A stretch of 64,000 bases of DNA from Craspedostauros australis (lineage: Eukaryota > Bacillariophyta > Bacillariophyceae > Mastogloiales > Achnanthaceae). The notes under the pieces are model-generated. The model did no database searches and was not told the origin of the DNA. It worked only from the letters and a program-made list of their open reading frames with translations. A program made the position numbers and the translations under genes. This document shows, piece by piece, positions 1 through 64,000 of this stretch. Position 1 is the first letter of the stretch. The number at the start of each line of letters is the position of its first letter. The stretch lies in assembly GCA_026770025.1 (NCBI GenBank), contig JAMXDE010000010.1:1798001-1862000 (forward strand), read 5' to 3'.

Positions 1-1036
1 ACGTCAACTCAGGTTGTTTGTGGATAGTGCCAGGGATGCAAAGATTGCCACCGAAGGCGATATTTTCAAAGTGCTACAAGCTGCCAACATCAAGGGGACA
101 ACAACACTTCTGTTGGATCTGAGCAGATTGGGACATGCCATCATCTGTGGTGTGGACGGAAAGGAAAAAGCATTCGCGACCAACCGAGTTTCCGTTCGCG
201 CCACCCATCAAATTGATCTGATCGATGACAAAATCCAGGTCACAGCATCATCGGGCTTGACACATCCAGAGACTATCACTCAGGGCAAGATCGACAAGTT
301 CGACATTCTCCATCTCGATGTCACTTGCAATGATGAGGACATCACCGAGGTCCCACCGGCATTCGTGATGGATCCACAGAATATCCGCGGCTCACAACCG
401 ACTGAACGACGACACACATCAACAACAAACAAGAGCACCAACAAGACCGACATGTTCAAGCGCATTCTCACTTCGCGTGTTCTGGAACCAGCAGCGGCAG
501 CAGCAGAAACGGCAAATTGTGAACGAAATGCCACAGTGGACTTCCCTCAATCCATCAGGCAGGGATGGGCGATCTGTCACCCAGACAAAGCCACCTCACG
601 AAAGAAGGATCCATCAGCATCTCCAGCAACCAAGGTACCGTCCATGTCGAAACAAGTGGCGCAGATTGTGTGCGATGCTGCGATTGCTTGCAGGAGCCCA
701 GACACGAGGAGGAGCGCTCATGTGCTTCATGAAGAGCTGATGGCCGGGCCTTTCTTGCTTGATTGGGAGCAGAGGATCAAGGTGGACATCACATACCTCA
801 AATGCTTCCTGGCAGCTCCTGACGGTCGAGCGGAGAGATACCTGGAGAACAATGGCTTCTTGGATGACGAGGAATGTGAAGAGCACCTGAACGAGATGCA
901 TGAACTGCGGATCATGGCATCCAAGGAGAACACTCAAAGCGAAGAAGCGCACGAAGAGCAGGTTCTGGATGATCGCCCATACGACGGGCAGGATGCTGAT
1001 GTGATTGCTGGCAATCTGCTGCCTTCCGATGATTGA
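1..1036 (+). CDS. Unrecognised protein, 5' end outside the window or in an upstream exon
   Basis: An open frame runs from the left edge to a TGA at 1034-1036, about 340 residues. There is no ATG near the beginning. A possible splice acceptor (CTCAG) ends at base 12, so this may be the last exon of a longer gene. I do not recognise the family. The first ~115 residues look like a compact folded domain with alternating hydrophobic strands. Residues ~130-220 are polar and low in complexity, with Thr/Ser/Lys and a short Ala run. The last ~120 residues are charged and probably helical, with an acidic Asp/Glu-rich end. No signal peptide or membrane segment can be judged because the start is missing. 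The long open frame and the folded-looking segments favour real coding, but no function can be given. Confidence 0.5.
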   Translation, partial: RQLRLFVDSARDAKIATEGDIFKVLQAANIKGTTTLLLDLSRLGHAIICGVDGKEKAFATNRVSVRATHQIDLIDDKIQVTASSGLTHPETITQGKIDKFDILHLDVTCNDEDITEVPPAFVMDPQNIRGSQPTERRHTSTTNKSTNKTDMFKRILTSRVLEPAAAAAETANCERNATVDFPQSIRQGWAICHPDKATSRKKDPSASPATKVPSMSKQVAQIVCDAAIACRSPDTRRSAHVLHEELMAGPFLLDWEQRIKVDITYLKCFLAAPDGRAERYLENNGFLDDEECEEHLNEMHELRIMASKENTQSEEAHEEQVLDDRPYDGQDADVIAGNLLPSDD

Positions 1037-1349
1037 TCCTGACGACAACCGCAAGTAAGCCAACACTACTCACATGCATTTCATTGATATAGTATTAGTC
1101 TATGTAACATTGATATCATTAACTCTCATTGTGACGATATCAACTGCAGTAGCCGCATGTCCACAGGGATTCTGAGAGGAAGTTGTTGTTGGTATGTATA
1201 GAGTGGTTCTAATATTATTGGTTGCTACGATCTTGACATGCACTATGGAACCACCATCGCCGTGCATCTACTCAATTTGCACATGTGCTTGCTATGTATG
1301 GTATGATACACGATTAGACCACGGCGTGCATCAATCCAAACCCCGTCCA
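1037..1349. other. Short intergenic gap between two converging genes
   Basis: This holds the 3' flanks of the left-edge gene (+) and the peptidase pseudogene (-). It is AT-richer than its neighbours. I see no ORF, repeat or RNA gene in it. Confidence 0.5.
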
Positions 1350-4179
1350 TTACGCGTCAGCTGAATTTTTGGCATTCTTTGACAACGTCATGAACATGAA
1401 AGCGTACGCCAGCGCAGTCATGAAGGCGTCCTGCTTTGGCGTTGCATGCAAATCGTTCCCGCCCTCCACATTCTCATCGTATTATGACAGCCATCGTTTT
1501 CCCTTAACCAGTCTCCACAGCTTCTTCACCATCTTGCGTGCATGCGCTGGGTTATCCGATCATCGTTCGTGCGAAAGCGAATAGGATTGGTAGAAAATTT
1601 GCATCCTATTTGATGTTGTGGTACGGCGAGATCTACTTCATGAACACCTCCAATCGGACGCGTCCGGATCCAAATTCGTCGCGCATATCGGTGCATCGTC
1701 CGAATGCAGATCTTTGACCGCTTGATGACATGGGTCGACTGCCCAACGCACCGCGCTGAACAGTTCAGGAGCATCACGAAAGCATCCGCGCCACCAATCC
1801 TCCGCCGGATCTGCCGTGGATGACCAATGTTTTGGCTTTTCATACTTCGACGAAATCAAATGCTCAGCAGCTGCGATGAAGTCTTCGTGTGGTTTGGTAC
1901 GCTTTTCACGCACCGCGGCCTCCAGCAAGACGATATTGCAGCAATTCAGACACATGGTTGGAGTGGAGTCCATTATTCGGGATGAGAGTGTGTGCGTATA
2001 GTACCACATAATGGGCACAGTGAGTATCATAGCATACCATACCAATCAGACAATGATTCGATTGTGAGTATGATGTGAATTGAAGCAGGAATGCGAATGG
2101 AATAGAATCAAGGAATCAATGACAAGTGTTCCCACAAGCTCTGAAAGTCGTACTCCTTCAATGCACCTGTTTTGTGCACGCTTTCCATTCCTGATTTTTG
2201 GGTCTGCTCTGCGCCGCGCACATGCCAGGTGCAAATGCGCAAGTGTACAACACGACCATACACAGCAGCAGCAACATCAACAACACTTGTCACTCACCTG
2301 ATGCCAGCCTGGACCGAATTCTCCGCCACCGCACATGTTGGTTTCCGCGCAGACGCCGCCACATTCCAACCATGCCAGACCTGTTGCAGGTTGTAATGCG
2401 GACCGACACGACCTCAAAGGCACCATAGGCGTAGAGAAAGGTGGGTCTGCTTGTTCGTGGGGACGCCTATTCGACATGATGATGTGCAGAGCATCAGTGC
2501 CGTCCTTGCTTTCTGCGATGCGTTGCATGACGTCCACACCTTTCGAATCGAATTGACTCGGTAGCGATTTGAGCTTGCTGCCAAGGTGGACCTCTGGATC
2601 AACCCGCTTCATCATCTTCTCGTCTTCGCCATCAAACACGGATGCATCGCCGAGCCACAGCGTGGTTGGTTCTGTGTAGCTGGTGGTCGTGATCCAGAAT
2701 CGATCGCTCTCATGGGGATGCGCAGATCGAACGCTGGCGGAGGCGATTTGGGGTCGCTTGTCGACTCCCACCAAACGCAGCTTGTTAGCCTCCTCCTCCA
2801 ATTGATAGAACTCCAGCTTCGATCTGACGTTACCAATGAGCAAGAGGATGAGGTGGTTCTTTGTGATGGTATAGTTTTTTCGGAGGAGGTAGTCGGAGGG
2901 TTTGAAGAGGGTATGATATATCCGATCGGCCGGTCCATACTGACGAATTTGTGCGCATTGACGTAGATGATGGATCCAGCCTTGAATTCCTTGGCACCCT
3001 CAGGTGGCCAGTTGGATTGCATAGGGATCATGAGAACGGTGCCACCGAAATCGATATCCGAATCTTCTGGTGCAAGCAACGGTTTGAAATCCGGTGGATC
3101 TCCTGTCTTGATTCTGGTATGTTGTCTGGGCGGCAGCATGTGCTTGTACTTGGCCTCCGTATCCAGAATTTGGTGATCTGGTAGGCGATGGCCCTCGTGC
3201 AGATTTTGTAGATACCCCCGCTGCGCACCCTCTGATCGTCGACGTTGGCTGAGACTGCGATGTGAGACTTTTCACCTTCGAAGACCACGAGCGCCGATGC
3301 CAGACCTGTGCCTCTCACCCACTCGCGGATCGTCCTGGGGTATCCCGCCCTCGTGAGAGACGAAGAACCAAAATCCGCCCCGACCAGGAGGATGTTCCTT
3401 GTTTTGTAGCAGGCTCTGGTTTTATCCTCTGGTATTGAGAATGGCCTGTCGGTGACGAATGCGGATTTGACGAGATCGAATTCCCTGAGGACGACGGAGT
3501 CTGTGCTGCCTCGTGACAAACTGAGCAGCGCGCGCGTGATGAGCTTGCCATCTTGCGACATGGGATCTCTGGCCCTGGGCAGCACCCAACTTCCCTTCCA
3601 TGTCCATGGCATCTTCTCCTTTCTGGCGGGGTTGTCCAGATCCAGCACCTTGATCCATTTGGGGTTGCTGGTCTGTTATGACGCCAACGTCGTTTTGCGC
3701 CAGATTCCTTTTTCGATTCTGCAGTGTTTGGAGTGTGGACAATGTCGATGTGGATGCAGGATTGTTGGTTGGAAGGATGACGCGAACAGTGAAGCAAGAC
3801 AACAGAATATGAGAATAATATGTGAGAATAGAATGCAATGTTGTTCTGTGTGTGAGGAGCGCGATGCATACCATGGAATACTTGCAGAGCTTCTTCAGCT
3901 CATTCGTGCAGTGTATTGCGCATTGCGCATTGTACGTACCTTGGAATCCTTCCACAGATTGAAGAGCATGTCATTGCCTGCTGCATCCGTCCCCATCTTG
4001 CTCACGAAGGGTATGTTGTCATCCGCCTCAAGGACGTCGACGACGCACTTGTAGGATCTGGTCTTGGACTTGGTGCGATCGCCGAGCGTGTTGAGGCACA
4101 TCTCGTTGGCCTTGGAGACGAAGCTTTTGGGGGACTTGCTGTCCACATCCTCCAATGAGGCGTAGGGATCGTTCGCCAT
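1350..4179 (-). pseudogene. Broken prolyl-oligopeptidase family (S9) serine peptidase
   Basis: The family cleaves peptides using an N-terminal beta-propeller and a C-terminal alpha/beta-hydrolase domain. Exon 1 (3940-4179) starts at an ATG and ends at a GTACGT donor. Exon 2 (2298-3672) and exon 3 (1350-1919) follow, with introns 3673-3939 and 1920-2297. Family landmarks appear in order: ALLSLSRG, REFDLV, LLVGADFGSSSLTRAGYPR, GGGEFGPGWHQ, a catalytic-serine motif GRSGGGL (about 1795-1820) and NDDR (about 1555-1570). They lie in different reading frames. Frame changes fall near 3150-3165, 2925, 2450, 2400, 2380, 1825 and 1785, with more further on. Where the family has its catalytic His (GGHG), this copy reads GGND near 1450-1465. 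No GT-AG pair removes the shifts. A pseudogene is the best reading; local sequencing indels are the alternative, but neighbouring long genes are intact. Confidence 0.75.
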
Positions 4180-4930
4180 GCTGCTTCTCTTTGCGTTGTG
4201 ATGCGCTATGATGCGTTGTGATGCGTTGGAATTGTCGCGGTCGCACAAGCAGGCATGAGTGACCGTAACGGTACAACCCACCAACTGAACACGAGCGGCG
4301 ATCGGTCAATTGATCGAAGCGATGAGAGATGCCAGTTGGGCGTGGGATGAAGCACTTCAGAAGATGAACGTGCTTGTGCATGATGCTCTTGATTGAAAAA
4401 AAGACGATGGCGAGCGAGTATGGTACTCGTGCGGTTGCCAAGGCATGCCGATGGAAATGGAAATGGCAACGGCAATGATGCGAAGCCACGCGACGCGATG
4501 TTTCCCACCAGTCAACACAGGGCCCCTTTCGTCTCTTGTGTTGACTTGTTTCTTGTCTTTGTCCAAGTCTGTCTCTTTGGATGGCTCGTGCGTTGAGATT
4601 CTCAACGAAGCCTTCACGCCAAGGCGCCAGGTTTTACTCAGCAGATTTGACGTCTGTCCGGATACCGCAATCACAATCGACAATATTGATTTAGTTTCAT
4701 TGGCGCAAAAAGCTTCAAAGGACGTTCTGGAGGATACCTCCGACGAAACAAACTGTAAAAATTGTGAAATCGAATAAAAAACGCTGGAACGGCGACCGTT
4801 GAAATGGATCGAAACAGTGCGGGAAGCAAAAAAGTGGGAGAAAAGCAAGAGTTCGCGACAAGGGCAACACCAGAGCAACGGAGGAGGTAACTGTGTGCAG
4901 ATGACGTTGTTCAGACAGAGTCATGAGGTT

Positions 4931-5002
4931 GCTCAGGGTTAGAGTTAGGGCTGGGGTTCTGGCTTGGGTTAGAGTTAGGGTTAGGGCTGGGGTTAGGGTG
5001 CC
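4931..5002 (+). repeat. Degenerate telomere-like (TTAGGG) repeats inside the sequence
   Basis: About 70 bases are made of GGGTTAG, GAGTTAGGG, GGGTTAGGG and GGGCTGGGGTT units, a worn version of the TTAGGG telomere repeat that, to my knowledge, diatoms use. The array lies more than 4.9 kb from the left edge, with a decayed gene on one side and intact genes on the other. It could be a relic of a former chromosome end or a repair insertion. Confidence 0.75.
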
Positions 5003-5494
5003 AGAGGGTCAAGACCTGGATTAGATGTGTGGGTTGGGGTTGCCACTGCCTACAGGACTGTGGCAAGGGCGCTGTCCATTTCCATCTTGGCACCAGCAAT
5101 TCACATCGTCCAATTCAGCGCTGCGCAACTTGCATCGTATGCGTCTCGTGCATTGCAGCCCGTGCATCCCCCTTGCTACCACTCTGACATAACAGACAGG
5201 AGGAAGAGGAACAAGGACCGTGCCTACCATCCTGGTTGTCGGCCCATGGCACATCGCCCCGCATCACATTACATCACAATACATCACATCACTCTCCATG
5301 CAACAACAGTTTTGTGTTCACACCAACGATTCTGTGTGAGCACAAGATAGAGTCACGCTCCGGAAATTTGAGAATCGCGAACAAGGCCCAAACGATGGAA
5401 GAAAAAAGAACGTTTTGGGACGAATGACCACTGCGACTCTATTGAAGCGCCAATGAGCACCGTAGCGTCTGTGCGTTATTCACCTAATAGGTAG

Positions 5495-5625
5495 CTTTCC
5501 CATGAGTTTTAGCCCTCCATAACTCTTAAAATATAAGGTCTTTGAGGGGTCTAAGGTGTTCAATAGAAACTTAACATTGATTTTAAGAGATATACGCAAT
5601 TTTATACCCGATCCGTGCTGCGATG
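5495..5625. other. AT-rich block of foreign composition
   Basis: About 130 bases rich in A and T stand out from the surroundings of roughly 50% GC. On the minus strand they are open as part of a frame (5480-5881) whose last ~55 residues look protein-like, but nothing was recognised. It could be a fragment of a mobile element. Confidence 0.3.
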
Positions 5626-6864
5626 CCAACTTGGGCGTAACCTTTTCGCTCACCAGGGTCTTACAGAAGCAATGACTCGGTCGTGCGGAGCATCTACAAA
5701 CAGGAACCAAAACGGCGCAGCGTTGTTGGCGACGGACGCATTGGAGAAAAGGTATCTCCACAATCAGCGAACTTTGCTGATGATGTCGTGACATGCGAGG
5801 AGGGGCATTCGCTTTGGGTTCTAATGATATTTCTTGTTGTAACCGATGATCCGATGACGTGGTGATACTCCATACACGCACCTTCTGTCACAGGAGTCAG
5901 TTACCACGACCGATGAGCGCGGTATGTGTCACATGGGACGCGTACACGACATGGATGTTCCAACAGGCATCGGAATCCGCGTTGAATCTGGAAAAGGAGA
6001 ACCTTGCGGTTCTGCGAGAGAGATATTGACGTCACCACGTTAAGATTCTACGGCGCGGTACGACATTCGTCCCAAATTCCCTCCCAACAGCACTCTTTTG
6101 GATCAAACCTCGCTTCGATTCTATTCGACGATCGCTCTTCGCCCGCATCCTGAAGAGAAGTTATGGTCTTGGTTCCGAAGGTAATCCAAGCATCGGCACC
6201 TCGAGCCTTCGCATTTCCGTTTTGTTATCGTGGCCGTTGCTGTGTGCGTGTGCTTTGAGGTGGAATGGTGGATCGGATGCGTCGCCGTTAAGTGCGCTCG
6301 ATGCGCTCTCGTGCTCCTGTGTCCGTGGCCGTTGGCGCATGGATGTACGTGACATCTCTCTTTTTCTTTTGCCCATCACGTACCGAATCTACGGTGTATC
6401 TTCGCGTGTGTGTCTGTGTGTATGCGAAGGTGTGTGGAGGCGTGTTTGTGTTTGTGTTCGTGGTTGTGGCTCTGGTTGCGCCTTGTGCATGTGAAATCGC
6501 TGCTGCGCGCTTCCGACATTGGCACCATCAGCCTCGCGAGAGGAGAGCCCAGATGGCATTTCGCCGCTCCGCACATGTCCTGTCATCGGATGGGATTATT
6601 GCTCCTTCTTACTCTCCTCTTGGTTGTCGTTGTTAATCGCTTCTTTCGCTTGGGCACCACCACAACCCATTTCGTCATCTCGTTCCACTCGACATCATAC
6701 TCATACCATCCAGACATACCATCCGCCAACTCATTGCTGGCTCCGAACAACCTCCGATCATCCATACCATCATAATCTGACCACGGGCATTTCATATCCA
6801 ACAGACAGCTTGACGGAATCGAACTACTGCCATCGTCTGCACGCCTGCAGCCGCCTCTGACCCG

Positions 6865-6912
6865 CACAACACCAATACCAGTACCAACACCAGTACCAAC
6901 ACCAATACACAC
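6865..6912 (+). repeat. ACCAAC/ACCAGT repeats just upstream of a start codon
   Basis: Hexamers of the ACCAAT, ACCAGT and ACCAAC type are repeated about six to seven times immediately before the ATG at 6919. They would lie in the 5' untranslated leader or the core promoter. Confidence 0.6.
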
Positions 6913-6918
6913 ATCACG

Positions 6919-9046
6919 ATGCCTTCCATCACATACAAGGCGTCTTCGGCATCGGCTATGCCTCCAAAGCCAGCAATGAGCATGGGCATGAACCTGAACA
7001 CGACCGGCGCTGCAGCTGACAGACGAGATGGACGCAGCAACAGCACGTCTGCTTGGGGTCATGACATCGCCGCGGATCTGGCTGCCGCGAGTACTCTCAC
7101 GCAGTTCAAGATCTTGGCGCAAAAGGAAATCACGACAACTTCCAAACCCGCCATGGGAATAACGCGATCGACGCAGTCAGCGGAGTCATCTCCACCCGCA
7201 TCTCCATCTTCCTCAGCAGCCAGCTCCGTCTCGAAGAGCAGCAGCAGCAGCACCAGGGAGGCGGGCAGCGTTGGTCGCAGAGGCATCAGCATGCTGCCCC
7301 CACCATTCGCCGCGACTCCTGGCTCCATCAAGCCCACGACATCGATTCTCAGAGCGGGGGCCGTGCGCAACATCCCTTCCACAGCCTTGCCACCACCAAT
7401 CCCTCCGCCTGCAGGCGCCCCGATCTCCAGCTTCATCCAGAAACAGCACAGGATCCATCAGCGAAAGCAAGGACGACAACGCCTGCGGCAGCTTGCCCCC
7501 TCTGCTCTCGGAGTCCCCATCATGAGGCGCGACTTGGGTACAACAGCAGCCGCAACTGCATCCACGAAGTTCTCCCGTCGAAGCCGCACGGTCAGTCTTG
7601 ACTTGCCGGTGGGAGATTTCGCCCACGACTTGGCACTCCCACCGATGCCCAAGGTGCTCAACAAGGGAAGGAAGGTGGGTCCGCTGGCCTCCACTCCGCC
7701 CTTGAGACCCATGCCTTCCCTCATCATGCCGCAACCGCTCACGCCGCTCTCCTCCGGGCGGTCTCTGCCGGTTGGCAAGTACTCCGCCATGTCTCCGCAT
7801 ATGGCGAGCGTGGCGGGCACCATCCCACCGCCCTTCTTGCTGGAGCACCACGACTGGAAGACCCACTCCAGAAGCGACGGCGAGGCATCTTCCAAGGCCC
7901 GCAGCGACGTTAGCGTCTCCAGCAAGAAGAAGGCGAAGCGGAACAAGCAGTCCGGGGCCGCCCACGACAACTCATCAGCAACCTCATCTCTCCCTTCCGC
8001 CGCTTCCACTGACGCAGGTTCGCACTCCGACCTGACCAGCGATGAAAGCTGCACGGAAGATGAGGCCGAGTCCATCACCCGTGAGCATGATGGTCGCTAC
8101 GGATTGGAGCCAGACTCCGAATCCGACGATGAGTCCATCGACAATCGCGCCTCCTCACACCTACACGGTGCAGGCAAGCACCGCAAGCGAACATCGCATG
8201 AGCAGCGCGCCAAGAAGTCCATCCGCCCGCACAAGCGCGCCAGAACGGCCTCGTTCCGCACGACGGACGATGCCTCTGCCACCCGTAACACAACAGCACC
8301 TCGCCCGGTTGCAGTCCTCAAGAGCCTCCCAACCAAGGTGAAGGCCCCGGCGACTGCAATCAGCAACAAGATCACGAAGAACAAGAAGCAGGCACAGCCA
8401 CACAAGCAGCAACAGTTGCCGGTGAAGCAAAGCAAGCCAAGACATTCCTTCGTCGGCACCAGCACCTCCGCTGAGGCCATCCGCAATGTTCTGCGCAAGG
8501 GATTCTCCTGGCGCCAATTCCCGGAGGTAAGTTCGAGGAGGACATTGTGCCCCACCCCTTTCGTGTGGCGAACCACCTAAGTCGTCCTTCAGTTGCGCAT
8601 AAAGTGCCGTTATCTATTCCTGCTGCACTCGTTGATACACCTATTGCCCCCTCTATCCCTTCTCACACCAATCGTTTATTTTGCTATGTCTCTTTCTCTT
8701 TCCTTCAAATGCAACACGGTACTTGCACACCTCGACCACCCACCTTGATTTGTCCGTGCAGCTCGAGCAGTTCTTGCGAGACAGCCGTGATGAGTACTTC
8801 GCACACTCCTCCCTGAACTACACCATGGAGCAGCGTCAATACAACAACAACCTGACTAAGCAGCTCCTCAAGATCGCCAACGATGCTGGCTACGTCTTCG
8901 AGGACTTCACCTTCGCCATGGTTCGCGACCGGATCCGATGCTACTACAAGAGCTACGTGCAGGCCATCAAGAAGCGCAAGCAGCAAACAAAGTCTGTAGC
9001 CTCTGCCATCGCCGGCCGAAGTCGCAGCGTTTCCGAGACGGCCTAG
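6919..9046 (+). CDS. Basic, disordered protein ending in a diatom-type conserved domain
   Basis: Two exons, 6919-8526 and 8762-9046, are joined across a GTAAGT...CAG intron of 235 bases in phase 0, giving about 630 residues. Residues 1-510 are low in complexity: Ser/Pro-rich, then an acidic patch (about 370-405), then Lys/Arg-rich stretches resembling nuclear localisation signals (about 345-350 and 420-445). The conserved part starts near residue 515 in exon 1 (GFSWRQFPE) and continues in exon 2 through LNYTMEQRQYNNNLT, YVFEDFTFAMVRDRIRCYYK and a basic tail. From memory, this C-terminal domain recurs in many diatom proteins and has no assigned function. The splice joins the two halves of the domain exactly, which supports the model. 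A nuclear role is inferred only from the basic composition. Confidence 0.85.
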
Positions 9047-10430
9047 AGAGGGCGCCCCCAATATCCCCGATGGACCGATTTGGCGCTTGCCTCGGTTCCT
9101 TCATTTTTGACAACGGGGAATAGCTCTCGACGCTCCTGGTGGAGTGTGAAAGGGGACACGGGCGCGACGATCCTTCCATCCACTTGTGCACGTATGCACA
9201 GACCAGTTGCATCAATGCTCATAGAGCAGGCACTGGATCCATGCCTTTCCTCCAGGTGGTGGTGGACATCATTTTTGTACGGTCGCAGGACCTGCCCATC
9301 GCGTCCGACGAGGCCTCGCGCCTCAAGTCCGACCAAGATTTTTGCTGATTGCAGAGCATAGTTCGTTCGAGAGTGATAGTTACGAAGTTTACATGAAATC
9401 ACCTCTGTCTCTATCTACTCGTATGTATTATGACCGCACAGCTGTACAAGTGCAAGTAGATGCTATCTGTGGATCGCATCTGGAATACTCTCTAGCCTGG
9501 GAACCATTTGCCCCTGCGCTGTGCCGTTCCAGGGGACTGCGTCCACAACCGAGTCCGGTCAACCCTTCCTACCTTTTTGGGAGCTATGGATAATTGGCTA
9601 AATATTCACAAACAAGAAGTTGGTAGATTTCCATGTCGAAAGTAGAGTCTGGATGTATGTCAAACTAGTCAAAGGTGTCAAGAAGTGTCTGTTCATGTAT
9701 CAAACTGCCAGAATCGTGCACAAACATACAAGTGTATGTCTGTTTGATGCAGATGAGACTCGACGAGAGTTGATACTTCCAAATCAAAGATAGACGAAGC
9801 CCCATCTCCAAGAGCAATGTTTTGTCGTGTGCTGCTCTATTCTGTCGTCTACTATATGCCGCCGATTTCGCACTCCGACGGAGGAAAAGAAACACGTTGC
9901 TGCACTCTTTGCTGTTTGTGAAGTCCCCGAGGCCCAATTGCACTCATATGGCAAACCAACAGCACCCATGTTTCTTCCATTTGCAGCGCAACAACCTCTT
10001 CATAGTCTGCCTCCCTTGGCATCCCTTGGCATCTTCCGTTCAGCAACCTGGAAGTCCCATCACTGTTAGTCGCCTTTGCCCATCAACGAGTGCCGAATCA
10101 TCGCACCATCGGCTGAATAGACAGAACGGGGCAGGTCAAAGCACTCGCAGAGTACACACTCCATTCCACGCCCAAGCTGACCGCAAATCATTCAACTCGC
10201 CAGTAAGTCAGAATGCGAGTTGCGCCGCAAGCATGGGACAAGTCTGGACTGCCCAACTCGCAGTGTCAAGTAAAGTATAATATGGTACAAGTACGCTTCT
10301 TATCGTTTTATCATCCACATCACTATCTCGATCGTTGCAGGTCTCCTCCTGACATGCATGCATCGAAACTGCAAGGAACAAAAGTGCGGCAACCTAACGC
10401 ACCGATGACAACCGATCGAGCGACATCAAA
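9047..10430. other. Gap between converging genes
   Basis: This holds the 3' flanks of the 6919 gene (+) and the myosin gene (-). Several short ORFs occur on both strands, but none resembles a protein family or keeps coding-like composition. No RNA gene or repeat was seen. Confidence 0.5.
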
Positions 10431-13400
10431 TTACGACTGCTGACTTGATCGTGCGGCGATGCGTGCGTCGATCGCGGCGCATCTCTCACAACCAGATCCC
10501 ACCTGCTCTTGCAAGATCTTTACCTGCTCGAGGGTGTCCATCAGCCTTGTTTTCAGCTTGGAAATTGCCTCGTCGGGCTTCACTGTCTGCGTATACACCT
10601 CGATGAGCTCCATCGATGTGCGATCATCCTTCCTCTGCGAGTCCTCCTCGATGCGGTACAGGTGATGCAGCAGCTCGACATTGTCGCTCAGCATCGACCC
10701 GATGTCTTGGGGAACTGCCTTGGAATCCGCCAGCTTGTAAATGTCCTGAACAACATTGTCAACCTGGGCGGACCTGCGTGCCCGCGATTCCTCCTCCTTC
10801 TCGGTCCTGGCCTGAATCAGCTTGACCTTCTCCTGCGGCACCGGAGGCGCCTCCTGCTCACTCTTCAACCGCACGATCTCCTGGTGCAGCGACACAATCT
10901 GGTCGTTCTTCTTCTTCCGGATGTTCTTCAGGTCCTCGTTGATCCTCTTCGCCTCCTGCTCTCTGGCCGCCTGGGTCTTCTCCAGAACCTCCATGATCTG
11001 CTTGAGGTACGCGTGGTGGGACTCCTGCGTAGACTTCAGCTCGTTCTTCATCTTCGTCAACTCAGCCTTGTACCGAGCCTCCATGAGGTCCTTGTCGTGC
11101 CGAAGGGACTGCAGCTCCTGCATGGCAGAATCCTGCTGCTCCTTCAGCTCATCCTTGAGACGCGCGACCTCTGCATCGCGCTCTGACGTCATTGCCGACA
11201 GTTTCTTCTCGATGGAGTTCAGCTTGTTGACTGTTTGGTAGTTCTTGCTTTGGTACGACCGTCGAAGTTGGTTGTTGTCACTCTTGAACGCGAAGATCTT
11301 CTTGGCCAAGCCTTCGTTGATCTTTTGCAACTCTGCAACGCGCGTCCTGGCAGCCAAGGCCCCGGAGTCGGCACGTTCCACCTGGCTGGACAACGTGCGA
11401 TTGGTCTTCTCCGCCTTCTCTGCCCTGTGTGTCAGAGCTTCGTTGCTCTGTCGCAATGCAGCCATCTCAGCTTTCATGGTCGTCATCGCTGCTTCCATAT
11501 CGTGAAGCGCGGGTCTCTGAGCCGGCCCATCAGATGTGGATTGCGAGGCAACTGACTTCGCTGATGAAGATGTCTCATCGATTGCCCTCTCGAATTTTCT
11601 GCCTTCTGCATCGACGGAGCTCATTTGCGATGCCTCCCTCTGCTTCGTCATCTTCGACACTCGCATAATCTCGGCCAATCTGTTCTTCATCGTCCTCATC
11701 ATGAGCATGTGGCGTGCGAATTTCTGGAGCACTTCGTTTGCGTGCGCACGGCGGCTGTACTCCTTGCGCACAGGGAGGCCACGAACTGCTGCTTGGATCG
11801 TGATCGCAGCCTTCTGACGACGAAGGGACTCAGAGACTCGCGCAGCCATCTTGATCCTTACGATGCACTGGATTTGCAGGGCTGCTCTCTCACGACGCAT
11901 CGTCCCGGTCATCAGCTTGGCTGATCTAGCTCGGGCAAAGGACTGGATCTTCAGAGCGGCGTGATGCTCTCGCAATCCGCGCAGTGCTTGCTGAGCACCG
12001 ATGCAACGAGTCCAGCAAGCAATCGATGTTGCTGCCCGGTTCGAGCGCATCGTGGATGCGTCCTTTCTACCCAAGTTGCCACGGGAGAGGCTCTGGATCT
12101 TGAGTGCTGCCGCTCGTGTGCCACGATACTCCCGCTGAGCCTTCATGCATCGGAACCACGACGCGATCGAAGTGGAGGATTGGATCATGTCTCTTCGCTG
12201 AACTCTTACAACAGCCATCCTGACAAATGCCTGCAGACGCACGGTGTGGACACGAAGTGCGGCGTATCTGCCCACCGCCAACTTGCGCCTTGCGTGTTTC
12301 TGGATAGTTGCAGCGCGTTTCCCGTAGTAGCTCTTCCTCAGCACCTCCAGGCGTTCTTGCGCTCCTGGTTTGAAGAAGATCTTGGTCTTGCCGCACGCAA
12401 ATGGAAGGGAACGGCTTCCATTCATGTTGGGGGTGGATAGGTCGGACAGCCACGATGTGAGGACCGCCTGGACCTTTTCGTTGGTAGTTTCTGCTGCTGC
12501 GACCAAGGCACTTAGCTTGGATCCATCGGGAGATCCTGATTCTCCCGCCTCCTGTTGCTCCTCGATGAGCATGGAGTAACGAGAAAGGATGAAGTCGTAT
12601 CCCAACGAGGTAGGGAAGCTCTCCTTGGAGATTTGGATCGCGGTGATGAGGCCGGAGCATTGGAGCTGGTACAGCGTCGTGTTGTGATCGGTCAGCCGGG
12701 GCGTCATGGAGTTGTTGGGCTTGATGCATCGGATGTATCGTGTGCGGGAACCGGTCATTGCATCCATCAGCCCGTGTAGCTGCTGGCGGAACTTCTCGAT
12801 GACGTAGTTGCGACCGCGTTTCTTCTTGGGGCTTGTCATGATGTCGTCCGCAGCGCCGCTGGATCGTGTTGTCATCAGCTCTTCGAACTGAGAGCGGATG
12901 AAGGCGTTGTCGAACTTTGCGGCACATGAAGCGAGGTCATTGGAGATGGTGTCCATGTTGCGTTCCAAGAATTCTGTCGCGTCGTACTCCACCGGCGACG
13001 CGAAGTGCATCAATCCAAATTCTGTCCTGGTGTGCAGCTTCCTGTCGATCAGACGGTTGGACTCCTTGAATGCGACCTTGTTCTTCAGCACGTAGTTCTC
13101 GGGAGTCCCCTGCGGTCGAAGGCATTCTTCGTTCAGGGAGCCGATGAGGCCATCCCGTCCCTCCAGCAGATCAAGCACATCTGCATTGTCCACCAGCGCG
13201 AAGTCGTACAGATCGATGCCTTCTCTCTCGTATTCCGCCTTGATGAAGTTGAAGTTGTCATGGACGTACTTGTTGTGGAGTTTCTCGTTGGCATAGTTGA
13301 TGCAAAACTGTTCGAACCGGTTCACCTCAAAGTTCTCGAAGCCAAAGATGTCCAGTAGCGAGATGTGACCGATGGACTGGCCAGATTTCAGAGCCGCTGC

Positions 13401-16400
13401 GCCGAAGGCTGTGAAGTCGTTCATGCTCCGCACGACAGCATCGAAGATCCGTGCGTAGATGTCCTTGGCAAGGGCGTCACGGGCCTCGTATGCCGCCTGC
13501 GGTGGCATGCCGACCCTGACATCGACGCTGTTGCCTGGTGTTCGCAGCAGTCGGGATGTGAGCGACGATTCCAGATCTGCTGCTGGCAATCCGGTCATCG
13601 CAGATAGCTTGTTCAGCGCTTCCTCGGACGTCACGCTCGTGCCCTGGCCCAGCACTTCATCGAAGGTGAGGTTCCCAAGCTGCAGCACGATGATCAGAGC
13701 GCGCATGAGCTCTTCGAGGTCGGCACCGTAGATCTTGAACAGCTTTAGAGCAGCGCACGTGGAGTGCCAGTTGTCTTCGTCCGCAAAGCCATCCGACAAC
13801 GCGGCAGACTGCGAAAGGAACGCGTAGTCACTGGCAGTGGATGTGCCGAATCCGTCGAAGAATTTGTCCTTGGTGGCTGAGGGCGCCGCGAGGAGCTGGT
13901 AGAAGATGTGATATGATCTCTCGTTGTCATCGTGGTGGACAACTCGGCTCTTTTCGAGGAGGTAGGTCGTCGTTTTGCTCCCGACGAGGTCAGTGTACGG
14001 AACTGCCCTGCCAGCGTTGATGGAGGCGTCTTCGGGTTCCAGCAAGAACTGCAGCTGGATGAATCGGCCAAATCGCGAGCTGTTGTCATTGCGAGTTGTC
14101 TTGGCATTGCCGAACGCTTCGAAGATCGGTGAGGACTGGCACACTCTGGACACGATCTCTTGCGCCGTGACGTGTTCCGCATCGACTCCCTCTGGTCTCG
14201 TTTCCTGAACCGTCGCCAGATGCGTGATGACGATCTTGACGGATTCCGTCTTGCCGGCACCAGATTCGCCTGTGAAGAGAATCGTCTGGTTCTCGCCACC
14301 AGTTGCGAGTCCCCTGTAGGCTGACGAGGACACCTCGTAGACATGCGGGTCAAGCGCGGTTCTGTCGCCCATGGTGACCTTCTCCGAGATGCCCGTGATC
14401 GTGCTGCCATCGTCACCGTCTCTGTGCGCCTCCCAGATGTAGTGAGTGGCGTACTCGTCCCTCGTGTCAGACGAGTACAGCTCGTTGATCCATCTGAATG
14501 GATTCATGGCGATCACGATATCGCCAACTCTCGTGTACGGCTTGGATCGGTAGTGCCTGTCTTTCAGATTGTACAGGATAGCAGCATCGTGGAGGTGGAT
14601 GAGATCCGCCATGTCCGACTTGCCTTCGCTGCCGACCAACGAGTTCTGCTGCGGCAGTTCACCGTCGGTGTAGTCCGCGAAGAGCACCTTGCGCAGGGAG
14701 CAGGCACTGCGGATGCCATTCTGCTTCATCAGATCGGCGATCTCATCGTCGGATCTATTTTTCAGAGATGGATGCCGTTGCAGGGAGTTCTTGAACAGGG
14801 CCTCGGAATTGACGGTCGTGTCTTCCCAGTCGTCACTCTCGATGATGTTCACGATCACCCCATCATCCTCGTGCTTGGTGATCTTGGCAGGAAGCCATGC
14901 GAAAGCTCTGTCCTTGACGTAGACGCCCTTGACGGACTTCTTGGGGTCGAAGGGGAGAGCATCAAATCCGCTCAACTGCGCGTGTGTCCACGCCGATGAT
15001 TTCTTCTGCCTCGAGAAGTGCGCGTACTGTGCATCTGACAACCTCGATTGCTTCGCGATCTTCTTGCGATGGGATTTCCTTGGTGTCACGTCCGGGCTGA
15101 CGATCGCTGCGGGCTTGTCCATCGACACCGCAGGCTTGGATTGGGTCATGATTGCCTCGAGCGCGCCAGGTGCGTTATCCTTGGTGTTGACATCATCGCC
15201 GGCGATGTCCTTCTTCTCCTCGCTCACAGCTTCCTCGAGTTCTTTGGCGATGCTGCGCGGTTCATGGCGAGATGAGGTGCCCTCTTTGGACGCTGCGGTC
15301 ATCGTGATGTCTGACATATCTCCGGAGATCTGGTTGCTGCTGTTACCTCCTCCCCCTTGGATTTCCAGGTGGGACAATCGAAAGGACTGCTCTTTGCGTG
15401 AGGGGCTTCCGATGCTGTCAAGTTCCTTGTCGATCGGCGAGTCATTGCTTTGGCTCACCACCACCTCTTCCAGGGGCCTGTTGGCTTGCTTCACTAATTC
15501 TGGTGTGACCGCCTCGTCGGCTGTAGCAATGCCGTCAACTGGCTGGTCGTCCATCTCCGCATCTGCCATATCGGCGTGCACCTCTTCGGCCGAGTCCACC
15601 TGAAGGATCGCCAGATCGACATCATCTTCCAAGTCGAGAGGACGGGCATTGCGTTGCTTCTCCTTCAGTGCGCGTCCGTACTTGGTATCATCCTCCTCGA
15701 GTCGACGAACGGCCACGATGCGCAGGAGCGATGTGAATTCCACAGGGAATTCGTCCTCGTCAGTTTCGATGATGTACAGGTCGTTGGCCTTTGCCGTCAG
15801 GGTGTGATCCATGATGGCATCATGCACCGATGGAAAGAACCAGGCGCGATCGTCCATGTAGCACTTCAGCTCGGCAACGTTGGATGCTGCTTCGTGCAGC
15901 ACATCCGCGACTGTTGGAGACAGCTCGATGCCCAATTCCGATTTCAATTCGTCCAGGATCGATTGCATCTGGTCACGGATGCGCTGGAGCCGTTCCTCGC
16001 GTTGTTCCGGTGTCATGGGGATGCGCTTCAAATCGTCCTCGTTTGGCTCATCTCCGCCGACGTTGGTTGCTTCTGAGGATGGTGATAAGACATCGACGTC
16101 CTTGTCAGTCTCGCTTGCAGTGGGTTCAACACCGTCACGCTGTTCGTCATCACCAGCTTCGACAGCGTCAGCATCATCATGAACTGGAAGCGGAACAACA
16201 TCAACGACCACAAAGTCCTCCAAGGCCGACGGCGTGAGATCGATCGGCATGGACATGGTCTCGCGATGTTCCACGTTGACGGCATCCGTCTTATGCAGCC
16301 TAGCAGCGACCATGACCAACGTCGTGATGAGTTCGGCCGGGATCATCTTCTCGTCTTGCAGATGCGCGTAGCAGCGATCGATATGCTTGACGAGGGACAG

Positions 16401-18608
16401 GCTCTGCTCGTCGTCGACCAGCGTCTCGGTGATGGTGGGGTAGCACACCATGTCGTCGACGGTGGCGTCGAAGTACTTGTGCGTGTAGGTCACGGTGAAG
16501 GCGGCCTGGCAGATGGCGCGCACGATGGTGGGTGACAAGTTGCTGTTCATCGTCTTTTGGGTCTCGTTGAGGATGGTCTTGAGTTCCTGCTGCAGCAAGG
16601 CCTTGCGTTGGTCGGTCTCGTGCTGTCGGCGCTGTTCTCGTTTCTCTTCGGGAGTGACCGGTTCTGGCAGGATGACGTCGTCGCCGCCGGTCTCCTGATT
16701 CACGCCGAGCATGGAACTGTCCTTCGCGTTGCGTGGAGGAGTGGCGTAGCTGTTTGGTTCTGTGCTGTCCGGGGTGGCGTTGAGTCCAAGACGTTCCTCG
16801 AAGGTGGTCTGCTTGACCTCCTGGAGGCGTTCCATGATCTTGGAGGCTTGTGGCCGCGATGGAGATTCGTTTTCCTCCGTCTCGGCCGAGGAGTTAACGT
16901 CCATGAATGTGGCATCGAAGCTCACTGCCGGCGATGCCTGCAGAATCTGCTCCAGCGCAGAATTGTTATCGCCGGCGTTTCGTTTGTTGGTTGGTAGATC
17001 CGGCAGAGATGGCGTGATGGCGGAGGACTCCTGGCCGTCTGTTGCTGCCGAAGATTGCTCCTGCTGGGATTGCAACCACATGTCGGTAGACTCCAGGAAA
17101 GCTGCGTGTATCGCAGACTTCGTTTGAACTGGCGCACCGCTGACGTCGGCGTCGTCGCTGGCTCGGCTGTTGTTGTCGGTGGTGATCTGAGATCCAACAA
17201 TTTTGGTAGCTGCAACGTCATTGCTGCTGTCGGAAGCCGCTGCGTTCCTTTTGCGGTCTTCGGAAGGTTGATCTGCGTGAGGAGATTGGGAACCCATGGT
17301 GGAAGGCGTCGAATGCTGCGGCGACGATGTGTCGGAAGGAGTGAAGTAGGAACCGTTGGCATCCTGCGTGGACATGTTCCTGGGTGGTGTGCGATGGTCC
17401 GGATCCGCCTGACCGCTAGCGTTGCGGATGGGCGATGTGGGAGGGAAGAAGGGTGGTTGGACTCCGTCGTTCTCTTTGGTCGACGCTGAATCGGTTGCTG
17501 CGTTGGTGGCGCCGGCTGTATCCGCGTCGGCAGTTTGATTTGCAGGTGCAGTGACAGAGGAGGCCATCTTTGCGAGTTGTTCCGATGGAAATAGATCCGT
17601 AAAGCCCATGATCTTGCTTATCCTGTACCGTTCGTGATCTGGCAGAACCTCCCTGTTAGCTTCGAAAGGGTCTAGCTCCACACGATTCTGGATGTGCAAT
17701 GGAAGAGTCCTCTTGTTCCGCCATGCACTGGATGATGACGAGGATGAAGATGAACTCGACGGAGATTGAGATGCGCTGCCTTCTGCACTTGCCTTCTTTT
17801 GGAAGTAGAGGCTGCTGTCTTCGTCGTCGTCGTCGCTGTGATTACTACTGTTGGTTCTGCTGCTACTGCTGCTGATATCTGCGTCCTGATAATCGTTGCC
17901 ACCAAGGTTGCCAATATCAAGAGCAGTGTCAAAGGAAAGCGTTCCAGCTTGCTCCACGTCGCTCCACCAATGATCCAACGCGTTGTTGGCACTGCCGATG
18001 CTGCTGTGGCTGCTGAGGTCGAAGCTCTGGCTGCGTCTCGATCTTTCTTCGCTGCGCTGGGTCTTGGCCTCCTCCAGTCGGTTGTCCAGCCTCGCCTTGC
18101 GTTCACGCAATCGCTGCAGCTTCTCGGCGATCTGCTTGGCGCTGTCGGAAGGTTGCTTCTGTTGTTGCTTCTGCCGTTGCTTCTGCCGTTGCTTGTCTCT
18201 GCGCCGTTTCGATAGCTTCGATGATGACTTGGATGGTGCCTTTGACGATGCTGTGGATGCAAATGTGGATGCAAATGTGGATGCGATACCTGTTGCTTCC
18301 TTTTGTGATGGAGCAAGAGATGTGGATGCCTGCGATGTGTTGCTATTGCTATTGGTGGTGATGGTGTTGATAGTAGTGTGGCTATGAACGTTCTCCCCAC
18401 CAGTGCTCCCGCTGCTCTCGCTGCGATTGCTGTGGACTGAGGCGCTTCTGCCACTCTTCGTCCGTTTGGTTTTTGCCGACGACGATGAGGACTGAAGCGA
18501 CGCCGACCTCGCAGCAGCGCTCTTGTTGCTGCCGCTCCTGCCATCGCCCTCACTGTTCCCACTGCTATTGCTGCTGCCATGCCTCGAACCTCCCAACAGA
18601 CGGATCAT
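10431..18608 (-). CDS. Giant unconventional myosin heavy chain with a long N-terminal extension
   Basis: A single uninterrupted frame of 2,725 residues encodes an actin-based ATP-driven motor. Residues 1-300 are Ser-rich and low in complexity, with a Lys/Arg/Gln helix near 130-190. Residues 650-790 and 863-1000 hold two copies of an unknown helical domain. The motor spans about 1,225-2,080: an SH3-like start, P-loop GESGAGKTES (about 1,447-1,456), switch-I-like NDNSSRFGRF, switch-II-like LLDIFGFENFEVN, an actin-binding-region stretch (GLMDAMTGSRTRYIRCIKPN) and the converter end FACGKTKIFFK. About eight IQ-like segments follow (about 2,090-2,330), likely light-chain or calmodulin sites. A long coiled coil (about 2,390-2,640) suggests dimerisation. 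The tail ends without a recognised cargo domain. Most myosins are 1,000-2,000 residues, so the N-terminal extension is exceptional. I cannot assign the class from memory. Confidence 0.95.
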   Translation of the reverse strand: MIRLLGGSRHGSSNSSGNSEGDGRSGSNKSAAARSASLQSSSSSAKTKRTKSGRSASVHSNRSESSGSTGGENVHSHTTINTITTNSNSNTSQASTSLAPSQKEATGIASTFASTFASTASSKAPSKSSSKLSKRRRDKQRQKQRQKQQQKQPSDSAKQIAEKLQRLRERKARLDNRLEEAKTQRSEERSRRSQSFDLSSHSSIGSANNALDHWWSDVEQAGTLSFDTALDIGNLGGNDYQDADISSSSSRTNSSNHSDDDDEDSSLYFQKKASAEGSASQSPSSSSSSSSSSSAWRNKRTLPLHIQNRVELDPFEANREVLPDHERYRISKIMGFTDLFPSEQLAKMASSVTAPANQTADADTAGATNAATDSASTKENDGVQPPFFPPTSPIRNASGQADPDHRTPPRNMSTQDANGSYFTPSDTSSPQHSTPSTMGSQSPHADQPSEDRKRNAAASDSSNDVAATKIVGSQITTDNNSRASDDADVSGAPVQTKSAIHAAFLESTDMWLQSQQEQSSAATDGQESSAITPSLPDLPTNKRNAGDNNSALEQILQASPAVSFDATFMDVNSSAETEENESPSRPQASKIMERLQEVKQTTFEERLGLNATPDSTEPNSYATPPRNAKDSSMLGVNQETGGDDVILPEPVTPEEKREQRRQHETDQRKALLQQELKTILNETQKTMNSNLSPTIVRAICQAAFTVTYTHKYFDATVDDMVCYPTITETLVDDEQSLSLVKHIDRCYAHLQDEKMIPAELITTLVMVAARLHKTDAVNVEHRETMSMPIDLTPSALEDFVVVDVVPLPVHDDADAVEAGDDEQRDGVEPTASETDKDVDVLSPSSEATNVGGDEPNEDDLKRIPMTPEQREERLQRIRDQMQSILDELKSELGIELSPTVADVLHEAASNVAELKCYMDDRAWFFPSVHDAIMDHTLTAKANDLYIIETDEDEFPVEFTSLLRIVAVRRLEEDDTKYGRALKEKQRNARPLDLEDDVDLAILQVDSAEEVHADMADAEMDDQPVDGIATADEAVTPELVKQANRPLEEVVVSQSNDSPIDKELDSIGSPSRKEQSFRLSHLEIQGGGGNSSNQISGDMSDITMTAASKEGTSSRHEPRSIAKELEEAVSEEKKDIAGDDVNTKDNAPGALEAIMTQSKPAVSMDKPAAIVSPDVTPRKSHRKKIAKQSRLSDAQYAHFSRQKKSSAWTHAQLSGFDALPFDPKKSVKGVYVKDRAFAWLPAKITKHEDDGVIVNIIESDDWEDTTVNSEALFKNSLQRHPSLKNRSDDEIADLMKQNGIRSACSLRKVLFADYTDGELPQQNSLVGSEGKSDMADLIHLHDAAILYNLKDRHYRSKPYTRVGDIVIAMNPFRWINELYSSDTRDEYATHYIWEAHRDGDDGSTITGISEKVTMGDRTALDPHVYEVSSSAYRGLATGGENQTILFTGESGAGKTESVKIVITHLATVQETRPEGVDAEHVTAQEIVSRVCQSSPIFEAFGNAKTTRNDNSSRFGRFIQLQFLLEPEDASINAGRAVPYTDLVGSKTTTYLLEKSRVVHHDDNERSYHIFYQLLAAPSATKDKFFDGFGTSTASDYAFLSQSAALSDGFADEDNWHSTCAALKLFKIYGADLEELMRALIIVLQLGNLTFDEVLGQGTSVTSEEALNKLSAMTGLPAADLESSLTSRLLRTPGNSVDVRVGMPPQAAYEARDALAKDIYARIFDAVVRSMNDFTAFGAAALKSGQSIGHISLLDIFGFENFEVNRFEQFCINYANEKLHNKYVHDNFNFIKAEYEREGIDLYDFALVDNADVLDLLEGRDGLIGSLNEECLRPQGTPENYVLKNKVAFKESNRLIDRKLHTRTEFGLMHFASPVEYDATEFLERNMDTISNDLASCAAKFDNAFIRSQFEELMTTRSSGAADDIMTSPKKKRGRNYVIEKFRQQLHGLMDAMTGSRTRYIRCIKPNNSMTPRLTDHNTTLYQLQCSGLITAIQISKESFPTSLGYDFILSRYSMLIEEQQEAGESGSPDGSKLSALVAAAETTNEKVQAVLTSWLSDLSTPNMNGSRSLPFACGKTKIFFKPGAQERLEVLRKSYYGKRAATIQKHARRKLAVGRYAALRVHTVRLQAFVRMAVVRVQRRDMIQSSTSIASWFRCMKAQREYRGTRAAALKIQSLSRGNLGRKDASTMRSNRAATSIACWTRCIGAQQALRGLREHHAALKIQSFARARSAKLMTGTMRRERAALQIQCIVRIKMAARVSESLRRQKAAITIQAAVRGLPVRKEYSRRAHANEVLQKFARHMLMMRTMKNRLAEIMRVSKMTKQREASQMSSVDAEGRKFERAIDETSSSAKSVASQSTSDGPAQRPALHDMEAAMTTMKAEMAALRQSNEALTHRAEKAEKTNRTLSSQVERADSGALAARTRVAELQKINEGLAKKIFAFKSDNNQLRRSYQSKNYQTVNKLNSIEKKLSAMTSERDAEVARLKDELKEQQDSAMQELQSLRHDKDLMEARYKAELTKMKNELKSTQESHHAYLKQIMEVLEKTQAAREQEAKRINEDLKNIRKKKNDQIVSLHQEIVRLKSEQEAPPVPQEKVKLIQARTEKEEESRARRSAQVDNVVQDIYKLADSKAVPQDIGSMLSDNVELLHHLYRIEEDSQRKDDRTSMELIEVYTQTVKPDEAISKLKTRLMDTLEQVKILQEQVGSGCERCAAIDARIAARSSQQS

Positions 18609-20269
18609 CGTGATACGACTGCGGGTACCTCCACCAGCAAGACCACCAGCACCTCCACGAGCACCAATCGGCTTCTTTCTCCAATCACTCGCTCGCCACG
18701 ATCATGCGGCGCACCTAAAAACTTGGCGCTGCTTTGATGGGATAGAACGATGCGCTCTGCTATGTGTTGCATACCAACGGCAACGCCTACTATGCCATCG
18801 ACATGGAGCCAACGCTCGAGGTTGTAAGTTGGAACGGACGAAGTGCTTTGGAAGTGCGCGATGTCGTCCGTTTTTGCTTCCTCGTCTTTTTTGGCGCGAT
18901 ACTTGCCCACAACACTTCCGCGGAACAGGTCGCAATAACGAGGAACTACTCGCTCGAAACCTCGTAGACTGCACCTCGGACGCAGCGACGTTGAGAACCT
19001 GGCAGGCGCGAAACACTCCCACCACTGCTTCAAACACACATTAATTATCGTGTGGATGCCATTCATCCAACGGCAGCGCGGATGGGCGTTACGCTGACCG
19101 AGGCGCCCAAAAATAAACCGGATGTTCTTGCGATCTGCGAACACTCAGCAACACGCAACACTGCGGAGACGAACATTCCGTCCATTCCATCTATTATAAT
19201 TGCATGACGGGCTGGGATAGAGTCGATTAGACTTGTCTCTGTCCAAACATCAGAAAGACGACTGCAGAGGGATGGTGTCTGGTTTGGTCTGGGCATGATG
19301 TGACGATCTTTGTCTTGGAGGAAACGCGCCACTGCATGTCCTTGGAAGGATCGCCACAAATCTGGCTCCCGCACTGCTTCCACTGCTGCCACACAATGCC
19401 ACCCTCCACGTTGCAACCAGAGATGTCGCGCTCTCCCTCTCCAGACAGTAAATGGTTCCTGATCACAAGATGGGGTCTCAAGGACAGCATTACAGTTTCT
19501 TCTCGTTGTTCATGAAGCCTCCACCATCGCATCAGCTGTCGTATTGGCGCATGGAATCGATGATGCTTTCTGAAGATGCTGTTGGCCTCCTGACATGTCA
19601 GAGCAACTGAGAATACACAAGGACCACAACTACTCATGAGTAATGGGTATCACGAGGGGAGGTATAATATGTATCTAGACAGAGTATAGCATTCTATTAT
19701 GCATCCTTTGTGTCCTCACATTCCTTCCTGTACCTGCCTTTTCCTGTTGCAGACCTCATCTCTCTCCACAGAGAATTGCTCAAATTGACGCCAACCCCGA
19801 CGCAGTAGCGGCATCATTGATTCGGCATAGTACAGGACTTTCCTCGTGTGCCCTCCACGAGACTCATCTACTCTAAATCGCAATAGTCACATGCTTCTGC
19901 AGATGGAGACGGAGGCCGCCGAAATTTGTCGCAGAAACGCCGTTCGCGCATCAGTTCAGCGGCGATTCTCTTTCTTCCTCAGAACAAACCAGAACTTCGG
20001 TTTGCACTCATTGTGCTTGCGCGTGAGCGCCACATTCTTCCCAATTGATGGTGACACCCATGACTAGCGCAGAACACCGGCATCAAAAGGTCATTGTGCG
20101 CGTACTCGTAATCTGACTGTATGGTACTATGGTGCGTCGAATGTTCTCGGTTAGATTAGCTTGTTCCATTCAGACTGAAGTATTCTACTCTAGCATATAT
20201 ACTCAACCCTCTATTGTTTGCTTACTTGCTTATTTGTTCATCCTGCTGCTTGCTCTCGTTGGACACGCT
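18609..20269. other. Upstream region of the myosin gene and 3' flank of the cyclin gene
   Basis: About 1.7 kb with no convincing gene. A minus-strand open frame at 19227-19637 has no recognisable motif. The myosin promoter should lie in the left part, just above 18608. No repeat longer than a few units was noticed. Confidence 0.45.
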
Positions 20270-22018
20270 TCAAGCGAGGTCATCGAGGCAGCGCAGAATC
20301 TCAATGATCTTCCAGTAGGACTCTGTTTCCTCCTCATCGAGGATGGATGGTCGAAGGATCGTGTTCCAGCAAGCTGGGTTCAGAGAGGAGTGGTTCAAAA
20401 ATGTGTTGAGTCCGTGCGGTGATGTTGGTGTCTGCATGTCGTTGGACTCTGCCAGCTGATGGACGAGCAGTGCCAGAGCAACCAGCGAGTTCGGGTAGGA
20501 GATGAGGTCGGCGTCGCACAGAATCTGATCCATGAGCTGGCGCAAGGATGTGCCGGTTGCTGTCATTCGTGAGAAGCAGACGCTGCCGTTCAGGTCCAAT
20601 GCTTCCAGCAACTCGCGGTAGATGGTGGGGACGGTTGGTACGGTGAGCCTCCATTGCAACTTGGAAAGGATCTTGTACTCCAATCGTTTCAATTCCTCAT
20701 GGGCGTACTTGCCATGAGACATGTGAAGGATCATGTCGAACGACAGCATGTGCGGAGTGTTGTTGGCATGGACATTTGTGCTAGCTGCGTCGAAGCGCAC
20801 TTCACCGTATGGTCCAACCAACGGTGCCGCGAGCACTTGCGAAGTGGGGGACGTGTGGTTCATCTTGCTGATGATGTGGAAGCAGACCATGCAGTAGAGC
20901 TGGTAGGTGCGGTAGGTGGTGGATGAGGTATCCTCGTCTCCATCGAACATGTCCGTGAGCATGCAGCGATCCAGGAGTTCGAAGGCGGCGTACACCCATT
21001 CATGGTCCCAATTGAAGATCGTGGTGATATGGAAGCACCAGCGGATCATCTGCGTCCTCCAGGCGAAGAGGGACGACAGCGGCGTCGCTGGGGGTCTGCG
21101 AGGGGCGATCGTCGCCTTTCGGAAAATTGTTGACGATGAGAAAGATGACCGATCCGTCCACGCAGTGATCTGGCTCCCGTTGAGGTTCTTGCCGGGCCTC
21201 GAGCCGTGGCCGATGGCGGACAAGGAGCCATGGGAGGAGGCTGAGATGGATTGGAGGGACGTGGTGCGTTTGGAAGAAGAAGGTGGGGGAACGGTTGCAC
21301 CGTCCGACTTGCTCCGGAAGAGGCCACCTCCCGACCTGTTGGGGAAGAACCAGGATGTAGTCGAGACAGGTGGCGTGGAAGACGAGCGCTGGTGTGTTGA
21401 TTCCAGGCTGTCTTGCCGGCTTCCCAGAGAGAATCGCCAGGACAGGCTGTCGGAACCATCGCAGTCATCGTTGTCTGTTGGTTGGGAGCGACCGTCGACT
21501 TGGGTTGGGCTGCGTTCGCCATTCTGCACATGCTGGGCACAGTTGCAGGAATCGTGAGGCTGCTGCAGCTGCTTGATCGTCACGACGTCGAAGTCCGTGA
21601 CGAGGCTGGCGCACGCCTCGATGACGTGCAGCGGTGAAGTGATCCGTTTTTTCTCGTTCGGATGATGATGATGATGAGAATTCCCAGAATCACGGAGATT
21701 CGGGCTTGTGTGGTCCACACGATAGTTGCTGCCGACATGATGAGCACAGCCGTTTCGCTCCACAGCCGCATCTCGATCTTCGATCCACTGGGTCATCTTG
21801 CTGGTGGGGTGATGGCTCTCCTGACGCAACATCGCCTTCAGACGGTCCAGCCAATCTGGTTGCGACCATACGTGAGACTTCCAGCGAGTATCCGTGGGAG
21901 TGCATGAGCCGATGGTTGTAGAACCGGAGTCATTGTTTCTCATCACAGGTCTCGTTGATGGTGTTGGCATTTGGGTTGCCATTGGCATCGACATCAAACC
22001 TCCAGCTGGTTGCTGCAT
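20270..22018 (-). CDS. Cyclin-box protein, probably a diatom-type cyclin
   Basis: A single exon of 582 residues. Residues 1-310 are polar, His/Ser/Pro-rich and probably disordered. The cyclin fold starts near residue 320 with the helix MIRWCFHITTIFNWDHEWVY followed by AAFELLDRCM, the place where cyclins carry the MRAIL-type helix and the conserved LDR. A later helix pair includes HEELKRLEYKILSKLQWRL, matching the cyclin LE..IL..L.W.L segment, and then a second, weaker five-helix repeat to the C-terminus. Cyclins bind and activate cyclin-dependent kinases. The loop of about 50 residues after LDR contains an insertion. From memory, diatoms have a large set of lineage-specific cyclins with this degenerate box. 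Whether this one acts in division or in transcription cannot be told. Confidence 0.85.
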   Translation of the reverse strand: MQQPAGGLMSMPMATQMPTPSTRPVMRNNDSGSTTIGSCTPTDTRWKSHVWSQPDWLDRLKAMLRQESHHPTSKMTQWIEDRDAAVERNGCAHHVGSNYRVDHTSPNLRDSGNSHHHHHPNEKKRITSPLHVIEACASLVTDFDVVTIKQLQQPHDSCNCAQHVQNGERSPTQVDGRSQPTDNDDCDGSDSLSWRFSLGSRQDSLESTHQRSSSTPPVSTTSWFFPNRSGGGLFRSKSDGATVPPPSSSKRTTSLQSISASSHGSLSAIGHGSRPGKNLNGSQITAWTDRSSFSSSTIFRKATIAPRRPPATPLSSLFAWRTQMIRWCFHITTIFNWDHEWVYAAFELLDRCMLTDMFDGDEDTSSTTYRTYQLYCMVCFHIISKMNHTSPTSQVLAAPLVGPYGEVRFDAASTNVHANNTPHMLSFDMILHMSHGKYAHEELKRLEYKILSKLQWRLTVPTVPTIYRELLEALDLNGSVCFSRMTATGTSLRQLMDQILCDADLISYPNSLVALALLVHQLAESNDMQTPTSPHGLNTFLNHSSLNPACWNTILRPSILDEEETESYWKIIEILRCLDDLA

Positions 22019-24450
22019 GGTTGTTACTCCTGTCGTGGATGTGATTGATGTGGCAGTACTCTCGTGTGGAGCAGTGTTGTTGCTTGTTGTTTGTTATGAT
22101 GTGTCGCTGTTGTTGTTGTTGTTGTTTGGTGGTACCATGTGGAACAGTTCCATCCGATCTGTTTCTTGCTTCTTGCCTGTTTTTGTGATCGTTGTTTTGT
22201 GTGATCTTTCGTTTTGTGTGATCTTTCGTTTTCTGTGGCCACAAGTTTGTGCGCGCACGTGCGTTTACGTGTTGTTGGTGTGGTCGTGGCAGATGATGGA
22301 GATTCGGCAACGTGAGAAAGTCTCTTTGTTAGCGATCGTGCAAGTACAACCGACAAAATCACCTATTTTGTGCACTGAGAGGGCTGCTTTCTCTCTCTCT
22401 TTTTCGGTGTTCGTGTCTGTCGTCAACCCGTTTGTCATCCCGCGTCGCCATTCCTCCTCTCCCGATTGCAATCCCAAGCACACGCAACTGCAACAATCGC
22501 CACGCGGGACATAGCCTTCTCGATGCAAAGTTCTCTCCAACCGTCGTCACATTGGTCTCCACAAGTGCACCCGTGTTCCTCGTCAGATCGCCAGCATCTG
22601 CGATGACGTAAGCAAGCTTGACTGGACGAGTGATCCAAATACGCCAAGTCGCGCCAGCCGTCCGCCGACAAAGAAGATCCAGGGAGGAGCCCTCTGCGCC
22701 AACCACGTATTCTTCGCGCCAAGTGTATCTTTAGAGTTCTTCGCAGGGTTCTCCGAACGTTAAACTTCCGGCAGTTATGACGGATTTAGTTTACGATTGA
22801 CGATGTAGATACAGAAGGCTAGAGAGGAGGCAACAGCCACAACAGCTGGTCGAACAGGTTGTGACCAGACGACGACGATAATAGCAACGGTAACAGTGGC
22901 GGCAACAGCATGATGACAGAACAACACGTTCTCTGTAGACCACGCAGCAAGCCCACATGCGGGAGCAGAAGGATGAGTGGATGGTATTAGGAATAGTACA
23001 TAGTACGAGAAAGAGCAAGATACCTTCAAGCCGTGGCAATCGCATCATTCTCATGTCCTGCTGGGCTCCCAGGATGTTCGACAGAAATCATCAACGAACC
23101 ATTAATACTATCCTCATCTCTGCCTCGCAACATGCTCTGTGCTGTTGGCTTCTTGATACTGTTTCTAATTCTGACATACTATGTGTAGTCACAATTGTAT
23201 TCTACTATGCACTTGCAGTTGCCGTCACAGTCGCATTTTCAGTCGCAGCCGCAGTTACAGTCGCAGTCGCTACCATGATGAGATGTTTCGACTCTGCAGC
23301 ATTGCTTCCCAATCGGCGGCGGCATTCCTCCGATTGTATTTGCGTTTGGGTCCATCTCCATTCCACATGTGTTGACGTTTGGCGTGTGATGTTTGATGTT
23401 TCTCGTTTGTATTTGCGTTTCGCTCTCTCTTGACGCTGATGTTCTCCATCCATCTTGTGGTGCGTTTTCACCCTCCCACGACCACCAAGGTCTCTGTTTT
23501 GAAGCGGAAGATTCTTCAGGGTTGCAGGCTTGTTCGCGCCTCGAAGATGCCTTGTTCAATTTCCTCTTGGGTGCCAAGAGACCGTCTGTTTCTCCAGTCG
23601 GTACAATAAAATACGAGGGACTTCTTACAACCCACAGTCTTTGCGCCACGCAGATCGTCGCCGGTATAGGACTCTACTACTATACTATACTCAATTGCAT
23701 GCATGTTCGGAGGTTGCCACCACCGCCATGAGAAGACATACATCTCCGTGCCCTTTCGTTGAATGATCATGTAGCACTCCCCGCCGGTATGTACGAGTAG
23801 TACGATCCAGAGAGCTGCGTTACCAACGCCAAACATCGCAGACGATACACTGGTGAGGTTGAACTCACAGAGAGGTCAGCGGGGACAGATACTGCCGACA
23901 AATCATGGCGGTTGCTTCTCTCTGACAGTGCCGGTGTCCATGTCGATGCCGATGTTGGTGGTTGGTCTTAGTCTTGTCTGTTTCTCTCTGTGGGACGCTC
24001 ACCCACTCGTCAGGAACACAAGCGGGACTAAAGGAGAACCGTTACATGAATCGGAACGGAAAAACGGCCAATTGTGGACGTTACACCTGCCAACCACAAA
24101 CATCTGTTTCCAAGCGGCGGACATGAGGAACAAAGACGATTGTTCGCCTGTGCCCGCCTCGTTCGCTGGGCGATCCGTCTGTTGCTTTGTTGGCGTGGCA
24201 TCACGCTCGCGTGTCACGTTCACACAGCCCCACATCTGTCAGGGGGAGAGAGAGGACGAGCGTCAGTGTAGATCTAATGAGGGTGCAGTACGATCTATCA
24301 TATTATTATGACAAATCATGTATTCCAAGAGCGTGATGCCACGTCTTGCTGCTCCGACTTGTGCATGACAGGAGCACATCAATCTCCATTGATTGCTGTC
24401 TTCACAGAATCACCTCGCCTCCCTTTCTTCTTGCCCTTCCTTCATGTGGC
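22019..24450. other. Intergenic region upstream of the cyclin gene
   Basis: About 2.4 kb without a recognisable gene. It contains several GTTGTTGTT-type runs near 22075-22135 and a repeated GTGTGATCTTTCGTTTT unit near 22198-22230. Short ORFs on both strands look accidental. The cyclin promoter should lie just above 22018. Confidence 0.45.
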
Positions 24451-25749
24451 TTACGGCAACAACTGATTTCGGCATCCCAAGGTCACCGTGAAAGATGTCG
24501 GTCCATCATTCATGCCAATGATCTGGGCAGTGGAAGTTCCAGAAACGGTATCGCCGTACAAGACGTTAGCTTGGCATTCGTCCATGGAAGGGACTCTGCT
24601 GTCATCGATTTCACAAATCTCGATGAACGAAAAGGTTTGCGCCGGCCCAGGCGCACTTCCCACAGACAAGGCCATGGGACACATCCAGATGAGTTGCGGG
24701 GAAATGTCGAGAATGGGTTCAAAGAATGGGTCTCCTCCGTCGCAATCAATGTCGTCGCATGGCAATCCAAACCCAGCCGCGGGCGCGGGGCCGCTGCCAC
24801 CGTCGAAGATGATTTCGGGCTGTGACCCTCCGGATGCTCGCGCAGGCTCTCCTGTCATGCCCGTGGAGCCCTGCGGGCAGTCCATGATGAATTCGTATTC
24901 AGTGTCTACAAATCCAGGCGCTTGATTTATCATCGTGCTTGCCACTTGGATGGTGGCATCGAGCTTGTAGTCGTAGTTGCAGATGCCACCGATGCATTCC
25001 ATGATCTTGGTGGGGTCGCGGTGACTGTCGATCACGACCGGGATGGTGCTGGCCTCGACAAATCGGAAGCTGCAGCCGCGGACGTTCACCGTAGACTCCG
25101 CCGTCTGGGCAAGAAGGAATGAAAGGATCACATCCTCCGGGGCTGGTCCGATGACCAAATCGCATGGTGGAAGCGAATCACTAGGATCATCAGAGCAGAT
25201 AGCTGGCAGCTTTCTCCCGTGGCGGATCTTCTTGCCGCTGGCCTTGGCGCTAGCATTGGCACGGGCCGCCTTCCGTTGATGATCCGATTTCTTCTCTTCG
25301 ATGGATACGGCCTCCGCAACCTTGCGCTTGCGAAGGTGTCCATCGTTGCCAATGCCTGTTGGGGTTGTATCATACATGCTGCCCCCTGCACCTGAAGGTA
25401 TTCCCGGAGTGGCATCACCCATTCCGTCCATTCCGCCGTCAGTGTACGGAAGCATGGAATCTCCACCAAAGATTGCTTCTGTTGGGATGTTGGAGCCGTT
25501 CAAGGTGAAGATCCCCGTGTTGACTCGTGGCTGCCGTGGCGTCGATGAAAAGGAAGAGCTGCCGCTTTGCCATCTGGCCAGCCGCCGCCGACCAGGTCCA
25601 GCCGACTTGTCGTTCAGTGCATCATTTGCGGATGCACCTGCTGGATCCATCGCATCCTGATCGGCGGCGCCTCCGACATTTGCGCTGGCAGAGCAAGCGT
25701 CGACGGAGAGCAGGAGTGGAATGAGCGCGGCTGTGAAATGGATCTTCAT
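24451..25749 (-). CDS. Secreted protein of unknown function
   Basis: I place the start at the ATG at 25747-25749, which begins a clear signal peptide (MKIHFTAALIPLLLSVDACSASA). The open frame extends further upstream but without an ATG in as good a position. The product is about 432 residues. After the signal comes a Gly/Ala/Ser-rich segment with a dibasic GRRRLAR site (about residue 55). A Lys/Arg-rich stretch follows (about 140-185). The second half is compact and cysteine-containing (CSDD, CDLVIG, CSFRF, MECIGGICNYDY, MDCPQG, CDDIDCDGGD, CEIDD, LGCRNQ), suggesting disulfide bonds in an extracellular or wall-associated domain. The basic linker next to RRxxR sites could be a processing region. 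No family was recognised. A cell-surface or frustule-associated role is only inferred from the signal peptide. Confidence 0.75.
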   Translation of the reverse strand: MKIHFTAALIPLLLSVDACSASANVGGAADQDAMDPAGASANDALNDKSAGPGRRRLARWQSGSSSFSSTPRQPRVNTGIFTLNGSNIPTEAIFGGDSMLPYTDGGMDGMGDATPGIPSGAGGSMYDTTPTGIGNDGHLRKRKVAEAVSIEEKKSDHQRKAARANASAKASGKKIRHGRKLPAICSDDPSDSLPPCDLVIGPAPEDVILSFLLAQTAESTVNVRGCSFRFVEASTIPVVIDSHRDPTKIMECIGGICNYDYKLDATIQVASTMINQAPGFVDTEYEFIMDCPQGSTGMTGEPARASGGSQPEIIFDGGSGPAPAAGFGLPCDDIDCDGGDPFFEPILDISPQLIWMCPMALSVGSAPGPAQTFSFIEICEIDDSRVPSMDECQANVLYGDTVSGTSTAQIIGMNDGPTSFTVTLGCRNQLLP

Positions 25750-27580
25750 GGTGTCGGAACTGTGTGGCAGGAAAGAATTCAATTCGAGAAAGCGAGCGAG
25801 CGAGGGAGAGAGGACAGGATAAGTCGGCTGGAGTTGAAGGTGATGGATGCAGGGCATGCATACATACAATATCGCAGTGCAATTGTGCTCGTAGGATATG
25901 TGTGATTGTCGCCACATAGAGAGGAGCAATGATCGGTGTTCTTGTGCATGTTCACTCCCACTACTCCATACATTTGGCTGGTGTCGACATGATCTTACCT
26001 TTCTTCGAGTAGAGTAGTGTAGAATAGAGTAGATTGGTTGGGTTTGTGGTCAAGTGTTGATTCTCGAGATTATGACTTGTTCATTTTGTGAGCACTGATC
26101 TCGCATCACAGAGATCCCGAGGATGCAGAAGCAACGATGAGGCTCTGTGGACCACGCTCTCGAAGCACGTCCACGGCTACATGAGCGTATCCCACCATGT
26201 GGTAGGGTATCGCAGATGCTGCACTCATCACACAGGATCGTCGCAAGGCAAGCGCATTCTCACACGGGCACCGACACATGCGACATCAAGCATCTTTCCA
26301 GAGGAGCTTCATTGTTGGCTCAACGAAGAAGCCATTTGGTTGCTTGTTTGTTTGCCCTGATCGTCCAAGCGTTGCTATCCAAGTTGGGTTCGTTTGCTGT
26401 CGACTGGCTGCTGCCCAAGTCGGATTCGTTTGCTGTTGACCGGTCGCGACCACCATTCCAAGTTTCCGCCCTGTGATTCACACATCACAAGTCACAACGA
26501 ATCACGAGGGACGCAAGAGGGCAACAGACTCCTGTTGCTGCTTCATCGACATCGCACCTCGTATAATAGACATTGAAATCAGCAATTCAGCAGTCGTACC
26601 GTACCCATGGGGGAAGCAATTGCCACCTGTCACTAGCTACATTTCCTTGCCTGTGACCAGTGAAAGCGAAGTGCGATACCTGTAGAGAGCGAGAGGGAGA
26701 AGGCAGAGAAGTGCCATGGTCTTACACTAGTTATATGTGTGGGATACATTCGACGATGTGACATGGAAAGAGATAGAGTAGATTTATTGCTCGTGTTGTC
26801 TTGCAGCCTGCTTTATAGCTGGTAAACGAAGAGACGACACGGTTGCGAGTGGTGAAACCCAATCTTGACTTGTGAGGGGTTGGATGGACATCCAATGGTG
26901 AAAGCTTGCTGCTTTTCGCTGAGCGTATGGGAAGCTATCATTCCCGACGACGGCAGTCCTCTGTGTCGACCATGAACCAGAGAGAAATGCAAATCCGGCT
27001 CTTTCCCATCATCGGAGTATGAGTAGTCGTACGCACGGCGCACAGAGCAGAGTGTTTGAAATCCTTCCCGTGCATCCTGGTAGTGCTGATGCCTTGTCCA
27101 TGTCGGAATGCAGTCACACATTTTGCGTGCTTGAACGAGGAAGCGGCAAGCACGCTGCCTGGTTGCTTGCCTTGGTTGAGTAGTTTTCCTCCTTCGTTCC
27201 TTCCTTCTTGTGACGGACACAGCTGTACGTTGCTCGACCAATCATAATTGGCGCGGCTGGTAGACTTGTACGAGTAGTCAATGTTGGGTCGCGAAGCTAC
27301 GCCGATCTTACAGCTCTTGTACCACATGGCAGGCATGCTCTTCCCCCATCTATTCGTACTGGATGCTCGTAACTCTTGCATCGCTGATTATGATTTTCAT
27401 GTCCGATTGGCGATCTCCTTCAACACACACATACATGTATGTATGTATACATGCAGTATCGGGCTTGATTTCATTGTGAAACCAGATCATTGGAGATTTG
27501 AAATCGGATGCTGTTCCATGCTTTCCCATGCTGCAGCAGTCGAGACTACATCACGCCGTTTGCTCACGGCGTTCGAAGCT
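25750..27580. other. Intergenic region without a recognisable gene
   Basis: About 1.8 kb. A short degenerate GTAGAGTAGTGTAGAATAGAGTAGA run lies near 26010-26036, and a TATG/CATA-rich patch near 27425-27455. ORFs of about 100-147 codons exist on both strands (for example 26938-27381, -) but have no motif support. Confidence 0.45.
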
Positions 27581-28867
27581 TTAGTCCTCATGGACATATT
27601 CTGACCGATCTACCTTCTCGACCATGTGCTGGGATATGTACTTGTTCATGGAGAACATGGTGACCTTCGATTCATTGTCCATAACACGTGACAGCTTGTC
27701 GTCACAGAATATTTCTCGTTTGTTTTCTGGATTCTGCGGCGGATGAAGGTGGTCATGAAGAATGCGTCCCAAAAGCAATCACAAATGCAAACGGGAAGGG
27801 AATGTGAGCGCAGGTGGGAATAAAGTCATCGTTCCATTCCAGTGTCCAGCATGCATCAACTCATCAACGCATCCACACATCAATACCAAATATTATACCA
27901 AATCCCAATACTCTGCTCTGATCAACACGATAAAACTATGCTGTGGCGCATGAAGCAACATTGCAACATCGAGAGGACTGTGTTCGCTCCATTCCATGTA
28001 GCGTACCTGCAGTTCGTTGGATTTGATGTACGCCCAGATCCCCGACACAACCTGCGGTCGCGGAAGTACGCGCTTCCCCAGCAGCGACGCCATGTCATCG
28101 GATAATCGGTACGGCGGCTGGCCTCCCGTCTTCTTGTCCTTTTTGCCTTTCGTCTTGCCGCTCTTCTTCGCCGTGGCCTTTTGCTTCTGCTTCTCCTTGC
28201 TCTTCTTTTTGGCCGCGGCGAGCAGCTGGTTCATGGACGGGAATGGTTCCACGTGCACGGAGATGTACCGATTCATGGTGAACATGTCGAACTTGTCCGT
28301 GCTGAAGCATTTCTTCATCGCCTTGTCCAGAACGATCTCCTTCTTGTTGTTTGGATTCTGCAGCTCGTGCTTTCGGATGTATGCCCACAGACCCTTCACG
28401 ATGGCAGTTCTGGCCAGTTTCACGTCGTCATTGCTCTCCGACGGCATCGGCACAACGCCTGCCTTGCGAAGGAACTTGGCCAGCTTGGTCGATATCTTCT
28501 TCTTCGCCGACAGCCCTCCTCCTTCTCCCCTCGATCTTCTCGTTTTCGCGGGCGTTCCCTCCGTCTCCATGTCGCTGTCATCATCATCATCATCATCGCT
28601 ATCGTGTTCGCCATCGCTCTCTGCGGCCATGTTGTTGATGGCCACCGTCAGCTCATCGCGAATGAACTGCGACTTCTCCTTCAATTCCGCATACGACACA
28701 TCGATCTCCTTGTTGCCATTGTTGCGCGCCTGCAGCTGATCCGTGACATGCTTGGCGAGCAGCTTCGTGAAGGACTTGATCCCGGTCGTTCGGATATCCA
28801 CCGTCGGCACCAGCTCGTTGATCAGCGTCCGCAGCGCATCGTCGTCTGGGAAGAATGGGTTGCTCAT
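27581..28867 (-). CDS. DEK C-terminal domain plus two SWIB/MDM2 domains (UAF30/TRI1-like chromatin protein)
   Basis: Two exons, 28007-28867 and 27581-27733, are joined in phase 0 across a 273-base intron (GTACGC donor, CCGCCGCAG acceptor), giving 337 residues. Residues about 5-65 match the DEK C-terminal helical domain. An acidic run (about 88-100) follows. The first SWIB domain (about 125-205) contains LWAYIRKHELQNPNNKKEIV and MFTMNRYISVH. A Lys-rich linker (about 215-245) is next. The second SWIB domain (about 248-325) contains IWAYIKSNELQ joined to NPENKREIF across the splice, then MFSMNKYISQH. The domain order DEK_C-SWIB-SWIB is that of the yeast UAF30/TRI1 family and of plant and algal relatives, which act in rDNA transcription or chromatin remodelling. 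Location is inferred to be the nucleus. The precise repair of the second domain by splicing makes the model strong. Confidence 0.92.
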
Positions 28868-29696
28868 TGTGTGGATGTGTGTGCTCTGCTTGATGCGATT
28901 GCTTCGTATTCGGTCGAATGCAGCGTCCGCGTCCTCAGGTTGATGGATGAAGCGCCTCTCGAGGTTCCTCTCTCTCTTGCTCCCAAGCCTCCGTCTTTCG
29001 CGACTCTTTGGCTGTTGCCGAGAGGACCTGTGGATGCGTGCACGCTCATCTCTCTCGTGGTTCTTTGTTGTGGAGAAACAAGGACAGCAAAGCGCGCGAT
29101 TTCCACGGAGTCGAAGTTTGGGCAGTTTCGCGGTTTTGGGCACGGAAAGGGAGAAACGCGATCAAGGATCGAACCAATCATAATGATCCACGTGTAACAG
29201 TGACAAGAGAAGAGTATCAATCTACACATTGGAGATAGAGACAAACAGAGAGAGCAACAGCCCTCATTTCTTCGCTGTCCACGAGGTACTCGTATCAGTA
29301 GCAACACACGGCGAAGCGTGTCACGGTGCTCCGATGCAAGATGCTCTGTTCTTTTTGACGCTCTGCGTGGGGTCGACGCTTGTAAATGCGGACTGTCGCC
29401 GAAAGCGCACATGCGTTCATGTGCCATGCGTGTACTCTCTTTCTCCTCTCGCCCTCTTCCTCCAGAGAGTATTCAAAACTGTTCTGAAAAGCAAGAGTAG
29501 AGCGGGCGTACTACTATGTAGCATTGTATGATATGATTGCAACATTTAAAATTGGTTTACTATGATACTTGTATTGCAAGCGTTGCATGCTGGTGGCGTG
29601 TTCGCAGGTGCGGGAAATGCTCGCATTGTACAGCACTTGCATTTGACGGGATCTGAGTACGAGTGCGAGTGCACTCGTTGCCTTCCTCTCTTGCGT
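28868..29696. other. Spacer between the SWIB and Patched-like genes
   Basis: About 830 bases holding the SWIB promoter (right above 28867) and the 3' flank of the Patched-like gene. Short ORFs were not supported. No repeat or RNA gene was seen. Confidence 0.45.
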
Positions 29697-32498
29697 TTAG
29701 GCATCATGCTCGCTGTTGTTGTTGCTGCTGTTGTTTTCGTTGTCGCTTCCGTTGTTGTCGCTTCCGTTGTTGGCCGTTTCGCCGATCTTGTCTGGCTTTC
29801 CGACGTCGTCGTCGTCGTCGTCACCATGCTCCGACGCGGAGCTGAATGGCTTGGGTCCGAAGACGGCCAGCAGAACCGGAAGGAAGATGAGACCGTGGCT
29901 GATGCCCAAGATGACGGTGAGGGCAAGTTGGCGCGATAGGGTCACGAAGACGTACGAGGATGAGAACAGAAGGACGACGACGGCGAGGAAGGTGGAGATG
30001 GCACCGCTGAGGACGGCGGCTCCGATGTCCGTCAAGGCCTCGAGGGCGCGGGCGTTCTTGTCGTCGCCACCCTTCACCATGAAGCAATGTCCGACGTGGG
30101 CGCTGTAATCGACGGAAAGGCCGACGGCCAGCACGATGTTGATCACGCTGACGGAGTCGATGACGATGCCGAAGGCGAACATGAAGCCGAGAATCTCGAC
30201 GATGCAGAAGGCGACGTTGATCGTGATGAGGATGGAAGTGACAGGACTGGCGACGGTCAGGAAGACAATGACGCCGACGGAGGCGATGGCCAAACCGACG
30301 TTGAGGAAGAGCTCACGACGGATGATCTTGAAGCCTTCGATGGTGAGGAACTTGCTGCTGTATGGCGTGGCGGGTGGGAGGTCGTCCCAGCTGTCGACGA
30401 GGGTGCGCGTGTCGTCCATGGCCTCGATCTGGCGCTCGGCATCATCGATGACTTCGCCGCGCAGCTTCTTGACGAGGCGGACGTACTCGAGTTCCACCTT
30501 GACGGCCTGCAGCTTTCCGTCATCCGACAAGGACACATCGGGGGCGTACTGGGAACCATCCGATCCACGGGCAACGTAGGCGTCGAGCACAGTGACGAAG
30601 TCCGCCTCTGTCGTTGGCCAGTTGTCGTCACCGAGGGTGATGTTGGCAGCGGGGCCGGTGCTTCCGTTGGCTGTGAGGTAGTCTCTCAAGCCCTTCATGA
30701 CATTCTTGTAAACCTCGTTGGAAATTGGCTCAGCGATGTATGGCGACTTTTCGGAGAGGCCGGAGACACGGGTCTCGAGGTTGGCGAGCTCGACACGCGA
30801 TGCGTAGATCTGGGCAGAATCCTCAAAGACGATCTCCAAGGCGATGCCTTGTGATGGAAAGTAGTCGTCGGTGGCTTCGAAGTAGTCGTTGAGGTAGCTG
30901 TCGGCCGGGATGAAGCTGCGCTGCGAATCTTCGACGGAGAGGTTGAGGGCACCGTAGACGCCGAAACCGAAGAGACCGAGGAACACGACGAAGACGACGG
31001 CCTTTCCGACGCCGGACAGGATGGCGGGTGCGTGGTAGTTGCGGAAGTAACGCGACATGAAGTCCTCCTTGAAGGCATCGCCCTCGTCTTCCTCCAGATC
31101 CTGCTTGCGGGTGAGGCAGCACAGACACTCGCGGCGGTTGTCACGCTGACGACGTTCGTCGAGGACGAGGCAGGCGGTGAAGAATGTGGAGGCGAAGAGC
31201 CAGAGGAAGAAGATGCAGATGGCGGCGTAGGCGCAGAAACTTGCGAGGGCCGGCAGGGCGGATGATGAGGAGATGGCGAAGGCGACGAGATCGGTGGCAG
31301 ATGTGACCGTGATGGAAGCTCCGGAGCGCGCCAAGGCGCGCGCAGAACGGACTGCCAAGATCTCATTGGTTTCGGACGATCGGGATGTCTTGCGCTCGCG
31401 GTTGAAGGCGTTGACGATGACGAAGGCGTCATCGACACCGATACCCAGGAGGATGAATGGCAGGAGGGAGTGGACCGGACCGAAGAAGAGACCGACGAGA
31501 GAAGAAAGACCGAATCCGGCAGCCGTACTCAAACCGACGGTGACGAGGGCACCGAGGGACATGGTCCAACGCGAGCCTGTTCCGCACTTGAGGTTTCCGA
31601 GGTTGGCGCCGAGGAAGAGGAAGGCGATGACGTAGGAGATCTGCACGAGGGCGAGATCACCAGAGATGGCACCTCCGAATTCATCACCAAAACTGCGCCC
31701 GGCAAAGTAATCGACCTGGATGGTATCGTAGTCCTTGACGGATTCCGCACCCTCGAGGAAGACCTGCTCCTCCCAACCCTCGTTGATTGGATCCATCTCA
31801 TCTCCGTCCTTGACGATGACACGGGATTCCAGGAAGTAGGCCAGGGTGAAGGCCTCGGCCTCCTGAATGTTACCATCGGCATCGAAGACCGGGTTTCCGA
31901 GCACGGCGGAGATCTCGTCCTTCGATCCGTATCCTTGCAGCGTCTGGAGGATGTTGTCATCGGCCTCGAGGGTCTCCATGTCGTAGTTCCATTGCTTGAG
32001 GATGCTGGAAACAAGGCAGCCGCAGATTCCGTCGAACTTGGACGCGCAGCTTCCGCCAGCCTTGACGCAGAGCTCGGTGTAGGTGTAGAGCTTGTCGTCG
32101 CCTTCCGCATGCTCGGCATCGCTGTCCGTAATCTCGGCAACCTCGGTCTCGATGAAGGTATGCAGCTTCATGGCCTCCACGAGTCGCTCCTTGGTGAGGA
32201 CGTTGGCGCCGTCGCCCTTGGGCTGTACGATGATGCTGTTGAAGCGCGACGTGCTGGCGTAGTAGGACTCGTAGAGGTCCGTCTCGGACTCCGCCGTGGT
32301 GTCCTGCGGCACCCAGAGCTTCTCGCCTCGGTTCTCAGTCTCCCACGTGGCGAATCCGCCACCCATGAGGACTGTCAGGAGGATGGCAAGCGCGATAGTC
32401 TTGCGCGGCGCATTGCCGACGAAGGTTCCGATCGAGTAGAACGTGGCGCTGATTGCGCCCTCGATGCGATCGCCGAAGGCTTCGATGCAGCTTGCCAT
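29697..32498 (-). CDS. Patched/NPC1-like RND-type membrane protein with sterol-sensing domain
   Basis: A single exon of 933 residues. The order is that of the Patched/NPC1/Dispatched group of the RND superfamily: a first membrane helix (about 35-52), a soluble loop of about 220 residues, a cluster of five to six helices forming the sterol-sensing domain (about 270-450), a helix near 500, a second soluble loop, and a second helix cluster (about 705-870). Key RND signatures are GIGVDDAFVIVNAF (about 351-364), with the membrane-buried Asp pair, and AVGLSVDYSAHVGHC (about 790). These proteins use an ion gradient to move lipids or sterols; the substrate here is unknown. The tail after residue 880 is Asp/Asn/Ser-rich. 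The frame is intact, which argues against general sequencing errors in this assembly. Confidence 0.93.
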   Translation of the reverse strand: MASCIEAFGDRIEGAISATFYSIGTFVGNAPRKTIALAILLTVLMGGGFATWETENRGEKLWVPQDTTAESETDLYESYYASTSRFNSIIVQPKGDGANVLTKERLVEAMKLHTFIETEVAEITDSDAEHAEGDDKLYTYTELCVKAGGSCASKFDGICGCLVSSILKQWNYDMETLEADDNILQTLQGYGSKDEISAVLGNPVFDADGNIQEAEAFTLAYFLESRVIVKDGDEMDPINEGWEEQVFLEGAESVKDYDTIQVDYFAGRSFGDEFGGAISGDLALVQISYVIAFLFLGANLGNLKCGTGSRWTMSLGALVTVGLSTAAGFGLSSLVGLFFGPVHSLLPFILLGIGVDDAFVIVNAFNRERKTSRSSETNEILAVRSARALARSGASITVTSATDLVAFAISSSSALPALASFCAYAAICIFFLWLFASTFFTACLVLDERRQRDNRRECLCCLTRKQDLEEDEGDAFKEDFMSRYFRNYHAPAILSGVGKAVVFVVFLGLFGFGVYGALNLSVEDSQRSFIPADSYLNDYFEATDDYFPSQGIALEIVFEDSAQIYASRVELANLETRVSGLSEKSPYIAEPISNEVYKNVMKGLRDYLTANGSTGPAANITLGDDNWPTTEADFVTVLDAYVARGSDGSQYAPDVSLSDDGKLQAVKVELEYVRLVKKLRGEVIDDAERQIEAMDDTRTLVDSWDDLPPATPYSSKFLTIEGFKIIRRELFLNVGLAIASVGVIVFLTVASPVTSILITINVAFCIVEILGFMFAFGIVIDSVSVINIVLAVGLSVDYSAHVGHCFMVKGGDDKNARALEALTDIGAAVLSGAISTFLAVVVLLFSSSYVFVTLSRQLALTVILGISHGLIFLPVLLAVFGPKPFSSASEHGDDDDDDVGKPDKIGETANNGSDNNGSDNENNSSNNNSEHDA

Positions 32499-34647
32499 GG
32501 TGGTGTCGTTTGATATGTTGTGTTGTGATGTATGTAGTGTTATGCTGTGTTGTGCTGTATGTAGTGTGGTGCGGTGCAGGGTGATACGCTCTCAGCTGTG
32601 CTATTACACGCCGTCTTTTGTATCAATTGTGATGCTTTGATGGAATGCTGTGATTGCGTTGTTGTTTGTGGTGGTTGCCTTTCAATGAGTTCAAAGACAG
32701 GTTTTATGAGCTGACGGAGAAGTTTGCTGACCTGTCCGTGGATGGATGGAACGCAATGCAATGCACAATGATGCTATGTGGGGTGATGCAATGTCCAGCG
32801 ATCGTACGAAGTTGCTCTGCGAAGGGTTCGTAGATGGCTTGCGCTGACTTCGGATGGCACGGATGTGATTCAGAAGGCGGAAACGTCCGGCAACAGGGAC
32901 AAGCCAACAACCAACAGTCAACAGTCAACAGAACCGGTGAAGCGATGTGCGTGGTGGTGGTTGTTGTTGTTTGATGTGTATCGCGATGCGAGACAAGAAG
33001 GACGAGAGGCGTCGGGAAAGAAAATAAAGTCAGTGACGATCGTGTTGGAGCAGAGTGTTCCAAACTTAGCGGCGCTGTGGTCCACGATCTCGGCAAGCCT
33101 CAACCGTCTACGTATGTACTCAGAACGTATGCTACAATGGGTTGTGGTTGGTGCCGCGAACGCGCCTGAAGATCCGCGAATTCGAAATACAGGCACCTCG
33201 TTGATTTTAGCGGTGCGTGTGTGTGATGTGTGATGTGTGATGTGGTGAGTTGTCGAATGGCTGGCTCGCGTCCCAACGCCTCAAGTGACCCGCATTGTTT
33301 GAGCATTTTGCTTTCCTGTTGCTGACGCATCAGCTATGACTTGGCGTCATCGTCGCGGTTGTTCTTGACGCGATAAGTACGAAAGTATGGTAGTTGTGCC
33401 TGCGCAGTTCACTAAGTATCAAATGTCTGATTAATGAGCCCAGAATGGGCTGACGTCATGCACCGTGTCCACAGTGTTGCACAAAGGCGCCTCCATCCCA
33501 CGTTGTCGAACAATCAAGAATTTGTTGCTATCTACTCTTCATCAGTACCTTGGTACCGCACCTTGGCGCAGTACCTTGGCGCAGTACCGTGGCGCAGTAC
33601 CTATTTACGAGGACGAGTGCTATGGAGTGAGGGTCTGGGGCAGGTTCGGGTATCGACTGAATTCATTGTTGTTCTCAAACATGTCCAGACTTGTCTCCGC
33701 CACCCACAGACACGTTGGCCATCAGTGTTCAGCATCAGGTATGACGCAGCCAAACATCGAGGACATCCAAGATTGCAACAAGAACCGCCAAAATCGATTG
33801 CACGCCACAAATGAATCCTCCAGAACAACCGTCTCTGATCAATCTTGATGTGTTCCGAGCAACATCGAACGCCATTCTCTGGAGAGAGAGCATGTTTCTC
33901 ACCATCTCTCGAGAAGATTTCTGTGGAACCTCATCTTGCTTCCATGGGTGATTGCATCCGCCTGTGTGCTAGCACTTTGCTCGTGAAGACATTCATCGCA
34001 TTCTCAACAAGATCAGATGGCTTTCCCCCCTTGTCCACGGCCTGTAGTCGACCCTCGGAAGGAGTGTATTCCTGCTGCTTCTTTGGTGATCCCGACACAA
34101 GGCATGCCGAGCAACATCATCTCTGTCAACTTCATGGATAGATGATGGTGAACATTCATTCTTTTGTGGAGTGTACGAGTCAGAGAGAGTTAGAGCGAGA
34201 GAGAGAGAAAGAGATGAGGCGACTGAGATCAATTCGATTGGGTTTTTTCCTGTCAATCATATATAATAATAAACCTATTATACCGCATATCTCAATACTA
34301 AATGAACAAGAACACACTTCAACAAATACCATGATACATGGAAGGACACGCTAATTTGCAGCAAGAAAAGAAATGTCCTCGACTCCATCGACCAACGCAG
34401 AACTCTCGATTCTTCGGACTAACGTCACACCCATCAACAAGCGCCAACCAAAACACCAACTAATCGACACATCAACACATCAACCCAATCTCAGAGACGC
34501 GCAAAACAACAAACAGTCTTTCGAGCGCTTGTTGCATCCACCGTATTACTCTCCCATACTCTACTCAGAGTACAAGCATCTGCACATCCCATCAGATTAT
34601 CGCAGTAAGCATTATCCTACCAAATTACGACATACCCGTACGAGACG
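32499..34647. other. Shared upstream region of two divergent genes
   Basis: About 2.1 kb between the Patched-like gene (-) and the MDP1 fusion gene (+), so both promoters lie here. It contains a TGTAGTGT/TGTTGTGATG-rich repeat patch (32511-32580), a TGTGATG repeat (33210-33246) and a 13-base tandem repeat (33545-33602). No convincing ORF. Confidence 0.5.
33545..33602 (+). repeat. Short tandem repeat, 13-base unit
   Basis: The unit GTACCTTGGCGCA occurs about three times in direct tandem with one substitution (GTACCGTGGCGCA), preceded by a diverged copy. It lies in the divergent promoter region. Confidence 0.75.
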
Positions 34648-36357
34648 ATGGTGCGATTGACGCGACCAACTCCCTCCAAGAACATTTGGCGATCATCCAT
34701 CTCGGTGCTGGCATCTTCCCTGTTGCTTTGTGGCCAGGGCAGGATCACAACAACCACAGGCACGTTTGGGGCGGTGGCTGCATTCACACCCAACACTCCC
34801 AGCAACATGGACGTCGTGACCAATGCCAACAAGAAGATACGCAATGGAAATCGTCATCGTCATCAATCGAAGCAAAGAAACGCTGCACGATCAGCGCTAT
34901 CCGTTTCGGCAGATGACTTTCAAGCTGACGACGGTCGGTCACCACTCCGCGATCCACCCAAATTGATCGTCTTTGATTTGGACAACACGTTGTGGACGCC
35001 GGAGCTCTACCAGCTGCGACGATTGGATCGCGCCGGGAAAACGCCGCTCGCCAACAAGGACGTGTCGTTGTTTCCAGGTTCCAGATCCGTTCTGAAACGC
35101 ATCGAAGACGGGGAATTCGGCGATGCCACCCGATTCGGCGTCGCCTCCCGCACCAGCAAGGGTGAATGGGCCAACGATTTGCTGGATCAGTTCCAAATTC
35201 GCAAGAACTTTCCGTACATCGAGATCTTCCCGTCCAACAAGCGCAAGCATTTTGCGAATATTGCCGCGCAAAGCGGCATCGGGTATCACGAGATGCTGTT
35301 CTTCGACGATGCTCGTGGCGGCAGGTATGGCAACTGCGAACCCATCTCGGAACTGGGCGTCCTGTGCGTGCATTGCGCGTCGGGCATTGACAAGGAGAAC
35401 GTCTTCGATCGGGCCTTGCAGTACTACCAGAAGGGTTGGGACGGTGCTCCTAACACTATCATCGAATGGGACGGCAGCGTTACCAACACGGCGGCTGCCG
35501 CCTCCACGGCTGTCGACACCTCGGCACGCCAAGAGGGCACCGTCAAGACGATCAACTACGACAAACGGTACGGGTTCATCAACTACGGCGACCGCAACAC
35601 AAAGGACTTGTTCTTCCATTTCAGTGCCCTGCCCAGCTCCATGGCGGATTTCATCCAAGAGGGCGACTCAATCTCCTTCGGAATCGGCCGCGACGGCAAG
35701 ACCGGCAAGTCGCGTGCCACAGATATCCAGGCATCTGGCACGCAAAACAGCAACATGAACAATGGCAATGACGATGGCAATGATTCTGGCGACAAAATCA
35801 CCGTGCGCGCGTTCTCCATGAACCTGCCATTCGCCGCGCTGTTGGCGAGCGAATGCAAGACGCTGGAAACGCGCAACGGCACCATGTTCGTGCCGTACCC
35901 CGAGGGCACCTTCATGCTGCTGCATGTCGGCCAGCGCATTTATCCCGACGGTGGCAAGCACATGGACATTCTGCGCGGCGGCGGCATGGACGATGCCGAA
36001 ATCGAGCGGCTCAAATCCCTGCCGAAGGGCTTCCGCAAGGGCAACATCGTCGCCATCTGTGAATTGGGCAAGACGTACGAGACGACCGAGGAGGAACGCA
36101 ACGTTCCCGATTTCCAACGCAAGGTGGGTGCGTACGGCAGCGACAGTGGACGTATCGTGACGGAAATCAAGCGCGCGGCGTATTTGAAGCGTCCCATAAA
36201 CCAGTCGGGCAATCGCGGCGTGTTCAAAGCGAAGATCGATCCCTCCGTGCTTCCGGACGGGTGGCTGGAGGACATGCAGAAGCAGCAACCCGGCAACGTG
36301 GAGGACAGCGGCAGCAATGTCGATGGCAAGACCATGGTGTATTCCATCTCGGGCTGA
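34648..36357 (+). CDS. Plastid-targeted MDP1-type phosphatase / cold-shock / ASCH-like fusion
   Basis: A single exon of 569 residues in three parts. The N-terminus has a hydrophobic stretch and an AAFTP junction near residue 46, like the ASAFAP motif that directs diatom precursors through the plastid membranes. Residues about 103-265 match magnesium-dependent phosphatase 1 of the HAD superfamily: FDLDNTLW with the two Asp (about 107-113), ASRTSK, and FFDDARGGRYGN. MDP1 is thought to act on protein-tyrosine or glycated protein/sugar phosphates. Residues about 294-360 form a cold-shock domain with RNP-like YGFINY and LFFHFS for nucleic-acid binding. Residues about 386-535 resemble an ASCH/PUA-like RNA-binding fold (RAFSMNLPFAALL, LLHVGQRIYPDG, ICELGKTYET). 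HAD plus two nucleic-acid-binding modules suggests an enzyme acting on RNA or on an RNA-bound protein. That role is inference. Confidence 0.85.
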   Translation: MVRLTRPTPSKNIWRSSISVLASSLLLCGQGRITTTTGTFGAVAAFTPNTPSNMDVVTNANKKIRNGNRHRHQSKQRNAARSALSVSADDFQADDGRSPLRDPPKLIVFDLDNTLWTPELYQLRRLDRAGKTPLANKDVSLFPGSRSVLKRIEDGEFGDATRFGVASRTSKGEWANDLLDQFQIRKNFPYIEIFPSNKRKHFANIAAQSGIGYHEMLFFDDARGGRYGNCEPISELGVLCVHCASGIDKENVFDRALQYYQKGWDGAPNTIIEWDGSVTNTAAAASTAVDTSARQEGTVKTINYDKRYGFINYGDRNTKDLFFHFSALPSSMADFIQEGDSISFGIGRDGKTGKSRATDIQASGTQNSNMNNGNDDGNDSGDKITVRAFSMNLPFAALLASECKTLETRNGTMFVPYPEGTFMLLHVGQRIYPDGGKHMDILRGGGMDDAEIERLKSLPKGFRKGNIVAICELGKTYETTEEERNVPDFQRKVGAYGSDSGRIVTEIKRAAYLKRPINQSGNRGVFKAKIDPSVLPDGWLEDMQKQQPGNVEDSGSNVDGKTMVYSISG

Positions 36358-38016
36358 TGCAACGCATTGAATTGGATGCAGCGTCTTCAACTCTCTCTTG
36401 CATACGAATGGCAGAACGCAAACGCCGACAAGAACAAGAACAATTCAAACATTTAAAAAAGAACAAATAGCAAGTAACCGATACATGAAATGGCCGTGAA
36501 GGAGAAGACAGAACGTGTTGTCTGTTTACGTGGATGGGTGGATAGATGGATGGATGGATGGATGGATGGATGGATTCATCGATGATTCATCGACATCGTC
36601 GCGATGCTCTTCTTCCCACCTTGGGCAACCAAAATGACGGAACGCAATTGCGCACGCATGGTTTGTACCGCCCGCTGCCGTCGCCGCAGGCCCAGCGTCT
36701 TTTTGTTTGGCTCTGGAGCACATGGCGAGATGTGACGATGGATGGTGATGACGTGACGACAAGGCTCGATGACGTGATGATGACGACACATCGTGGAGAG
36801 ATTCCCTTTTCGCATCGCGAACCATGTGTGTGCGAAGAACAAAAGCAGCATTTGTCATTTTGATCTGTTGATCCGTGTTGCTGTTCCATCGGTGTTCCCT
36901 CCATGTCAAACTTCGAAATGGGTGTTGCCAGTTGGTTGACTGGTGGGGAATGATTGCGGCGGTGTCAATTTTGATGGGCGTGACGGTGGTGGTCTGTTTG
37001 GTGTTCGACGAGAGTTCTCATTCGAAACACTGGACTGCGCGCGAATTCGTGTTTTGGAGTGTGCTCCGTTGAAAACAGACACCAATGCGTCGGAAACTGC
37101 TTGAGTGGCGAACAGCAGGGTGTTGTTGGTGGCCGAGTCACGACAGAACACATCAGGCATGTCGTCATCAGATGTTCTGATTGGACGTTAGTTTGTTCCG
37201 TGAGAAAGTTCTGACCAATGAGGGAATTGTTGCTGACGTAACATCCACGACTTGCGAGAAAGACACCAGTTGGCAGAAGATGATGTGGCCGGTGTCATTT
37301 TGGGAACAACACACGAAGCGCACCACCGCACATGATGCCAACGCAAAACACTCGAAAACGAAACAGCAACACAAGACCTGCAGAGTTGGCGCGCAGATGC
37401 GACACGTGAAACCGCCAACGAAGAATCAGAACACGGCCAAACGACAGAAAAACTCTGCCGTTGTTGTCGTGAACCAGAACCGTGGTTCGAATCAGCGCAT
37501 TCGCATCATCACGCCACGGGGCACCTGCCACGGAGTGCAAACACGACAACAGCTCACGCAAATGCAGCATTCAAACACCACCCACCAACTCATCATCACG
37601 GTCGGCAAACACACTTTTCCAGCGCAGTTCCAACATTCCAACCACGCAGAGAGAGAGTTCTGACCCACACAAACATCAGAACGGAACGAACACAAGCGAA
37701 GAACAACGCATGTGTCAACTGACACAAACACAAACAATCAGCGTCAACCTCGCATCAACCTCACATCACATTGCCGATTCCCTCCATTTGGCCAGGGCTT
37801 CTGTTCCATCGTCAAACTTCGCTTCCCATTTGCCATCAACGAAAGACATCTCACCAACCTCTCACAAATCACATCACCACACAAACTGAAACGCTCACTC
37901 AGCCCAATTCATCTCAGCTCAACTCACTCCGCAAGGCGAACTTCACGCACAACATCATAATCAAAGCATAATCACAGCATAATCGCAACATCATATTATA
38001 TCATAGCACAGGAACA
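36358..38016. other. Intergenic region
   Basis: About 1.7 kb. It has a (GGAT)n microsatellite at 36534-36576. An open frame of 160 codons at 37181-37663 (+) is Asn/Thr/Gln-rich with no motif and is probably accidental or leader sequence. From about 37500 the + strand is A/C-rich, as expected for a promoter and leader of the next gene. Confidence 0.45.
36534..36576 (+). repeat. (GGAT)n microsatellite
   Basis: About ten imperfect copies of GGAT in tandem, in the 3' flank of the MDP1 fusion gene. Confidence 0.9.
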
Positions 38017-39158
38017 ATGACGACAACGCAACCAACACAAATTCAGGTGTGTGCACTCTCACGCAGAGTCCTTTCAATGGAAGCACCATTGGAAGCCACA
38101 AGCCTGCAGCGATGACGAAATGACTCCAATACTCAATGTTAGCGCGCATCAACTGCAATCAACTGATCCATCCCCATCCTTCTCCTCCCCCCACACATTC
38201 ACAACTATTCCCACCTTCACACATACAGATCGTCCATGTCGAGGTCGAGGTCCCGCTCGCCATGGGCAGCAATCGCCAGACGAACGCCACAGTCGACATG
38301 ACCGCCAAGACCCTGCATCATCATCAGCATGCGGATGACCTGACCGCCGATACTGTTTCGCTCACCTCATCCGAACGAAGTGTCGACGGAACAAGCAGCG
38401 CTGCCTCCATTGCTCAGAATTCCCGGGCCGCCAACAATACCAAAGCGAAGAACGGCAACAAGCAGCAACAGAAGAAATTGCGCCAGAAGAACAAGCAGCA
38501 GAAACAGCAACAAGCACAGAACGGCAAGAACAGCAAGAAGGGCAAGAAGTACAACAAGCAGCGTCAGCAGGAGGCCAAGCTCAGCCAGGCGCAGAAGGAA
38601 AAGTACGTCGCCATCGACTGCGAGATGGTTGGAGTCGGGCCACGCGGCTACCAATCCATGCTCGCACGCGTCACCTGCATCGGCTGGGACGGTGCCGTCC
38701 TCATGGATGAATTCGTCCAGCCAACGCAGGAGGTCACCAACTACAGAACTTACATCAGCGGAATCACGGAGCAGGATCTCAAGCACGCCACCATGTCCAT
38801 CGAACAATGCCGCGAACAGGTCCTCTCCATCCTCGACGGCAAGATCCTGATCGGCCATGCCCTCAAGAATGACCTCAAGGTGCTTCAAATCCAGCATCCA
38901 TGGCACCAAACCCGCGACACCGGCAAGTACGAACAATTCATGAAGACACGCGACGGGGTGTTGTGGCCCCGCAAGTTGAAGGACCTTGCCAAAACTCGTC
39001 TGCAGCGCGAAATCCAGCTCGATGGACGTCCACATGACCCCTATGAGGATGCCAAGGCCGCCATGGATCTCTACCGTCTCGTCCGCATCAATTGGGAGCG
39101 CGCCATCTGTTACAAGCTGGAACGCACCAAGCAGATCAACACCAAGCATAACACGTGA
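38017..39158 (+). CDS. REXO4-like 3'-5' exonuclease (DEDDh family)
   Basis: The main exon carries an N-terminal Gln/Lys/Asn-rich basic stretch, probably a nucleolar signal, and then a DEDDh exonuclease domain: AIDCEMVGVG (first Asp-Glu), YRTYISGITEQDL, ILIGHALKNDLKVL (third Asp) and RPHDPYEDAKAAMDLY (His plus fourth Asp). This order matches Rex4/REXO4, an rRNA-processing nuclease. Two starts are possible. An ATG at 38262 has an excellent context. Alternatively, a 30-base first exon at 38017-38046 (MTTTQPTQIQ) joins 38229 across a 182-base GT-AG intron, in frame and without a stop. I give the longer model; the catalytic domain does not depend on the choice. The enzyme is likely nuclear or nucleolar. 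Confidence 0.88.
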
Positions 39159-40876
39159 ACATGCAATTGCGGCACATGATCATTTGATTTCAACAAACGC
39201 AGAGCGCACCATGCTCCACTCCGCTGCATTCGATGGCGAGCAGTCATCCACAGGGATGGACGAACCTCGACCACCAGCTTGCCATTCGGCTGCTGGATGC
39301 AGTCCGCGCCGGTTGCCGTTGTCAATTTCAACCAAGCTTGAACCGCAACTTGGATAATCGACACAGCAGCAATTGCTTCGACCACATGGCAAAGCACGCA
39401 TGCATGCTTGGATGGATGGAAGGATGGAAAGACACAAGTCCTCAGACGCATTGAACTGGATGACGTCGTCTCCTACTGCCCTATGTCAAGTGGCACATGC
39501 GAGGCGCACGCCAAGCAAAGCACGCACTGCGCAAAAACATTGCACAGGCAAGGCGACAGCAACAGCAGTTCCTGACTCTCTCGAGTCGGACTTGGAGCTC
39601 GCCAGCATTGCAGCGACAAGGAAGCAATCCATCCATCGCATGCATGCAGCTCCATGCAAAGGGATAGCCGACACATACCTGTCAGCAAACCACACAACAC
39701 ACTTACTCTCACGAGTAAGGCATAAAGTAACAATCATAGCACCAGCACAACGAACAAATTCAATCCATCCATTTCCTTCATGTTGTTCATACGCACATGT
39801 CGTCGCTTGCGGCGGGCGGACACGCGATGGCGCAATTCTGGCACGCGTTGGCTTGGGTCCAGAATCGCCATTTCCCGTGTGGCACGGTCATCGTTCTTGC
39901 TTTGATCATCTCCGCAGGCAGCACACCAAGAGAAATAGAGAGGACGTGCCCATCGCTTTTGCTGTCCCCAATTGCTCAGATTGTCCAAAGTCCTCGGTGG
40001 GGGTGCGGAGGGCGTTCCCATCAACATTTGAAAATGCGGACAACGTTCATCATCCATTCTTTCTCTCTAGCTTTTCTTGCATAGAATGGAAACTGCCAAT
40101 TGTCCACGTCATATTCATGACTCAAAAAGTATCCGCGATTGAAAAGCCAAATCGCACAACAAGCAATCCGCAAACGCAAACCAAGAGTGAGAGAGATCCA
40201 CGATGACGATGATGATGTCTCGGAACTGCCCCTCTGTCCGATTCATGCATTGGTCCATCCAAATTACTCCACTCTACTCCATTCTACTCTACTCCACTCT
40301 ACTCTACTCTGCCGACCATGCAATCAACCACCAAGGAGAGATCATGACGTGTGCAATCCACAAGCATCCATGTCAACGACCGAATGTTTCAGATATGAAT
40401 GCGCATGGCCAACCGATGGATCTCGCCGCTTGCTGTCGGCCTGGGTCTTGTCACACAAGTCATCCTGTATGCGAACGTCATTGGGATGCGCAAAAGTCTG
40501 AGAATGTGTGCGACCTCTGAAGAAGGAACTTCAACTTTCCGAAAATTTACACCGTAGAGCATTGGTATTGATCGCAGCCACATGAACGCACATACTCTAG
40601 TACTCGTGCCACATCATACTATGCGAGCACACATGCCCTCACAGCAAAGAGCCATCGCGATGTGTGCAGCAAGATGGATTCGTCTGCTCAGGTGCACTTG
40701 CGTTCTCATAAACCTGGCAACTGCGGACCCAAAACGCTGGCGAGAGGAAGAGCACGAATACCAAGGTCGCAGTGCATACATACAATACAATACTCGATCA
40801 AACCACAGCTTGAACCACGAGTCCATCATCAATAACAGCAGCAAGACCAGTAGGAAACCCAACACTATCTTCCACC
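39159..40876. other. Intergenic region with a weak long ORF
   Basis: About 1.7 kb between two + strand genes. An open frame at 39373-40206 (+) is long but starts without a good ATG, is His/Thr/Arg-rich and has no motif. An ACTCT/ACTCC repeat runs at 40264-40311. The promoter and leader of the alpha-kinase gene lie just before 40877. Confidence 0.45.
40264..40311 (+). repeat. Pentanucleotide ACTCT/ACTCC repeat
   Basis: About nine consecutive five-base units of the ACTCT, ACTCC or ATTCT type. Confidence 0.8.
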
Positions 40877-42856
40877 ATGCTGAGCAAAGATAATGAAACC
40901 AGCTTGACTATGCTGAGCATGGAGCTCTCCGAGTTCTCAGTCATCGAAGAGGACTGCTACGTCCTCGACGAGATCGAGGAGGTCGACGACGAAGCCGAAG
41001 AACATGATGGAGAGATCGGGGCCAGCGACATGAAGATGCTCAAGGGCGAGGCGTCGCACGCCAAGCAATCCACCTCCATGCTCCTCGCTGCATTGGAAGC
41101 GGACATGAGCGAAGCACAGGACCTCATCAACAAGCTGAAGAATGGCACTGCGACAGCAACGGACAAGAGCCGTGTGCTTGACCTGAAGAAGAAGATCAGC
41201 AAGTCCAGATCCGCGACCGAAGCGGGCAAGGTTCGCGAAGACAAACTCAAGACGACGATCAGAGCTGAAGAAGAGAGCAGACGAGAGGCTTTCCGCAAGA
41301 TCAAGATTCGTCAGATCAAGGGTATGGTCAACTCGGTCAAGAAAGCGGAGTCTGTGGATCTTGCATTCATCGTTGATGCGACCTCATCCATGGGACCCCA
41401 CATAGAGGCAGTGAAAAAGAACATCATCGCGATCGTCACACAGGTGAAAGGCTCCAATCGTAGTCTCAGCCTTCGGTTGGCCTTCGTTGCGTACAGAGAC
41501 CTTTGTGACACCAACCGATTCGAAGTGCTCGACTTCGTGAAAGATGCAGGACGGTTCCAAACGTTCGTTGGGGGTATCAGGGCATCTGGCGGTGGCGATA
41601 CCCCTGAGGACATGGCTGGCGGCATCCAACACGCCAATGCGCTTTCGTGGCGACAAGCTACGCGGGTTGCATTCATCGTGGCGGATTGTCCATGTCATGG
41701 GCGGGAGTTCCACAGTCTCGGCGATGACCATCCTAACGGAACACCAGGTATAGACATCAAGAAGGAACTGCGTGCACTCATCGGCAACTGCGGCGAGGGC
41801 ACCATGTCTGTCCAATTCGGACGCATCACGGCATTTTGTGACAGCATGATCGCGCGCTTCGTCCAAGACGGCATCCACCTCAATGTTGTCGACTTCAGCA
41901 ACGAATTGAAGGTCAAGACCTCCGTCACTTCGAGCGTCCGCAAGTCCATCTTCAAGACGATGTCGTTGGCTAGTGGAGGCACCAAGGCCGTCTCCTTTGA
42001 CGAAGGTCCCAAGCGCAAGTCGCGCAAGGCGGCCCTCAAGCCATACAGCATCGAACCCAGACTCCCGAAAAGCGACGAGTGGACACCAGTCGCGTCCGTG
42101 AAGGTGTACCAGAACAAGCGCATCAAGAGCATCAACGACCTCCAAGCTCCTTTGTCGTTCGGGATGCTATCATACTTTGATGGCAAGACCAAGACCGACG
42201 AGACCAAGGAATCGAAGATGTTCCTTCGCCGCGCCAAAGCACCCTTTGCCGAAGGCGGGTGCCGTCTCGCGTATCACGCAGAGCTCGCCCGCAAGGAGAA
42301 GTCGCTGGGGGCACCGAAGACGAAGGTCGTGCTCAAATGCTTCAAGCACCATGGCTTTGGTGTCAACGACCGCATCCAGTACCTCAGACAGATGGAGGTC
42401 TCCAACATTGCCCGCTTCTTGGCCAAGGAGTACAACAATTCACCGTTTCGACCAGCGCATTGTGCGCGGATCCAAGTCTTGATGTCCTGCGTCGTCGAGG
42501 AAGAGGACGACGCGAATGAAAAGGACGGCAACCGCCGTTTCTGTGCCGAGGAGGTCCTCCCTTCGGATGGTGACATGGATTTCACCAAATTCAGCAACAA
42601 CACCGGATACTGGGACACCGACAACATGGACGAGACGCTCCTGCGTTTCACAAAGTTCACCCACGAGGCCACCAACTCGTACCTCATGGTGACAGACCTG
42701 CAGGGTGTCAAGAAGAACGGTAAGTTCTACCTCACGGATCCAGTGATCCTTTGCCGCGACATCATGCGATTTGGCAACACCAACCTCGGCGAAACCTTCA
42801 TGATCGAATGCATGGGGTCCACCGAGCATTTCATGAAGGAAAATGGTTGGAGTTGA
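40877..42856 (+). CDS. Von Willebrand A / alpha-kinase fusion protein
   Basis: A single exon of 659 residues, starting at an ATG in a good context. Residues 1-150 are acidic and then helical, possibly a short coiled coil (about 100-145). A VWA domain follows (about 160-340), with VDLAFIVDATSSM as its metal-binding (MIDAS) strand and GGGDTPEDMAGG as the later metal-site loop. The first MIDAS serine is a threonine here, as in related kinases. The C-terminal alpha-kinase domain (about 410-655) shows FAEGGCRLAYHA, the catalytic-lysine strand VVLKCF (about 484-489), FTKFSNNTGYW, FTHEATNSYLMVTDLQGV, LTDP and the Gly-rich end GNTNLG. This is the architecture of VwkA of Dictyostelium, which affects myosin II assembly and the contractile vacuole. 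Whether it acts on a myosin here is unknown. Confidence 0.93.
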   Translation: MLSKDNETSLTMLSMELSEFSVIEEDCYVLDEIEEVDDEAEEHDGEIGASDMKMLKGEASHAKQSTSMLLAALEADMSEAQDLINKLKNGTATATDKSRVLDLKKKISKSRSATEAGKVREDKLKTTIRAEEESRREAFRKIKIRQIKGMVNSVKKAESVDLAFIVDATSSMGPHIEAVKKNIIAIVTQVKGSNRSLSLRLAFVAYRDLCDTNRFEVLDFVKDAGRFQTFVGGIRASGGGDTPEDMAGGIQHANALSWRQATRVAFIVADCPCHGREFHSLGDDHPNGTPGIDIKKELRALIGNCGEGTMSVQFGRITAFCDSMIARFVQDGIHLNVVDFSNELKVKTSVTSSVRKSIFKTMSLASGGTKAVSFDEGPKRKSRKAALKPYSIEPRLPKSDEWTPVASVKVYQNKRIKSINDLQAPLSFGMLSYFDGKTKTDETKESKMFLRRAKAPFAEGGCRLAYHAELARKEKSLGAPKTKVVLKCFKHHGFGVNDRIQYLRQMEVSNIARFLAKEYNNSPFRPAHCARIQVLMSCVVEEEDDANEKDGNRRFCAEEVLPSDGDMDFTKFSNNTGYWDTDNMDETLLRFTKFTHEATNSYLMVTDLQGVKKNGKFYLTDPVILCRDIMRFGNTNLGETFMIECMGSTEHFMKENGWS

Positions 42857-43471
42857 GCTTCATACAACGAGCACGGAGGTGGGCTGAGACTAATCGATTT
42901 AGGATGATGGGAGTATCGTACATACGAAGATGGCGATGGTACCACCAAATCAAAGAACTGGTGCTCCCAATACATAATAACCAACCATACATAATGGAAA
43001 GGTGGGACCGTATCACAGTGTCGCAATGAGCAGACCATCATCCAATCGATTCATCCAAGTATTGGCTGTTTCCATTTCTGTGCGAACCGATACGAGTACA
43101 CCAACCAACCAAATATGAATCCTTTTCGACTTGCTTGCAATACGTACGAGTAGGAGTGTCTGGACCCACCCTGAGTCTTGTCCGTAGCTTGCTTCGGTCG
43201 CCACAATAATTCGGATACATTGTGATGAAGACAGGAACAAGTAGCCTTCGAAAATGAAATGACTTGCTATGTAAAAATTCTGTACATCTTCACGGAGAAG
43301 GCTCGATCGAACCTGCAGCCGTGTGCCGAGGTTGGGTCATCACAATCATATTGTTACGCCCTGTTGTGTAAAGCAAGCGACCGACCGAGCGAGCAGGAGC
43401 GGGTATGTCCTAGAATTGGAACATTCTTCGCTCAGCAGCATCACCATCACGATCCGCGTGATTCATCACGG
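42857..43471. other. Gap between converging genes
   Basis: About 600 bases of 3' flanks. I see no gene, repeat or RNA. Confidence 0.5.
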
Positions 43472-45104
43472 CTAATTGCTGAGCTTGCCGTCCATTGTTG
43501 CGGTCTTTGCATCTCGCTGCTGGCGTTCCTTCAATTGGCGCTTCGTGAGCGGAATGAGCCACGTCATGGCCTCCTGCACTCCAACGCCCGTGGATGCCGA
43601 TGCACATCTGAATCTCATGATCGGGTTGTGATAGTGTGGCATGAGCCGATCGGTGGAGAAGAAGTGTTGGGAATAGGGCTCGGCGAGGTTGCCCCCGAAT
43701 ACTTGTCCAAGCACCAGCACGGGGATGTCATCTCCGATGTTCTCCCGAACCTGTTGCAGCAAGGAGTACTGCTGTGCGTAGTCATACTGTTCCTCTTCTT
43801 CATCATCGCTGCCGTCGTCGTCAGCGTCGCCTTCCTTCTTGCCAAGTTTTGGCTCCTCGCCGATCTTCCAAACGAAAATGACGGCGTCGCAATCGTCATA
43901 ATACCTTTCCCACAAATTCTGAAGCTTGCCACCGACGTCGAAGAAATGGCACTTGGCGCCGCACACGTCCAGCTTTGCTAGGTTGGTCCCAACTGCGTAC
44001 GAGTAGAATGAAGAGACAGTCCAAAGCGAGCGAGCGAGCAAGGAAGCAAGCAAGTGATCATGTGATGTACCGTTAGTGGCATGCCATTGTGCACGGACAT
44101 AGTGTTGATCAAGATTCGGCACAGCACGTGTTACCGAAGAGACGGCAGATACTTTGGGCGAACATACATACAAGCACGCGCGGGCTCACGAATCACAACT
44201 TACTCGTCGGACGGATCTTGGAGAGCGGGAACATCTTCTTCTTGGATGATAGATGATGCTGTTGGTCGGAGTCCTGATACAGCGATGCCGGCAGGGAAGT
44301 CGGAGCGTCATTTTGTGGCTGTGGTGTCGGCGTTCCCGACAGCATGGACACGACCTCCGCCAGACTATCGTTGTCGTCGTTGTCGTCATCCTTGAGATCG
44401 ATGCTGTCCATGGATATTTCATGCGAATGCAAGCGCGCACGCGCCGGCGGCATGGGTGGTTCCATCCCTGCTGTCGCGTCACCATTGGCAGCTGATGGCC
44501 GCGCTGTGCCACCATTGGGTGCATCTTTGAGCGGGGACGTCTCATCGCTTTCGAGATTGCGCTGCAGCTGCGCATTGATGCCTTTCTCCACGATGCCGTC
44601 ATCATCATCATCGTCTCCATCGTCATCCATGATGATGTCCTCATCCTGATCGGCGTCGTTGTTCCTGTACTTCTCGGGCGCGGGACAGAAGAGAAGCGGG
44701 AATCTCCTCTTTGGCTTCGTGGGCGTGAAAGATGGTGCTGGAGGCGACTTCAATGGTTGCGCGGCGTCAGCAGCCAATGCTTGTGATCGCGATGTCGCAT
44801 GGGGTGCTTCTTCTCCTGCAGCATTGCCGCTGGTTTTGGCGATCGATTTCACTTTGAATGCAGCCTGCTCCATCTCGCTCATCTCGGGTATGCCGCCCAG
44901 CTCCAGCTGTTGCTCCAGCGAGGGTGGCAGCGCGTTCGTCGCCAGTTGCGCGGGCGTGAGCGGCGGCGGTCTCTTGGGAACCTCCGTGACCTTGATACGT
45001 TCCAGCAACGCAGTCTTTCCCGATCCTGGGGCACCGACGACGAGCACATTGACCTGCACTGGCGCGAGGTAGCTGTCGTACAGCCCCGACACAAGACTGA
45101 ACAT
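43472..45104 (-). CDS. ARFRP1/ARL3-like GTPase with a large acidic insertion
   Basis: Two exons, 44204-45104 and 43472-43992, are joined across an intron of 211 bases, giving 473 residues; ARFRP1 is about 200. The N-terminus MFSLVSGLY matches the MxxLxSGLY start of ARFRP1/Arl3, which recruits golgins and other factors at the trans-Golgi. The P-loop is GAPGSGKTALLE (about 25-36). A long insertion follows (about 40-295), with Pro/Ala-rich, Asp-rich and Ser-rich stretches. The domain resumes with KIRPT-I-GTN at the switch I position; the isoleucine codon is rebuilt by splicing. Then come FDVGGKLQNLWERYYDDCDAVIFVW, a second acidic insertion, VLVLGQVFGG where NKxD is expected, and ASASTGVGVQEAMTWL as the G5 region. 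The missing NKxD and the Gln-to-Lys change suggest altered or lost nucleotide cycling. Confidence 0.88.
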
Positions 45105-46094
45105 GGTTGCGGCAGTTCACACGTTGTCGCAACTTCCTGCACTCAATTGGAGCGGAGTCAAGCAAAGCAGAGTATGGTATTCTCCAGCAATCCTGAATCG
45201 ATCGTTGCTGCTGTCGTCGGTGGTGTTGTTGGTTCAAGAGGTACGAGTATGTATTGATAAGGCTGGCCCCAGGGGATGGTTGCAGCTCTGCCCTTGCATC
45301 CACGAATGAACCTTGTTTAACTTTCACAGCGGCGGCGATCGATTTCTTCGTTGCCTCTTGTGCGAATGACCACGTTCACGATGCCCCAAGACCTTGCGAT
45401 GCCTCCTCTCTTGTCGTTGGCGTTGGCGTTGTCGATGTTTTTATTACTCTCATGCACGTATTGCTGCGTTCAACAACTAATGACAATTGCTTTTCTGGAA
45501 CTGATCCTGGACGTTGTACTCTGTTCTATGTGCTCGTATCCCAGCACATGAGCAATTGCGACCCTGGCAGGCATCCTGCTCTCTTCTTGTTCGTCAGAAA
45601 CTCGTGATCTTCCGTCTTTTGGGCTGGCCGGTCATGTCTTTGGTTGGTTTCGTTTGTGCGAGCAACCAGCCGTTTGGCATTTTTGGCCACAATCGCGATG
45701 AGATACGACTCAACCGAACATGGCTTCATTCACCCCAATAGATTACTTCGACTATTCGAGTTTACCAACATAAATATAGACAACATATAGCCAGCGCACG
45801 GTCTGACAGATATTTGCGTCCCCCTGCTTACCAGACGATGGAAAAAGGAACTCTTTACCTGTAAAGACAATAGAATGAAGCTATTATGCCAATGATTACC
45901 TCACTTGTTGTCGTGACGATTCATACTATTCTCAATGTTGAACAAAACACATTCCCATCCAGACTCGACGACTTTCCTGCTATACTCCTGATCTCCTTCC
46001 TTCATTCATTCATTCATTCATCCAGGAATTCAGTCATTCGTTCTGCAATACGTTTCCCCCTCCTCCTCCCCTCCCCTCCCCTCCGCTTCAGATC
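45105..46094. other. Intergenic region
   Basis: About 1 kb holding the promoter of the ARFRP1-like gene and the 3' flank of the next gene. An ATTC repeat (about 46003-46022) and a pyrimidine-rich run (46050-46085) are the only notable features. Confidence 0.45.
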
Positions 46095-48794
46095 TTACAT
46101 TTCTAGTTCCTGACGAAGATTACCGCTGAGATCCCTGACGAAACGTCGCTTGACGAGGCTCACTTCGAATTCCTCTTGATCATCGGGGTCGTCGGCATCC
46201 TTCGCAAGACCCGACTCTTCATCGTGCGGATTGCCATGGCGGTCCGTATCGGTCGAATTCTGCGGCGGACTTCGGTTGCTGCGTGGGAATGTAATGGCGC
46301 GGGATGCCCGCTCCCGGAAAGGATTGATCCAACTGAAGCTGCCGGGGTTGCTGTCGCCTTGGCACATGTTGTGATCATCGTTGCAGGGGTTGTCGTGGCA
46401 GCAATCGGCATGATTGCCCGTGGGCTGTGCCTTTTTATCAACCGTGTTCATGTTCCCTCCAGCGTCCACGCTCTTGCTCTTATCTTTGACGTCGATGGTG
46501 CCGCTCTTGTTGCCATCAATGCCATCAATGCCTACGCTGCTGGCGTTGCTCCTGCTGCTCCTGCTCCTGCCACTGCTGTTGCTGCTTGCATGACTCTCGT
46601 CGCCCCCCTTGCTGCCACCGTTGCTGAATGCCGAGTCATCTTCTAGGAAGTTGGAATCGTCATTGGCTGTGGCCGCCTCGGATATCGCATCTGACTTCTG
46701 GCTTACCGCGGTGAAGTGAGATGTATCAGATTCCACCGATTTCTGCCTGGATGTGTAGTGTGGCTCGAGAGCGGCTCCGACGAAGTGGTCCATGATGGCA
46801 GCATCCAGCACCATCAGATCCTGGTACCGACGTTCCATGAAGTTCATCTCATCCTGCTTGCTGTTCAGCTCCACCTCCAGCAGCTCCCTTACGCTTGTTC
46901 CTGTTGACGAACCTGGCGTGCTGCTCGTCAGCTGCGTTCCTACGGTCCTCGATCCTTCCGATGAGTACCTGCTGGCGATGGCGAGATCGGAGCTGCTATC
47001 GTGGACGTGCTTGCTGATGCGCCTACGGCCAGTCATTCTTCTGCGATTGTCGCCTTCGCTACCGCTTGTCTCCCCAGTCCCATCAGATCCGCTCACATCC
47101 TCGTCAAGGAGATTCTTACAGCCCTCTACGCTGAATCCAGCAATGGTAGTGTCATCGCCATCTCCTTCTTCAACGGCACCCATGACATCCTGCGTAGGAG
47201 TGGCATACGCAGTGTGCGGCTGCCCTCGGCTTGCAGACGATGGATAGGTCTGTGAGTCAAATCGTCCAGCATCCATGCTGCTGGTGGTGTTGGCGCTTGA
47301 CGTTGGTCGTGGGAGACGTCGTGCAACAGCAGCTTCCACATCCTGAAGCTTGTAAATGTCAGATCTGCTGGCTTGGGACTCTGCGTCGAAGCTGGGCCTA
47401 ACCTGAACAGAAACATCTTCCTTGTCAGGAGCGCTTTGATACATTTTTACCCTCGAATTGGCTTGGTTTGATTGCCGGATTGGCTTGCGCACCTCCTGGC
47501 TTTCTCGTCGCAGCTCCTGCTGCTGCTCCTTCTCCTGCTGCCGCTGTTCCTGTTCCTGTTCCTGTTCCTGTTCCTGTTCCTGTTCCTGTTGTTGTTGTTG
47601 TTGACGTTGACGTTGCAGCAGCCATAGTTGTCGTTGACGCTGGCGTTGCTGTTGCTCCTTTGATCGTTTGGGATCTTTAGTATTGGCCACCCGTTCGCGT
47701 CGAGGTGTCCGGCCGCCTTTGGATCTTCGCTGTCGTCTCTGCTGCGAAGATCGGTCGTGCCTAACCTTCTGCCGGAACCACGACAGAAGCATCCATGCTG
47801 CCACCAGAACCATGGTGGAGCACACAATGACCATGGCCAAGCCCATGCTATTGAGTTTGAACCGAGGTGACGAGGTCAGTGCCGCAGCATTGCCGGAGGA
47901 GTTCGCAGATGAAACATCGTCTCCTCTCGCAGTCTGGTTTTCACCAGTTGGCGACGCGCTTGGGTGCTGCGAGGCAGCCATGTCTTGCGAACGTATCGCG
48001 GTGATATCGACTTGTTGATGTTCCAACGGCAACTGCGCTATCGCATCGTTTATGGCAGGGAGGTATGTTCCATCCCGCATGTCCCGTTCAATCAATGCGT
48101 AGATGGCTCTGTCCATTGCCTCGCTGTCGGATGACTTCTTGGGGGTGTACGTGATCATCAACGACCCATCAAATCTCGTGCAGCTCTTCGACGAACTCAG
48201 ATTCTGCTCTACAGAGCACAATTCATTCTCTGCGATGCGATTGATGTCGCCCGTCGTGATTGTCCTCAACACGAATGGCCAGGGTCCAGCTGATGCTGAT
48301 GCTGATTCTGCTGATGATGACGATGCATCTGGGCAGTTGATGCTGTACACTTTCTCAATGATAGACGAAAGCACGGCTTCTGCAATCGTCTTCTCCTGCA
48401 CAAAGGAGAGCTCTTCCAAAATAGAAGTCTCCACCGCGTATCCAAAATCGACCAGCAGAGTTGGTGCGTCGTCAGTCAGAGTCACCGTTAGAGCCGACGT
48501 GCACTCCCTGCTCAAATTGAATGTCTGCGTCATGTCCCCAGTGGCTTGTGTCGCAACCTCAGCCCGAGTATTCACGCCAGCGCTGGTGCGTGAGGTCTCG
48601 CTGGCTCCTGTGCTTGGAATAACGGCATTCTCCTTCAGTGTTGTTTCTGAATGAACTTCAACTGAGATTGGCCCGTCATGGTGGGTCTCCACGGACCCCG
48701 AAACAACTTCGATGCCGTCTTCATTCGGGAGGTCCAGTCCATCGTCGAAGACGTTGTGTTTGTGATGAGCGCCGTTTCGTCGTCGAAGAGTCAT
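46095..48794 (-). CDS. Diatom-type single-pass membrane protein with SEA-like outer domain and Gln-rich cytoplasmic tail
   Basis: I start at the ATG at 48792-48794 (MTLRRRNGAHH), giving 899 residues. The frame is open further upstream, but those codons look like leader sequence (Arg/Asn hexamer repeats, no conserved features). Residues about 80-315 contain ALTVTLTDDAPTLLVDFGY, ETSILEELSFVQEKTIAEAV and FDGSLMITYTPK. From memory, this arrangement recurs in many diatom membrane proteins and is not characterised. One membrane helix follows (about 317-340, MGLAMVIVCSTMVLVAAW), then a basic stretch, a Gln/Glu-rich run (about 395-430) and a Ser-rich acidic tail to the end. There is no clear cleavable signal peptide, so topology is inferred. 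The outer segment might be sensory or adhesive; no catalytic domain is present. Confidence 0.78.
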   Translation of the reverse strand: MTLRRRNGAHHKHNVFDDGLDLPNEDGIEVVSGSVETHHDGPISVEVHSETTLKENAVIPSTGASETSRTSAGVNTRAEVATQATGDMTQTFNLSRECTSALTVTLTDDAPTLLVDFGYAVETSILEELSFVQEKTIAEAVLSSIIEKVYSINCPDASSSSAESASASAGPWPFVLRTITTGDINRIAENELCSVEQNLSSSKSCTRFDGSLMITYTPKKSSDSEAMDRAIYALIERDMRDGTYLPAINDAIAQLPLEHQQVDITAIRSQDMAASQHPSASPTGENQTARGDDVSSANSSGNAAALTSSPRFKLNSMGLAMVIVCSTMVLVAAWMLLSWFRQKVRHDRSSQQRRQRRSKGGRTPRRERVANTKDPKRSKEQQQRQRQRQLWLLQRQRQQQQQQEQEQEQEQEQEQEQRQQEKEQQQELRRESQEVRKPIRQSNQANSRVKMYQSAPDKEDVSVQVRPSFDAESQASRSDIYKLQDVEAAVARRLPRPTSSANTTSSMDAGRFDSQTYPSSASRGQPHTAYATPTQDVMGAVEEGDGDDTTIAGFSVEGCKNLLDEDVSGSDGTGETSGSEGDNRRRMTGRRRISKHVHDSSSDLAIASRYSSEGSRTVGTQLTSSTPGSSTGTSVRELLEVELNSKQDEMNFMERRYQDLMVLDAAIMDHFVGAALEPHYTSRQKSVESDTSHFTAVSQKSDAISEAATANDDSNFLEDDSAFSNGGSKGGDESHASSNSSGRSRSSRSNASSVGIDGIDGNKSGTIDVKDKSKSVDAGGNMNTVDKKAQPTGNHADCCHDNPCNDDHNMCQGDSNPGSFSWINPFRERASRAITFPRSNRSPPQNSTDTDRHGNPHDEESGLAKDADDPDDQEEFEVSLVKRRFVRDLSGNLRQELEM
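47535..47595 (+). repeat. CTGTTC hexamer repeat inside a coding region
   Basis: About eight copies of CTGTTC/CTGTTG in tandem encode the Glu-Gln run (GAACAG on the coding strand) of the membrane protein tail. The same hexamer is repeated again at 48900-48930, upstream of the chosen start codon. Confidence 0.85.
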
Positions 48795-51107
48795 CGTGCA
48801 GCTGCTCTCTACTCTCTGCTGTCTGCTGGTAAAGTGGGTGTAAGTGCCACTATGAATTGGTCTTGTGCTTCCACAGATGTGGTCGCCGCGATCGACACAG
48901 TTCCTGTTCCTGTTCCTGTTCTTATTGCGATTGCGATTGCGATTGCTGGTGTTGTAAACTCCCTTTGTGTCAATTGTGACTTGCCGAGCCAGGATCGAAG
49001 TGTTGCAATCTGCGGTAATCCTGTGGTCTCTGGGTGTGTGAACAGATGTGTGAACTGGAGTGCCGACAAGTATGGAGAGGAAGAAGCAAGCAGACACACA
49101 CAAACGCACACACGCACACGGAGGAGAGAGTCTTCGAGCTTGTCTGGGCTTGCCTTTTGCGAGTGCAGTTGTCGATTCTTGTTGTTGGTCCGTTCGTTGC
49201 CGAGCATTGACATACAACACACGCCAAAATACATGACCTGCACTCCACCGCGACAGATGCCGGGAACGTCGCACAACTGTTGCCCACGGCGACCTCACCA
49301 ATGCTCCCTTCTCCCAATTTTTCCAAACCTCCGAAGCCAACTTTGTGAGCGTATCAAATTCGTCGGTTGGTGTGACATCATGCTTCGTGGGAATCCGCTT
49401 AGATTCTCCCATCTTTGTTGTCCGTCCGTTGTCACAGGACATTTTTCGAGTCTTGGAAATACACGACTGTGCATCCGACAGTTACGTCTTCGCCAATCAC
49501 CCAACGAAAGACGACAACAACGCGAAACGAAAGCCAAATTCTGCCATCTCCGCCAGAGTTCCACCGTTTGGTCATATTGGTGTGTTTTCGCACGTGTTTG
49601 TGGTAGATGCTGTCGGTTTCAGGAAGTATCATGATATATCACAATGTCTGTTCATCGTTTGATTTTGCCTCTTTCCAAGCCGATTCAAGGTCAAATGTGT
49701 GAGTGGGCATAATTCGGATCTTTGGCAAATAATCACTTAAACCATATATTTTCTGGTGAAACTGTCAGAGTGTCCTTTGGTGCCAGAGTGAAATCAAGTT
49801 TGTGTGATTGCAATCACGACTAAAAATCGAGTTTTGCGCGCCAAGATTGGATGGATACTTTCTGCCTCCCCAATCACACACACAATCGCCCAACCGCAAG
49901 AGACAACGCGACACATACAACAACTGGAGACAAACCGATTGAAATACCGCATCCACAAAGGAAGATTGCCAGATGCTGCATGTCACATGTCTCCATCCCC
50001 ACCAGCAGGCCGTCGGCAGTTTGTTGGGGAGGAAATGATGCAGAAAACGTCGCATCATAATCGTACATTCTGTTGGCGCTTCGCGTCTCGATGATACCTA
50101 TTCTCTCGTGTTTCGCCTGAGAGTAAATGTGTGGTACGAGGCAGAGGATGGCATGGCGAGTGTGAGTATTGTCGCGATTTTGCTGCGGGATAGCTTGTGG
50201 ATGGTTGCCACGCCATGGTCACGAGCGCCAAGAGTCGAGAATGCGCCCGCAGAGTACAACCAGGAGGAGCCGCGTCCCAGGACAATCGCTCGCAATGGCG
50301 GCCAATAACCAAGCGAATGATGGTGGCATACATGGAATGAGGAATCGCGTGCATGTGTATGGACGTGGTTCGATAGAGATTGCAACCTGAAACCAACCAC
50401 TTCGCATCTCTTTGCAACGCAGCTGTCAATCCTTTTTTGGACATGTCTCAATCCGATCTTTCTGCGCGAGTCGGAGAGTGTTGTGCACGCTGGTTCTCCC
50501 ATGACGTCATGGCAAGGCCAGAGTTCCCGGGACCAGGCAGACAGGACGAGATGAAAAGATAACGTATCATGATACATGGCGCATTCCATGTGCTATCTCT
50601 GTGGGTCAGACTCCGTTGCGAAGAGTTCAGTTGGGTACGCTTCCTTCTATTTTTGATGTTTGTGGCATCGCTGCCCTCCACCATTGCAGGCGTACGCTCC
50701 CACGTACGACTACTATCCGTACGCATTTCTGGCACCACGCCAAACGCAAATTTGCTCCTGCGGGAACAAGCAGGTGGAGTGGGAACACGAACAGGCACTG
50801 CCAAATCATGGGGAAGGCTGCCGACGAACAACAGGTTGCGACCAGGCGTTGCGGGATATGCCGGCATCATACCCACATTTGCGTGGGTGCAAGATAGAGC
50901 AGAACAGAGCAGAGCAAACGAATGTTGATTGAATTGCAGAAACTCCATGCATCTCTGAAGGTGGGCGCCCGCAGTCTCCAGCACAGGAGATCATGTAGAG
51001 GCTGCCGATGCTGAAACTCTCTTTGCCCACGTTGAGCCTCGAGGTACCAACAAGGTGATGCACGATACGAGGAAGCAGACAGGGACAACGAAGAGGTACT
51101 TCTCTCG

Positions 51108-51527
51108 GTGCCGACAGGCATCGGAGTGCGGGCACAAACCGCGGACAAAGAACCGAAGCCGGAGGCTGCTCCACCACAACAAGCGGCCATCTGTCAGGGA
51201 CAGTTAGCATCGAGTGTGCGTGGTTCCTGCGACGTCGTGCTATCGCCGGGATCGCTCTCTTCCCCTGTCCAGTTGGCACCACTTCCGTACTACTCACACG
51301 CTACCATCGGCACCACGTCCATCGGTCAGATCGCCTCCGATGAATTCGAGTTGGGTGCTTGCTACCCTTGCTACCGCGTGCGCGATTGGTCAGAACCTAT
51401 CTTCGTTGGTGGCACAGTCCGCCTGGCCACGTCGACGTGGCCAGACGAGGGCATGCATTTGATGTTTCCCAACTCAGATGACGCAACTGCATTGCGCATT
51501 GCGTCGCAGCGGGCGATCAGCAGTTAG
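51108..51527 (+). CDS. Possible short coding exon, unknown product
   Basis: An open frame of 139 codons ends at a TAG (51525-51527). The last ~80 residues (from about PYYSHATIGTT through YPCYRVRDWSEP to the end) have mixed hydrophobic and polar residues like a folded domain, unlike the His/Arg-rich accidental ORFs nearby. No family, start or splice partners are recognised. It could be the last exon of a gene whose other exons I could not identify. Confidence 0.25.
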   Translation: MPTGIGVRAQTADKEPKPEAAPPQQAAICQGQLASSVRGSCDVVLSPGSLSSPVQLAPLPYYSHATIGTTSIGQIASDEFELGACYPCYRVRDWSEPIFVGGTVRLATSTWPDEGMHLMFPNSDDATALRIASQRAISS

Positions 51528-52667
51528 CTTCGCCTGTTCTTCGGCGTATCTTTGCACGGAAATCGATGCGGAGGTGCAAGTCTCCGAGACCGTCCGTGTC
51601 GATCTTCTCTGGGTATCGCCTCGCTTTGGATCGCGAGTCTTGTCCTCGGGCAGAAGATGCTTCACCATTACCATCTGTTTTTCTTCCCCTGCCTTCACAT
51701 GAGCGGGAGATGATGTGATGAATGCTGCTGCCATTTCTGTTGAACTTTGGGCGAGTATACAGTAATGTATTGTACATAATATCATACTCGCCCAACGAAG
51801 TGAAATGCTCTGCCCGACCAATCAAATCAATAGGAAGCCCGCTACATCAGATCCAAGTTCTACACCATCGTCGAGTGCTCAATGGTCTTGGCATCATGCT
51901 GTTGGACGGTGTAACGGTACTGCATGGCAGAGCATAATTGCAGCAAAAGTGGTAGAGCATGCGATGTGCACCAGGCACGGATGACTTGGAAGCACATGCA
52001 TAGCAGAAAGCTGGCGCCACAGCAATGCTTGAAGTTCGTGAGCGAGGGTCCAACCAGGCCGCCGGTTTGGGCGGTGGCATGCATCAAGAGTCGCGAAGAA
52101 GCATGTCACTGCAGCCGCTGTATGCTACAAGTATGTGACATCCATCTACGGATGCTAGTCGCGCTCTGTATCTCTCGCTGTTGCGTATGGTACCATGCCT
52201 CACACCACCGCCTCCTACTGTCGACGAGTTCACTCCATGCAGGAAGGTTGCATGTCTTCCAAGCAATCAATCTTCATGCGAGTTCGTGAGTACAAACAGC
52301 CACACTCGCCATGCATGGCGCAGACGTTGTATTTGCGACTGAGCAATGCCTCGCTCTTCGTCTGCCAGTATCATTGGTTGCTTCCTGCACCTCTCTGCAA
52401 TCGCATTCCGCTCACCACGTGTCTATTGTCATGGAAGTGCCACCAGAGTTCGGCGACGCGGCTGCTTCCCAAGACAAGACACCACTTCGCGAGCAATCAG
52501 AATTGCTCTGCTGCGATTTGATGACCCCGTTGTTGCTTGGTGCCACTCCCTTGGCATCGTCGGCAGCTGCTTTGTAAGGCGCAGTTTCATCCATGATAAT
52601 GCGGATGGGCACAGAGCTGGTTCTATCACGTGAGCGATAACCTCGCTCCGTTCAAATCGTGGCAGCG

Positions 52668-53723
52668 TCAGGCATAGTCGTAGATGCATAGGTCGTACTC
52701 GCGTCGTAGCAGTGCTTCTCGTACCCGAACCAGGGCAAGGAAGCAGCAAAAACACTTTGGCTTGTGATAGTTGGTGGTAATGTCACTGTTGGCGGTGGCG
52801 GATGAGTGGGTTGTCTCGCGTGGTTGCATCAACCGGTACGCAGTGGATCGAACGGCGTAGTATGGTATGGTATTGATCGACAGAGATTGATGGATTTCAT
52901 TGTTTCTTGATGGCGTGTTGTGGTGATACATGCGAGTGTGCATGGAGTGGAATGAAACCGGAACGCAGATAGGTCGTAATCGTGGAGTGCAGAGTACTAT
53001 CGTGCTCTTCTCCTTTCCGCCTCGGTTTGTTTTCGTCTGCATGCCGAGGAAAGCAGAAAACGTGAGCGATTTGCTGCCATTTGCGTCGTCTGTGGGGCAT
53101 GGAGCACAAGGATGTACTCTATGCAGCACACACATGTATAAAGCACAGTGCGAGTATGGTACTGTCCATGGTGATGGTGCGATGATGGCGACCCACTCCG
53201 CGCTTGAACAACCAATCTCCAGAGGACAGCCAAAGATGCACCTAGTCTGCGTGTGTGCGAAAAGTCGACGGCAGCTGTCAGGAGTCGAAAACCAGTCTCC
53301 ATTCAGTCTCCACGACCTTCCTTTGGGGACGCTGTGTTGTGAAGCGCCGCCTTGCCCCCATGCATGATCGATTACGCCTGTGACAGAATGGAGCGCATTT
53401 GGTGAGTGGATCGCCACATGCGGTTTGGTTCCTGTTGTTGGCGTTGCTGTTGTCGTGTTCTTGATGCCTTGCGCAATGATGAGTGGTTTGTGATGGTGGG
53501 GAGAGTGGAGTGTATGAAGAACGACAGATGGCAGATGGTTCTGTCGTGACTGAAGAATGATGTATTGTCCAATCCCCACTGGGTGACGCACATCAACCCA
53601 ATTAAGCGTCCACCTTCCACGTTTCTGATAGGCCATTAAGTGAGAGAGTGCCGTCACGTCTCTGACGAACTTGCGGGAAGAGAAGCTGCCAAATCCTTCG
53701 ATTCTGCAAACGGAACACACCAT
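52668..53723 (-). CDS. Possible hypothetical protein (long unsupported ORF)
   Basis: An ATG-started open frame of 351 codons with no competing gene on the other strand. A frame this long is unlikely by chance at ~50% GC. Against it, the translation is His/Thr/Ser/Cys-rich without domain, signal peptide or repeats. It may be a real lineage-specific gene or a chance frame. Confidence 0.25.
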   Translation of the reverse strand: MVCSVCRIEGFGSFSSRKFVRDVTALSHLMAYQKRGRWTLNWVDVRHPVGIGQYIILQSRQNHLPSVVLHTLHSPHHHKPLIIAQGIKNTTTATPTTGTKPHVAIHSPNALHSVTGVIDHAWGQGGASQHSVPKGRSWRLNGDWFSTPDSCRRLFAHTQTRCIFGCPLEIGCSSAEWVAIIAPSPWTVPYSHCALYMCVLHRVHPCAPCPTDDANGSKSLTFSAFLGMQTKTNRGGKEKSTIVLCTPRLRPICVPVSFHSMHTRMYHHNTPSRNNEIHQSLSINTIPYYAVRSTAYRLMQPRETTHSSATANSDITTNYHKPKCFCCFLALVRVREALLRREYDLCIYDYA

Positions 53724-54656
53724 GACAGTGGAACCGCTGATTCTGTCGTCATTTTATCATCCCCGCCTGCGTGTTGCCAGAATTCGCTTCTTCGTCGATT
53801 CTTGATGGTGTTCCGCCTCTCGTTTTTCCATTGCCTCGCAAACTCCTCTGCGATTGTCCAAGAATGGTTGGTTGCTTTTATCGGTACTCCTGCGACATGT
53901 CCGCGTAGCAGTGATGAAGGCCGGAACGCCATTCGGTACTCCTGGCTGACGAACAATGCAAACCTCCTCCCGAAACGCAGATCAAGCCAGAAGCGCTGAA
54001 GTGCAATTCATCTTTTGTCTGCTGCCCACCTGATGGGTGCAACGCCAATCGCTCTGCTCCTGGCTGCCCAGTCGACGTTCGACCCAGCAGGCCTCGTTTT
54101 CATCGGCCGGTTGATTGGCAAAATTGACACATCTCTCCGTTCGTCCCGCAAAGCACACGACATGTGGTCATCCTTCCACAACCCTGGACGGTGACTGCAA
54201 CCCTCAATCGCAACTTCAGCACACTCCAAAAAAGCTGCAATAGCCGATGCACGCAAAGAGCTGAACACTCCGCCAGAACCTCTGCCCTCCTCTCTTGATC
54301 GTGCACGAGCACATACCGCATACCCACATCACCACTGTATTATGGCTTGCTCCTCTCGCGAGACAATCCACATCAACTCCACCCGACTTGTCTTCATTGC
54401 TCCCTTCTTCGATCTTGAAGGCTTGATTGTTCGACTGTCATCGCAGATCATCCATCGCACACACAACGACGAGAATCGCTTCGATTTCCATTCTTGTGCC
54501 ACCAACAGAAGCAGCAGCACCACCACAAACACCCGCCGACACCGACGCCAACACCGACGCCGACAATAGTATCGACACCAGTATCGACAACAGCAACTCC
54601 AACTCTGACAGCGACACCGATAACAAGAGCACCACCAGCGGCGAGATCGACGGTTG

Positions 54657-54695
54657 ATTCCTTCCTTCCTTCCTTCCTTCCTTCCTTCCTTCCTT
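54657..54695 (+). repeat. (CTTC)n microsatellite
   Basis: About nine to ten tandem copies of TTCC/CTTC. A looser array of GACACC/GACGCC units precedes it (54535-54610). Confidence 0.9.
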
Positions 54696-55204
54696 CGTTC
54701 GTTGCACATCCACTGCGTTTGCCGACGCCTGCAGGGAAGCGCGCGGATTGAGAAAGCGACTCGCAAGAACGTGAACAATCCAATCGATCACGCGCTCAAG
54801 CTCTCCAACTTCGGCACAGAGCGCGAATTCTTCCGCGTGGTCCCAGCTGCTGCCGTGGATCGACCGACAACCTGCTTCCGTTCAAGTATCCGTGCGGCCG
54901 TATCCATATCGGCATCGATATTGACATCCAAATCAGCAATTCTCGACATCGCTCCACGTTGTTCAAAGGTACCTTGGTGACCCCTTTCGGTAGAAGAGGC
55001 CCGCTGCCAACAACGTCACATTGTTGCACACAAGACGACGGCGACGAAGTCAAGTCACCGTCACTCAATATTGAGAAAGAAAAACGGCGCCAAGACGACG
55101 ATCCAAAGGACGAATCGTCGTTGTATTGGCTGTCGTGGTTGCTGCCGCCGCGGAGCCGTCAAGCCCGCAAGGAAAGACGTAGTCGTCCAATTCCATCTGG
55201 CTTG

Positions 55205-56458
55205 ATGTCAAGTTCGGCAGCACCCAGCACGAGACCTGTGCCTGAGGACCCCGCCGTCGTCGATGACTCCATCCGCCAACTGGACCGCGTCTTGCAGATG
55301 ATGCGCCCCGACGAAACAGCCGCGTACAACTTGGCATGCCATGCATCGCCGCATCTCATCACAAGCCGCTCACTTCGACTGCAGTTCTTGAGAGCAGAGG
55401 CATTCCAGCCCGGACTCGCGGCTCATCGATTAACGCAGTACTTCTCGACGGTCCAGAAAATGTTCGGCACGGAGCTGCTGGGACAGGAGCTTCGCCTTTC
55501 GCACCTCACGCCATCTGATATGAACATACTTCGGAATGGTGCCATCCAACAGCTCAGCCAGAAAGATATCGCGGGCTGCCCGCTGTTGTTTCACCATGAC
55601 ACTTGCCGTCGAACACAACCGGAAACCTTGGTAAGTGCTCTCGAAGCATAAATTGCCTGACGCTCTCACGATTTTGATCAAGCAATCTTGCCACGTGACA
55701 CCATCATTGCGCTAGGCTGCCACTCCATGCCATGCCAACGCGAGCTATCTTGCTCATACCCATGCAACGAAACCGCGCATATTCTCATCGCCACTTTGCC
55801 CTTTTTGTCGCGAACCCCTTTCTACGCTCAATGTGGATGCCATGTGAACACCATGTGGACTTCTTGCTTGAACCTTCCATGATGGTACGCGAACTCTTGC
55901 GCCAACGTATGCACACCACCACGACGGCCCACCTCGGATTCTGCATCCCTCTCCGTCAACGGATGTGTTCATCGTGTATCGTGGCCTTCCGCTTGTTCGT
56001 CCACGTAGCTGAAAATCGCCCTGTACATCGTGGATGTCATATCCAGAGACACCCGAGTCCAAAAGTCAGGTATCGTTCGTATTTGCTACGATGTCACCAC
56101 AGATGACAATGGTCCCGCGGGACGATTGGGAGGAGCTCACTTCGATCAACTTCATGGTACTCAACGTCCCAACAGCGACATCAACTACCAGCTCTTCTTG
56201 GGTTTGGAAGAATTCTTCAGATTCGCCGCGCCTGTTCGAGTTGAACGGCACCATCTCATCCAAGACACCGAAACGTACACGCATCGTCCCACTCTCAATA
56301 TGTTCAAGAAGATCCTCTCCAAGGATGCGCAGCGACGATTTTCCTTTCATCTCAGTAAGTGCCACTCAGTGCGATGCCAAATCCAATGCTCTCACATTGA
56401 TCAGCGAGATGGGCGCAGCTGCCTCTGGTACGCTCCCTTTCTGATCTGCTCAGTCTGA
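55205..56458 (+). CDS. Sec14/CRAL-TRIO-like protein of a diatom-expanded family
   Basis: Exon 1 (55205-55630) begins at the ATG giving MSSSAAPSTRP; the frame is open upstream to about 54960, so an earlier start or exon is possible. It ends at GTAAGT. Exon 2 starts at 56009 after CGTAG, in frame. Exon 1 has a helical start with DETAAYNLACHASPHLI, SRSLRLQFLRAEAFQPGLAAHRL and an FGTELLGQELRLSHL segment, like the CRAL-TRIO N-terminal helices. Exon 2 has LKIALYIVDVISRDTRVQKSG followed by IVRICYDV, and later PVRVERHHLIQ and FKKILSKDAQRRFSFH, matching the later lipid-binding part of this family. Such proteins bind or exchange lipids. The 3' end is unresolved: the frame runs to a TGA at 56456-56458, but a good donor at 56355 suggests a further exon that I could not place. 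Confidence 0.65.
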
Positions 56459-56938
56459 GAAGGAACCACGACTGTGATAGGCATGATGCTTTGGTCGCTT
56501 CCATGCGTCACGTCGATGTACTCCATGTTGATGTACTTCGTGCGCATTGCAAAAGCCGAATTCCAGACTCTCCGAAAGCCGGCAAACGGAACGGCCGATG
56601 CTCTCGTCCATGTCCCCCACGATGTCTTCCCAAGCATTGCTTGTTGTTTGTATGCCTCTTGCTGACTGCGAATTGATGCGATGGGTTGCCTGGAAGATGA
56701 GAGACGGCGTTACGAATGTCATGATGCCAATCCTCTTTGATGTTGCCACGTGGTTGAGTATATTGATGTTCACATAGACACTCACCCGTTCGTTCATCTT
56801 TTCACGCGATTCGGCGACGCGTCTGTCTTGTTCTTCAATGTGGCCGCATATGTGTGCACGTAAATGTACCTTGTGACCTCTGCCATTTCGGTCTGCCTTG
56901 ATCGACTCTGATGATCTTGAACGACCCCCGTCAACCAC
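56401..56938 (-). CDS. Possible minus-strand gene fragment, unknown product
   Basis: Two overlapping open frames, 56401-56637 and 56450-56938, both look partly protein-like. The first includes AMRTKYINMEYIDVTHG followed by a hydrophobic strand and ends at a TGA. They are in different frames and would need a splice or a frameshift to join; I found no convincing one. It overlaps the uncertain 3' end of the Sec14-like gene, so at most one of the two models is right here. Confidence 0.2.
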
Positions 56939-57075
56939 CTCTCAAACTCTCAGTATCCGCACAAGGCGTGACGCCAAGTCTTGAAACGCATGGCATACAA
57001 ATGTCATGCCTGCCCCTCGACACCCATCAACGTGTGAACACTGCGCAGCACCTTCAGTGGATCACGAGCAGGCAG

Positions 57076-58333
57076 ATGACGGAACAGACAGATCTTGAGG
57101 ATGCGAGCCAATTCATCCATCACAGGTTCGTCTCGTTTCCATCGTATGCGTCTGCGCAGACCTCGAGGGCATCCGCATCCGCACCGGCGTTCGCAACCGC
57201 AACCGCCGCTTCGCCTGGGTTGGCTGGGGATACCTCGTTGGACGCTCCAATCAGCTCCATCGTCAATGACCCGCAATCGTATTCCCAGGGTGGGCATGCC
57301 CGCTCGCAGCCAACGCGGGATCTCAGAGTGGATAGCCCGGAGTCGAAGCTCGAAGTTCCGTCGCAGATACCTACGATGAAGACCATGCCAGCATTGCTCG
57401 CATTAGACTACGACTCGGAGGTACTGTCTGAGTATCAGTGCCTGCTGCGCCATCAAATAGAAGTATTTGTGGCCCAAGAGAACGACATTGAACCGATGAC
57501 CGTCAAGCAGTCCAGGGTCATCGAGCTTGGGCAGGTGGGATTGCGCTGTAAGCACTGCGTTGACGACGAGGAGAAAGCTCCCGGTTCTGTCTACTTTCCA
57601 GGTAAGCGTGTCGTGATGTGGCGGATGGGTGCTATACCTGCACACGGCGAAGCGATGAGTTGTTTTCGGCTTGCCGCACGTGCGTAGTGGGTTGGTGGGA
57701 TGCGTTTGCTCTCTTTGGGGTACAGATGCTCGCGCGGTACGACTGGAATGAACGCCCGACATCTGGTGCATTCACATTCGCTGTGCCACTTAGTGTGGTG
57801 CAGTCTTGGGACGATGCCGCTACATCGAGCGGCGTTGCTTATGGATGATTGCACGGACGGGTCACATCGTGGACATGTATCGCGATTGATTGCCGACTCA
57901 CGACTCTGTTCTGCCGTGCTCTGCCCTTGTTTCATGTCCATGACGTCGGTTACGATGACAACCGTGGCGGGCGTTGCGTGGATGTCCTTCGTTGGCGTGT
58001 GGGACGTCGGCTGTTGAAAACCTGCGTTCATGCAAAATGCCCTGATGTTCAGGTTCTCTCGGCATGCTCTATCAGGCCGCCCAGAACCTGGCGAAGAATC
58101 ATATCTGCAATCCAACAAATGGATGCAAGTCCATACCGAGCGACACCAAGGCAAAGCTCAGCCAGCTCCGAGCAGACAAGCGCCGTGCGGCGTCTGGGAA
58201 GGAGTATTGGAAGAACACAGCGGTGAAGGTGTTTGGGATCTACCAGCACAGCAAGGCCCTTTGGCTCCGGCAGCAGCGCTCAGCCCAAGCCCACCCGAGA
58301 TCACCAGCCGCGGCTTCTGTAGATCAATCGTAA
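57076..58333 (+). CDS. Diatom-expanded cysteine-motif protein, possibly a nuclear factor
   Basis: Two exons, 57076-57601 and 58053-58333, are joined across a 451-base GTAAGC...CAG intron, giving about 268 residues. Earlier in-frame ATGs exist (56911), so the N-terminus is uncertain. Residues 1-110 are Ser/Ala/Pro-rich. The conserved block runs from QCLLRHQIEVFVAQENDIE through LGQVGLRCKHCVDD to VYFPG at the end of exon 1. It continues in exon 2 as SLGMLYQAAQNLAKNHIC and ASGKEYWKNTAVKVFGIY. The CxxC and later Cys/His residues could bind zinc. From memory, this block occurs in many diatom proteins of unknown role. The stop TAA (58331-58333) overlaps a GTAAGT sequence, so a third exon cannot be excluded. 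The splice restores the block exactly, which makes the central model strong. Confidence 0.75.
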
Positions 58334-60933
58334 GTGGGCATGGGGTACGGGGTATGGAGTACGGGATACAGTGTCCACAGACACATACGCACACGCCACG
58401 AGGCCAGAGAGCGCGTGTGCATGTGGGTGTGTATGGATGGAGGTGCGGTAGTGCTGGCTCTTCGATTTGCCAGTGAGATGGTTCGGCGATGCAGCAGTCA
58501 GTTGATGAGGGGGCGGGAGTGTCGTGAGAGAAGGGATCACGTCGTGATCCATCTTCCACGACGTGCACCTGGCGGCGATGAGCGACGGTGCGATGTTGTG
58601 GCAAGAGCGTTCGGTGCGAAGCTCGGAAGTATTTCCATCAGTCGGTGCAGCCATCGCGGACAGCCCTTGTTATTGTCGCATGGCGAGTGCGAGTGATCAC
58701 CCACGCTCTGCAGGAGCACGAATCGGGTCGCTATGGCAGCGACGACGACGGCATTGTCGGAATGGAAGCCGACAACGCTTGCGCTGGCAGAAGGAAGGAA
58801 ATGCGTGGCGCCGACTCGTGGCGACAAAGCAGGATGACAGTGCGCATCCAAGATGCCTCGCCATTGCCCTCTCTTGCATCCTGAGCTGGTCTGGCCTGGC
58901 GTGGGCCCACCATCACATTTCTCTCTCTCTCTCTCTCTCTCCTCCCTTTCGTTCCATGTCCGAAGCATCCACCGCACTATGGAGGTATTCAGCCTGTTGG
59001 TAGCAGCATCCGTATCTTGATGAAGTGTGAGGAAACGCCTGGATTATCAGCAGCTTCGGGAAGATGTGCGGGAAGGAAGGGCAACGGAGGTGGCCTTGTG
59101 GACAACGAGACAAAGCACCGCGCTGACCACCCACAATTAGGTGTGTCCTCACATGTCAATGTTCGGGAGGAAGCCGTCTGCAGGAACTCACTCTGTTTGT
59201 GTGGACGGAAGCGAGGTCAGGTGATGCAACACGCAGAAGGGGGAGACGTTGGGTTAGTAGAGGCCCGCTTGAGGTTTGGATCAGCGCGTTTAAGAATTGG
59301 ATCACGCAGCGCTGAAGGCGCCAGATGTCGACTGCCATCGGTCATCATGCTGACGCTCTGGGGAGGGCACAACCATCATCTCGCTGGATGTGACACGGCA
59401 GACGTGAATTTCGTGGCCAGACCACCGCAACCTCGAGCGGCCGCAAACAGTCATGGGCTGTTACTGCGTGGTATCGATGACTCCCAACGGCAGCTGCCCG
59501 CAATGACCCTCGCTCCTCTCATTGCGATGGTGCGCAATACCTATCGGCCGCGCACGGGCATTTTTCTTCCACCTGAGACTCTGTCTGCGGCAGATAACCA
59601 TCAATCGCCATGACGCAAAAGGAAGCAACCAAAAGACATGTGGCGCGGCACCTTTGAGGCCCCAGCGCTGGTGGGATGGTTAGCATTCGTGAAGTCTTCG
59701 TGTGCCCATAGAGATGGCGTAGAGTAATGTAGTGAAGTGAAATTGGGGCTTCGGACCGCAGGCTGGGTGCACGCTTCTTCCAGAATCGACGGCAAGCTTT
59801 CGGTGCTGGGGAGGCAACTCGCGAGATGATGAGCTGCTGCCAGAGGGTAGAGATCCATGAGAATCCTCACCAACAACCTGATCGATGACCCCCTCCTCTT
59901 TTGCTGTTTTGTGTGTGGCGTTGACACGCATACCAATACACACACTTGCTGCTGCTTTCGGTCACACGGGTGGTCATCTGGTTGATGTCATGTGATGTGA
60001 GATGACGTCTGATGCTTTTTCAAGGACTGCGTGCTGCACAACATGCACGGGAGCTCCGACGACACCCACAACCACAAGAGGAAGCGAAAGCAGGAAGAAT
60101 TCCGCCACTCAGCCGAGGCGCGTACTTCGTCATTACCGTGTTCTGTCCTTCTCTGCAAGAATAGAAGTCTCCTCTGGGCTGCTCCGCCACGAAGATCAAT
60201 CGCATCTGTTGTCACCACCGCTCCCGAACAGCGCTGTGGTCGCTTCTGCGTTGTCGCTGCTGCCCGTACGTTTCGCATCAGGCTCGTCATGGCGCGATTG
60301 TGTCAAAGCAGCTGAGCCGAAGTGTTCCGGTTCTGATGCGACAGAACCAGAACCCAAAGCAATCCTCCATCCTTGTCGGGGCACAGCAACACGAACGCAC
60401 AACTCCGATTCTGGTAGCGACAACCAAGTGCAGCCTCTCTTCGGCAACAGCGAAGCGACACCTGGGGAAGGAGCCAAAAACCGCTGTAAACACGCAGGTG
60501 CATGTTCGCGCTTTCGGGGAAATGCTCGGAGAACAACCTCATCGAATGGTCCACTTAAGCGTCACTGGAACGGCGTGTTCGCCAAAACGCAAACATGCTG
60601 ATGTGTTGCACAAGAAGAAGCTGCACAGAATGGGTTCGGAAACAGCATAAAATAGGAACGTGATTTGTTTTGCATTTGTCGACTTCACATACTACATACG
60701 AAGCTAGGAATCGATGTTGGACGAGTAATAGCTCGTACGTGCACATCTCTCTGATCTCTCTTTCTCTGTGAGCAAGTCGAGAACGCAATGCGAATAAAAG
60801 AAGTGGAATGGGACAGCAAATGATCAATGTAGAGCACTTCAATCTTAGCATACTTCGGAGCGCTACATGTGAGTACTCTTTTCTGGATTGGAGCAAACCA
60901 AACCAACACATAGCACTGTTGGTCGAGCTGCGT
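58334..60933. other. Region with unresolved open frames
   Basis: About 2.6 kb. Open frames of 198 codons (59017-59613, +), 199 codons (60002-60601, +) and 116 codons (60300-60650, +) overlap or follow one another and could be exons of a gene I cannot assemble, or a continuation of the 57076 gene if it splices at 58330. None has a recognised motif. A (CT)n run lies at 58919-58942. Confidence 0.35.
58919..58942 (+). repeat. (CT)n microsatellite
   Basis: About twelve CT dinucleotides in tandem. A similar run occurs at 62011-62030. Confidence 0.85.
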
Positions 60934-61971
60934 TCACGCTCGCTGGGCCTTCAGGATGTGCGAGTACACGGCCACGGGCTTGGATGGTTCATCGAAAAAC
61001 ATGGCATCCTGCGGGTCCAGGTAGGCGGCCGTGAGCAAATTTCCCTTGAGGTCGCCGCCGTCCGGTGAATCCGGATCTCTCCTCCATGTCCAAAAGTGCG
61101 CGTAGTTGCCGACGACTTGGCGTGGCACGCCCACCTCTGTGCCGGTTCCGAATGTCACCTGGCGGATGTGCTCGCTGCATACAAACACCCCTGTCGATTC
61201 CACCATCTCGGACTCTCGGGCGTTGCAAAACAGCTCGATGCGTTCTGCATTTCGGGTGCGGTAGTCGACAAAGTCGATCGACAGGCGATTTGGGTTGGCC
61301 TTTGCATTGTAGGCAATGTCTTTGACTGCCTTGTATCCCAAGTTGGTGTCGATCTGACTCCGTAACGTCGAGCCTCGATCTTCCAGCCCGGTGCGTGGAT
61401 CGATCGACATTTGGTACGTCACGTCCTTGCCGACATCGCTGAACGCGGCTATGGAGCACTTCTGAAAGCCAGGGATGATGGCATTTGACACGATCTTGTC
61501 GCGGGGAATGCGCTTGGAGGGGAAGAGGAAGCCACCGAACGTGGTCTGAACGTTCCATGTGCCGCGCAGGAATTCGGGATACGTCTGAGCGGCTGGCGGG
61601 ATGTTGAAGATGGAATTGGAGAGCCGAGAAGGATCCCTTTCCGCCAGACGCGCGGCCAATCCGTTGGAGCTTCCTTGCGTTGTGATTGCGGCACTTGCTG
61701 TCTCAGTCGGTACAATCAACCCACCTGCGGTGACGATGCCTCCAACAGCCCCGAAGTTGTGAAGGACGCCGCGTCGGGTTTGGCCGGTTTGATTCTGCGA
61801 TGGGGTTGTGGCGCCAAGAGCTACCGCTCGCCGATCCCGCAAGGCGTCCGCCGATGTACTACCGCATGTTGTCTGCGGGGCAAATGACGAGACGTGAGGA
61901 ATCGTGGAGATGCACAGCAGTGCCGCCAGAAACATGGAGCGAAGAGTCATGACCGCATGTATTGATACCAT
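60934..61971 (-). CDS. Plastid (probably thylakoid-lumen) protein, DUF6816-like
   Basis: A single exon of 345 residues with a layered targeting sequence. A signal peptide is followed by SSFAPQ (about residues 28-33), the ASAFAP-type site that diatoms use for plastid import. Next comes a transit-like segment. Then TRRGVLHNFGAVGGIVTAGG (about 65-84) ends at a predicted ASA cleavage site near residue 93; the twin arginine before a hydrophobic core points to the Tat route into the thylakoid lumen. The mature part begins near residue 95 and includes YPEFLRGTWNVQTTFGGF and IPGFQK, resembling the DUF6816 family of cyanobacteria and plastids, whose function is unknown to me. A second ATG lies at 61950; the first is used because both give the same targeting signals. 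Confidence 0.85.
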   Translation of the reverse strand: MVSIHAVMTLRSMFLAALLCISTIPHVSSFAPQTTCGSTSADALRDRRAVALGATTPSQNQTGQTRRGVLHNFGAVGGIVTAGGLIVPTETASAAITTQGSSNGLAARLAERDPSRLSNSIFNIPPAAQTYPEFLRGTWNVQTTFGGFLFPSKRIPRDKIVSNAIIPGFQKCSIAAFSDVGKDVTYQMSIDPRTGLEDRGSTLRSQIDTNLGYKAVKDIAYNAKANPNRLSIDFVDYRTRNAERIELFCNARESEMVESTGVFVCSEHIRQVTFGTGTEVGVPRQVVGNYAHFWTWRRDPDSPDGGDLKGNLLTAAYLDPQDAMFFDEPSKPVAVYSHILKAQRA

Positions 61972-62556
61972 GACTTCTTGAGATGTTTCCGCTCGTTTTG
62001 CTGATGGACACCTCTCTCTCTCTCTCTCTTTCTCTTGCTGGAGAGAGGCACAGGAGCAAAGATTGGACGATCTTGAGTGGTGCTCACCGCCTGTTGGAGG
62101 CTGCAGAGTATGGCACGAGGTGGTACGAGCGTGTTATTCTCTTCGCAATTGCAACCGTTCGTCAGAGGCGATGTTCTGTGTTTCGGAGAGTGGTTGTTTG
62201 TTCCGAGGCTGTCCTTGTCCTTGCGCGGCTTGGGCCTGTCGTCAGAGAAGAAAGAGTTGGTGGGATGTGTTGGCGCCGCCGAAAAACGTATGTTTCGTGA
62301 CTCCAAATCACGGGAATGACTGTTCGTCATATCCACGACTAGCATTCATCGCTCAAACTTCCTCCCACAAAATGGAGAGGCAAACCAATGAAGGAGACAG
62401 ACTCGCCCATCCATGCACTGCTGCAACATCGCTCTGCGGGTCAGGATAAACTCGTCCAAGCCATTTTACCCGATGATTACTATACAGCACGATACTCTCT
62501 CTCTCTCTTTGCTCGTGGAGGGTGTTAAGTTGTGGAGTACTGCAAAGTGTACTAGT
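61972..62556. other. Spacer between two minus-strand genes
   Basis: About 585 bases. It contains a (CT)n run at 62011-62030 in the leader or promoter of the lumen-protein gene. Nothing else recognised. Confidence 0.5.
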
Positions 62557-64000
62557 TTAACTTGTGGCTTCCGTTTCCAGCACACCGTTGTTGCCATTGA
62601 GGATCGATTCCAACGATGAGCCGATGCCACCGCTGACCTTTTCCACCATCACCTCCAGAATTTCGTTGTCGCTAGATCGCTTGATCTGAATGCTGTATTG
62701 GCGACCATCAGGGTCTGTGTCTGCGAATCCCACGCTAGCGGAGTCACCGGTCTTGAGAAAGCCTCTCACGATGGCATCGCTGATGGCATCCTCGAAGAAT
62801 CGCTGCGCTGCCCGCCGCATGGGACGCGCACCGAACTGGGCCGCGTTGGAGCTACCCTCCTGCATGACCTTCTCCACCAGACTCGGCTCGATGGTCAGAG
62901 CCATCTCCTGCTCATTTTCAGCGCGCTGCACGGTCTGCTGCAAGATCAGCGATGCGATGCTCTCCAGATCATCCTTGCCCAACGGCGAGAAGACCACGAT
63001 TTCGTCCATGCGATTCAGCAGCTCTGGTCTCATTTCCTGCTCCAGCTCCTCCTTCACGACCTCGGACAACATGGCGTACAGTGCATCGTTCTCCTCCATC
63101 GTCATTTCGTCCGTGCTGGAATTCGGCATGACCTTGGAGAGGTCCAAAATGCGCTTGCTGCCGACGTTGGATGTCATGACCAGGATGGTGTTTTTGAAGT
63201 TGACCGTGCGGCCTTTGCCGTCCGTGAGCATGCCATCCTCCATGATCTGGAGCAGGATGTTGAGGACGTCCTTGTGCGCCTTCTCCAACTCGTCCAGCAA
63301 GACCAGGGAATGCGGCGCTCGTCGGACGGCCTCGGTCAGCTGACCACCTTCGTCATATCCAATGTATCCGGGCGGTGGTCCTGTGAGGCGTGCCACGGAG
63401 TGCTTCTCCATGTACTCCGACATCTATAATGATAATTGTAGGTACGCAAGTGGGATGAATGCGATGTGCCATAAGCGAGAAGCATGAACAGCGATCGTGA
63501 GTCGAGATAAGATCATACAAGCGGAAATGACAGCAACTCCATGAAACACCATGCACTGGTCCCGAATGGCCGCGCGCCAACAAGCTGCATTGCTAGAGAG
63601 TGGTGTATGGTACACCCAACCAACCAACCAACGAATCCAACGAATCCAACAATCCACTCACGTCAATGCGAATCATATCCTTCTCCGATCCGAAATACGT
63701 TTCGGCCAACGTCTTGCACAGCTCCGTCTTGCCCGTTCCGGTGGGACCGCAGAACATGAAGGATGCGATGGGACGCGTGGGATCGCGCAATCCCGATCGT
63801 GCACGACGCACGGCACGGCTGACGGATTGCACAGCACGTCCTTGCCCCTTGACGCGCCTGGTGATGTCATCCTCCAGCACGACGAGACGATCCATCTCCG
63901 CATTCTCCAATTTTCCAATCGGGATATTGGCCCATTCACTGACGACTTGGGCGATTGTGTGCTCATCGACGACGGGGAGTTCGGTTTCCTCGTCGTCGTC
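62557..64000 (-). CDS. ClpC-type HSP100 chaperone, C-terminal half (continues beyond the right edge)
   Basis: Two exons are visible: 63663-64000 (open to the edge, frame begins at base 64000) and 62557-63423. The intron at about 63424-63662 has a GTGAGT donor and a TATAG acceptor; splicing joins IRID to MSEYMEKHSVARL, exactly the family sequence. The second AAA+ module is present: Walker A GPTGTGKTE, GPPPGYIGYDEGGQLTEAVRR with the pore loop, Walker B LVLLDELEKAH, sensor MTSNVGSKRI, arginine finger region MRPELLNRMDEIVVF, and FGARPMRRAAQRFFED near the end. HSP100 proteins unfold substrates using ATP. SNVGSK and the YFGSE segment favour ClpC over ClpB; ClpC would feed the Clp protease. The targeting sequence lies outside the window, so plastid or mitochondrial location is not known. 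Confidence 0.92.

Follow-up and report, generated by a model that had tools for sequence, protein, structure and literature searches.

ARFRP1 and its yeast counterpart Arl3p belong to the ARF family and are SYS1-dependent trans-Golgi GTPases; in that compartment ARFRP1 heads the ARL1 cascade. A gene of the diatom Craspedostauros australis raises the question of whether a protein in that position must still work as a nucleotide switch: a first-pass annotation of the locus described an ARFRP1/ARL3 relative with a large insertion and without the NKxD motif. We analysed the window in which the gene lies, a 64,000 nt stretch of contig JAMXDE010000010.1 in assembly GCA_026770025.1 (forward strand, 1,798,001-1,862,000), and searched this one genome (74.8 Mb in 90 contigs).

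Gene model and ARFRP1 identity

The gene lies on the minus strand of the window (45104-43472) and is modelled with two exons encoding a product of 473 residues; the coordinates, strand and splice proposed at first pass all hold. Its start ATG at 45104 is the first after an in-frame stop, the 901 nt of exon 1 are followed by a GTAAGT donor at 44203, and the stop codon of exon 2 is at 43472. Seven AG sites were tried as acceptor, four of which keep the frame open, and only the AG before 43992 (CGCAG) gives a complete ARF switch I (...SKIRPT/IGTNLAKLDV, with the slash at the junction). The features are as follows, in window coordinates:

44204..45104, minus strand: exon 1, residues 1-300 and the first base of codon 301 (gene model)
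45054..45104, minus strand: N-terminal helix MFSLVSGLYDSYLAPVQ, NatC-type Met-Phe start without Gly2; putative role taken from PMC7864062
45012..45035, minus strand: G1/P-loop GAPGSGKT, residues 24-31
44250..44972, minus strand: acidic arm rich in Pro, Ala, Asp and Ser, residues ~45-285, net charge -24
43993..44203, minus strand: phase-1 intron of 211 nt, GTAAGT...CGCAG, whose acceptor restores the switch I PTIGTN
43472..43992, minus strand: exon 2 including the stop codon, residues 301-473 (gene model; groups with ARFRP1)
43910..43939, minus strand: G3/switch II DVGG--KLQNLW, residues 319-328, without Gln and two residues shorter than in other ARFs
43754..43852, minus strand: second acidic loop, residues 348-380, net charge -9, exceeding the loop of other ARFs by ~21 residues
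43697..43708, minus strand: GQVF at the G4 NKxD position, residues 396-399
43589..43606, minus strand: G5-like CASAST, residues 430-435

Two other long open frames lie in the window. One, of 680 codons (40814-42856, plus strand), carries von Willebrand A and alpha-kinase domains; the other, of 1128 codons (46095-49481, minus strand), contains long repeats rich in Gln, Glu and Arg, and no Pfam family reaches its cut-off there. Scanning the whole stretch with Rfam and for tRNAs gave no matches.

Judged by its sequence, the gene is almost certainly the diatom orthologue of ARFRP1 (yeast Arl3p-type), and phylogeny gives good support to the family assignment made at first pass. In a maximum-likelihood tree of 19 rows, the core without the arm joins the ARFRP1 of human and yeast with support of 100/99, and an analysis restricted to exon 2 recovers this grouping at 99/99; these two reference sequences are the only ones on the ARFRP1 side of the tree. 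All seven alternative groupings of the diatom protein were rejected by AU tests (p 0.0006-0.035, uncorrected). The arm-less core scores 78.6 bits with yeast ARFRP1 and 77.4 bits with human ARFRP1, the next best of 18 comparators (eight ARF-family paralogues of the same genome and ten references) reaching 57.0 bits, and 200 shuffled cores used as a control gave at most 25.4 bits with the ten references. The Pfam Arf family matches residues 294-342 at 46.1 bits (cut-off 22.3); a match to AAA_16 at the P-loop was dismissed (20.4 bits, cut-off 32.6). The N-terminus, MFSLVSGLY, begins with Met and a bulky hydrophobic residue, a NatC-type start, and has no myristoyl Gly2. No chain named ARFRP1 was found among the 60 PDB matches listed (90 and 107 matched), and structure prediction for exon 2 without an alignment was unusable (mean pLDDT 42.6).

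The end branch of the diatom sequence is the longest in the tree (1.74, versus 0.40 for human and 0.61 for yeast ARFRP1), indicative of extreme divergence; rows this long drew a warning from the program. A branch of this length would also be expected of a decaying or relaxed ARFRP1 heading to loss, in which missing motifs and insertions represent erosion rather than new function, and ARFRP1 has indeed been lost in some of the eukaryotes sampled in the survey PMC8358228. We nevertheless regard decay as quite improbable: the 473 codons contain neither stop nor frameshift, the donor is strong, the N-terminus, switch I and C-terminal region are conserved, and the genome has kept SYS1, ARL1 and GRIP proteins.

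Searches of the genome by profile, by human ARFRP1 and with both exons did not turn up a second, normal ARFRP1; they ignored introns and scored only the best candidates, and could have overlooked a gene broken into many exons. The PF00025 profile gave 30 matches at E<=10, comprising 12 exons of the eight compared ARF-family genes, the window gene itself, and 17 that by eye are Rab/Ras-like, G-alpha, Rag-like, translation-factor and other P-loop or ABC frames. With human ARFRP1 as query there were 22 matches, and the window exon ranked tenth at 31.7 bits, which argues against the gene being easily recognised; another of these matches (C4:3189554) reads as a Rab. Exon 2 and exon 1 as queries gave three and six matches in the genome, respectively, and no relatives of exon 2 were found in viral contigs. 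The other ARF-family genes compared (8 of 8) have ARF1, ARL1, ARL2, ARL8B or SAR1A as best match, never ARFRP1. The genome searches also returned 88 matches to the silicon-transporter family PF03842 (L037, L038 and others), 28 of which span at least 500 of the 513 profile positions without a stop; the family is seemingly much expanded in this genome, a subject on which a literature search gave no useful result. The RuBisCO large chain encoded in the genome aligns along all or almost all of its length with PDB chains 7yk5, 5mz2, 5n9z, 5oya and 6ftl, several or all of which are diatom enzymes.

Lost and retained nucleotide-binding motifs

The replacement of NKxD by GQVF, already noted at first pass, is confirmed: G4 is absent directly after the beta-5 strand IPVLVL, at a position where all eight ARF paralogues of this genome and all ten references keep NKxD. 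The reading frame carries on through the conserved C-terminal part, so the loss cannot be put down to a frameshift, and a splice near GQVF that would restore NKxD was ruled out by eye, as GQ follows IPVLVL directly within the exon. The switch II Gln is gone as well, although in place of the supposed substitution by Lys a deletion of two residues (DVGG--KLQNLW) is the better reading, shown as a gap by both phmmer and MAFFT, leaving DVGG--K in place of the G3 motif DxGGQ with its catalytic Gln. The region after beta-4 also differs, reading VWKI in the diatom protein and VIDS in human ARFRP1. As sequence readings, the losses of NKxD and of the switch II Gln are robust. Elsewhere in the genome, two neighbouring ARF-domain genes on contig C4 at ~466-470 kb (L005:985-2958 and L007:1135-2895) have DxGGR for DxGGQ, and their C-terminal regions are weakly YqcI/YcgG-like (25.1 and 23.0 bits, cut-off 27).

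Other motifs are retained, namely G1 (GAPGSGKT, matching GxxxxGK[ST]), G2 (IRPTIGTN) and the G5-like CASAST. A nucleotide deficiency is plausible from this combination of motifs, and the diatom ARFRP1 probably lacks a normal nucleotide cycle, yet with P-loop, switch I Thr and G5-like motif intact some nucleotide binding may remain. The protein could in that case still bind GTP, or ATP if guanine specificity has been lost, and without the Gln fail to hydrolyse it, making it a permanently 'on' ARFRP1 and a class ii pseudoGTPase. The retained G1, G2 and G5-like motifs together with the missing Gln fit such a protein, but the absence of NKxD, a determinant of both guanine recognition and affinity, and the altered region after beta-4 make it rather unlikely in our estimate.

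The acidic arm and the second acidic loop

The insertion between P-loop and switch I, first put at ~250 residues, measures ~240 and is longer than the whole of human ARFRP1 (201 aa). It sits between alpha-1 and switch I, setting Thr31 and Thr300 268 residues apart; in human ARFRP1 the P-loop-to-switch I loop has 24 residues, and the remaining rows for which it was measured have 15-17. Ala, Pro and Asp each make up 12% of this arm and Leu and Ser 8% each, and it falls slightly to the disordered side of the charge-hydropathy line. No convincing match to it was found elsewhere in the genome (best other E 0.0135).

On coding statistics the arm is probably exonic. Its 242 codons are free of stops, whereas dinucleotide shuffling, repeated 1000 times, gave 6.6 stops on average and never a stop-free sequence. 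In each of three segments the information on bases by codon position is higher than in any of the shuffles, also when Asp/Glu codons are left out. Every segment has its lowest share of G at codon position 2 (0.10, 0.15 and 0.09). Exon 1 contains no GTRAG donor, and the introns read in the ARF and SYS1 genes of this genome start with GTA. The contrary reading, that most of the arm is an in-frame intron that has escaped recognition and the real protein a near-normal-length ARFRP1 still without NKxD and Gln, draws on the synonymous codon score, which for the arm is -27.0 bits in frame, with three of the six frames better and the next frame at -8.4. The core part of exon 1 (+10.3) and exon 2 (+4.6), by contrast, each score best in their own frames. 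RNY preference favours another frame in two of the three segments. Thirty GT...AG pairs within the arm would keep the frame as introns and were judged unlikely; one candidate, AAG/GTCACG...CAACAG (114-846 of exon 1), has a weak donor and would excise 732 nt without shifting the frame, leaving a loop that, counted by eye, has the length of that in human ARFRP1. Removal of the acidic region by an intron, which the first-pass annotation named as an outcome that would overturn its proposal, consequently looks unlikely given the missing stops, the periodicity and the lack of a GTRAG donor, even with this one candidate of ARFRP1 length, and we consider the intronic reading improbable.

The second acidic insertion is also present as proposed, with ~21 extra residues and a DxGG-to-beta-5 spacing of 71, compared with 52 in 15 of 17 comparators (one has 56 and one is a regex error). 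An ARL2-like gene of the same genome (L006, C15:926372-926959) carries a ~40-residue Asp/Asn-rich in-frame stretch between its switches, so acidic insertions are not unique to the diatom ARFRP1 gene.

A candidate SYS1-anchored scaffold among known systems

Other genes of the pathway are present in this genome: a SYS1 gene on contig C29 (75.7 and 37.6 bits), an ARL1 gene on contig C21, GRIP proteins with four matches above cut-off, and Mak10, a subunit of NatC, on contig C9 (68.3 bits). SYS1 (L035, around position 541643) is extended at its N-terminus by ~61 residues, which include a basic GRRRRN stretch and carry a net charge of +6, and this extension may be a partner of the acidic ARFRP1 arm (-24). 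In PMC7864062, the human ARFRP1 helix alone binds SYS1, binding is abolished by Y2A, and the GTP-binding-deficient T31N protein is still at the Golgi, where it arrives via SYS1 without GTP binding. From these helix and T31N data, an ARFRP1 that does not cycle could still be placed correctly, which makes a scaffold workable.

The explanation we favour, and to which we give about an even chance as a whole, is that the gene encodes an ARFRP1 orthologue turned pseudoGTPase and anchored by SYS1. Extrapolating from human and yeast, its Met-Phe N-terminus would be acetylated by NatC, and the N-terminal helix would bind SYS1 at the trans-Golgi with no need of GTP, as has been reported for the human protein. 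The G domain would have little or no affinity for guanine nucleotide and would not cycle, and the protein might then serve as a constitutive SYS1-anchored platform that recruits ARL1 and a tether, the acidic arm acting as a docking segment. Taken by itself, the constitutive scaffold step falls a little short of even odds. More tentatively, and with real doubt, the ARFRP1-SYS1-ARL1 cascade of this species, and perhaps of diatoms generally, may run without a GTP switch at its top, headed by a nucleotide-free SYS1-anchored scaffold whose arm binds partners.

ARFRP1 is an ancestral eukaryotic member of the ARF family and is absent from only a few of the species sampled in a broad survey (PMC8358228). 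If the proposed scaffold is real, an ancient and nearly universal switch became a fixed organiser here. With receptor and target genes kept while the one ARFRP1 detected is missing its guanine-recognition motif and catalytic Gln, the species would offer a natural test of whether the essential work of ARFRP1 is done by the switch or by the SYS1-bound platform. A literature search, covering articles apart from their supplements, found no description of a diatom ARFRP1 without NKxD.

The region between alpha-1 and switch I is the site of the G-alpha helical domain, and in its large insertion there the diatom protein is like G-alpha, for which PMC8358228 describes an ARF-like origin. Its arm is unlike that domain in being low-complexity and disorder-prone, and membership of the G-alpha family was rejected, PF00503 covering only residues 298-344 at 24.6 bits (cut-off 48.8). 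PseudoGTPases, as presented in PMC5593906 and PMC12722892, include p190RhoGAP pG1/pG2, CENP-M and fungal dynein LIC in class i and Rnd in class ii; with G4 missing and G3 altered, the diatom protein resembles them as far as its sequence goes, and would add to them an ARFRP1 that independently acquired a large insertion at the G-alpha helical-domain site. Within the ARF family, the atypical ARLs ARL10, ARL13, ARL15 and ARL16 also lack the Gln of switch II (PMC12722892), but they belong to other subfamilies, and the available text of that source neither names ARFRP1 among them nor mentions loss of NKxD. With ARFRP1 and yeast Arl3p themselves the diatom protein shares its N-terminus (MFSLVSGLY, compared with MYTLLSGLY and MFHLVKGLY, all without Gly2), the switch I region and the C-terminal SA-x-TG-x-GV region, and human ARFRP1 already has a P-loop-to-switch I loop longer than those of the other rows. 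It is unlike them in having neither NKxD nor the switch II Gln, and in carrying the ~240-residue arm and the ~21 additional acidic residues before beta-5.
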